Shown piece after piece: positions 1 to 40,234 of a DNA stretch of 40,234 bases; within the stretch, counting starts at the first letter, position 1; each line of letters opens with the position of its first letter. Position numbers and translations under genes: made by a program. A model generated the notes under the pieces. That model did not search any database, was not told the origin of the DNA, and worked only from the letters and a program-made list of their open reading frames with translations. Source of the stretch: Desulfuromonadales bacterium. GTDB lineage: Bacteria > Desulfobacterota > Desulfuromonadia > Desulfuromonadales > BM103. The stretch covers positions 1-40,234 of the forward strand of contig JAMONP010000033.1 of assembly GCA_027065695.1 (NCBI GenBank), in the 5' to 3' direction.

Positions 1-1
1 T

Positions 2-256
2 GTCAGCTGTGAATTCCTGAGCCCAATGGTGCCTGGAGAGACAATTATCAATGCGGTCTGGATACCTCGGCTGGGTGAGACGAGTATCGAATTTACCGTG
101 ACGGGTTATGATGCCAAGGGTGACCCCTGCTACGATGCACACCTTGTGGCCTGCTTCATTGATCAGGATGGGTTTAAAACGATGCGTATTCCAGAGGTGT
201 TCCGCATGCGGATCCAAGCGTACCAGTCGGAGTGTGAGGCGATACAAGAAGGATAA
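2..256 (+). CDS. Hotdog-fold acyl-CoA thioesterase, 3' part (5' truncated)
   Basis: The frame is open from base 2 to the TAA at 254-256, so the window edge cuts the 5' end and the visible 84 residues are the C-terminal part. The segment reads as the last strands of a 4-hydroxybenzoyl-CoA thioesterase-like (YbgC/FcbC type) hotdog domain: a 'VPGETI' turn, then 'WIPRLGETSIEF', a 'LVACFID' strand and an 'IPEVFRMRI' tail, in the order typical of that fold. Members hydrolyse acyl-CoA thioesters in the cytoplasm. The catalytic Asp would lie in the missing N-terminal part, so activity and substrate cannot be judged. An internal ATG at 26 is probably not the start, because conserved sequence continues upstream of it. 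Confidence 0.62.
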   Translation, partial: VSCEFLSPMVPGETIINAVWIPRLGETSIEFTVTGYDAKGDPCYDAHLVACFIDQDGFKTMRIPEVFRMRIQAYQSECEAIQEG

Positions 257-447
257 GGTGGATCTGGCATAAGTGAAAGGTTACAGACAAGCCGGGAAGG
301 GGTGGTTTTTACTGTGTCTGATAACTGCTGGGTGGGGGTGCACCCCTGATGCTGCTTCAGTTTATCCTGAAGGAACAGAGTCTCCCCGAGCGTATTCAAC
401 AAATATGAGTTTCAGGTTTGCGCAGTTCTCAGAAAGAGGTAGTAATT

Positions 448-1092
448 ATGGGTTTTTATGAAAATCATGTTTTGCCGTTAATTATGGACGTGGCCCTTGC
501 CAGGCTGAAAGAGGATCGGCGGGAATTGATCAGGCAGGCGTCTGGAAATGTCCTGGAAATAGGTATGGGTAACGGTGTCAACCTGCCATTTTATACGAAT
601 TCAACGAAGCAAATTGTAGCGCTGGAACCCTGCGAAGCCGTTGTTAAAAAAGCAAAGCGGAAACTGCGTGCTTGGGCTGATGATGGGACATTGCAACTCG
701 GCGAGGAGAGTTATGACCTTGTTGTCGGTGGTGGCGAAAAGCTGCAGTTTGATGATAATTCATTCGACACGATCATTGCGTCTCTGGTCTTTTGTTCAAT
801 TCCTGATTCAACCACGGCTGCTAAAGAGGCCTTCCGAGTGCTCAAACCGGGAGGTAAATTACTGTTTTTCGAACATGTTAGATCACCGGATCAACTGATG
901 AGTCGTATTCAGAGTTTTGTCAATCCCTTCTGGAAAGTCTTTGCATGCGGTTGTTCATTGACATGTGATACTGAAACAGTCTTTAAGGAGGCCGGGTTCG
1001 ATTACAAGACGATCACGAAGTTTCGTAACCCTAAAATGTCCCCTCCGTTTACTGCCTGGATGATCAAGGGGCAGGCGACAAAACCGGTTTAG
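448..1092 (+). CDS. Class I SAM-dependent methyltransferase (UbiE/METTL7-like)
   Basis: A predicted 214-residue cytoplasmic methyltransferase. Motif I 'VLEIGMGNGVNLPFY' (about residues 35-49) is the SAM-binding glycine loop, followed by an acidic strand end 'VALEP' (motif II). 'FDTIIASLVFCSIPD' and 'RVLKPGGKLLFFEHV' are the motif IV/V region of the UbiE/COQ5 superfamily. The Methyltransf_11-like core with a Cys-rich C-terminal part ('FACGCSLTCDTE') resembles small METTL7-type enzymes, whose substrates in bacteria are mostly unknown. The ATG at 448 was chosen because AGAGG lies at a suitable distance upstream; a TTG at 418 would add ten residues without a ribosome site. It stands alone between the thioesterase fragment and the histidine kinase. 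The family is clear; the substrate is not. Confidence 0.85.
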   Translation: MGFYENHVLPLIMDVALARLKEDRRELIRQASGNVLEIGMGNGVNLPFYTNSTKQIVALEPCEAVVKKAKRKLRAWADDGTLQLGEESYDLVVGGGEKLQFDDNSFDTIIASLVFCSIPDSTTAAKEAFRVLKPGGKLLFFEHVRSPDQLMSRIQSFVNPFWKVFACGCSLTCDTETVFKEAGFDYKTITKFRNPKMSPPFTAWMIKGQATKPV

Positions 1093-1196
1093 TTTCCATC
1101 CTGAATGGTCTGATTCAGGAAGTATGGGGACAATCCCTAAAGACTCTTGAGAGGATCACGGCACTTTGGTAGTAACCAAGTTTCTTAGCGCAATTG

Positions 1197-1245
1197 TTTG
1201 CAGTCCGCCAAGAGCTACATGCTCTTGGCGGTCAAAAACTGCAAA
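1197..1245. repeat. Long bipartite hairpin
   Basis: Two nested perfect inverted repeats share one centre. The inner stem is 11 bp (1205-1215 with 1221-1231) around the loop TACAT. The outer stem is 8 bp, TTTGCAGT at 1197-1204 with ACTGCAAA at 1238-1245, separated from the inner stem by a six-base bulge on the right side. No T-run follows on the plus strand, so it is not a classic intrinsic terminator. It lies between the methyltransferase and the histidine kinase and could be a transcript end, an mRNA-stabilising structure or a dispersed repeat. Confidence 0.7.
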
Positions 1246-1305
1246 ATGACAACTCAATATTCTATACTTATGAAAAAAGAGAGGCTTCCTCGGCGGAGTG
1301 GTGTT

Positions 1306-2901
1306 ATGGGCGACAGAATAGAGACACAAGAACAGTTGATTGAACAACTGAAGGAAGAAATCGAGGTACGCAAGGCGACAGAAAAGGAGCTTCGTGAAGC
1401 GTTACGTCGGGCCAACGTGCCTTGGGAACAAGCCTTCCAGTTTATCGGTCTGCTGACTTTAGATGGAACCTTGGTGGAGGTTAACCGGGCTCCCCTGAAC
1501 TTTTCGGGTATCAGCAAAACGGATGTCATAGGCAGACCTTTTTGGGAGGCTCCCTGGTTCAGTCATTCTGTCGACTTGCGGGAAAAAGTACAATCTGCTT
1601 TTGCCAGCTCGATCAAGGGCAAGTTTGTGCGCTTTGAGGAGTGTCTTCGGGAGAAGTCCGGCCATCTCAGGTGTATAGATGTCTCTATGAAACCGGTGCG
1701 GGAGGAGTCAGGAGAGATTGTCTTTATAATTGCCGAAGGACACGACATCACCGAGCGAAAATGGGCAGAAGAACGACTGCAAGAGAGTGAGGAGCGTCTC
1801 CAGGCAATCCTGGACCATTCTCCAGCCGTCATTTACCTCAAGGACCTCCGAGGCTGTTACCGGCTCATCAACCGGAAATTCGAGGAGCTTTTTCATGTGG
1901 AGGGGGCTCGCTTTCTCGGCAAGACTGACCATGATGTTTTTGATAAGGAAATAGCCGACGAGTTTCGTGAGCACGATCGAGTTGTGGCCGAGTCGGGCAG
2001 AGCCATTCAGGTCGAGGAGGCGGTGGCCCATAATGAAGGCCTCCTCCACTACCTCTCCGTGAAATTCCCACTTCGTGATGTCGATGGAAAAATCTACGCC
2101 GTCTGCGGGATATCCAGCGACATTACTGATCGTAAGAAGATGGAAAACGCGATTCGCGAGAGTGAGCGCAGGGTACGTGCTATCAATAAAGAACTTGAGG
2201 CCTTTGCATACTCCGTATCTCACGATCTCCGGGCGCCTTTACGCCTCATCGATGGTTTCAGTCAAGCTCTTCTAGAGGATTGTTTTGACGTTCTCGACGA
2301 AGCTGGCAAGGATTATCTGACTCGCATCTGGGATGGCAGCCAGAAGATGGGGCAACTCATCGACGATCTTTTGAAACTCTCGCAATTGACGCAAGGTGAG
2401 GTGCTTAAACGCAGGGTCGATTTAAGCCGTTTGGCCACGGAAATAATCGGTGAGTTGCAGGAAAGTCAATCGGAACGAGAGGTTGATATCCTCATTGCCC
2501 CGGGGTTGGTGGCCAGAGGTGACAAGGCTCTGATACGGGTGATGCTTAAAAATCTGATCGGCAATGCCTGGAAATTTACGAGTAACACCCGCTGCGCGAA
2601 GATAGAATTTGGAGTGCTGCCTTTGGTTGAAGCCGAAGCAGTAAAGGAAGCAGGTGGGACCGTATTTTTTATACGAGATAATGGCGCCGGATTTGACATG
2701 GCTTTCCAAGACAAGCTGTTCGGAACCTTTCAACGCCTGCACAGCGCAGAGGAGTTTCCCGGCACCGGTATTGGTCTTGCGACTGTGGAACGCATCATTC
2801 GGCGGCATGGTGGTCGGATTTGGGGGCAAGGGCGTGTCGGTGAGGGGGCTGCTTTTTTCTTTACCCTGAGGGCTGTGGGGGGGTCACCAGAGTCTCTTTA
2901 G
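1306..2901 (+). CDS. Soluble two-PAS sensor histidine kinase
   Basis: A predicted 531-residue sensor kinase without membrane segments. Order: short coiled coil (about 5-36), PAS 1 (about 40-160, ending 'HDITERK'), PAS 2 (about 165-285, ending 'SSDITDRKK'), HisKA with phospho-acceptor His306 in 'SVSHDLRAPLR', and a HATPase_c domain with N box around Asn416 ('NLIGNAWKF'), G1 box Asp458 ('DNGAGF'), F box 'LFGTFQRLH' and G2 box 'GTGIGLATVE' near 486. All catalytic boxes are present, so an active cytoplasmic kinase is expected. The ATG at 1306 has GGAG seven bases upstream; earlier in-frame starts would run through the hairpin at 1197-1245. No response regulator gene lies next to it, so it is an orphan kinase here. 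The PAS ligand or cofactor cannot be told. Confidence 0.88.
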   Translation: MGDRIETQEQLIEQLKEEIEVRKATEKELREALRRANVPWEQAFQFIGLLTLDGTLVEVNRAPLNFSGISKTDVIGRPFWEAPWFSHSVDLREKVQSAFASSIKGKFVRFEECLREKSGHLRCIDVSMKPVREESGEIVFIIAEGHDITERKWAEERLQESEERLQAILDHSPAVIYLKDLRGCYRLINRKFEELFHVEGARFLGKTDHDVFDKEIADEFREHDRVVAESGRAIQVEEAVAHNEGLLHYLSVKFPLRDVDGKIYAVCGISSDITDRKKMENAIRESERRVRAINKELEAFAYSVSHDLRAPLRLIDGFSQALLEDCFDVLDEAGKDYLTRIWDGSQKMGQLIDDLLKLSQLTQGEVLKRRVDLSRLATEIIGELQESQSEREVDILIAPGLVARGDKALIRVMLKNLIGNAWKFTSNTRCAKIEFGVLPLVEAEAVKEAGGTVFFIRDNGAGFDMAFQDKLFGTFQRLHSAEEFPGTGIGLATVERIIRRHGGRIWGQGRVGEGAAFFFTLRAVGGSPESL

Positions 2902-2991
2902 GAGTTTGTCCCGACAGGCCCTTAGTGCCCTTGCCATGGATCACTAAACGTGGCATGATGCCCGCCCTTTGAAGTGTTACAGGGAGTTTAG

Positions 2992-3255
2992 ATGGTCAAA
3001 GACAACGATTACGTTGCCATATTTCATTCAATTCACCGAGTCCTCAAGGCTGAGAAAATTCTCAAACAGGCAGAGGTGGATTTTTTGTTGATTCCGGTGC
3101 CTCGGCAGTTGACTTCAGACTGCGGTCTCGCCCTGCGATTTTCTCCTCAGACCAAAGAGACTTTACTGGGGGTTCTTGCTGATGCAGACTTGCCTCCAGC
3201 GGAGATGTATCAGCGTAGTGATGGTGCTTATATGCAGGCATCCAGTCAGTTGTAA
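2992..3255 (+). CDS. DUF3343 protein, putative Se/S carrier-like
   Basis: An 87-residue protein matching the DUF3343 pattern: an N-terminal 'FHSIHRVLKAEKILKQ' helix, the 'LLIPVPRQLTSDCGLALRF' core with the single invariant Cys44, and a short C-terminal alpha/beta part. The family is often described as putative Se/S carrier-like because of the conserved Cys and its occurrence near selenium or sulfur-transfer genes; biochemical proof is thin. No selenium-metabolism gene is visible nearby. The start ATG follows CAGGGAG. The 90-base gap after the kinase gene contains a weak GG-N10-GC pattern near 2953, too poor to call a sigma-54 promoter. Confidence 0.75.
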   Translation: MVKDNDYVAIFHSIHRVLKAEKILKQAEVDFLLIPVPRQLTSDCGLALRFSPQTKETLLGVLADADLPPAEMYQRSDGAYMQASSQL

Positions 3256-3314
3256 TCATATTGTCTGCATGATTGGCTAACCCCTGGTCCCTCTTGCCCG
3301 CCCCTTGATTTCTC

Positions 3315-3344
3315 TTGACATGGTCCGCGAGAATTCACTAACAT
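3315..3344 (+). promoter_or_regulatory. Sigma-70-type promoter candidate for ffh operon
   Basis: A perfect -35 TTGACA at 3315-3320 is followed after 18 bases by TAACAT (3339-3344) as -10. It lies 46 bases before the ffh ATG. Immediately downstream, GATCCTT/AAGGATC forms a 7-bp hairpin (3346-3368) in the predicted 5' leader. Confidence 0.5.
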
Positions 3345-3390
3345 AGATCCTTTGCTTTGCTAAGGATCCTGGCAGCAGACTGGCAACCGT

Positions 3391-4740
3391 ATGTTTGATA
3401 CCCTGACAGAGAAATTTGATAACGTTTTCAAGCAGCTGCGTGGTCGTGGACGGCTGACGGAAGAGCACATCCAGAAGGCTATGCGTGAAGTACGGCTGGC
3501 ATTACTGGAAGCGGATGTCAACTTTAAGGTTGTCAAAGATTTTGTAGCTGCAGTGCGTGAGCGCGCCATTGGACATGATGTCCTGGAAAGCTTGACTCCA
3601 GGTCAGCAGGTTATCCAGATTGTTCGTGATGAACTTGGTCTGCTGATGGGGGGTGCCGAGGACAACCAGCTTGACCTGGCGGCTCGACCACCGGTGCCGA
3701 TCCTGCTTTGTGGCTTACAAGGGGCTGGTAAAACTACGACCTGTGGCAAGCTGGCACTTAAACTGCGTCGTGAAAAACGTAACCCGTTGCTTGTACCGGC
3801 CGACGTCTATCGTCCGGCGGCGATAGAGCAGTTGAAAACTCTCGGTCGTCAGATCGATGTCCCGGTTTTTGATAGCAGTGCCGATCAGGATCCGGTGGAG
3901 ATCTGTCGTCTGGCTCATGAGTTTGCTGACCGCCAGGGTTACGATACGCTGATATTAGATACCGCCGGTCGCCTGCATTTAGACGATACTTTGATGCAGG
4001 AGTTGGAGCGGATCTGCTCTGCAGTGGAACCGCGTGAAATTTTGCTGGTGGCGGACGCCATGACTGGTCAGGATGCGGTCAATGTAGCGAGTTCCTTCAA
4101 CGAACGCCTCGGCCTGACCGGGGTTGTGTTGACCAAACTGGATGGCGATGCCCGTGGTGGTGCCGCCTTGTCGATCCGGGCGGTTACCGGCAAGCCGATC
4201 AAGTTTGTCGGTATGGGCGAGAAGCTGGATGCCCTGGAGTCCTTCCATCCCGAACGGATGGCGCAACGGATTCTCGGTATGGGAGATGTCCTCTCCCTGA
4301 TCGAAAAAGCTGAAGCGGCTATTGGTCAGGATGAAGCTGCCAATATGGAAAAGCGTCTCCGCCAGGAGGGCTTTACCCTGGATACCTTTAAGGAGCAGCT
4401 TCAGTCGATCAAGAAGATGGGGTCGATGGAGTCGATGCTTGCGATGATCCCGGGAGCGGGCAAAGCTCTTAAGCAGATGAAGGGAGCGCAGCTTCCGGAT
4501 AATGAGTTGAAGAAGATCGAGGCGATTATTAACTCGATGACACGCAAGGAACGGCAGAACCATAAGATTATTAACGGCTCACGGCGTTTGCGTATTGCAA
4601 ATGGTAGCGGCACCCGGGTGCAGGATGTCAATCAGCTGCTCAAGCGATTTATCGAAGCCCAGAAAATGATGAAAAAGGTACAAAAGATGGGTCCCAAGGG
4701 ATTGCAAGGCATGATGGGTCGTGGTGGCTTGCCAATGTAG
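3391..4740 (+). CDS. ffh: Signal recognition particle protein Ffh
   Basis: The 449-residue SRP54/Ffh GTPase binds 4.5S RNA and targets nascent membrane proteins to FtsY and SecYEG. The N domain occupies about 1-90. The G domain shows G1 'GLQGAGKTT' at 108-116, G3 'DTAGR' at 190 and G4 'TKLD' at 248. The C-terminal M domain, from about 300, is methionine-rich and ends in 'KMGPKGLQGMMGRGG', the usual flexible tail. The length is normal for bacterial Ffh. The ribosome site before this ATG is weak, but homology starts exactly here ('MFDTLTEKF'). It opens the block with rpsP, khpA, rimM, trmD and rplS, a common bacterial arrangement linking protein export with ribosome production. Confidence 0.97.
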   Translation: MFDTLTEKFDNVFKQLRGRGRLTEEHIQKAMREVRLALLEADVNFKVVKDFVAAVRERAIGHDVLESLTPGQQVIQIVRDELGLLMGGAEDNQLDLAARPPVPILLCGLQGAGKTTTCGKLALKLRREKRNPLLVPADVYRPAAIEQLKTLGRQIDVPVFDSSADQDPVEICRLAHEFADRQGYDTLILDTAGRLHLDDTLMQELERICSAVEPREILLVADAMTGQDAVNVASSFNERLGLTGVVLTKLDGDARGGAALSIRAVTGKPIKFVGMGEKLDALESFHPERMAQRILGMGDVLSLIEKAEAAIGQDEAANMEKRLRQEGFTLDTFKEQLQSIKKMGSMESMLAMIPGAGKALKQMKGAQLPDNELKKIEAIINSMTRKERQNHKIINGSRRLRIANGSGTRVQDVNQLLKRFIEAQKMMKKVQKMGPKGLQGMMGRGGLPM

Positions 4741-4884
4741 GCAGCTTCCCCCTGGTCTCATTTATGCTGGTGGCTCATTTTGCTGACGTTACATTTATAC
4801 GGATGGCGTATTAATACTGGCTTCGTGCCGGATTGAATGATAAGTAGTTAGAAACAGCAACACCTATATCAGAAATAACAACAC

Positions 4885-4896
4885 GGGGTTCGCCCC
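4885..4896 (+). promoter_or_regulatory. GGGG-TTCG-CCCC tetraloop hairpin in rpsP leader
   Basis: A four-base-pair G:C stem closes a TTCG loop 42 bases before the rpsP start. UUCG tetraloops are unusually stable in RNA. The 197-base gap between ffh and rpsP holds no gene that I can see. A role in leader-mediated control of rpsP is only a guess. Confidence 0.3.
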
Positions 4897-4937
4897 ATAC
4901 CTTAAAAAGAGTTATAAGCTCAGGAGGAAAGAAGTCG

Positions 4938-5198
4938 ATGGCAGTGAAAATCAGGCTGGCCCGTGGTGGCGCCAAGAAAAAAGCTTTTTATCAAGTCGTT
5001 GTAGCGGATGAACGGTGCCCCCGTGACGGTCGCTTTCTAGACAATCTGGGGCAGTACGATCCGCGGCAGGATCCCCCAATGTTCAACGTTGTTGAAGACC
5101 GGACCCTAGAGTGGCTGAACAAAGGTGCTCAGCCGACCGATACGGTTCGCCAGTTGCTGCGCAAGCAGGGGATCTGGGCCAAGTTCAAACAGGCTTAA
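4938..5198 (+). CDS. rpsP: 30S ribosomal protein bS16
   Basis: An 86-residue S16 protein with the family signature 'MAVKIRLARGGAKKKAFYQVVVAD' split over the first strands, then 'RDGRFLDNLGQYDP' and 'LNKGAQPTDTVRQLL'. It binds 16S rRNA early in 30S assembly. An AGGAGG site lies nine bases before the ATG. The normal partners khpA, rimM and trmD follow directly. Confidence 0.97.
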   Translation: MAVKIRLARGGAKKKAFYQVVVADERCPRDGRFLDNLGQYDPRQDPPMFNVVEDRTLEWLNKGAQPTDTVRQLLRKQGIWAKFKQA

Positions 5199-5256
5199 GT
5201 CCTGAGCTTTTGCGGCGCTCGTGGCAGGTAAATCCTGTCGATAAAGGATGGACGCC

Positions 5257-5490
5257 ATGAAAGAGCTCATCGAATTCATTGCCAAAGCTCTGGTGGACAA
5301 TCCGGACGCGATCATCATCAGTGAAGATGAGGATGTCGACGGAACGATTCTCGTCAAGCTGGCTGCGGCCCAGGAAGATATGGGACGCATTATCGGCAAA
5401 CAGGGACGCACGGCCAAGGCTATGCGAACCCTTTTAAACGCCAAAGCAATACGCGAGAATAAACGGGCAGTGCTGCAGATCCTTGAATGA
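5257..5490 (+). CDS. khpA: KH-domain RNA-binding protein KhpA
   Basis: A 77-residue single KH domain protein (YlqC/KhpA family) with the RNA-binding loop 'GRIIGKQGR' at about 43-51. KhpA binds RNA, usually with KhpB/EloR, and affects ribosome biogenesis or cell-wall growth in Gram-positive bacteria; its role in deltaproteobacteria is less known. The ATG at 5257 was preferred over the one at 5248 because AAGGA is well placed for it and family members begin 'MKELIEFIAKALV'. The stop overlaps the rimM start, suggesting translational coupling. Confidence 0.9.
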   Translation: MKELIEFIAKALVDNPDAIIISEDEDVDGTILVKLAAAQEDMGRIIGKQGRTAKAMRTLLNAKAIRENKRAVLQILE

Positions 5491-6029
5491 TGGAAGTCAA
5501 GCTGGATAATCTTCTGGAAGTAGGTGTCGTCATTGGCACTCACGGTCTTCGTGGTGATCTTAGAATTCACCCGTTGCCGACCGGGGACCTGGCCTTGCCG
5601 GGTGCCCGCGAGGTGTACCTGAAAGATAGCAAGGGTCTCCTGACCCGGTATGAAGCTGTTCGCTCTTCTCCACATAAACAAAATATTCTTTTGCGACTCG
5701 CAGGGTTGGATAACCTGGCTGCTATTGAACCACTGCTTGGTTCTTCTGTCTGGATGGCCAAAGCAGACCTGCCAGATCTGGATGATGATCAGTTCTATTG
5801 GTCTGATCTGGAGGGTTTGGAAGTCATTGATCAGCAAGAGGGTGTTCTTGGTCGAGTGGTTGGCATGTTTGCCACCCCGGCGCATGAAATTCTTGAAGTC
5901 GATGGTCCTGCTGGTGAAATTCTGATCCCTGCAGTTGAGCCTTTTCTGGTGCGCCTTGATCGGGAGAAAGGCCAATTACATGTCAATCTGCCAGCAGGGC
6001 TGGTCCCCGAGGCGGATGGTACAAGTTAA
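5487..6029 (+). CDS. rimM: Ribosome maturation factor RimM
   Basis: A 180-residue RimM. The N-terminal beta-barrel carries 'VGVVIGTHGLRGDLRIHPL', and the C-terminal PRC-barrel begins near 'FYWSDLEGLEVI' and contains 'ILIPAVEPFL', the most conserved stretch of the family. RimM binds S19 and the 16S head during 30S maturation. The start ATGATG overlaps the khpA TGA, so either Met could be used (5487 or 5490). Confidence 0.95.
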   Translation: MMEVKLDNLLEVGVVIGTHGLRGDLRIHPLPTGDLALPGAREVYLKDSKGLLTRYEAVRSSPHKQNILLRLAGLDNLAAIEPLLGSSVWMAKADLPDLDDDQFYWSDLEGLEVIDQQEGVLGRVVGMFATPAHEILEVDGPAGEILIPAVEPFLVRLDREKGQLHVNLPAGLVPEADGTS

Positions 6030-6038
6030 CTAATCTCT

Positions 6039-6797
6039 ATGCAATTCGATATTCTAACTCTTTTCCCCGCCATGCTGGAAGGCCCGTTAACGGCGAGTAT
6101 CCTTGGTAAGGCCGTCGATAAAGGTCTGATCAGTGTTGATCTGCACAATTTACGTGACTGGGCAGAAGGCAAGCACCTGGTGACTGACGACACCCCTTAC
6201 GGCGGCGGTGACGGTATGGTCATGAAGGTTGACCCGGTCGCCCGGGCACTGGCGGATCTCAAAGGGAAGAGGCCACAGTCACGTATCCTGCTCATGTCTC
6301 CTCAAGGGAAAACCTTTCAGCAGGCTGATGCCGAGCGCTTAGGTCGCGAGTCCGGTCTGATTTTTGTCTGCGGTCGTTATGAGGGTTATGATGAACGGGT
6401 TCGTTCTTTAGTAGATGAAGAGATTTCACTGGGTGATTATGTTTTGACCGGCGGCGAATTGGCTGCGGCGACAATCCTCGATGCCACGGCCCGGCTGGTG
6501 CCGGGTGTTCTCGGTGCTGTCGGAAGTGCTCTAAATGACAGCTTTAGTGATGGCTTGCTTGAGTACCCGCAATATACGCGACCGGCGGAATTCAACGGGA
6601 TGTGCGTACCGGCAGTGCTTGTTTCGGGCAACCATCAGGTAATCGCCACCTGGCGACGCCACGAACAGTTACGGCGCACCCTGGCAAGACGCCCGGAACT
6701 TCTGGAGACAGCTCCTCTGACGAAAGCTGACCGTCTATTCCTTGAGGAACTTCGGGCGTCATTGAAGAAAACCACATCAGAGGACCAAGGGACGTGA
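6039..6797 (+). CDS. trmD: tRNA (guanine-37-N1)-methyltransferase TrmD
   Basis: A 252-residue SPOUT methyltransferase that makes m1G37 in tRNAs and prevents +1 frameshifting. Visible signatures are '[18 protein letters not shown]', the trefoil-knot SAM site '[13 protein letters not shown]' and '[14 protein letters not shown]'. The length is typical. The ribosome site before the ATG is poor and the gene follows rimM by nine bases, so translation is probably coupled. The TGA stop overlaps the GTG of the next gene. Confidence 0.97.
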
Positions 6798-7369
6798 CGT
6801 TCAAGCCAATGGCTATTGCTCTGGTTCACCACCCGGTTCTTGATCGGCGCGGTGATGTGGTCACTTCTGCCGTCACCAATCTTGATATCCACGATCTGGC
6901 TCGCCTGGCTGCAACTTACAATCTCGCACGTTACTATTTAGTAACGCCGGCTGTTGAGCAGCAGTTGCTCGCCAGTCGCATTGTTGAGCATTGGCAGAAA
7001 GGTGCCGGTGCCAGTTACAATCCGGATCGCCGGCAGGCGTTGAATTCTCTGCGGATCATGGACAATCTAGATGCGGCGCTTGACGATTGGCGTTCTCTTG
7101 CCGGGCCGGAAAGTCTGGCGGTGCTGACCGGTGCTCGGCACCAGGATGGCATTGATTATCCGGACGCCAGAACTCTGGCCACCGAGTACCCGGTGATGCT
7201 GGTGTTTGGAACCGGTCACGGCCTGGCTCCAGAAGTTTATGCTTCTGATCGTCCCTGTCTTGCACCGGTGCGGGCCGGACAATACAATCACCTCTCGGTA
7301 CGTACGGCGGCAGCCATTGTTATTGACCGTTTGATTGGTGAACATGGTTTGGTTTTGCCACTGCTTTGA
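6794..7369 (+). CDS. PF09936-type SPOUT RNA methyltransferase (TM1570-like)
   Basis: A 191-residue protein of the SAM-dependent RNA methyltransferase family PF09936, whose structural representative is Thermotoga TM1570, also encoded in a rimM-trmD-rplS cluster. The first half holds '[31 protein letters not shown]', split here into strand and helix. The C-terminal knot carries '[12 protein letters not shown]' and '[16 protein letters not shown]', the SAM-binding and dimer part of a SPOUT fold. The GTG start overlaps the trmD stop and the reading frame is conserved from the first residues. Target RNA and base are unknown; location beside trmD argues for a tRNA or rRNA substrate. Confidence 0.85.
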
Positions 7370-7475
7370 TATCTGAAATCTAAAAGTAAACTTTTTCAGA
7401 CAAACCTTTTTAGACTTGACTCGTCAGGTGTTTTTAGGGTAAATGTCCTGTTCGATTATTTTAGGAGGAAAAACG

Positions 7476-7823
7476 ATGAACGTTGTAGATTATATCGGCA
7501 TGGAAAACATGAGAAAAGATACCCCAAAGTTCAAGGCGGGGGATACACTGCGTGTGCATGTGAAGATCACCGAAGGTGACAAACAGCGCATCCAGATTTT
7601 TCAAGGTGTCTGCATCAAACGACACAACAACGGCGTCGGTTCTTCCTTCACCGTGCGTAAGGTGTCTAATGGTATGGGCGTCGAGAGGGTTTTCCCTCTA
7701 CACGGCCCCTGTGTCAACAAGGTTGAAGTTATGATGGTCGGCAAGGTACGTCGTGCCAAGCTCTACTATCTGCGCAATCTGCAAGGCAAGGCGGCACGTA
7801 TCAAAGAAGTGCGCCAGCGCTAA
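7476..7823 (+). CDS. rplS: 50S ribosomal protein bL19
   Basis: A 115-residue L19 protein located at the 30S-50S interface. The family core '[20 protein letters not shown]' is followed by '[21 protein letters not shown]', '[11 protein letters not shown]' and '[21 protein letters not shown]'. The ATG at 7476 has a strong AGGAGG; an earlier in-frame ATG at 7443 has none. A 106-base gap before the gene contains TTGACT (7416-7421) and may hold an additional promoter. A strong terminator follows, ending the operon. Confidence 0.97.
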
Positions 7824-7846
7824 TCAGATTATACAGAAAAGTTATC

Positions 7847-7882
7847 AAAGCCCTGGCTGTTTTCAGCCAGGGCTTTCTTTTT
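7847..7882 (+). terminator. Intrinsic terminator of the ffh-rplS operon
   Basis: A 13-bp perfect stem (7847-7859 with 7864-7876) around a TTTT loop, followed by CTTTTTG. It lies 24 bases after the rplS stop and before rnhB. Confidence 0.93.
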
Positions 7883-7951
7883 GTTGAATTCCCTCTGCGA
7901 TTCCGTTAATACTGTTGGCCATGTTTTCAAGTACTTTCAAGGCGTTTGTCA

Positions 7952-8623
7952 ATGGAACTCTTCCCTGAAACAATCCAATCCACCCTTTTCTTTGAGACCA
8001 TGGCAAGCAACCAGGGTTATCGGGCTGTTGCCGGCATCGATGAGGCCGGACGGGGTCCCTTGGCTGGTCCGGTGGTTGCTGCTGCAGTGATCCTGCCAGA
8101 GAACTTTGATCTGCCCGGTTTGAACGATTCCAAGCAGCTTTCAGAGAAAAAGCGCAATCAGCTTTATCCCTTGATTCATGCGCAGGCCCTAGCAGTTGGT
8201 ATTGGTGTCAGTCGGGCTGATGAAATCGATCGGATTAATATTCTTCAGGCGACCCTTAAGAGCATGTCGCGTGCCATCGAAAGGCTCTCTCTTTTACCTG
8301 ATTTTCTGCTTGTAGACGGCATCACCCCAATCCCGATTGAAATCGAGCAGAAAACTATCAAGAAAGGGGATTCCCGTTCTCTTTCCATTGCGGCTGCGTC
8401 TGTGATCGCCAAAGTGGTGCGTGATCGCATCATGGTTGCCTATGATCGACATTTTCCTGGATATGGTTTTGCCGGGCACAAGGGCTATGGTACGCAACAG
8501 CATCGTGATGCGGTCGCCAGCTATGGCCCATGTATCTGTCATAGACGCACCTTTGCCGGAGTTAAGGAGCATTGTGATACAGCAAGACCGGGTGATGAAG
8601 CAGGGCCTGGTGGAGAATCATGA
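7952..8623 (+). CDS. rnhB: Ribonuclease HII
   Basis: A 223-residue RNase HII that cuts RNA in RNA-DNA hybrids and single ribonucleotides in DNA. Catalytic residues are in place: Asp30-Glu31 in 'GIDEAGRGPLAGP', Asp122 in 'LLVDG' and Asp140 in 'KKGDSRSLSIAAAS'. The C-terminal 'GYGFAGHKGYGTQQH' is also typical. The ATG at 7952 has AAGG about nine bases upstream. The TGA overlaps the ATG of yraN, indicating coupling. Confidence 0.96.
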   Translation: MELFPETIQSTLFFETMASNQGYRAVAGIDEAGRGPLAGPVVAAAVILPENFDLPGLNDSKQLSEKKRNQLYPLIHAQALAVGIGVSRADEIDRINILQATLKSMSRAIERLSLLPDFLLVDGITPIPIEIEQKTIKKGDSRSLSIAAASVIAKVVRDRIMVAYDRHFPGYGFAGHKGYGTQQHRDAVASYGPCICHRRTFAGVKEHCDTARPGDEAGPGGES

Positions 8624-8982
8624 CGCAGGATAGATTGGCTCTGGGACGCCGGGGCGAAGATGCAGCCGCTCAATATCTGCAAGGCAAGGGTATGAGGATT
8701 GTTGAGCGTAATCTAAGCACACCGGTCGGTGAAATTGACCTGGTGGTCCGTGACCGGAAGATCCTGGCGTTTGTCGAGGTGAAAACCAGGCGCAGTTCAG
8801 CTTTCGGCTCACCCGCCGAGGCAGTCGGTCCACGCAAACAACGGCAGATTATCCGCACCGCTAAATGGTATTTAAACGATACCCCATGGAAAAAATTGCA
8901 ACCTCGCTTCGATGTGATTGCCGTCACGGTGCACGGCGACAGTTTTCAAATTGAGCATATCACCGACGCATTTGAAGTCTGA
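8620..8982 (+). CDS. yraN: YraN family (UPF0102) nuclease-fold protein
   Basis: A 120-residue UPF0102 protein. 'GRRGEDAAAQYL', 'GEIDLVVRD' (Glu38, Asp40) and 'FVEVKTR' (Glu53, Lys55) reproduce the E..D..ExK pattern of a small PD-(D/E)XK-like fold. The cellular role is not settled, though a DNA- or RNA-processing role is usually assumed. Its position directly after rnhB is conserved in many bacteria. Length is normal and the start overlaps the rnhB stop. Confidence 0.9.
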   Translation: MTQDRLALGRRGEDAAAQYLQGKGMRIVERNLSTPVGEIDLVVRDRKILAFVEVKTRRSSAFGSPAEAVGPRKQRQIIRTAKWYLNDTPWKKLQPRFDVIAVTVHGDSFQIEHITDAFEV

Positions 8983-9073
8983 AGCACCGTTCCGATTGCT
9001 TTTTCCCTTCCTCACCCTTACAATATAACTCTTGGTATTTACCCTGATTCTGGAACTCTTGAGGAGGTTCAAG

Positions 9074-11047
9074 GTGACTATGTTACTGCGGGAACTTGGC
9101 ATGATTCGGGTTGCGGCGGTCTCGCCAGCACTGAAGGTGGCCGACGTCGTCTTCAACCTGGCCTCTATCGAAGAGGCGACCCTGCAGGCAGCGGATCAGG
9201 ATGTGCAGCTGGTGGTTTTTCCTGAGTTGGCCATGACCGGCTATTCCTGTGGCGATTTATTCTATCAGCAAAGTCTGTTGGAGCAGGTTTGTGAAGGCCT
9301 CAAAACACTGACCACGCTGAGTGAGCAAACCGGCATGATTCTGATTGTCGGTGCGCCGGTTCGCCAGTCCGGTCGTCTTTTTAATGCTGCAGTCGTCATG
9401 AGCCACGGACGTATCTGTGGTGTTGTGCCAAAAACCTACCTGCCCAATACTCAGGAATTCTATGAAGAGCGCTGGTTTTCCAGTGCACAGGATGTGGTTG
9501 ATGACCAGTTGACCTGGCTGGATGAAGCGCCGCCATTTGGTACGGATCTTCTCTTTGATGTCGATGGCATGCCCGATTGTCTCTTCGGTGTTGAGATCTG
9601 TGAAGATGCCTGGGTCGCTAATCCGCCAAGCGGTTCCATGGCGATAGCCGGTGCGACGCTGCTGATTAATCTTTCCGCAAGCCCGGAAATCCTCGGTAAG
9701 TGCGATTATCGCCGCGACTTGGTTAAATCTCAGTCTGCCCGTTGTCTGGCCGCCTACATTTACGCATCAGCCGGTCCGGGTGAATCGAGTACCGACCTGG
9801 TTTTTTCCGGCCACTCCCTGATTGCCGAATATGGCCAGATTCTTGATGAAACGCAACGCTTCCAGTTTACTTCGCAGAGCGCCATTGCCGATATCGATAT
9901 CCAACGCCTGGTTCACGAACGTCTGCGCAATAACAGCTTTGCAGCCAGTCAGGCCGATCAGGAGTATCTGCTGGTGCCGGTTGAAGTCGCCGAACACCAG
10001 GCAGACAATCTGCTGCGACCGCTTGCCAAAACCCCATTTGTTCCGGTTGCTGTCGAAGAACGTCAGGCTCGTTGTGAAGAGGTTTTTGCCATCCAGACGA
10101 CCGGTCTGATGAAACGCCTACTGCATACAGGCAGTCAGAAAGTTGTTCTGGGTATCTCCGGAGGTCTTGATTCCACTCTGGCTCTGTTGGTGACGGTCAA
10201 GGCTTTTGACCGGCTTAACCGGTCACGTGACGACATCCTGGCGGTCACCATGCCCGGTTTTGGTACGACCGGCAGGACACGAGGTAATGCAGAATCTATT
10301 GCTCAGGAACTTGGTGTAAGCTTGCGGACAATCAGCATCGATGCCGCGGTCCGTCAGCATTTCGCCGATATCGGTCAGGATCCCGAAAAACACGATATTA
10401 CCTACGAAAATTCCCAGGCCCGTGAACGTACCCAGATTCTCATGGATCTGGCCAACCAGGTTGGCGGCCTGGTTGTCGGTACTGGAGATCTGTCTGAGCT
10501 GGCTCTCGGATGGGCAACCTACAACGGCGACCATATGTCGATGTATGGCGTCAATTCATCGGTACCCAAAACCCTGGTTCGTTACCTGATTGAATGGTGT
10601 GCGGAAGTTGAGTTCAGTGGGCGAACAGCAGAGGTCCTGCACGATATTTGCGCCACGCCGGTTTCCCCGGAACTGCTGCCGCCCGATGATGATGGTGACA
10701 TCAGCCAGAAAACTGAGGAACAGGTTGGCCCCTATGAACTGCACGATTTTTTCCTCTTTCATGTCGTGCGAAACCAGTTTGCACCGCGTAAAATCCTGGA
10801 TTTGGCCTGTCGTGCTTTTGACGAAGATTATTCGCAAACGGAGATACTTAAATGGTTGCAGCTCTTTTATCGCCGTTTCTTCGCCCAGCAGTTTAAACGC
10901 TCCTGTCTTCCAGATGGTCCGAAAGTCGGTAGTGTCTCTTTATCGCCGCGTGGCGACTGGCGTATGCCGAGCGATGCCAGCGCGACTCTCTGGTTAGATG
11001 AACTTAGGTTGGCTGAACTGGCGCAAGTTGCCGAGAAGGATTCCTGA
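9074..11047 (+). CDS. nadE: Glutamine-dependent NAD+ synthetase
   Basis: A 657-residue two-domain enzyme that amidates nicotinate adenine dinucleotide to NAD+ using glutamine-derived ammonia. The N-terminal nitrilase-type glutaminase has the triad Glu51 ('FPELAMTG'), Lys120 ('PKTYLP') and Cys176 ('GVEICEDAW'). The C-terminal synthetase has the PP-loop 'SGGLDS' at 362-367 and '[12 protein letters not shown]'. This is the long NadE type, comparable to the actinobacterial enzyme. GTG 9074 was chosen because AGGAGG ends six bases before it; ATG 9080 is twelve bases away. rsmI follows after five bases, so the two are probably co-transcribed. Confidence 0.94.
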
Positions 11048-11052
11048 CCGGT

Positions 11053-11925
11053 ATGACAGAAGCACAGGAACGGGTAGAAGAGCAGGGGGGAACCCCCGTT
11101 GGCACCCTTTACGTGGTTGCAACGCCGATCGGTAATCTCGAAGATATCACCTACCGGGCGGTGAGAATCCTTGGCGAGGTTGATCTGGTAGCTGCGGAAG
11201 ACACCCGTCACAGCCGCAAGCTGTTTGCGCATTTCGGTATTAAAAAGCCACTGGTGTCTTATCACGATCATAACGAGCAGCAGCGCCAGGCTGGATTGGT
11301 TGAGAGGTTGCAGGCTGGTGAGAATATAGCTTTGATCAGTGATGCTGGCACACCCTGTATCGCCGATCCCGGTTATTGCCTGATTGCTTCCTGCCACGCT
11401 GTCGGTATCACAGTTGTACCAATTCCCGGTCCGTCGGCGTTGATTACGGCTTTAAGCGCTGCGGGAGTAAGCACCGAACGCTTCGCTTTTGAAGGCTATT
11501 TGCCGCAAAAGGCTAAGGCCCGTGCTGATCTGCTCAGAAAGCTGAATGGTGAACAGCGCACTCTGGTTTTTTATGAGACACCGCATCGCTTGGCGGCTAC
11601 CCTGGCAGCTCTGGTTGAAATCCTGGGTGCTGAACGCTTTATGGTGGTTGCGCGTGAACTGACCAAACTCTATGAAGAGTTTTTCCGGGGCACAACGGCC
11701 GCCGCTGTCGTCCGCTTTGCACAAGACCCGGCGCGAGGTGAACTGGTCCTGATTATTCCGCCAGGCACGCAAGGGCCGCAGATGAATGTGCGTGACGCCC
11801 TGCGCAAGCTGCTGAACGAAAGTGATCTGTCGCGTCGTGAAGCCGTTAAGCTGATCGCCAAAGAATATGGCCTGCCGAGTAGTGATGTCTACCGTGAGAG
11901 CCTCAGTTTGACCGAGGAAGAATAG
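11053..11925 (+). CDS. rsmI: 16S rRNA (cytidine-1402-2'-O)-methyltransferase RsmI
   Basis: A 290-residue tetrapyrrole-methylase-fold enzyme that 2'-O-methylates C1402 in the 16S decoding centre, together with RsmH, which is also encoded in this window. Signatures: 'LYVVATPIGNLEDITYRA', 'AAEDTRHSRKL', 'ISDAGTPCIADPG' and 'PIPGPSALITALSAAG'. The C-terminal 'LSRREAVKLIAKEYGL' helix is the usual tail. Length is normal. Confidence 0.96.
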   Translation: MTEAQERVEEQGGTPVGTLYVVATPIGNLEDITYRAVRILGEVDLVAAEDTRHSRKLFAHFGIKKPLVSYHDHNEQQRQAGLVERLQAGENIALISDAGTPCIADPGYCLIASCHAVGITVVPIPGPSALITALSAAGVSTERFAFEGYLPQKAKARADLLRKLNGEQRTLVFYETPHRLAATLAALVEILGAERFMVVARELTKLYEEFFRGTTAAAVVRFAQDPARGELVLIIPPGTQGPQMNVRDALRKLLNESDLSRREAVKLIAKEYGLPSSDVYRESLSLTEEE

Positions 11926-11929
11926 AGTT

Positions 11930-12061
11930 ATGAGTGAACAAAAGTGAATTCTGCTGATTGACGATCATCAGACTCTCTTTCGCCTGCTTGAAGCAATTGT
12001 GCGTGTCAAGGGACACACTTTGCTTCCTGTTCCTCGGGTTATGACGAGAGAGATTTTTTAA
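11930..12061 (+). pseudogene. Response-regulator receiver remnant with in-frame TGA
   Basis: From the ATG at 11930 the frame reads M-S-E-Q-K-stop (TGA 11945-11947) and then continues 'ILLIDDHQTLFRLLEAIV' and 'RVKGHTLLPVP' to a TAA at 12059-12061. The part after the stop is a good match to the first strand and helix of a CheY-like receiver, with the acidic pair 'DD' after 'ILLI'. Everything beyond that, including the phospho-accepting Asp and the output domain, is gone. I read it as the 5' stub of a decayed response-regulator gene, with a nonsense codon at residue 6 and a downstream deletion. The TAA overlaps the convergent phosphofructokinase stop, so the deletion may have joined the two genes. 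Confidence 0.7.
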
Positions 12062-13257
12062 ACATCTCCGGTCATGATGAAGGTCGGCTGAAGATGGAAC
12101 GACTCGTACTTGGGGCGCAGTCGCTCTGTATTATAGTATTTGTCGACGTTGACAATCTTCTTGCGTCCGGTGACCACATCGATTGGCACCGTATCGTAGC
12201 AGCCGTTGTGCAGACTGACCAGGCGTCCAGAGGTGTTGGCGAGCACCAGGTCAAATGCCAGGTTACCGAAAGCCATCGGTACGATTGAGTCCATCGCATC
12301 GGGGTCGCCGCAGCGAACCAGGTAGCCGAGGCGCTGGCTGAGGACGTTGACCCGGCGGCCATTGTTGAATTTTGGCGACAGCTCCTTAAGCTGGGTTGCC
12401 ACCTGGTCGCCGATCCCTCCGAGTTTCATGTGGCCGTACTGGTCTGTCTCCTTGCTCTCGTAGAGCATGTCGTTGTGATGGGTCATGGTGGCACCCTCGG
12501 ATATTAGCACCACCGAGTAGTTGCTTGGGTGCTTGCGTCGGTCATGGCTGAGCAGGTCGCAGAGATGCTCCATATCGAAGGGATACTCCGGGATAACGCA
12601 ACGGTCGGCAGCCCCGGCCATGGCTGGCAGGATGGCAGAGAATCCGGCGTAGCGGCCGAACACTTCAAGGACCAGAAAGCGCTCATGGGAACCGGCACTG
12701 GTGCGTAGTCGATGGGTCAGCTCGATGGTTCGGGTGACACAGGTAGAGAAGCCGATGCAGTAGTCAGTGCCAGGGACGTCGTTGTCCATGGTCTTGGGGA
12801 TGGCCACCACCTTGACTCCTTCTTCGTGCAGCCGCTGGCCGTAGCTGAGGGTGTCGTCGCCACCGATCGGGATGAGAAAGTCGAGACCGAGGAAGTCGAT
12901 GTTCTTCAGGACTTCCGGAGTGACGTCGTTGATTCGATTGCTGTAGCGGTCGAGCAGGTGTGGCGGGACGTTGGTGTCCGGCAGGTGGCTCGGCCGGGTC
13001 CGCGAGGTGTGCAGGAAAGTGCCGCCGGTGCGGCCGGCACGATTGACGATCTCTTCGGTCAGTTCCTGAACGCAGCTGCTGTTGTCTGCATGTGCATCGG
13101 GAACTAGGTCGACCAGTCCGGCCCAGCCGCGTCGGATACCAAAAACCCGGTAGCCTTCCCGCAAGGCTCGTACGGTTACTGCGCGGATGGCAGGGTTGAG
13201 CCCTGGAACATCTCCACCACCGGTCAGGATGCCGATCGTTCCTTTTGTTTTTGCCAT
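12058..13257 (-). CDS. Phosphofructokinase with PPi-type active-site residues
   Basis: A 399-residue phosphofructokinase that phosphorylates fructose-6-phosphate. 'GILTGGGDVPGLNPAIR' at the N-terminus and 'IPKTMDNDVPGTD' (catalytic Asp158) place it in the PFKA superfamily, and the overall sequence looks like the group III or mixed-substrate branch. The donor-site motif is 'GGDDT' (132-136): Asp135 sits where E. coli PfkA has Gly104, and Lys155 sits where it has Gly124. That Asp/Lys pair is the established mark of PPi-dependent enzymes, so a reversible PPi-PFK is likely; this is inference from two residues. AGGAGA precedes the ATG. It faces away from the thioesterase gene and converges on the receiver remnant. 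Confidence 0.9.
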   Translation of the reverse strand: MAKTKGTIGILTGGGDVPGLNPAIRAVTVRALREGYRVFGIRRGWAGLVDLVPDAHADNSSCVQELTEEIVNRAGRTGGTFLHTSRTRPSHLPDTNVPPHLLDRYSNRINDVTPEVLKNIDFLGLDFLIPIGGDDTLSYGQRLHEEGVKVVAIPKTMDNDVPGTDYCIGFSTCVTRTIELTHRLRTSAGSHERFLVLEVFGRYAGFSAILPAMAGAADRCVIPEYPFDMEHLCDLLSHDRRKHPSNYSVVLISEGATMTHHNDMLYESKETDQYGHMKLGGIGDQVATQLKELSPKFNNGRRVNVLSQRLGYLVRCGDPDAMDSIVPMAFGNLAFDLVLANTSGRLVSLHNGCYDTVPIDVVTGRKKIVNVDKYYNTERLRPKYESFHLQPTFIMTGDV

Positions 13258-13533
13258 GATGAATTCTCCTGAAAAAGTGTCGTTGTTTCACAGGGAGCAT
13301 GCGCCAGCAATGTAACATGTTCCCTTCATAGTCATTCTAACTCAAGATGTCTTTGTGTGCAGGCCAGGAAGTTGTCAGACTGTCCATAGCCAGGCTGTAA
13401 ATACGGCTATTTTGTCGTGGGGCTGTATTGTGAGAATATGCATGCGGCTTTGATGCACGCTGTCAAAGTCAAATGGGGTATTATTTAGATGGTCGGGCAA
13501 GCATTACAATTCATGAGCAATTGGAGAGATACC

Positions 13534-13944
13534 ATGGAAGAACTCAAACAATTTTTTTCTGCGCAGGATATTTTCGCGAAACATGTCGGAATCAAGCTTG
13601 TTGAGGTTACTCCTGGCTATGCAAAAACCAGTATGAAAATTGAACCTCACCATTTTAACGGTGCCAAAACAGTTCATGGCGGTGCCATCTTCACCTTGGC
13701 TGATTTTGCCTTTGCGGTTGCCTCCAACTCTCACGGTAATCTGGCCATGGGCATCAACACCAGTATTTCCTTTGTCAAAGCGGCAACCAGCGGGACGCTC
13801 TATGCTGAGGCCCAGGAGCAATCACTGAACCCCAAATTGGCCTCCTATTCGGTCCATGTTACCGATGATGACAAGGAAACGGTTGCTATTTTTCAGGGGA
13901 TGGTATACCGCAAGCAGCAGCAGATTATGGATAACAACTCATAG
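13534..13944 (+). CDS. PaaI-like hotdog thioesterase
   Basis: A 136-residue hotdog-fold thioesterase of the PaaI/YdiI group. The hallmark 'HFNGAKTVHGGAIFTLADFA' runs from about His40 to Ala59, with the conserved 'HGG' at 48-50 and the likely catalytic Asp57. The family hydrolyses acyl- or phenylacetyl-CoA thioesters; the substrate here cannot be told. The ATG at 13534 has GGAGA upstream and gives the usual length; in-frame starts at 13489 and 13513 lack a site. It is the last gene of ordinary base composition before the AT-rich island. Confidence 0.85.
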   Translation: MEELKQFFSAQDIFAKHVGIKLVEVTPGYAKTSMKIEPHHFNGAKTVHGGAIFTLADFAFAVASNSHGNLAMGINTSISFVKAATSGTLYAEAQEQSLNPKLASYSVHVTDDDKETVAIFQGMVYRKQQQIMDNNS

Positions 13945-14266
13945 AAATGAACGGTGAATATGATACTGGTTTTACTTGTAGTCGGTTAGGATTCATCTAA
14001 CACCCACTGTGAGATCTGGTTGAGTTCAGCAGTAAGGAGTTGTCGCCATTTTCTTGTTTGTCAGGGTCAGTAAGGATTTTCCATTCAAGCGAATCTTGAG
14101 CCTGCAAAACAATGTGGGAGGATTTATAGTAAATCCGCGCTTTTGACCTCCGCTTCTTTTTGGAGTAGATTGAATTCTTCTTATTTGAGGATGTCATGCA
14201 TTAGGGCGAGTGACCAGCAGGCAACACTGACAATCTATTCTTTACAGTAAATTCTAGGGGGTTAAC
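13945..14266. other. Non-coding left flank of AT-rich island
   Basis: A 322-base stretch without a convincing gene. It holds a short imperfect hairpin GTTAG/CTAAC (about 13984-14000), the only terminator-like structure after the thioesterase. The minus strand has a 66-codon frame (13997-14197) with no ribosome site and no recognisable family. Just before the nuclease start is TAGGGGG, a possible ribosome-binding site. I see no tRNA end, integrase or clear flanking duplication. Confidence 0.5.
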
Positions 14267-16123
14267 ATGAAGCTTTCCATTGTCCTTGAAAACCTAAACT
14301 CATTCGAAAAGAATTCGCTTGTAAAAATCATCGACAATATTGTTTCGAAAAACCCTAAAAACTCTAAAGAAATCAGTAAATTACTTTCGGAGACAGAAGG
14401 CCCAGGAATTAAAAATTTAGATAACGTTGTTATATCTAAGATTTTCGATTTAATAAATGACGAGTACCTTGACCTTGTCAAAGAAGAATTCCTGAATGTG
14501 TCTTCTCAACTTGACATAATCACTGACATCATTATTAAAGATGGAAATTGCATACTAAAACTCGATTGGTTCTCAAAATTATACACCGAGAAATTGAAAA
14601 AATTGAATGCGAAGATAAAGTCTCTTCAAAAAGAAATCGTCAACCCTAAATCCGATATTACCGAACAAAAAAAGAGGGATTATCGGATTTACAAGTCTTG
14701 TGTAGACACCGCATTTCATAATGACATTGAGAATAATCGTGACCCAAAAATCACAGACGATGAACTATCAATATTATTAAAGCTATCAAGTGAACTAGAC
14801 TTGTCATTGGAAGAGGTAAAGTTAATCAACTATATGGTTCTTCCTGTAAAACAAATTGAAATTGATGAAATACTTAGTGAGTTAAAAAATATTGGCGTCA
14901 TTTTCCATTCGAAGAAAACAAACACAATTTTCGTCCCAGATGAGATTGTTAGGGTTTTAAGAGATATCAGAGAGAAGGAGATTGCTGACAAGTTTTTGAG
15001 GAGGGTGTTGAGAACCTTTAGGGACCCACAAATTAACCTGATATGTAAGAGACATAATATTGATAGAAAAATGGAACTGGATGCAAAGATTAAAGAAATA
15101 ATCAATGATGGCGTTTCTTTCTCTGGAATCCTGTCAAATTATGTCCATAAAGATGGGACGAGCGTTTCAGATATAAAGAAATTTCTGAATGAACTCTGGA
15201 GTAACAACCTCAACCAAAAAGGTTCCCTTGGCGGGTCAACCATTGGAGAGAAAATAGGCAATATCTGTTCATATTTTGACGAAATTGAACGTGATGAAAA
15301 GGTCCTTATTTCAATAGATGGATATGACAAACTCCTCTCTGATTTGGATGGGACGCTTCCTAAACTGAATGGACATGTGAAGAATGCGTTTGAACTACAG
15401 GAAGAGAATGTTCTTCAGAGTGATTTTCTCCTTGATTATAATATCAAACCAAGGGACATTTTGGATATTATAAGTCCAAAGGATTTAAGTTCTTTCTGTG
15501 ATTCTAGAGATATAAAAACAAGAGGAGATAAGATTGAGAACATTCTTGAAACATACAAAGATTCTGAAAATCTATACCTAGAGAATTACACAAATATTGG
15601 TTTCAGAAACTTGAATTTATTGAAGGAGAATGGGATTCGAATCAAGGAATCTGATTTAGGAGTAAAGTTTGAAGACCTCACAAAAACCATTTTTAAGGGT
15701 CTTGGATTTGATGTCGATGAAAAGCTAAGGAAAGAGATAAACACAAGTAAAGATAAAATGGATATTCTAATCAATCTAGGGAATAGAGAGCTAATCCTCG
15801 TTGAATGTAAAACTGTAAAAGAAAGTGGCTACAATAAATTCAGTTCCGTATCGAGACAGATGAAATCCTATGTTGATCTTGTTAAATTGAATGGATATCA
15901 AGTCATAAAGTCGTTGTTAATTTCACCAGAATTCACTGATGATTTCATCAATGAGACTGAGTTGGAATATGATATAAACCTGTCCCTTATCACGTCTTCT
16001 TCTATGGTTAAAATCCTTGATGCTTTTAAGAAGTCAAAGAAACACAAGAAATTCCCGTATAAATTGTTGATGAGAGATGTCCTCATTCAGGAAGACAGGA
16101 TAATTAAAGCTATCAGAAAATAA
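14267..16123 (+). CDS. AT-rich PD-(D/E)XK restriction-endonuclease-like protein
   Basis: A 618-residue protein I cannot assign to a named family. The C-terminal 160 residues look like a Mrr-type PD-(D/E)XK nuclease: Glu469 in 'VKFEDLTKTIFKGLGF', Asp499 in 'KMDILI', Glu513-Cys-Lys515 in 'LILVECKT', then Gln531 in 'SRQMKSYVDL', in the right order and spacing. Upstream, 'DILDIISPKDLSSFCDSR' followed by a 'GDKIENILE' helix resembles a SAP DNA-binding motif, and 'INLICKRHNI...AKIKEI' may be a second one. 'IDEILSELKNIGVIFHS...IFVPDEIVRVLR' looks like a winged helix. The N-terminus is helical and Lys/Glu-rich. Composition is strikingly AT-rich (17 and 19 G/C in two 60-base samples, 34 in ftsZ), pointing to recent transfer. 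A role in defence against foreign DNA is inference. Confidence 0.72.
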   Translation: MKLSIVLENLNSFEKNSLVKIIDNIVSKNPKNSKEISKLLSETEGPGIKNLDNVVISKIFDLINDEYLDLVKEEFLNVSSQLDIITDIIIKDGNCILKLDWFSKLYTEKLKKLNAKIKSLQKEIVNPKSDITEQKKRDYRIYKSCVDTAFHNDIENNRDPKITDDELSILLKLSSELDLSLEEVKLINYMVLPVKQIEIDEILSELKNIGVIFHSKKTNTIFVPDEIVRVLRDIREKEIADKFLRRVLRTFRDPQINLICKRHNIDRKMELDAKIKEIINDGVSFSGILSNYVHKDGTSVSDIKKFLNELWSNNLNQKGSLGGSTIGEKIGNICSYFDEIERDEKVLISIDGYDKLLSDLDGTLPKLNGHVKNAFELQEENVLQSDFLLDYNIKPRDILDIISPKDLSSFCDSRDIKTRGDKIENILETYKDSENLYLENYTNIGFRNLNLLKENGIRIKESDLGVKFEDLTKTIFKGLGFDVDEKLRKEINTSKDKMDILINLGNRELILVECKTVKESGYNKFSSVSRQMKSYVDLVKLNGYQVIKSLLISPEFTDDFINETELEYDINLSLITSSSMVKILDAFKKSKKHKKFPYKLLMRDVLIQEDRIIKAIRK

Positions 16124-16524
16124 ACTAGACCGCTGGTAGCAACTCTGAATCACGTATTGAGTTAAGTTGGCATCGTCATCTTTGATTTGCTCCGTAGGGG
16201 ATGGACATGATTGGTAGATTGAGGAGCAATTTAGAAACATCCACTAACCGCTGTTGTCGGCTTAATTGCTGGCCAGCGATTTTTTGTTTATGTCTCTATT
16301 TTTCAACTGTCTTTTGTTGAGAGAATCTTAGGAAAGAAAATGACATGAAAATACTCAATCGGCTATTGAGTCGCTGCGGAGAGCTAAGCAAAGACAACAC
16401 AAAAGTTACTCTTGCCTGTTCGCTGCGGTGGAAGTGGTTATGAAAATTTATCTGGGATTGGGAAGTTCTCTTGAATTGCAGGGTGACTGAGACAATAGTT
16501 AGTCATGAGAGGTGTTGGCAAAGA
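16124..16524. other. Spacer between nuclease gene and parDE
   Basis: About 400 bases with no recognisable gene. It contains a terminator-like hairpin at 16264-16286, a 7-bp perfect inverted repeat ACTCAAT/ATTGAGT (16353-16359 with 16365-16371) and a 9-base direct repeat TCGCTGCGG (16371-16379 and 16420-16428). Decayed coding sequence is possible but cannot be identified. Confidence 0.5.
16264..16286 (+). terminator. Candidate terminator after nuclease gene
   Basis: AATTGCT and AGCGATT pair (one T-G wobble) around a GGCC loop, followed directly by a T-run. It lies about 140 bases after the nuclease stop. Confidence 0.45.
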
Positions 16525-16553
16525 TTGACAATTGACAAAGACTGCCATAGGAT
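16525..16553 (+). promoter_or_regulatory. parDE promoter candidate
   Basis: TTGACA at 16525-16530, 17 bases, then TAGGAT at 16548-16553. A second TTGACA begins at 16532, giving a tandem ATTGACA-ATTGACA at 16524-16537. The signal ends 32 bases before the parD ATG. The ParD dimer would be expected to repress here, but no clear operator palindrome is visible. Confidence 0.5.
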
Positions 16554-16585
16554 GCTTAGGTGATTAGTATGGAAAGGAGACAGTC

Positions 16586-16819
16586 ATGGCCACAATGAAT
16601 ATATCTCTGCCAGGGCAGATGAAGGATTGGGTTGAAGAATGTGTACATTCAGGGCGATACGCCAACTCCTCGGACTATGTGCGGGATCTGATAAGAAGAG
16701 ACCACATGAAGTTGGAACAATTACGACAAGCCTTGATAGAAGGTGAGAACTCAGGGCCCTCTACTGAGTTGGATATAGAAAGTTTCATTACAGAAAAGAA
16801 AAAGTCCTTGTCCTTATGA
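16586..16819 (+). CDS. parD: ParD-like ribbon-helix-helix antitoxin
   Basis: A 77-residue antitoxin of the ParD/CopG-like (CC2985) type. The N-terminal 'MNISLPGQMKDWVEECV' strand-helix and 'RYANSSDYVRDLIRRD' form the ribbon-helix-helix that dimerises and binds DNA. The polar C-terminal half would wrap and neutralise ParE. AAAGGAGA precedes the start. The stop overlaps the toxin ATG in an ATGA junction, typical for toxin-antitoxin operons. Composition is poorer in G+C than the core genes, fitting transfer together with the neighbouring nuclease gene. Confidence 0.9.
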   Translation: MATMNISLPGQMKDWVEECVHSGRYANSSDYVRDLIRRDHMKLEQLRQALIEGENSGPSTELDIESFITEKKKSLSL

Positions 16820-17109
16820 GGAGAATCATTTTCTCCCCCAAAGCAAAGGCGGATCTGTCACAGATTTGGGATTATACATATACTGAATGGGGTGCTGAGC
16901 AAGCCGAGAAATATATTCGTGAACTGTGGGCTGTAATTGAAGAGCAATCCTGTGATCTCACAAAATCTGTAGATATAAGTGATGTGAGAGAAGGCTACAG
17001 AAAGGTAATGTCAGGTTCTCATATGGTTTTTTTTAAAGTAACTAATGGTGGAGTTCTTGACGTAGCGAGGATATTACACCAGAAAATGGATTTTGACAGG
17101 CATCTTTAA
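16816..17109 (+). CDS. parE: ParE/RelE-superfamily toxin
   Basis: A 97-residue toxin of the ParE family. 'FSPKAKADLSQIWDYTYTEWG' and 'AEKYIRELWAVIEE' make the N-terminal helical hairpin, and the C-terminal 'GYRKVMSGSHMVFFKV' and 'VLDVARILHQKMDFDRHL' are the beta-sheet strands and end common to ParE proteins. ParE toxins poison DNA gyrase; RelE relatives cut mRNA, and the sequence favours ParE. The start overlaps the antitoxin stop. The gene looks complete. Confidence 0.88.
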   Translation: MRRIIFSPKAKADLSQIWDYTYTEWGAEQAEKYIRELWAVIEEQSCDLTKSVDISDVREGYRKVMSGSHMVFFKVTNGGVLDVARILHQKMDFDRHL

Positions 17110-17113
17110 TCCA

Positions 17114-17141
17114 TTGAGTGTGTCAGTGACACAACACTCAA
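17114..17141. terminator. Nested palindrome after parE
   Basis: TTGAGTGT (17114-17121) pairs with ACACTCAA (17134-17141), and the overlapping GTGTCAGTGACAC is itself a palindrome, so two alternative stems are possible. It is 4 bases after the parE stop and converges on acyP. No T-run follows, so termination is unproven; a recombination or protein-binding site is the alternative. Confidence 0.45.
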
Positions 17142-17208
17142 GACGCGCCATATAAGCAGTGATCTACAATTCCACCTCTCATTCCAGGACACCATTTTTT
17201 CTCATAAG

Positions 17209-17487
17209 TCACGACCGGATCCTGAAGGTCTCAAACTCCCCCGCAAAATCTAACCAGTTCACTGCAACATCAGTAACAACCGCCGCTGGTGGCCCTTGTC
17301 GACACCATGCAATCGCCGCGTCAACAGCTTCTCTCTTTCCCTCAAAAACTGCCGTAACAGAACCATCCGAACAATTTTTCGCCCACCCGGTCAACCCCAG
17401 TCGAACAGCTGTTTTCTTTGCTGATTGACGATAAAACACGCCCTGAACCCGGCCCCTAATAATAAGTTCAACACGCACCTTGCTCAT
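17209..17487 (-). CDS. acyP: Acylphosphatase
   Basis: A 92-residue acylphosphatase that hydrolyses acyl-phosphates such as carbamoyl-phosphate or 1,3-bisphosphoglycerate in the cytoplasm. The signature 'IIRGRVQGVFYRQSAKKTA' contains the catalytic Arg, and 'GWAKNCSDGSV' contains the catalytic Asn. Length is normal. It starts four bases after the ligA stop and is probably translated from the same mRNA. Confidence 0.94.
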   Translation of the reverse strand: MSKVRVELIIRGRVQGVFYRQSAKKTAVRLGLTGWAKNCSDGSVTAVFEGKREAVDAAIAWCRQGPPAAVVTDVAVNWLDFAGEFETFRIRS

Positions 17488-17491
17488 ATCG

Positions 17492-19567
<2,076 letters not shown>

Positions 19568-19571
19568 CTAT

Positions 19572-19715
19572 AACCCAAAGAAAGGTTTAACGCAGAGGCG
19601 CTAAGAACGCAGAGGAAAAGCTCTTAACTCTCAGGGAGATGGCTCAATTACAGTCATTCTTCTCTGCGTCTCCGCGTCTTTGCGTTTGAAGTATTGTTTT
19701 GCCTTTGTTTGGGTT
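19572..19715. repeat. MITE-like nested inverted repeat
   Basis: The outer arms AACCCAAAGAAAGG (19572-19585) and CCTTTGTTTGGGTT (19702-19715) pair over 14 bp with one mismatch. Inside lie longer imperfect arms made of CGCAGAG-type units (19589-19615 and 19661-19686). From memory, similar 'AACGCAGAGACGC' sequences are scattered between genes in Geobacter-type genomes, so this is probably a dispersed non-coding element. No protein is encoded. The remainder of the 355-base gap (19716-19874) shows nothing further. Confidence 0.75.
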
Positions 19716-19874
19716 CTAAGTCCATTGATTTAAGGGTAATATAACAGCTTTTTTGCTTTCCTCGGGAGAAATGATTTCCTGTTTGTAACGTTTCACTGAT
19801 TGTGTTTCTCTCAATGGTAAGTTAATATTGCCATTGATGCATACCTTCAAAAACCTACAGGTAATTCCCCTTCG

Positions 19875-21140
19875 ATGACATACGATCAATGGCTACATAT
19901 TCTTGGGCTGTTTGTACTCTTTGTGCTGTCAGCTTTTTTCTCCGGTTCGGAAACCGCCCTGATGTCGATGGATCGACTGCGGGTCAAATACCTGGCCGAG
20001 AAAAATCGACCAGGTGCCCGCAAGTTGGCCGAACTTCTGGAGCGCCCCGAAAGTTTATTGAGTGCCATTCTGGTCGGTAATAATGTAGTGAATATCATGT
20101 TGTCGGTCTTCGCTACCACGCTCTTTATTAACTTATTTGGGGGGCAGGGCGAGTTGATGACAATCCTCATTCTGACCCCTCTCCTGCTCATTTTCTCGGA
20201 AGTTTGTCCGAAAACCTATGCTGCGAATTATCCGGAGAAACTTTCCTTTATCATTCTTCGCCCGATCCGTTTTGTTATGTGGCTGCTGCGCCCTGTGACC
20301 TGGTTGGTGAGTGGCGTCTCCAGTCTGTTGACCCGTTTCCTGCATGGTGAAGAGAAGAGGCCGCTGATCTCCGAAGATGAGATTCGTACCATTATCGAAT
20401 TCGGTGAACAGGCCGGTGTTGTCGCTGAAGACAAACGGCGCATGCTGCATGGTGTCTTTGATCTCTCCAGCATCAGGGTGCGCGATGTGATGGTACCGCG
20501 AACCGAAGTGGTGGGCATAGAGGCCAGTTCGAGTTTTGCCGATATTATTAAGTTAGTGTCACAGGCTCGTCATTCGCGTTTCCCTGTCTATGCTGGCGAT
20601 CTTGATCAGGTGGTTGGTGTTATCCATTCCAAGGACGTCTTGAGCTATTTCAATCGCCCTGATGAATTCTGCCTGTCTGAACTGGCCCGGCTTCCATACT
20701 TTGTCCCCGAGGCGAAACCGATTGAGGCCCTTATGCAGGCTTTTCGTCGCAAACACCTGCATCTTGCCATTGTTGTCGATGAGTATGGCGGGGTAGAGGG
20801 ACTATGTACTCTGGAGGATATTGTCGAAGAGATCGTTGGCGAGATTCAGGATGAGTACGATGAGGAGGAACTCCTCATAACAAATCTTGGTGCGAACAGT
20901 TATCTGGTTGACGGCAGTGCGGCGCTTCGTTATATCAATCGCCGCTTCGACCTGGATCTCTCTGAAGAGCATGTCAATACCCTGGCTGGCTTCGTGCTGG
21001 ATTCATTGGGCCGTATCCCGGAAGAAGGCGATGTCTGCGAGTCAGAAGGTGTCAGCTTTACAGTGCGTGAGGTCGAGGATCGGCGCATTGAGCAGATTGA
21101 AATGCGGCTTCCTGACCAGAAAGATCAGGGCGAGCTTTAA
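19875..21140 (+). CDS. CNNM/HlyC-CorC family membrane protein
   Basis: A 421-residue protein with a DUF21/CNNM membrane domain (about 1-180; first helix 'LHILGLFVLFVLSAFFSGSE', then 'NIMLSVFATTLFI', 'ILILTPLLLIFSEVCPK' and 'WLLRPVTWLVSGV'), a CBS pair (about 205-325, with 'VRDVMVPRTEV' and 'SRFPVYAGDLDQVVGVIH') and a C-terminal CorC_HlyC transporter-associated domain (about 340-415). The family exports Mg2+ or Co2+, or protects against these metals; older haemolysin names are misleading. 'GSETALMSMDR' and 'NNVVNI' are conserved CNNM motifs. The ribosome site is weak. The gene precedes mraZ by 312 bases and is likely a separate unit. Confidence 0.92.
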   Translation: MTYDQWLHILGLFVLFVLSAFFSGSETALMSMDRLRVKYLAEKNRPGARKLAELLERPESLLSAILVGNNVVNIMLSVFATTLFINLFGGQGELMTILILTPLLLIFSEVCPKTYAANYPEKLSFIILRPIRFVMWLLRPVTWLVSGVSSLLTRFLHGEEKRPLISEDEIRTIIEFGEQAGVVAEDKRRMLHGVFDLSSIRVRDVMVPRTEVVGIEASSSFADIIKLVSQARHSRFPVYAGDLDQVVGVIHSKDVLSYFNRPDEFCLSELARLPYFVPEAKPIEALMQAFRRKHLHLAIVVDEYGGVEGLCTLEDIVEEIVGEIQDEYDEEELLITNLGANSYLVDGSAALRYINRRFDLDLSEEHVNTLAGFVLDSLGRIPEEGDVCESEGVSFTVREVEDRRIEQIEMRLPDQKDQGEL

Positions 21141-21376
21141 GGTTTCAAGGCTGTGAAGCTTTAAAACTCTAGAGCCTTACGGCCCTGAAGCTTTATGCCT
21201 GCAGTCATAATGGTTAAGGTGATTTCTTAGCTTTATTCTCTATATCGCTGAAAAATAAAACATTGTATTTGTGTCGCTCTTGTCCTTACTCTCTGCAATG
21301 CTTGAAACTGCCCCCTTGGAAGCTGTTCCCCAACATCCACAAAATGGTCTAACCCCTTAAAAAATTGAAATATTTC
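21141..21376. other. Spacer upstream of mraZ promoter
   Basis: No gene is seen. Just after the transporter stop is a 15-base direct repeat, GGCTGTGAAGCTTTA (21149-21163) and GGCCCTGAAGCTTTA (21181-21195), two mismatches, and the inverted pair AAGGCT/AGCCTT (21147-21152, 21173-21178), which could fold as a weak transcript end. Confidence 0.45.
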
Positions 21377-21405
21377 TTGACTCCTACCCCCTCTCTAACT
21401 ATATT
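21377..21405 (+). promoter_or_regulatory. Main promoter of the dcw cluster
   Basis: TTGACT (21377-21382), 17 bases, TATATT (21400-21405), ending 47 bases before the mraZ ATG. This is the best sigma-70 match in the window. MraZ proteins regulate their own promoter elsewhere; the leader has AGAGGG twice (21411-21416 and 21443-21448), but no clear triple TGGG-type MraZ box. Confidence 0.7.
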
Positions 21406-21452
21406 TGCCCAGAGGGTGGTGAATAGTGTATTTTTAGGCCAAAGAGGGCCAA

Positions 21453-21908
21453 ATGGAATTCCAGGGCGTCTACAATAACTCGATCGATGCAAAGGGGCGG
21501 GCAAGTATTCCGGCCAGGTTTCGCGAGCAGCTGAAAGAGTTTTGCGAAGACGATGCACTGATTGTCACTCAAGACCGCAGTGGAATCGTCGCTTATCCTC
21601 CCTCTGAATGGAAGATCTTTCTTGATAAATTTGCACAACTCCCGAACGACCAGTTTCGGGAAGACCTCTATTTTACAACCGTAACCCCCGCAATGCACTG
21701 TACGTTTGATAAACAAGGCCGGATTCAGCTGCCACAATCTTTGCGTGAGTATTGCCAGCTTGATACGGATGGCGTGCGCGATGTTGTCATTGTTGGCGGT
21801 GCTAACAAAATCCAGATCTGGAACAAGACAAGGTATCAGGAAATGCTCGCTGAAGCTGAGCAGCGTCAGGTTGAGGCTCGGCAGAAGCGTATCGATCTGG
21901 GACTTTAA
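21453..21908 (+). CDS. mraZ: Transcriptional regulator MraZ
   Basis: A 151-residue MraZ with two AbrB/SpoVT-like beta-barrel halves, marked by '[18 protein letters not shown]' and '[16 protein letters not shown]'. MraZ forms ring-shaped multimers that bind repeats upstream of its own operon and tune division gene expression. GAGG is five bases before the ATG. It heads the cluster and is followed directly by rsmH. Confidence 0.96.
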
Positions 21909-21919
21909 GGTCGTTGACT

Positions 21920-22882
21920 TTGGATACATTCAAACATGTGTCGGTGATGGCCGAGGAAGTGCTGAAATTCCTTGAGCCACATAACGGTGGAATCTATCTG
22001 GATGGGACCTTGGGCGGTGGCGGTCATGCCAGGTTGATTCTTGAAGCCGCGTCTCCTGACGGTGTTTTGATTGGGCTGGATCGTGATGCGGCAGCGCTTG
22101 ACGCGGCGAGAAATACTCTGGCGGTCTTTGGCGACAGGGTGATTACCCGCCAGGGCAACTTCTCTGCAATGAATACTCATCTCGATCGGCTTGGGATTGA
22201 CCTGCTCGACGGGATTCTTCTGGATCTGGGTGTTTCCTCTTATCAGCTCGATAGCCCGGAGCGAGGTTTTTCGTTTCGCGAAGAGGGTCCGCTTGATATG
22301 CGGATGAACCCGGCAGAGGGTGTTTCTGCTGCTACAGTGGTTGCCGAAGCTGACCCCGATGAATTGAAACGCATCTTTCGTGAATATGGGGAGGAGCGCT
22401 GGGCGGGCAAGATATCCCGGGCGATTGTTACGGACAGAGACCAGGTCCCCTTTGAGACCACCTTGCAATTGGCTGAGCTGGTCAGCCGGGTTGTTCCGAG
22501 AGGCAAAGGTCCACAACGCATTCATCCTGCAACCCGGATATTCCAAGCGTTGCGTATTCATGTCAATGGCGAGCTCGACAGTCTGCGCGCAGGGTTGGAT
22601 GCAGCATGGCAGAGATTGACGGTTGGTGGCCGACTTGTGGTAATCAGTTTTCATTCTCTTGAAGACCGTATGGTCAAACAAACCTTTCGTGCTTTGGCAA
22701 CTGGATGTACTTGTCCACCACGTTTAGCTGTTTGTGCCTGTGGACATAAACCGGCTGTGCGAGTACTCACCCGCAAGGCCGTGCGCGCCACAGAAAACGA
22801 AATACTGAGCAATCCGCGATCCAGAAGTGCTGTGTTGCGGGCTATAGAGAAACTTCCAGTAGAGGACGATCAGGATGTCTGA
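21920..22882 (+). CDS. rsmH: 16S rRNA (cytosine-1402-N4)-methyltransferase RsmH
   Basis: The enzyme (formerly MraW), about 320 residues, N4-methylates C1402 of 16S rRNA; its partner RsmI is encoded at 11053. SAM-binding '[17 protein letters not shown]', then '[21 protein letters not shown]', '[18 protein letters not shown]' and '[16 protein letters not shown]' are all conserved. No ATG fits the N-terminus; TTG 21920 has AAGG nine bases upstream, while TTG 21914 is only three bases from it. The end overlaps ftsL by eight bases. Confidence 0.95.
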
Positions 22883-23192
22883 CACAACTATAAGAGCTTT
22901 GCCGAAAATCAATGGCTTTACCCTGCGCCGCCCGAACCTTTGGCCGGTGCTCGGGTTTATCGCTCTGCTGCTTGGGGTCTCGCTCTTCTTTGTCTGGTCA
23001 CGTGTACAGGTGACCGGCCTGGAATATGAGATCTCCAGGTTGGAAAGCTCCTTGCGCGGTTTGCGGCAGGAGACTTCTAAGCTACATTTGCAGGCAGCCA
23101 GCCTCAGCAACCCAGAGAGGATCGAAAGGGTGGCCCGAAAAGAACTGAATCTGCGCCTGCCTTCTGCCGAGCAGGTGATAACGGTGCACTGA
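22875..23192 (+). CDS. ftsL: Cell division protein FtsL
   Basis: A 105-residue bitopic membrane protein. A single membrane helix occupies about 22-41 ('[20 protein letters not shown]'), followed by a periplasmic coiled coil ('[18 protein letters not shown]') and the '[18 protein letters not shown]' end common to FtsL. It works with FtsB and FtsQ to activate FtsWI. Sequence conservation in this family is low, so identity rests largely on topology and position between rsmH and ftsI. The start lies within rsmH and the stop overlaps the ftsI ATG. Confidence 0.9.
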
Positions 23193-25171
23193 TGAAAGAA
23201 CAGGAGAAAGGCGTTCGTATGCGCATCCGCTTGATCGGGGGTCTTTTTGTCCTTGGTTTTGCACTAGTGGCGTTGCGTGCCTTTGATCTTCAGGTTCTGC
23301 AGAAAAAAGAGTGGGACGAACGTGCAGAGCGTCAGCACCAGAAAACCATTCCTCTAACACCTCAGCGCGGCACAATCTTTGACAGTAACGGTGCAGAGCT
23401 TGCCGTCAGCATAGATGTCAATTCGATTTTTGTTGAGCCTCATAAACTGGAAGATCGTGCTGCGGTTGCCAAAAAACTGGCCAAAGCTCTTGATCTCTCC
23501 GTACAAACAGTCAAAGCCAAGCTGAAGAGCAACAGCAATTTCGTCTGGGTAAAGCGTCAGGTTTCCCCCAGTCAGAGTAAGCTGGTCAAGGCGATGAAAA
23601 TCAAGGGTGTCGGGATGATTAAGGAACCACAGCGTTTTTATCCCAATTCAAATATTGCTGCTCATGTGCTTGGTTTTACCGGTCTTGATCCTAAGGGATT
23701 GGAGGGCTTGGAGCTCAAATACGATAGCATGATTCTCGGCCGCGGCGGGTATCTGGTTATGGAACGAGATGCTCTGGGCCGAGGTCTTAGGTCTGGTTCG
23801 CCAGAGGTTCAGGGGGCGACACGAGGTCATGATCTCTACCTGACTCTAGATAAGAATCTGCAATATATTGCAGAACGGGAATTGGCTGATGGTTTGCGTA
23901 AGACTGGTGCCAAGGCAGGTACGGTCGTTATGCTGGAGCCAACGACCGGTAAGGTGCTGGCTATGGCCAGTTATCCGGAATATAACCCGAATTCCTTCTA
24001 TAAATACAAGCCTTCCCAGTGGCGGAATCGAGCTGTGTGTGACAGCTTCGAACCCGGGTCAACCTTCAAGGTCATTTTGATGGCGGCTGCTCTTAACGAA
24101 GCGGTCATCAATACGACGCAGAAGATTGATTGTGAGAACGGCAAGTTCCGGGTCGGTGGCAAGGATATCCACGACCATAAGCGGTATCAGGAATTGACAG
24201 CGGCTGAAATTATCAAATACAGCTCCAATATCGGGTCAGCAAAAATTGGCAAGCTATTGGAACGTAAAGCATTTTACCGTTATCTCCAGGCCTTCGGTTT
24301 TGGCCAGCGCACCGGTATTGATCTGCCTGGTGAGGTTGTCGGTATTTTGCGTCCACCGAATAAATGGTTTGAGGTCGATCTGGCGACAATCTCTTTTGGT
24401 CAGGGCGTCAGTGTCACGCCGATTCAGCTGACCTCAGCGATAGCGGCCATTGCCAACGGTGGCTATCTGATGGAGCCTTATCTTGTCGATCGGGTGGTTG
24501 ACAGCCAGGGACAGGTGACTCAACAGAACCAGCCACGTGTGGTGCGCAAGGTGGTTGCCAGTGATGTGGCACAGGTTGTAACCCGAATGATGGAAATGAC
24601 TACGGAAGATGGTGGCACGGCAACCAAAGCCCGGGTTCCGGGCTTCAGGGTCGCCGGCAAAACTGGTACGGCACAGAAGGTGGATGCAGTGACCGGTGGC
24701 TACTCGGCAGACAAGCGAGTTGCCTCTTTTGTCGGATTTCTTCCTGCTGAAGAACCGCGTCTGATCATGTTGGTTACCATTGACGAACCTAAAAAAGTTG
24801 TTTATGGCGGGCTGACTGCAGCACCGGTATTTTCAAGGATTGCAGCTCAGGCAATGCAGTATCTCAAGGTGGCACCGAATAAAGATATGCCGGTTGGCGA
24901 GAGCCTGCCGTCGTTGGATCAGATTATTGTTGAAGCAACAATGTCAAAGCGTTCGCAGTTGCAGAAAGTGGCGACATCTGGGCTTTCCACTGGGCCACAA
25001 ATGCCTGATTTCTACGGTTTGAGTTATCGCCAGGTCCTTGAACTCATGGAAAAGCGGCAATTGAATATTAACTTTAGAGGTCGTGGCCGGGTGGTTGAGC
25101 AGTCACCTGCTTCCGGTGTAGCGATTCCTTACGGTGCACCTGTATGGGTGCGTATGGCACCTCCATCATAA
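23192..25171 (+). CDS. ftsI: Septal peptidoglycan transpeptidase FtsI (PBP3) with PASTA domain
   Basis: A 659-residue class B penicillin-binding protein that crosslinks septal peptidoglycan. A membrane anchor lies at about 12-30 ('IRLIGGLFVLGFALVALRA'). The dimerisation part begins 'TPQRGTIFDSNGAELA'. The transpeptidase domain has the catalytic S290-T-F-K293, S344-S-N346 and K490-T-G-T boxes. After about residue 600 a single PASTA domain follows ('MPDFYGLSYRQVLELMEKRQ'), which is absent from enterobacterial FtsI but seen in Gram-positive and deltaproteobacterial types. It overlaps ftsL by one base. A 66-base gap separates it from murE. Confidence 0.95.
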   Translation: MKEQEKGVRMRIRLIGGLFVLGFALVALRAFDLQVLQKKEWDERAERQHQKTIPLTPQRGTIFDSNGAELAVSIDVNSIFVEPHKLEDRAAVAKKLAKALDLSVQTVKAKLKSNSNFVWVKRQVSPSQSKLVKAMKIKGVGMIKEPQRFYPNSNIAAHVLGFTGLDPKGLEGLELKYDSMILGRGGYLVMERDALGRGLRSGSPEVQGATRGHDLYLTLDKNLQYIAERELADGLRKTGAKAGTVVMLEPTTGKVLAMASYPEYNPNSFYKYKPSQWRNRAVCDSFEPGSTFKVILMAAALNEAVINTTQKIDCENGKFRVGGKDIHDHKRYQELTAAEIIKYSSNIGSAKIGKLLERKAFYRYLQAFGFGQRTGIDLPGEVVGILRPPNKWFEVDLATISFGQGVSVTPIQLTSAIAAIANGGYLMEPYLVDRVVDSQGQVTQQNQPRVVRKVVASDVAQVVTRMMEMTTEDGGTATKARVPGFRVAGKTGTAQKVDAVTGGYSADKRVASFVGFLPAEEPRLIMLVTIDEPKKVVYGGLTAAPVFSRIAAQAMQYLKVAPNKDMPVGESLPSLDQIIVEATMSKRSQLQKVATSGLSTGPQMPDFYGLSYRQVLELMEKRQLNINFRGRGRVVEQSPASGVAIPYGAPVWVRMAPPS

Positions 25172-25237
25172 GAAGCGTATGACTGATGGCATGATAAGAA
25201 GTTATTACTGACGGCCCTTTATGAAACTCATGTAACT

Positions 25238-26794
25238 ATGAAACTAAGTCAACTACTTAAAAACTGTCAGGTGCAAGAGGTTCATGGAAACATGGACCTT
25301 GACGTAGTGGGCTTGCACTATGATTCGCGGCAGGTCGGACAGGGTGGTGCTTTTTTTGCGTTGCGCGGGGTTGTCAGTGATGGACACGATTTTATCTCCA
25401 GCGCGATTGCCAATGGTGCCAGGGTTGTGATTTGTGAAGAAACTCTGGAGGGGATTGAGCAAGTGACCTCGGAGAGAAGCGACCCAGTCACCCCAAAGAG
25501 AAGTGATCCAGTCATCACTGTGCAGGTCGAGAATTCGCGTCGGGTAATGGCGTTGGCAGCGGCTGAGTTCTACGGGAATCCGACACAGGACATGAAGGTT
25601 GTCGGCGTGACCGGTACTAACGGCAAGACAACAATTACCTATATGCTCGAATCAATTCTCGACCGAGCCGGTTTGGCACCAGCCGTAGTTGGTACAATCA
25701 ACTATCGCTATGGCGCGGATTTACATCAAGCCCCGCACACGACCCCGGAATCTCTCGATCTGATGAAACAGATCAGCGATTTTTGGCATGCCGGTGCCCG
25801 TTCACTGGCTATAGAGGTCTCTTCACATGCGCTGGAGCAATGCCGGGCTGATGGTGTGCACTTCCATGTTGGTGTTTTCACTAACCTGACCCCTGAGCAC
25901 CTTGATTATCATCGGGATATGGAGCAATACTTTACGAGTAAATATCACCTGTTCAAGGAACTGCTTCCTCGCGATAACGGTCGTGCGGTGATCAATATTG
26001 ATGATGCCTACGGTCGACGTCTGGCAGGAATGATTCCCGCTGCCTTGACCTGCGGCCGTGACCAGGCAGCAGATATCTATCCTGAAAATATCGATGTTTC
26101 GCTGAATGGCATTTACGGTCGGGTGGCAACGCCTCTCGGATCAGTCGAAGTATCCAGCCCATTACTCGGCGATTTCAATGTTGAGAACCTGCTTTGTACC
26201 GTCGGTGCTGCTGTTGCTCTGGGCCTGTCACCACAGATAATCGCAGAGGGCCTGGCTGCCACCACTGGTGTGCCGGGGCGACTTGAGCAGATTGAAAATG
26301 ACCGTGACGCAGTCATTCTGGTTGACTATGCGCACACCGGCGACGCTTTACGTCGGGCCATAGAAGCGATGAATGAACTTGCCCCGCGAAGAATTCTGAC
26401 TGTTTTCGGCTGCGGAGGTGATCGAGATCGTAGTAAGCGTCCGATCATGGCTGAGGTCGCTGCCCGTGGTTCCGATATCACAATTGCAACATCAGATAAC
26501 CCGCGTACGGAAGATCCTGAACAAATTCTTAACGATGTCCGTAGTGGCTTGATCAAAGTCCATGAGTGTGAATGGAGCAAAGCGGAAGCGGTTGTTGGCG
26601 CAGGCAGAGGATATGTTGTCATCCCGGACCGTCGGCAAGCCATTGAGTTTGCTGTCAGCTTGTTGCAGCCAGGTGACCTGTTACTGGTTGCTGGCAAGGG
26701 TCATGAGGACTATCAGATTCTTGGTACCGGGCGCATCTATTTTGATGATCGTGAAGAGCTACGTAGGGCCCTGCAGGCTGGAGGTCGACAATGA
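25238..26794 (+). CDS. murE: UDP-MurNAc-tripeptide ligase MurE (meso-DAP type)
   Basis: A 518-residue Mur ligase that adds meso-diaminopimelate to UDP-MurNAc-Ala-Glu. The ATP loop 'GVTGTNGKTT' has Lys130, and the substrate motif 'DNPR' at 420-423 marks specificity for meso-DAP rather than Lys. 'VDYAHTGDALRRAI' and 'LLVAGKGHEDYQ' complete the pattern. Residues about 79-93 hold an unusual doubled RSDPV (24-base direct repeat, 25473-25516) in the N-terminal domain, which makes the protein slightly longer than usual. Its stop overlaps murF. Confidence 0.96.
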   Translation: MKLSQLLKNCQVQEVHGNMDLDVVGLHYDSRQVGQGGAFFALRGVVSDGHDFISSAIANGARVVICEETLEGIEQVTSERSDPVTPKRSDPVITVQVENSRRVMALAAAEFYGNPTQDMKVVGVTGTNGKTTITYMLESILDRAGLAPAVVGTINYRYGADLHQAPHTTPESLDLMKQISDFWHAGARSLAIEVSSHALEQCRADGVHFHVGVFTNLTPEHLDYHRDMEQYFTSKYHLFKELLPRDNGRAVINIDDAYGRRLAGMIPAALTCGRDQAADIYPENIDVSLNGIYGRVATPLGSVEVSSPLLGDFNVENLLCTVGAAVALGLSPQIIAEGLAATTGVPGRLEQIENDRDAVILVDYAHTGDALRRAIEAMNELAPRRILTVFGCGGDRDRSKRPIMAEVAARGSDITIATSDNPRTEDPEQILNDVRSGLIKVHECEWSKAEAVVGAGRGYVVIPDRRQAIEFAVSLLQPGDLLLVAGKGHEDYQILGTGRIYFDDREELRRALQAGGRQ

Positions 26795-28239
26795 TTCGCA
26801 TGGACGTGCGTACTGTCGCGGAGATTACCGGAGGACATCTGATGCAGAACGGTGCCTCTGTGGAGTTACTGGGTTTTTCCACAGACAGTCGTACGCTGCA
26901 GCCCGGGGATCTTTTTATCCCGTTGCGTGGTGATAACTTTGACGGTCATGATCATATGGCACAGGCAATTCAGCGAGGTGCCGTGGCCTGCCTCAGTGAG
27001 GAAATGATAGGTGGCCTGCTCGTACCGGTCATCAAGGTCACCGACACACTCAAAGCCTTGGGTGACCTGGCTGCCGCCGTGCGTCGGCAATTTGCCGGCC
27101 CGGTCATCGGTATTACCGGTACTTCAGGAAAGACGACTTGCAAAGAGATGCTGGCCGCCATTCTTGATGATATTGGCCCGGGGCTCAAGTCGGCCGGTAA
27201 CTTCAATAACCTGATTGGAGTGCCACTTACTTTGTTTGGCTTACAACCGGAACATCGTTGGGCGGTTGTCGAGATGGGGATGAGTGCTCGCGGTGAAATT
27301 GCCCGCCTGGCTGAAATTGCTACCCCAAAAATTGGCTTAATTACTAATGTAGGTGCCGGACATCTGGAGAATTTTGACGGCATTTCCGGTGTGGCCCGAG
27401 CCAAAGGAGAGCTGCTCATCCATTTACCTACAGACGGTGTCGCTTTGATCAATACAGACGATCCAGAAGTCTGTATGCTGCCTGTAGCCAATGGCGTCCG
27501 CAGGGTTCTTTTCGGTACCGGCAGTGATGCTGCTATCCGTGCAGACAGGATTTCCACCCATAATGGCTCTGTCAGTTTTGATCTGCAGATTGACAATGCT
27601 GTGCAACGGGTCCTATTGCCTCTACCTGGTCGGCATAATGTTGCCAACGCTCTGGGTGCCGCTGCCGTGGCCACTGTTCTCGGTGTTGGATTGAAAGAGG
27701 TTGTGGCTGGACTGGAAGCGTTTAAGCCCTGTCCGGGGCGCATGGAGCTGCTGGAGCTGCCAGATGACATTGTTGTCCTTGAGGACAGCTATAACGCCAA
27801 CCCTCTGTCGGTACATGCCGCCCTCGACGCGCTCCATGATCTTGGTTCTCCGGGTCGTCGCATCGCGGTTCTTGCTGATATGCTCGAATTGGGTTCATCT
27901 GCAGCTGAATTGCATCATCAGATAGGCACAGTTGCTGCGGAGCGGGCCGACTGGCTCTTTACTTTCGGTCCTCTAGCAGCAGAGATAGCCCGTGGTGCTG
28001 TCGAGGCAGGATTGCCGGACGACAGGGTTTTTGTTGCTCAAAGCCGTGATGAATTAGTTGCGCGACTTCTTAAAATGCTTCAGTCCGGTGATCGGGTTTT
28101 GATCAAGGGATCACGTGGCATGCGTATGGAAAAAGTGACGGATGCCCTGCGCAAATTACAACAATTACGTGAATCAGAACAAGAGCGTGGGTCAGAACAA
28201 AAGATTGCTGCGCCCATGTTTACTGCTAGCAGTAATTGA
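26791..28239 (+). CDS. murF: UDP-MurNAc-tripeptide:D-Ala-D-Ala ligase MurF
   Basis: A 482-residue Mur ligase that adds D-Ala-D-Ala to make the pentapeptide precursor. It shows the N-terminal 'GFSTDSRTLQPGDLFIPL' domain, the ATP loop 'GITGTSGKTTCKEML' near residue 110, 'AVVEMGMSARGEI', 'TNVGAGHLENF', and 'VLEDSYNANPLSV' in the C-terminal domain. The start overlaps the murE stop by four bases. The Gln/Glu-rich end is a variable tail. Confidence 0.96.
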   Translation: MIRMDVRTVAEITGGHLMQNGASVELLGFSTDSRTLQPGDLFIPLRGDNFDGHDHMAQAIQRGAVACLSEEMIGGLLVPVIKVTDTLKALGDLAAAVRRQFAGPVIGITGTSGKTTCKEMLAAILDDIGPGLKSAGNFNNLIGVPLTLFGLQPEHRWAVVEMGMSARGEIARLAEIATPKIGLITNVGAGHLENFDGISGVARAKGELLIHLPTDGVALINTDDPEVCMLPVANGVRRVLFGTGSDAAIRADRISTHNGSVSFDLQIDNAVQRVLLPLPGRHNVANALGAAAVATVLGVGLKEVVAGLEAFKPCPGRMELLELPDDIVVLEDSYNANPLSVHAALDALHDLGSPGRRIAVLADMLELGSSAAELHHQIGTVAAERADWLFTFGPLAAEIARGAVEAGLPDDRVFVAQSRDELVARLLKMLQSGDRVLIKGSRGMRMEKVTDALRKLQQLRESEQERGSEQKIAAPMFTASSN

Positions 28240-28251
28240 CGGAGATTAAAC

Positions 28252-29328
28252 GTGCTCTATCATCTTCTATACCCTCTGCATACGGAATTTTCGGTCCTTT
28301 ATGTCTTCCGGTTTATTACCTTCCGGACGATCTATGCAGCGATTACAGCTCTGGTTATCAGTTTTCTGCTGGGGCCCTGGCTGATCGAAAAACTTTCGGC
28401 GTTGCAGGTGGGGCAAAGCATCAGGCGAGTGGGTCCTGAGTCTCATTTCAAGAAGGAGGGCACGCCTACCATGGGAGGTGCACTGATTCTCTTCGCTATC
28501 GTTTTGCCGACGTTGCTCTGGGCCGACCTTACTAACTTGTATATCTGGCTGACACTTTTGGTGACTGTCAGCTACGGTCTTATCGGCTTTGTCGATGACT
28601 TGCTGAAGGTTCGTCACAAGAGCAGTGATGGTTTGTCGGCCCGCAAAAAAATGTTCTGGCAGATGCTGGTTGCCTTTGGTGTCGGCATGATCCTGATGGC
28701 TTACCCCGGTTTCCAGACGACACTGGCGTTCCCATTTTTCAAAAGTATCAATCCTGACCTCGGCTGGTTCTATGTGCCGTTTGCCATGTTAGTTATTATT
28801 GGTGCCAGTAACGCTGTTAACCTTACCGACGGTCTCGATGGACTGGCAATCGGTCCGGTGATTATTGCTGCGGGGACCTATCTGCTTTTTGCCTATGTGG
28901 CCGGTCATGCGACTCTATCAAACTATCTTCAGATCGATGGTGTCAAAGGTGCTGGGGAACTCTCGATTCTGTGTGGTTCCATGGTCGGAGCCGGGCTTGG
29001 CTTTCTCTGGTTCAATACATATCCAGCCCAGGTTTTTATGGGGGATACCGGTAGTCTGTCGCTTGGCGGTGCCATCGGCACTATTGCTGTTATCACCAAG
29101 CAGGAGATCGTTCTGGTTATTGTCGGTGGTATTTTCGTCATGGAAGCTCTCTCGGTGATTGTGCAGGTCACCTCCTTCCGACTCTATGGCAAACGAGTGT
29201 TCCGTATGGCACCGATTCATCATCATTTTGAGTTGAAAGGTTGGCCGGAACCGAAAATTATTGTGCGGTTCTGGATTATCAGCATCATTCTGGCGCTGAT
29301 TGGTCTTTCAACCCTTAAGTTAAGATAG
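28252..29328 (+). CDS. mraY: Phospho-MurNAc-pentapeptide transferase MraY
   Basis: A 358-residue polytopic inner-membrane enzyme that transfers phospho-MurNAc-pentapeptide to undecaprenyl phosphate, giving lipid I. Conserved loops are visible: '[14 protein letters not shown]', '[17 protein letters not shown]', '[13 protein letters not shown]', '[13 protein letters not shown]' and the histidine loop '[13 protein letters not shown]'. About ten membrane helices are expected. GTG 28252 follows GGAG; the N-terminus matches the family ('MLYHLLYPL'). Confidence 0.96.
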
Positions 29329-29356
29329 CTGCGTTTAGATAGATAGGTTGAAGGAT

Positions 29357-30754
29357 ATGCAGAGAGATTATCGGGACAAGAAAATCGTTATTATCGGCGC
29401 CGGTTCCACCGGGTGTAGCCTGACGCAGTTTTTCTGCGCCCAGGGTGCTCAGGTCACCTTGTCCGATAATCGTTCTGCAGATCTCCTTGGCCATCTTGAT
29501 GGATTAACGCAGATCGGGGTAACGCTGGATCTTGGTGGCCACACACATACCTTGTTTATGGATGCTGACTTGATCGTGGTCAGCCCCGGTGTGCCGCTAG
29601 ATATCCCGGTCCTGAATGCTTGTCGTGATCAGGGTGTCCCGGTCATGGGTGAAATTGAAATTGCCTGGCGTGAACTGGTTGGAACGGTGATCGCCATCAC
29701 GGGCACCAACGGCAAGTCAACGGTAACGACTTTGATTGGCGAAATGATAAAAGCCTGGGGCCAGAAGGTTTTTGTCGGTGGCAATCTCGGCACACCGTTG
29801 GTGGACGCAGTCGGTCATGATTATGATTATAACTGGTACGTTGTTGAACTGTCGTCGTTCCAGCTTGAAACGATAAAAGCTTTCCGGCCACGTTACGCCA
29901 TGCTTCTCAATATCACTGAAGACCACCTGGATCGTTATTCGGACATGGCTGACTATCAGGCGGCAAAAGCGAGAATTGTTGAAAATCTGCAAGAGGACGA
30001 TGTGGCAATTCTTAACGCAGATGATCCTCTGGTCATGCAGGCAGCTGCAGAAACGCGGGCAAACAGGGTCTATTTCAGTAGCCAATCCACTCTGGATTCC
30101 GGCATGAGCTTGGTCGATAACAAGATCATCTGGCGTTGGCAGGATAGTGAACTTCTCTTTCCTGTAGACGAATTAAAGCTTCGTGGTCAGCACAATCATG
30201 AAAATGTTATGGCTGCCATGATTCCATTGCTACTGGAAGGGTGTCCCGCCGAAGTTGCCTGGAGTGCTGCCAAAAAATTTACCGGCCTGCCACATCGCAT
30301 GGAATTTCTTGGTGAGCGAAATGGGGCCTGTTGGTACAACGACTCCAAAGGCACCAATATCGGCAGTGTGGTGAAAAGTCTGGCAGGGATGGTAACGCCG
30401 GTTGTTCTGCTTGCCGGCGGCAAGGACAAGCAAGGTGATCTTTCGGCTCTGGTCGAGCCAATCAAGGCAAAGGTCAGCCACCTGATTTTGATCGGAGCTG
30501 CAGCAGGGCGTATGGCAGAGGCCTTTAGCGGACTGACCGAAATCCATCGTGCCGGCAATATGCGTGAAGCTGTAGAGCTTGCTGACCGGCTGAGTTGTGC
30601 CGGGGCGACAGTGATGCTGTCACCAGGGTGCTCCAGTTTTGATATGTACAAGAGCTTTGAGGAGCGTGGCCAGATTTTCAGCCGCGAGTTTCATGTTTTG
30701 CCCCGAGAGTTTCGTGCCTTGACTGCGCACGGGGAATGTAGCAATGGAAATTAG
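29357..30754 (+). CDS. murD: UDP-MurNAc-L-Ala:D-Glu ligase MurD
   Basis: A 465-residue Mur ligase that adds D-glutamate. It has an N-terminal Rossmann domain ('KIVIIGAGSTGCSLTQFF'), the ATP loop 'AITGTNGKSTVTT', 'VGGNLGTPL', 'VVELSSFQLETI', 'NITEDHLDRY' and 'NDSKGTN' near the C-terminal domain. I prefer ATG 29357; a TTG at 29348 would add three residues, and neither has an ideal ribosome site. The stop lies 11 bases inside ftsW. Confidence 0.95.
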   Translation: MQRDYRDKKIVIIGAGSTGCSLTQFFCAQGAQVTLSDNRSADLLGHLDGLTQIGVTLDLGGHTHTLFMDADLIVVSPGVPLDIPVLNACRDQGVPVMGEIEIAWRELVGTVIAITGTNGKSTVTTLIGEMIKAWGQKVFVGGNLGTPLVDAVGHDYDYNWYVVELSSFQLETIKAFRPRYAMLLNITEDHLDRYSDMADYQAAKARIVENLQEDDVAILNADDPLVMQAAAETRANRVYFSSQSTLDSGMSLVDNKIIWRWQDSELLFPVDELKLRGQHNHENVMAAMIPLLLEGCPAEVAWSAAKKFTGLPHRMEFLGERNGACWYNDSKGTNIGSVVKSLAGMVTPVVLLAGGKDKQGDLSALVEPIKAKVSHLILIGAAAGRMAEAFSGLTEIHRAGNMREAVELADRLSCAGATVMLSPGCSSFDMYKSFEERGQIFSREFHVLPREFRALTAHGECSNGN

Positions 30755-31856
30755 ACAGGGAACAGATCATTCCATACTGTTACTGGCGGTCTGCCTGACC
30801 TGTCTCGGTGTGGTCATGGTTTTTTCCTCCTCGTCGATCATGGCAGTGCGATCATATGGCGATAGCCTGTATTTTCTCAAACACCAGAGTGTCTATGCTC
30901 TGGTTGGCTTTGCAGTCATGGCGTTATTGATGCGTATTGATCTCGACGTTTTGCGTAAGGCCGCCTGGCCGGTGTTAGGTTTGTGCGTTCTGCTGTTGCT
31001 TGCTGTTCTGGTCCCAGGCGTTGGTAAAAAAGTTGGTGGTGCCGCTCGCTGGATCAAGGTTGCCGGTTTGACCTTTCAACCTGCGGAATTCGCCAAAATC
31101 GGCCTGGTGCTCTTTATGGCGCATTCCCTGGCTCGTAAAAAGGACAAGGACAGGGTCAAGAGCTTTCGCGGTGGTTTTCTGTCGTACATGTTAATTCTTG
31201 GCTTATTGATTGGCTTGTTGCTGGCCCAGCCGGACCTGGGTGGGGCCTTAACTTTAAGTGTTGTCGCGATTGCCATGCTGCTGGTGGCTGGTACTCGCGT
31301 GAGGTACCTGGCCAGTGTCGGTTTGCTGGCCTTGCCGTTTCTATACTTTATGGTTATGAACGTCGATTACCGACGGCGGCGGATTATGGCGTTCCTTAAT
31401 CCCTGGGAAGATCCTGGTAACACTGGTTTCCAGATTATCCAAAGCTGGATTGCCTTCGGTTCCGGTGGTGCTGTTGGTAAGGGGCTGGGCGAGAGCAAAC
31501 AGAAGCTGTTTTATCTACCTGAGGCGCATACTGATTTTATCTTCTCAGTGATCGGTGAGGAACTTGGTTTTGTCGGGGTGATTGTGATCGCCTCAATGTT
31601 TATGCTTTTGATTGTTAGAGGATTGCGGACGGCACTCAATGCCCCGGATGAATTCAGTTGTTTTCTGGCTTTCGGTCTTACTTTTCTGATTGGCATGCAG
31701 GCCTTTGTCAATATGGCCGTAGTTCTGGGGATGGTCCCCACCAAGGGACTGGCGTTACCGTTTCTTTCCTACGGAGGAACGAGTCTGGTGACAACCCTGG
31801 CAGCGATTGGTCTCCTCCTGAATGTTTCACGGCACTCACCAGGAGAGTTGCGATGA
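30744..31856 (+). CDS. ftsW: Septal peptidoglycan polymerase FtsW
   Basis: A 370-residue SEDS-family membrane protein that polymerises lipid II with FtsI at the septum. 'ARWIKVAGLTFQPAEFAKIG' contains the hallmark 'QPAEFAK', 'NPWEDPGNTGFQIIQSWIA' is the substrate-loop region, and 'PTKGLALPFLSYGGTSL' is the C-terminal signature. Around ten membrane helices are evident from hydrophobic stretches. Its place between murD and murG supports FtsW over RodA. Confidence 0.95.
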   Translation: MEIRQGTDHSILLLAVCLTCLGVVMVFSSSSIMAVRSYGDSLYFLKHQSVYALVGFAVMALLMRIDLDVLRKAAWPVLGLCVLLLLAVLVPGVGKKVGGAARWIKVAGLTFQPAEFAKIGLVLFMAHSLARKKDKDRVKSFRGGFLSYMLILGLLIGLLLAQPDLGGALTLSVVAIAMLLVAGTRVRYLASVGLLALPFLYFMVMNVDYRRRRIMAFLNPWEDPGNTGFQIIQSWIAFGSGGAVGKGLGESKQKLFYLPEAHTDFIFSVIGEELGFVGVIVIASMFMLLIVRGLRTALNAPDEFSCFLAFGLTFLIGMQAFVNMAVVLGMVPTKGLALPFLSYGGTSLVTTLAAIGLLLNVSRHSPGELR

Positions 31857-32932
31857 GGCTTCTATTGGCTGGTGGCGGCACTGGTGGACACCTTTTCCCG
31901 GCAATTGCCCTGGCCGAGCAGCTTAAGCATGAAGACCCGCAGAGTGAAATACTTTTTGTAGGAACTGAAAGAGGGCTTGAAGCTCGTATGTTGCCAGAGC
32001 TCGGCTGGAATTTGCAAACGATTGAGATGAGTGGCTGGGCAGGCCTTGGCTTTGTTGTCCGTCTGAAAGTCCTCGGAAAATTGGTGAAGAGTTTCAGGCA
32101 GTCCAGAACGATTCTACGGCAATTTCGACCGGATGTCGTTGTTGGTGTCGGTGGTTATGCTTCAGTTCCTGTTCTATTGGCGGCCAAAACGTTAAAGATT
32201 CCGTACCTGGTTCATGAGCAGAATGCCTGGCCCGGCTTGGCTAACCGCTTGCTTGGCCGCTGGGCAAAAAGAGTTTGTCTCTCCTTTAGCGAGGCGGACC
32301 GGGCGTTTCATCAAAGTGCAACGGTATTGACCGGTAATCCGGTCCGCGTAGCAATGGAGAACTGTCCGCAGATCAAGAAAGACAAGAGCTGTTTGTTGGT
32401 ATTCGGGGGCAGTCAAGGGGCGCGGGCGATTAACCGGGCCGTTGTTGCCGCTCTACCGCATCTGAAAGAGTGGCGGGAGAAACTTGAAATCGTGCACCAG
32501 TCCGGAACATTGGATTATGAAGAAACCCTGCGTGGTTACCAGGAGAATGGTTGGCCGAATGTCGATGTCCAACCGTTTATTAACGATATGGCACAGGCCT
32601 ATGAAAAGGCAACCTTGATTGTCTGCAGAGCCGGGGCGACGACTCTTGCAGAATTGACTGCTTGTGGACGTCCGGCTGTACTGGTGCCTTACCCCCACGC
32701 TGCTGCCGGGCATCAGGCTGTCAATGCCCAGGCTATGGCGGCTAAGGGTGCTGCGCTGATGATGGAAGAAACTGATTTGACACCAAAGCGTTTGGCCAAG
32801 CTGCTCAGTGGCCTGCTTCATGACCGTGTCAGCCTCATGTCGATGGCTGCGGCGGCAAAAGGCCTGGCACGACGCGGTGCCGCTGCACGCCTGCTGCGGG
32901 AATGTCGCGCCGTTTTGTCAGAAGCGGTTTAA
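31853..32932 (+). CDS. murG: Lipid II synthase MurG
   Basis: A 359-residue GT28 glycosyltransferase that adds GlcNAc to lipid I at the inner membrane. Signatures: 'LAGGGTGGHLFPAIALAEQL', 'GVGGYASVPVLLAA', 'VHEQNAWPGLANRL', 'VFGGSQGARAIN' and 'ICRAGATTLAELTACGRP'. ATG 31853 has AGGAGA upstream and overlaps the ftsW stop; the open frame extends further upstream but without homology. Confidence 0.96.
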   Translation: MRLLLAGGGTGGHLFPAIALAEQLKHEDPQSEILFVGTERGLEARMLPELGWNLQTIEMSGWAGLGFVVRLKVLGKLVKSFRQSRTILRQFRPDVVVGVGGYASVPVLLAAKTLKIPYLVHEQNAWPGLANRLLGRWAKRVCLSFSEADRAFHQSATVLTGNPVRVAMENCPQIKKDKSCLLVFGGSQGARAINRAVVAALPHLKEWREKLEIVHQSGTLDYEETLRGYQENGWPNVDVQPFINDMAQAYEKATLIVCRAGATTLAELTACGRPAVLVPYPHAAAGHQAVNAQAMAAKGAALMMEETDLTPKRLAKLLSGLLHDRVSLMSMAAAAKGLARRGAAARLLRECRAVLSEAV

Positions 32933-32947
32933 AGCGAAGGGAAGATT

Positions 32948-34324
32948 ATGTACGGCAAGATTCAAAAAATTCATTTCGTCGGTATCGGCGGCATCGGTAT
33001 GAGTGGTATTGCTGAAGTCCTTATCAATCTTGGCTATCAGGTGTCCGGGTCGGATCTCAAAGAGAGTGATATTACTCGACGGCTGGCAGTTCTGGGTGGG
33101 ACGATCGCCTATGGTCATCGTGCCGAAAACCTCTCTGAAGTGGATGTTGTGGTGACCTCAACAGCAGTTAAGGAGGATAACCCAGAGGTGCAGGAAGCAC
33201 ATAATCGCAAGGTTCCTGTGATTCCCCGGGCCGAAATGCTGGCTGAACTGATGCGCATGAAGCATGGCATCGCCATTGCCGGAACTCATGGCAAGACGAC
33301 AACCACCAGCATGGTGGCAACAGTTCTCTCCCACGGTGGCATCGACCCGACCGTAGTTATAGGCGGACGTCTCGACTCCATAGGTTCCAATGCCAAGCTG
33401 GGCCAGGGTGAATTTCTGGTGGCCGAAGCCGATGAATCGGATGGTTCGTTTCTGAAGTTGTCGCCGACCATTGCAGTGGTGACCAATGTCGATGAGGATC
33501 ACCTCGATTATTACAGTGATTTGGATGAGATTCGCGCAACGTTTATTAATTTCATCAACAAAGTTCCCTTCTATGGTCTGGTTGTTCTCTGCCTGGACGA
33601 TGAAAACTTGCAGGGGATGATCCCCGAAGTCAAAAAACGCCTGGTCACTTATGGGCTAACCAGTCAGGCGGATTTCCAGGCTTCTGAAATTGAGCATCAA
33701 GCCGATCGTACCAGCTTCATGGTTCAGTATCGTGGCGAAGCTCTCGGCCGAGTGAATATCCGCATGCCGGGTCGCCACAATGTTCTGAATGCCCTGGCCG
33801 CTGTCGCTGTCGGTATGGAACTCGAGATGCCTTTTGCTTCAATCGCCGAAGGTTTCCAGGATTTTGGTGGCGTACAGCGTCGTTTCCAGGTCAAAGGTGA
33901 AGCTCAGGAGATCATGGTGGTGGATGATTACGGCCATCATCCGGTGGAAATCAAGGCAACCCTGGCGGCGGCACGTTCAGGTTGGGACCGGCGGGTGGTT
34001 GCGGTATTTCAACCGCACAGGTACAGTCGCACTGAAGCTCTCTTTGATGATTTTGTGACGGCTTTCTATCAGGCTGATCACATTGCCGTGATGGATGTCT
34101 ATGCGGCCGGTGAAGAGCCGCGTCCGCAGGTTTCCGCAGAAAAATTGGCAGCTGGTATCGTTGAGCATGGTCATAAATCGTGTTGTTATACCGGCAATGT
34201 GGAGGCGACAGTCGAGCATCTTCAGGCGGTTCTGCAGCCTGGCGATATCGTTATCACACTTGGTGCTGGCAACGTCTGGCAGGTAGGCGTGAGTTTGTTG
34301 GATCTTTTGCAAAAGAAGGGTTGA
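32948..34324 (+). CDS. murC: UDP-MurNAc:L-alanine ligase MurC
   Basis: A 458-residue Mur ligase, the first of the peptide-adding steps. The Rossmann part '[17 protein letters not shown]', the ATP loop '[15 protein letters not shown]', '[12 protein letters not shown]', '[11 protein letters not shown]' and the C-terminal '[16 protein letters not shown]' are all present. In related genomes murB commonly follows; here ddl starts 12 bases later. Confidence 0.97.
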
Positions 34325-34336
34325 GCGACAGGTTGC

Positions 34337-35284
34337 ATGACTGGAATGGGAGTTATGGCAAATCGTAATGATCTGAAAAAAAGAACGATTGCGGTGTTGA
34401 TGGGAGGCCTTTCTGCTGAACGGAATATCTCTTTTAAAACCGGTCGTGCTGTACTGAAGTCATTGCTGGAAAGCGGTTACGATGCAGTGGCTGTAGATGT
34501 CGGTCATGATTTGCCGAGACAACTACTAGCCGCTGAAACTGAGTTGGCTTTTATCTGTCTGCATGGGCGTTACGGTGAAGACGGAACAGTTCAGGGGCTG
34601 CTCGAGATGATGAAGATTCCTTACTCCGGCAGTGGTGTGATGTCTTCGAGCATGGCCATGGACAAGGTGATTACCAAACAGATTCTGCTCTATCACGAAA
34701 TATCGACTCCCGGATTTGTGGTCTACCGTGCCGGTGATGATTGGGCTGCAGTACTTGAGCGGTGTCGGCATTTTCCGCTGGTTGTTAAGCCGGCCAGGGA
34801 AGGCTCAACCATCGGTGTCAGCATTGTCCATGACATTATAGCGCTCGAGGCAGGCCTTACGGAGGCGTTACGTCATGATGACTTGATCCTGATCGAAGAT
34901 TTTATTCAAGGTGCTGAAGTCACGGTCAGTGTCTTAAATGGCGAACCCTTGCCGATCATCGAGATTGTTCCAAAAAGCGGTTTTTACGATTATGAATCGA
35001 AATACACGCCCGGACAAACTGAGTATCTGCTGCCGGCACCACTGGATGCGGTTATTTACAATCGTCTCCAGGAGGTTTCCGTGGCTGCATGCCGGGCTCT
35101 GTCCTGTAGGGGGGCTGCCAGAGTCGATTTTATGGTACGGGAGCGTGAGTTCTTCTGCCTTGAGGTCAACACCATACCAGGTATGACCGAAACCAGTTTG
35201 CTCCCCAAAGCTGCAGCTGAGGCCGGTGTGTGCTTCAATGAACTGGTCATACAGATTTTGGAAGATGCAGGATTAAACAAGTAG
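34337..35284 (+). CDS. ddl: D-alanine:D-alanine ligase
   Basis: A 315-residue ATP-grasp enzyme making the D-Ala-D-Ala dipeptide used by MurF. 'VLMGGLSAERNISFKTG', 'FICLHGRYGEDGTVQGLLE', 'VKPAREGSTIGVS' and 'FCLEVNTIPGMTETSLLP' are diagnostic. ATG 34337 has ACAGG at a short distance; ATG 34355 (six residues shorter) is also possible. The conserved end includes the Mg-binding Glu and Asn of 'EVNTIPG'. Confidence 0.95.
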   Translation: MTGMGVMANRNDLKKRTIAVLMGGLSAERNISFKTGRAVLKSLLESGYDAVAVDVGHDLPRQLLAAETELAFICLHGRYGEDGTVQGLLEMMKIPYSGSGVMSSSMAMDKVITKQILLYHEISTPGFVVYRAGDDWAAVLERCRHFPLVVKPAREGSTIGVSIVHDIIALEAGLTEALRHDDLILIEDFIQGAEVTVSVLNGEPLPIIEIVPKSGFYDYESKYTPGQTEYLLPAPLDAVIYNRLQEVSVAACRALSCRGAARVDFMVREREFFCLEVNTIPGMTETSLLPKAAAEAGVCFNELVIQILEDAGLNK

Positions 35285-35317
35285 TCATCGATTGGCGTCT
35301 CAAAACCGAGTGAAACA

Positions 35318-36160
35318 ATGCGCGATTTGAAGTCTCAAAAACAGAAGAAGACCAAGACCAACCGGCGTAAGCAGACAAAGCAGCCGCGCGACTGGAAAAA
35401 GCTGTTCCATTGCATGCTACGCATCTGTATTGCCTCCGGTAGTGGTTTTCTGCTTGCAAGTGGTGCGCTGTTGACAGCTCAGATGCTGCTGGAGTCGGGA
35501 TATTTCGGAACACATAATATTCGTGTAGAGCATCAGGTGAGAGTGAGTGAGGACGATATCCTCGCTGCCTCCGATATTAAGATTGGTGACAGTCTGTTCG
35601 ATCTTGAATTGGATATGATCGGTCTCAAAATTGAAGAGCATCCATGGATTGCCAAAGCCGAGGTGGAGCGTTCTTTTCCGGATCAGGTGGTCATCCGGGT
35701 GGTGGAACGTGAAGCCAGGGCCGTGATTGATCTGGATTATCTCTACTACGTGGATAAGGGTGGAGTTGTTTTTAAGATGCTTGAATCTGGCGATCAGCTC
35801 AATTATCCGGTGATTACCGGGATAGATCGTCAGTACTTACTCGACAATCCGGATCAGACGCAGGACTCGTTAAATTTGGCTTTACGGCTTATGGATGAAT
35901 TGGATAAGCGCAGTACCTTCAACCTGGACGATGTTTCCGAGATTCACTATGACCAGTTAGAAGGCTTGATATTATATACCATGGTCGGCGGTGTCCCGGT
36001 TCGAATGGGCAAGCAGGGTTTTAACGACAAACTAAATCGCCTGGAGACAATTTACAACGACCTGGAACCACGTCTTCTGGCTTTAAAGTATATCGACTTA
36101 AACGTGACTGACCGCGTTATCGTCAAGGTGGATGTGAAACGTAAGGTCGGCAGAGGTTAG
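35318..36160 (+). CDS. ftsQ: Cell division protein FtsQ
   Basis: A 280-residue bitopic protein with a very basic cytoplasmic N-terminus (Lys/Arg-rich, about 1-29), one membrane helix at about 34-58, a POTRA domain ('NIRVEHQVRVSEDDILAAS', 'HPWIAKAEVERSFPDQVVIRVVEREA') and the FtsQ C-terminal domain ending 'YIDLNVTDRVIVKV'. It bridges FtsBL and the early divisome. The sequence AGGTTAGTTTT at its stop is repeated 16 bases later (36154-36164 and 36170-36180), a small duplication. Confidence 0.93.
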   Translation: MRDLKSQKQKKTKTNRRKQTKQPRDWKKLFHCMLRICIASGSGFLLASGALLTAQMLLESGYFGTHNIRVEHQVRVSEDDILAASDIKIGDSLFDLELDMIGLKIEEHPWIAKAEVERSFPDQVVIRVVEREARAVIDLDYLYYVDKGGVVFKMLESGDQLNYPVITGIDRQYLLDNPDQTQDSLNLALRLMDELDKRSTFNLDDVSEIHYDQLEGLILYTMVGGVPVRMGKQGFNDKLNRLETIYNDLEPRLLALKYIDLNVTDRVIVKVDVKRKVGRG

Positions 36161-36221
36161 TTTTTACATAGGTTAGTTTTAAGCACAGGCCAGTTCTGTT
36201 AAAGGTGAGAAGGGGAGAAAT

Positions 36222-37451
36222 ATGAATAGTAAACGGGAAAATCTGGTCGTTGGACTGGATATCGGCACAACCAAGATTTGTGCCATTGTGGGGGCAATGA
36301 CTGAGGAGGGCCTTGATGTCGTTGGCATTGGCACCAGTCCGTCGCGCGGTATGCGCAAAGGCGTAGTTATTAATATTGAAAGTACAGTTACTGCGATTCG
36401 CAAGGCGATCCAGGAAGCGGAGTTGATGGCCGGTTGTGAAATCAAGTCGGTCTTTGCCGGGATCGCTGGAGGTCACATCAAAGGGATGAATTCCCAGGGA
36501 GTGATCGCCATCAAGAACCGTGAGGTCACCAATGAAGATGTGCGCCGTGTCATTGATGCGGCCAAAGCCTTGGCGATCCCGATGGATCGAGAGGTGATTC
36601 ATATCCTTCCTCAGGAATTCATTATTGATGATCAGGATGGTATCAAAGAGCCTCTGGGCATGAGTGGTGTGCGTCTGGAGGCACGGGTGCATATCGTTAC
36701 CGGCGCTGTGGCCAGCGCGCAGAACATTATCAAGAGCTGCAACAAGGCTGGCGTAGATGTCGGCGATATCGTCCTGGAGCAACTGGCTTCTTCGGAAGCC
36801 GTATTGACTCCGGATGAAAAGGAGCTCGGGGTTGCTCTTGTCGATATTGGTGGCGGTACGACGGATATCGCCATTTTTGTTGACGGAGCGATCAAGCATA
36901 CTTCGGTTCTGTCCCTCGGTGGCAACCATTTGACCAACGATATTGCTGTTGGTTTGCGGACACCGAGCGCCGAGGCAGAAAAGATCAAGCAGATATCAGG
37001 GTGCTGTCTTTCCTCGATGGTCGGCAAGGACGAAACCATCGAAGTGCCATCGGTGGGTGGTCGTGACCCGCGCATTTTGTCACGTCAACTGCTGGCAGAA
37101 ATACTTGAGCCAAGAGTCGAGGAGATCTTTACTCTGGTGAATCGTGAGATTGTCAAGAGTGGTTATGAGGACTTGATCGCGTCCGGGGTGGTGCTGACTG
37201 GTGGCTCGGCGATTCTGCCGGGAATGCCGGAGCTGGCGGAGCAGATTTTTGACCTGCCGGTCAGGCGCGGAAAGCCAACTGATATCGGTGGGCTGACTGA
37301 TGTGGTCAACTCACCAATTTATGCCACAGGTGTCGGCCTTGTGAAGTATGGCAGCCGCAATATGCAGACGCGCAACTTCGTGATTGGGCAAGAGAACCTG
37401 TTTGATCGTGTAACGCGACGCATGAAAGAGTGGTTTGGAGAATTTTTCTGA
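36222..37451 (+). CDS. ftsA: Cell division protein FtsA
   Basis: A 409-residue actin-fold ATPase that anchors FtsZ to the membrane. 'VVGLDIGTTKICAIVG' is phosphate loop 1, 'VALVDIGGGTTDIAIFVDG' phosphate loop 2, and 'VVLTGGSAILPG' the adenosine motif. The SHS2/1C region lies between. The C-terminal amphipathic tail 'FDRVTRRMKEWFGEFF' is the membrane-targeting helix. A strong GGGGAG site precedes the ATG. Confidence 0.97.
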   Translation: MNSKRENLVVGLDIGTTKICAIVGAMTEEGLDVVGIGTSPSRGMRKGVVINIESTVTAIRKAIQEAELMAGCEIKSVFAGIAGGHIKGMNSQGVIAIKNREVTNEDVRRVIDAAKALAIPMDREVIHILPQEFIIDDQDGIKEPLGMSGVRLEARVHIVTGAVASAQNIIKSCNKAGVDVGDIVLEQLASSEAVLTPDEKELGVALVDIGGGTTDIAIFVDGAIKHTSVLSLGGNHLTNDIAVGLRTPSAEAEKIKQISGCCLSSMVGKDETIEVPSVGGRDPRILSRQLLAEILEPRVEEIFTLVNREIVKSGYEDLIASGVVLTGGSAILPGMPELAEQIFDLPVRRGKPTDIGGLTDVVNSPIYATGVGLVKYGSRNMQTRNFVIGQENLFDRVTRRMKEWFGEFF

Positions 37452-37537
37452 AAAACACATAGGAATTAAGATTTGTATCTTAAAACGACCGGAGCAACGG
37501 AGAAGCAACGGTCACAACAATGGCGGAGGGAGTCATT

Positions 37538-38689
37538 ATGTTTGAATTCGACGAAAGCGTAGACCAGGTAGCAAAAATCAAGGTTATTGGTGTTGGGGGT
37601 GGTGGCAGCAATGCTGTCAATACGATGATTGCCTCCAAGATCGACGGTGTAGATTTTATGGTGGCGAATACTGATGCCCAGGCCCTGCGGGCCAGTCTGG
37701 CATCACTGCGTGTACAGCTTGGCCCAAAGTTGACCAAGGGGCTTGGCGCTGGTGCAAATCCAGAAGTCGGTCGTGAGGCTGCCGAGGAAGACCGGGCCAG
37801 ACTTGCGGAGCTACTGGAGGGTGCAGATATGGTCTTCATTGCGGTTGGTCTTGGTGGCGGTACAGGTACTGGTGCAGCACCGGTGATCGCCGAAGTTGCC
37901 AAAGAGATTGGTGCGTTGACCGTGGCTGTAGTCACCAAGCCGTTCGCTTTTGAAGGTAAGCAGCGTATGGCAAAGGCGGTGCAGGGTGTCGAGGAACTTA
38001 AACAGGTCGTAGACTCTTTAATCATGATCCCTAATGATCGTTTAAGTGGTCTCGCCGATAAGAATATGGGCATCCTTGATGCGTTCAAGCCCGCCGATGA
38101 TGTTTTGCGTCAGGCTGTTCAGGGGATTTCGGACCTGATTACCACTCACGGTATGATCAATGTTGACTTTGCCGATGTCAAATCAGCAATGAGTGAACGT
38201 GGTATGGCAATGATGGGAATTGGGGTTAGCGAGGGCGAAAACCGCGCTGTCACAGCGGCCCAACAGGCGATCTGTAGCCCGTTGCTCGAAGAAATTGATA
38301 TCTCCGGGGCCAAGGGTGTGCTGGTCAATGTTACTGGCTCTTCAAGTTTGACCATGAACGATTATCAGGAAGTGGCTAATATCATCCACGAGAAAGTTCA
38401 TGAAGATGCCAATATCTTTATCGGACTGGTCATCAATGAGGAAATGGGTGAGAAGATTCAGGTGACGGCGATTGCTACAGGCTTTGGCTGCTCTTTTGAT
38501 ACTAACAAAGGAAATAATAGGGAGCTGGGAATACCGAATACACCAGTTCAGACCAAGATTGACCGTGACATTCCGGCGTTCATTCGCAACCAGAACCAGG
38601 ATAAGCCACGCGCCAGTATGCGTATTGGTGCCTACAACGAAGACGAGGAATATGATATCCCGACTTTTTTGCGTAAACGTGTCGACTAA
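37538..38689 (+). CDS. ftsZ: Cell division protein FtsZ
   Basis: A 383-residue tubulin homologue that forms the Z ring. The N-terminal 'KIKVIGVGGGGSNAVNTM' and tubulin signature 'GGGTGTGAAPV' (about 106-116) bind GTP, and 'NVDFADVKSAM' carries the T7-loop Asp. The short C-terminal linker contains 'DIPAFIRNQ' from residue 344, and the protein ends with 'DIPTFLRKRVD' from 373, so the conserved C-terminal peptide appears twice. ATG 37538 follows GGAGGGAG and matches family starts; ATG 37520 has no site. Confidence 0.97.
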   Translation: MFEFDESVDQVAKIKVIGVGGGGSNAVNTMIASKIDGVDFMVANTDAQALRASLASLRVQLGPKLTKGLGAGANPEVGREAAEEDRARLAELLEGADMVFIAVGLGGGTGTGAAPVIAEVAKEIGALTVAVVTKPFAFEGKQRMAKAVQGVEELKQVVDSLIMIPNDRLSGLADKNMGILDAFKPADDVLRQAVQGISDLITTHGMINVDFADVKSAMSERGMAMMGIGVSEGENRAVTAAQQAICSPLLEEIDISGAKGVLVNVTGSSSLTMNDYQEVANIIHEKVHEDANIFIGLVINEEMGEKIQVTAIATGFGCSFDTNKGNNRELGIPNTPVQTKIDRDIPAFIRNQNQDKPRASMRIGAYNEDEEYDIPTFLRKRVD

Positions 38690-38777
38690 GAGTAATTATG
38701 AATTCCTGAAGGGCTGTTTAAGTCAGTCCTGACGGCCAACTGCTGGTATTTAATTTTGTGCTTGTCAAAGGGTGAGT

Positions 38778-38812
38778 AGCCGTGCCGGTTCTCCGCCCGG
38801 TGTCTGACGGCT
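38778..38812 (+). other. Hairpin in ftsZ 3' region
   Basis: AGCCGT (38778-38783) pairs with ACGGCT (38807-38812), with CCGG/CCGG (38785-38788, 38797-38800) inside. It lies between the ftsZ stop and the terminator and may be part of the mRNA 3' end or a small RNA. Confidence 0.4.
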
Positions 38813-38859
38813 TGCTCGATACTCTGCGCTTGCCTGTAATATGACTCCCTTTATATCTT

Positions 38860-38885
38860 GGGCCGCCTTGTGCGGCCCTTTTTTT
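38860..38885 (+). terminator. Intrinsic terminator of the dcw cluster
   Basis: GGGCCGC (38860-38866), loop CTTGT, GCGGCCC (38872-38878), then seven T. It lies 170 bases after the ftsZ stop and is the first strong terminator seen after mraZ. Confidence 0.92.
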
Positions 38886-38945
38886 GTCGCAGAGTTGCGA
38901 GGATTTTGCTTTCCTCGTCTCGCGCAACTTGTTTTAAGGTCAAAA

Positions 38946-39157
38946 TCTAAGAGTAGAACCGTCGGTCCCGGCCGACAGCCGGGTAACTTTCTTTCCAAAG
39001 CCAAAGAAAGTAACCAAAGAACGCTTTGCGCGGCGCTGGGCATTTCTTGCTCGGGGTGGTCGGTGGGTAAACCGGCAACGGCTCTTGATGAACAAAGTTA
39101 CATGCTGTTTCGTTTTTGCTGCTGAGCTTTTGTGGTTCGCCAGGTTCTCAGCAGGGC
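38946..39157 (+). repeat. Dispersed-repeat copy A
   Basis: The unit shows a GTCGG/CCGAC hairpin (38961-38976) followed by a 13-bp palindrome with one mismatch, GGTAACTTTCTTT with AAAGAAAGTAACC (38982-39015), and ends with a 41-base segment (39117-39157) containing TGCTGAG...CTCAGCA. The minus-strand reading around 38940-39191 ('SLVTFFGFGKKVT', 'ENLANHK') resembles spurious short proteins I recall from repeats in other proteobacteria; I do not call it a gene. Copy B follows. Confidence 0.6.
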
Positions 39158-39380
39158 TGTTGTAGCGACAGGCAGGAGGGTTGAAAATCAAACAATGAAC
39201 CCGGAATGTTCTCGTGGCCTGTCATACTGAATACAACCGCTCTTTCGTTTAGCGGGTTCAAAAAAGCAGGGGTTGGTCTTCGGTGCCACGCAGCACAAAC
39301 GTATTCATTTATCTTTGTCGCTGAACAAAACACCGACCACTGGCGAAAGAAGTGCCCTCCGCAGGAGAAAAGCCTTTTTG

Positions 39381-39521
39381 CATACTTTTTTGGCGTTGTA
39401 AAAAGTATGGCGTCTGTCGGGACGCGACCCGACGGTCTTGATTTTAAGTATCTGGCACTCGCTGCCTGACACAGCCTTTGTGCTGCTAAGCAACTGTGGC
39501 TCGCCAGCTTATCAGCAGGGC
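39381..39521 (-). repeat. Dispersed-repeat copy B (inverted hairpin pair plus direct 41-base unit)
   Basis: Read on the minus strand, GTCGGG/CCCGAC (39416-39433) precedes a 10-bp perfect palindrome CATACTTTTT/AAAAAGTATG (39381-39409), the same order as in copy A. The separate 41-base unit at 39481-39521 lies in direct orientation and matches 39117-39157 at 34 of 41 positions. The 650 bases from 38890 to 39540 hold no convincing gene. Confidence 0.55.
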
Positions 39522-39656
39522 GGTTACAGTAACGGTCTACACGAACCGTAACAGAATGATTCCGATAACTCCTGTTGATTTACAGGCGTCCAACTGCTAC
39601 CTTGACATAAATCTTCGGGGGGAGACCATGTTCGTAGTGCTATCAGCAATCATGTA

Positions 39657-39697
39657 GACCGTCGAAACCTGTGCAATCAGGTTTGGCGGTCTTTTTT
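39657..39697 (+). terminator. Intrinsic terminator upstream of the split gene
   Basis: GACCG pairs with CGGTC and AAACCTG with CAGGTTT around TGCAAT, followed by TTTTTTG. A TTGACA at 39602-39607 lies about 50 bases upstream without a good -10, so a short transcript ending here is possible. Confidence 0.8.
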
Positions 39698-39743
39698 GTT
39701 TTTATCGAATTATTTATTTGTATGGCAGGAATGGAGGGGATAG

Positions 39744-40106
39744 ATGGGATACAAGGCAGAGGTTGGTACAACCTTGTCACCGGGACAAAACGGCACCAAA
39801 CGATTATTACGTCAATATGGTGACCAACTGGTTTGTGTTCGTTATCGCTACGACAAGCTTAGTGGTAAGCGTCTTAAAACTGTGGAATTGATTGTCGACG
39901 AGCAGGACTGGGTGCCAGGTGTGAACATAGCTCCGGATCGGCTGGTTTCGATTCGGGTTGAATTCGGTGAAAGTGAGTTGCGTGAGCAGGTGTAGATGGC
40001 TGGTGGTTACTGGAATCCCGCTAAAAAGGCATGGCAGTTGAGCTTTCAGAGAGTTCTGGAACTTGGGCTTGAGCGTAGACTTTTAGATGAGGAGTTGGGT
40101 TTCTAG
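39744..40106 (+). pseudogene. Conserved small protein gene split by in-frame TAG
   Basis: From ATG 39744 (after GGAGGGGATAG) 83 codons lead to TAG at 39993-39995. Without a frame change, the next codons read 'MAGGYWNPAKKAWQLSF' and run 36 residues to TAG at 40104-40106. Both halves look like one family: 'LVCVRYRYDKLSGKRLKTVE' in the first and the basic 'WNPAKKAWQLSFQRVLELGL' in the second, as in hypothetical proteins of about 120 residues that I recall from other proteobacteria. The simplest reading is AAG to TAG in 'REQVKMAGG'. Translation might restart at the ATG directly after the stop, giving two peptides. Function is unknown. Confidence 0.65.
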
Positions 40107-40109
40107 TTT

Positions 40110-40149
40110 CTATATTTACGAACTATGAACCTATATTTGTAAACTGTGT
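40110..40149. repeat. Short direct repeat before last gene
   Basis: CTATATTTACGAACTATG and CTATATTTGTAAACTGTG occur 21 bases apart, differing at four positions. The two copies lie 80-115 bases before the last start codon and could be operator half-sites. Confidence 0.35.
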
Positions 40150-40226
40150 ATCTGCATGTGGGAATTGTTTCTGGATGTAGGTGTGTAGGATAATCATAAG
40201 TTAGGGCTCAAAATAAGGAGGGAAGA

Positions 40227-40234
40227 ATGAAAAA
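40227..40234 (+). CDS. Start of a further gene, cut by window end
   Basis: AAGGAGG (40215-40221) followed after five bases by ATG AAA AA. Only the first codons are present, so nothing can be said of the product. Confidence 0.5.

What the first reader, a model, noticed from the sequence alone, without database searches (positions are those of the whole stretch)
14267..16123. Unassigned nuclease with SAP-like and winged-helix-like parts
The C-terminus has an ordered PD-(D/E)XK set (E469, D499, E513-x-K515, Q531), as in Mrr-type endonucleases. The 460 residues before it fit no family I know, but show one good and one weaker SAP-like segment and a winged-helix-like segment. A large DNA-binding module fused to a nuclease, with no methyltransferase or helicase beside it, would suit a stand-alone defence protein or a modification-dependent endonuclease. 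The residues are seen; the function is inference.
Basis: partly seen in the sequence, partly recalled or inferred. Interest (0 to 1): 0.72.

Follow-up and report, generated by a model that had tools for sequence, protein, structure and literature searches.

The report
Mobile single-gene Mrr-type nuclease family
This gene makes a large protein whose tail looks like a DNA-cutting enzyme of a known bacterial defence type and whose front part is uncharacterised; it turns up alone in unrelated bacteria and prophages, so it is probably a one-gene guard against foreign DNA whose function has not been tested here.

Summary
The ORF is real: 618 aa, 33.5% GC in a ~48-56% GC window. E469, D499, E513-x-K515 and Q531 are invariant in 12 of 12 full-length relatives. 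The C-terminus belongs with the Mrr catalytic domain: 1 of 9 members passes Pfam's Mrr_cat cut-off and 5 more match below it; a profile alignment to nine real Mrr domains gives 106 columns, E 6e-5, far above its controls. SAP-like, winged-helix-like and TerB-like parts have only weak support. No structure could be predicted (tool off).

The family is rare and sporadic (0 of 57 other relatives). It spans Bacteroidota, the window's phylum and Pseudoalteromonas, and occurs in four viral contigs and in two islands with SIR2-HerA, type IV restriction or CARF genes. Other copies, the window's included, have no known defence gene beside them. The protein is under strong purifying selection. It equals PHROG 34709, 'unknown function'.

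Most likely: a stand-alone Mrr-type (type IV-like) nuclease with a new, large sensor region. Nuclease identity is well supported, defence rests on context, the trigger is inference. New variant of a known kind; interest 0.5.

The parts
14267..16123 (+). CDS of the 618-aa protein (member of PHROG 34709)
   Evidence: PHROG 34709 over residues 1-616, E 2.3e-108
15662..16012 (+). Mrr_cat-like PD-(D/E)XK nuclease domain, residues 466-582; E469 at 15671, D499 at 15761, E513 at 15803, K515 at 15809, Q531 at 15857
   Evidence: Pfam Mrr_cat at residues 466-519; profile alignment over residues 466-582; residues invariant in 12 of 12
14735..14863 (+). TerB-like motif, residues 157-199 (weak)
   Evidence: profile comparison 26% probability, E 7e-4; 40 column shuffles at most 2.7%
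14843..14962 (+). winged-helix-like segment, residues about 193-232 (weak)
   Evidence: sub-threshold Tfb2/TrmB hits in 4 of 10 members, none of the window type
15011..15115 (+). first SAP-like helix pair, residues about 249-283 (weak)
   Evidence: by eye in the alignment; LEM at 249-263 in 2 of 10 members, E 0.12-0.13
15455..15562 (+). second SAP-like helix pair, residues about 397-432 (weak)
   Evidence: SAP_new25 at 405-424, E 0.03, 1 of 10 members; by eye
13275..17207 (.). variable stretch holding the thioesterase, this gene and ParDE; relative G002 has 177 nt here
   Evidence: G002 has the phosphofructokinase and acylphosphatase/ligA regions side by side
16586..17109 (+). ParD antitoxin and ParE toxin genes downstream
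   Evidence: PF03693 E 4.4e-12 and PF05016 E 2.6e-14

Best explanation
A stand-alone Mrr-type (PD-(D/E)XK) endonuclease, carried as a single mobile gene, that limits phages or other incoming DNA. The C-terminal domain (about 466-582) cleaves DNA with E469, D499, E513 and K515 as its active site; this chemistry is inferred from the family and was not measured. The first ~440 residues are a DNA-binding and sensing region of a new kind, probably with a winged helix and two SAP-like helix pairs, that docks the nuclease on its target. The host needs no partner methyltransferase because the trigger is something its own chromosome lacks: most likely a modified base, otherwise a DNA structure made during phage entry or replication. 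Shown: nuclease family, conservation, single-gene mobility, carriage in viral contigs and in some defence islands. Inferred: cleavage, defence, trigger.
For: Mrr_cat over the Pfam cut-off in 1 of 9 C-termini and below it in 5 more at the same residues. Profile alignment with nine real Mrr domains: 64%, E 6.4e-5, 106 columns; N-terminal controls 0.1% and 0.3%, 30 column shuffles at most 0.8%. Active-site set invariant in 12 of 12. Sporadic: 0 of 57 other relatives, 1 of 394 further genomes of its phylum, 1 of 394 further genomes of the Bacteroidota sample, after two false hits were dropped. Four viral-contig copies, one on the opposite strand between head and neck genes at 38% GC in ~53% GC. 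Island neighbours SIR2, HerA, mREase_IV and CARF6 in L009 and L010 and a PDC-M48B protein beside L119. Strong purifying selection.
Against: No activity was measured and no structure could be predicted. The profiles are shallow. Three of nine C-termini, all of the Pseudoalteromonas type, show no Mrr_cat hit. No PADLOC model covers the family, and 9 of 10 neighbours scanned around five other copies, the window's included, match none. No known modified-base reader was found in the N-terminus.
Confidence: 0.62

Rival explanations
1. Strict modification-dependent (type IV) restriction: the N-terminal region reads a methylated or hypermodified base and the Mrr domain cuts nearby, as in EcoKMrr or MspJI. 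This is a narrower form of the best explanation.
For: Mrr_cat domain; no methyltransferase among the window's neighbours. A review lists Mrr_cat in EcoKMrr and MspJI (PMC3874153, passages); solitary winged-helix endonucleases are often 6mA-dependent and 87% of over 1,000 had no DNA methyltransferase gene within three genes (PMC11037411, abstract and section 15).
Against: No known reader domain found by sequence. The same review says nuclease-domain similarity does not by itself dictate modification preference. A generic SAM methyltransferase gene lies two genes upstream of the L010 and L011 copies, though its Pfam hits are not DNA-methylase models.
Confidence: 0.33
2. Abortive infection: the N-terminal region senses infection and the nuclease then degrades host DNA as well, so that the infected cell dies.
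For: Large sensor-like N-terminus fused to a nuclease; island neighbours of suicide type, SIR2-HerA and CARF, in L009 and L010.
Against: No second component is conserved next to the gene, so the protein would have to sense by itself; nothing tested here separates this from targeted restriction.
Confidence: 0.22
3. A self-spreading gene of homing-endonuclease type whose nuclease serves its own insertion.
For: The gene moves alone: DNA similarity among Bacteroidota copies and the window copy ends within about 40 nt of the gene, and the flanking genes differ.
Against: No shared insertion site or motif was seen in the flanks (by eye and pairwise blastn). The copies lie between genes, not inside conserved ones, and Mrr-type is not a usual homing family (recalled).
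Confidence: 0.06
4. A housekeeping or repair nuclease.
For: Strong purifying selection: pN/pS 0.058 is the second lowest of 13 genes shared by L010 and L011.
Against: Sporadic distribution, foreign base composition in the window and carriage in viral contigs.
Confidence: 0.07

Closest known systems
PHROG 34709 (unknown function)
   Same: The same family over its full length: window E 2.3e-108, L120 E 4.5e-233, L119 E 5.9e-105.
   Different: No difference in extent; the PHROG carries no function, so it gives no role.
EcoKMrr-type type IV restriction enzymes (Mrr_cat, PF04471)
   Same: C-terminal catalytic domain with (D/E)..(D/E/Q)xK order and solitary action (motif from PMC3874153 passages).
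   Different: The N-terminal ~440 residues match no Mrr_N model at E up to 10 in 10 members and are far larger than the N-terminal part of the Mrr proteins fetched, e.g. L071 and L076, about 300 aa in all.
MspJI family (SRA-like domain plus Mrr_cat)
   Same: Large N-terminal recognition part fused to an Mrr_cat domain (PMC3874153 passages).
   Different: No SRA-type hit in the N-terminus; a structural test was not possible.
Winged-helix fusion endonucleases (PMC11037411)
   Same: Possible winged helix joined to a nuclease, solitary gene (abstract and section 15).
   Different: The winged helix here is unproven and the domain order differs from the PD-(D/E)XK-wH enzymes named in that abstract.
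Shedu (SduA), single-gene nuclease defence
   Same: One protein, C-terminal PD-(D/E)XK nuclease, varied N-terminus (recalled).
   Different: No Shedu-type hit in Pfam or PADLOC scans.

Membership tests
Mrr_cat (PF04471) nuclease domain | Ordered acidic / D / (D/E/Q)-x-K active site | tested here: met
   E469, D499, E513, K515 invariant in 12 of 12; motif form from PMC3874153 passages
Mrr_cat (PF04471) nuclease domain | Score over Pfam's curated cut-off | tested here: inconclusive
   1 of 9 C-termini over it, 5 below it, 3 without a hit; whole proteins 2 of 10 with a sub-threshold hit
Mrr_cat (PF04471) nuclease domain | Similarity along the domain, not only at the motif | tested here: met
   106 aligned columns, E 6.4e-5 for one comparison, controls at most 0.8%
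Mrr_cat (PF04471) nuclease domain | PD-(D/E)XK fold | not testable with these tools
   structure prediction switched off
EcoKMrr-type enzyme | Mrr_N N-terminal domain | tested here: not met
   no Mrr_N hit at E up to 10 in residues 1-460 of 10 members
Type IV restriction enzyme | Cleaves modified DNA only | not testable with these tools
   needs a biochemical or plating test
MspJI family | SRA-like N-terminal domain | tested here: inconclusive
   no sequence hit; fold not testable
SAP-domain proteins | SAP model over its cut-off | tested here: not met
   best is SAP_new25 14.3 against 26.3 bits, 1 of 10 members
Winged-helix proteins | wHTH model over its cut-off | tested here: not met
   Tfb2 at most 16.1 against 34.5 bits, TrmB at most 13.0 against 25.6 bits at 193-223
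TerB (PF05099) | Profile similarity over the domain | tested here: inconclusive
   43 of 118 positions, 26%, above 40 shuffles; no Pfam TerB hit
Shedu (SduA) | SduA nuclease model | tested here: not met
   no hit in Pfam or PADLOC
Homing endonuclease gene | Conserved insertion site | tested here: not met
   no shared flank motif seen in 15 loci by eye; similarity ends at the gene in pairwise blastn
Integron gene cassette | attC site beside the gene | tested here: not met
   strict search in flanks of 14 loci: none beside the gene; suggestive palindromes only at L004
PHROG 34709 | Full-length profile match | tested here: met
   residues 1-616, E 2.3e-108

The most novel reading that the evidence does not exclude
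A one-gene defence system of a kind not yet described: a ~440-residue sensor (TerB-like, winged-helix and double SAP-like parts) that detects a feature common to foreign DNA, not a methyl mark, and drives an Mrr-type nuclease. Because the sensor reads a constant feature and not a phage protein, the protein stays under strong purifying selection and works in hosts from different phyla, which is why the gene can travel alone in prophages and islands.
Probability: 0.3. Interest if true: 0.68.

Novelty: new variant of a known kind. Interest (0 to 1): 0.5.

Why it matters
It would put a function on a family that phage catalogues list as unknown (PHROG 34709) and add a portable single-gene nuclease with an unassigned sensor to the defence repertoire. 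An active-site mutant gives a direct test. If the trigger is not methylation, it would show a new way for an Mrr-type enzyme to tell foreign DNA from self.

Tried and rejected
Integron cassette. Short motifs and palindromes around the L004 copy suggested attC sites. A strict attC search within 900 nt of the gene in 14 loci found none beside it; the one hit, in L010, starts 618 nt past the stop inside the next gene. DNA folding against 200 shuffles gave z -2.6 and -1.8 for the two sides of L004, -1.5 for L006, +0.6 for L005, +1.0 for L007, -0.2 and -1.9 for the window's two sides (the last holds a terminator-like hairpin). Integron integrases over the family cut-off exist in 2 of 10 carrier genomes searched, G000 (one) and G532 (four), not on the gene's contig. 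Left as suggestive for L004 only.

TerB: one weak profile match, not claimed. SAP: only four real SAP domains were found in 198 genomes, too few for a profile, so compared by eye. A crude propensity prediction of secondary structure was not used.

Dropped before counts: two false hits, G175 (50 residues, in a gene that I read as accA) and G589 (61 residues, read as argS). Left out of the 12-row alignment: L005 (broken frame), L006, L008 and L013 (cut by contig ends), L007 (match ends at residue 211; integrase-core ORFs follow). The C-terminal Pfam scan used 9 of the 10 rows of A3 (L011 left out).

Literature: seven answered searches; none of their listings names this family, and 'phrog 34709' gave 0 papers. 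Papers seen: PMC3874153 (passages), PMC11037411 (abstract and section list; section 15); all others as search listings only.

Full report
The observation. The window holds an intact 618-codon frame at 14267-16123 (+). The gene is 33.5% GC; 2-kb windows clear of it are about 48-56% GC, so it is foreign in composition.

The nuclease. Scans of the whole window protein find no Pfam family over its cut-off, no PADLOC family, no NCBIfam family and no solved structure. When the C-terminal regions of nine members were scanned alone, Mrr_cat (PF04471) appeared in 6 of 9 at the same residues (window 466-519): over the curated cut-off in L030 (21.6 against 21.0 bits, E 2.5e-4), below it in the window copy, L002, L003, L004 and L029; 3 of 9, of the Pseudoalteromonas type, had none. 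Several other weak hits there are also PD-(D/E)XK families (SfsA, HSDR_N, NucS_C, NERD, Card1), but unrelated families appear too. As an independent test I took nine real Mrr_cat domains found in relatives of the host and compared profiles: 64% probability, E 6.4e-5 for one comparison, 106 columns, residues 466-582, against 0.1% and 0.3% for the two N-terminal parts and at most 0.8% for 30 column shuffles. The family profile is shallow (6 effective rows of 10, Neff 1.8).

The N-terminal 440 residues. Residues 1-460 of ten members were scanned with a permissive limit. Nothing passes a cut-off. Winged-helix-type models fall at about 193-232 (Tfb2 in 4 of 10, TrmB in 2 of 10) and 236-296 (eWH_GTF3C1 in 2 of 10), all in Pseudoalteromonas-type members; SAP_new25 falls at 405-424 in 1 of 10, the window's; LEM at 249-263 in 2 of 10. 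Unrelated families score equally well in the same scan. The alignment shows two helix-loop-helix segments with SAP-like spacing (by eye). Residues 157-199 resemble the TerB motif (26%, E 7e-4; best of 40 shuffles 2.7%). These labels are leads, not assignments.

Distribution and mobility. The gene is in the window's own genome and in 0 of 57 other relatives, in 1 of 394 further genomes of its phylum (G532) and in 1 of 394 further genomes of the Bacteroidota sample (G260), after two false hits were dropped. One pattern scan of genome contigs gave seven Bacteroidota MAG loci at 63-70% identity; plasmid records gave three Pseudoalteromonas; phage records none; viral contigs four, after a single-sequence scan found none. 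The window copy is nearer to Bacteroidota copies (67-70%) than to the other copy of its own phylum (59%). In the tree the window, G532 and Bacteroidota rows form one group against the Pseudoalteromonas-type rows, with four of nine inner forks unresolved, the window's place among them. DNA similarity among the Bacteroidota copies and the window copy ends within about 40 nt of the gene on either side, and their flanking genes differ. Among the Pseudoalteromonas copies the similarity runs further. In the window's genus the site is variable: in G002 the phosphofructokinase and acylphosphatase/ligA regions are 177 nt apart where the window has 3.9 kb with a thioesterase, this gene and a ParDE pair; in eight genus loci examined, apart from a 31-nt match in one, none matched that stretch, but they reach only about 0.5-1.5 kb to that side.

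Company. L009 has SIR2 and HerA directly beside the gene (E 7e-178, 4e-155), then a SLATT-type protein and a type IV mREase (E 5e-210); L010 has CARF6 (E 2e-147) and the same mREase nearby. L011 has an HNH gene upstream with weak Cas9/PtuB-like hits. L120 lies between head-protease and neck genes of a prophage (Mu-like is my reading), on the opposite strand and at 38% GC in about 53% GC. L012 follows late genes, one of them a baseplate protein by PHROG; L013 has the same order by eye. L119, in a contig classed as viral, stands beside an MBL-fold protein of candidate system PDC-M48B (E 1.5e-100). L003 has a PDC-S01-type AAA protein downstream (E 1e-58). Against this, of ten neighbours scanned around the window, L002, L004, L005 and L030 copies, nine match no PADLOC model and one is a generic HTH protein; not every neighbour of every copy was scanned. 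Toxin-antitoxin-type genes lie near the window, L030 and L004 copies. L002 sits between genes that I read as rnfC and rnfD (recalled from sequence).

Selection. Between L002 and L003, 93.9% protein identity goes with pS 0.61. dN/dS is 0.026, 0.030 and 0.023 in three close pairs and 0.071 between L002 and L004; pairs with the window are saturated at synonymous sites. In the L010/L011 pair the gene's pN/pS, 0.058, is the second lowest of 13 shared genes (0.044-0.170; one of them compared in part). The N-terminal part is constrained like the nuclease.

Mechanism. The best-supported account is a stand-alone Mrr-type nuclease with a new sensor. Shown: nuclease family, invariance of the active-site set, sporadic single-gene transfer, carriage in viral contigs and in some defence islands. 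Inferred: DNA cleavage, defence, and the trigger. Modification dependence fits solitary Mrr and winged-helix endonucleases (PMC3874153 passages; PMC11037411 abstract and section 15), but no known reader domain was found, and the review says that nuclease similarity does not fix modification preference.

Novelty. The family exists in PHROGs as 34709, unknown function. No Pfam, NCBIfam or PADLOC model covers it at full length (two members have weak, partial PADLOC hits). That it is not described in print rests only on the seven searches listed in Tried and rejected, in an open-access library. It is a new variant of a known kind: a known catalytic domain with an unassigned sensor. Structure prediction, the obvious next test, was not available.

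Noticed in passing
window 16181-16285 (+) and about 14050-14222 (+); L036 2156-2260 and others: A dispersed intergenic element of the genus: 42 of 64 matches in 9 of 11 genomes fall on it (my count). It has promoter-like boxes, a ~105-nt conserved body and a terminator hairpin (14 copies aligned), with no Rfam match: it looks like a multi-copy small-RNA gene. The nuclease gene lies between two partial or whole copies.
   Followed up: partly
L036 2351-2558 (about): A second dispersed repeat: the other 22 of 64 matches of the same search fall on another part of the query, mostly its last ~80 nt.
   Followed up: no
G000:C76:3741-4682 (L050) and G532: The window's genome has an integron integrase over the family cut-off, with attC-like sites by eye beside it; G532 has four integrases over the cut-off.
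   Followed up: partly
L004 7709-7953 and 9850-10043: Imperfect palindromes of about 200-245 nt with attC-like ends on both sides of the gene; z -2.6 and -1.8. They could be degenerate cassette ends.
   Followed up: partly
window 13275-17207; L123, L125-L129: The stretch between rsmI/phosphofructokinase and acylphosphatase/ligA is a variable site in the genus, with different genes in different genomes; the ParDE module of the window (16496-17126) has an 88% copy elsewhere in G009.
   Followed up: partly
L010 11649-11859 and 20996-21206; L009: Inverted repeats of about 210 nt bound the Pseudoalteromonas island that holds the gene, and related copies lie in L009 (matches through L009).
   Followed up: no
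L002 5851-6216 and 12588-12944: A 23S_rRNA_IVP (four-helix bundle) gene, and by eye a second one, lie between genes that read as parts of an Rnf operon, where the nuclease gene also sits.
   Followed up: no
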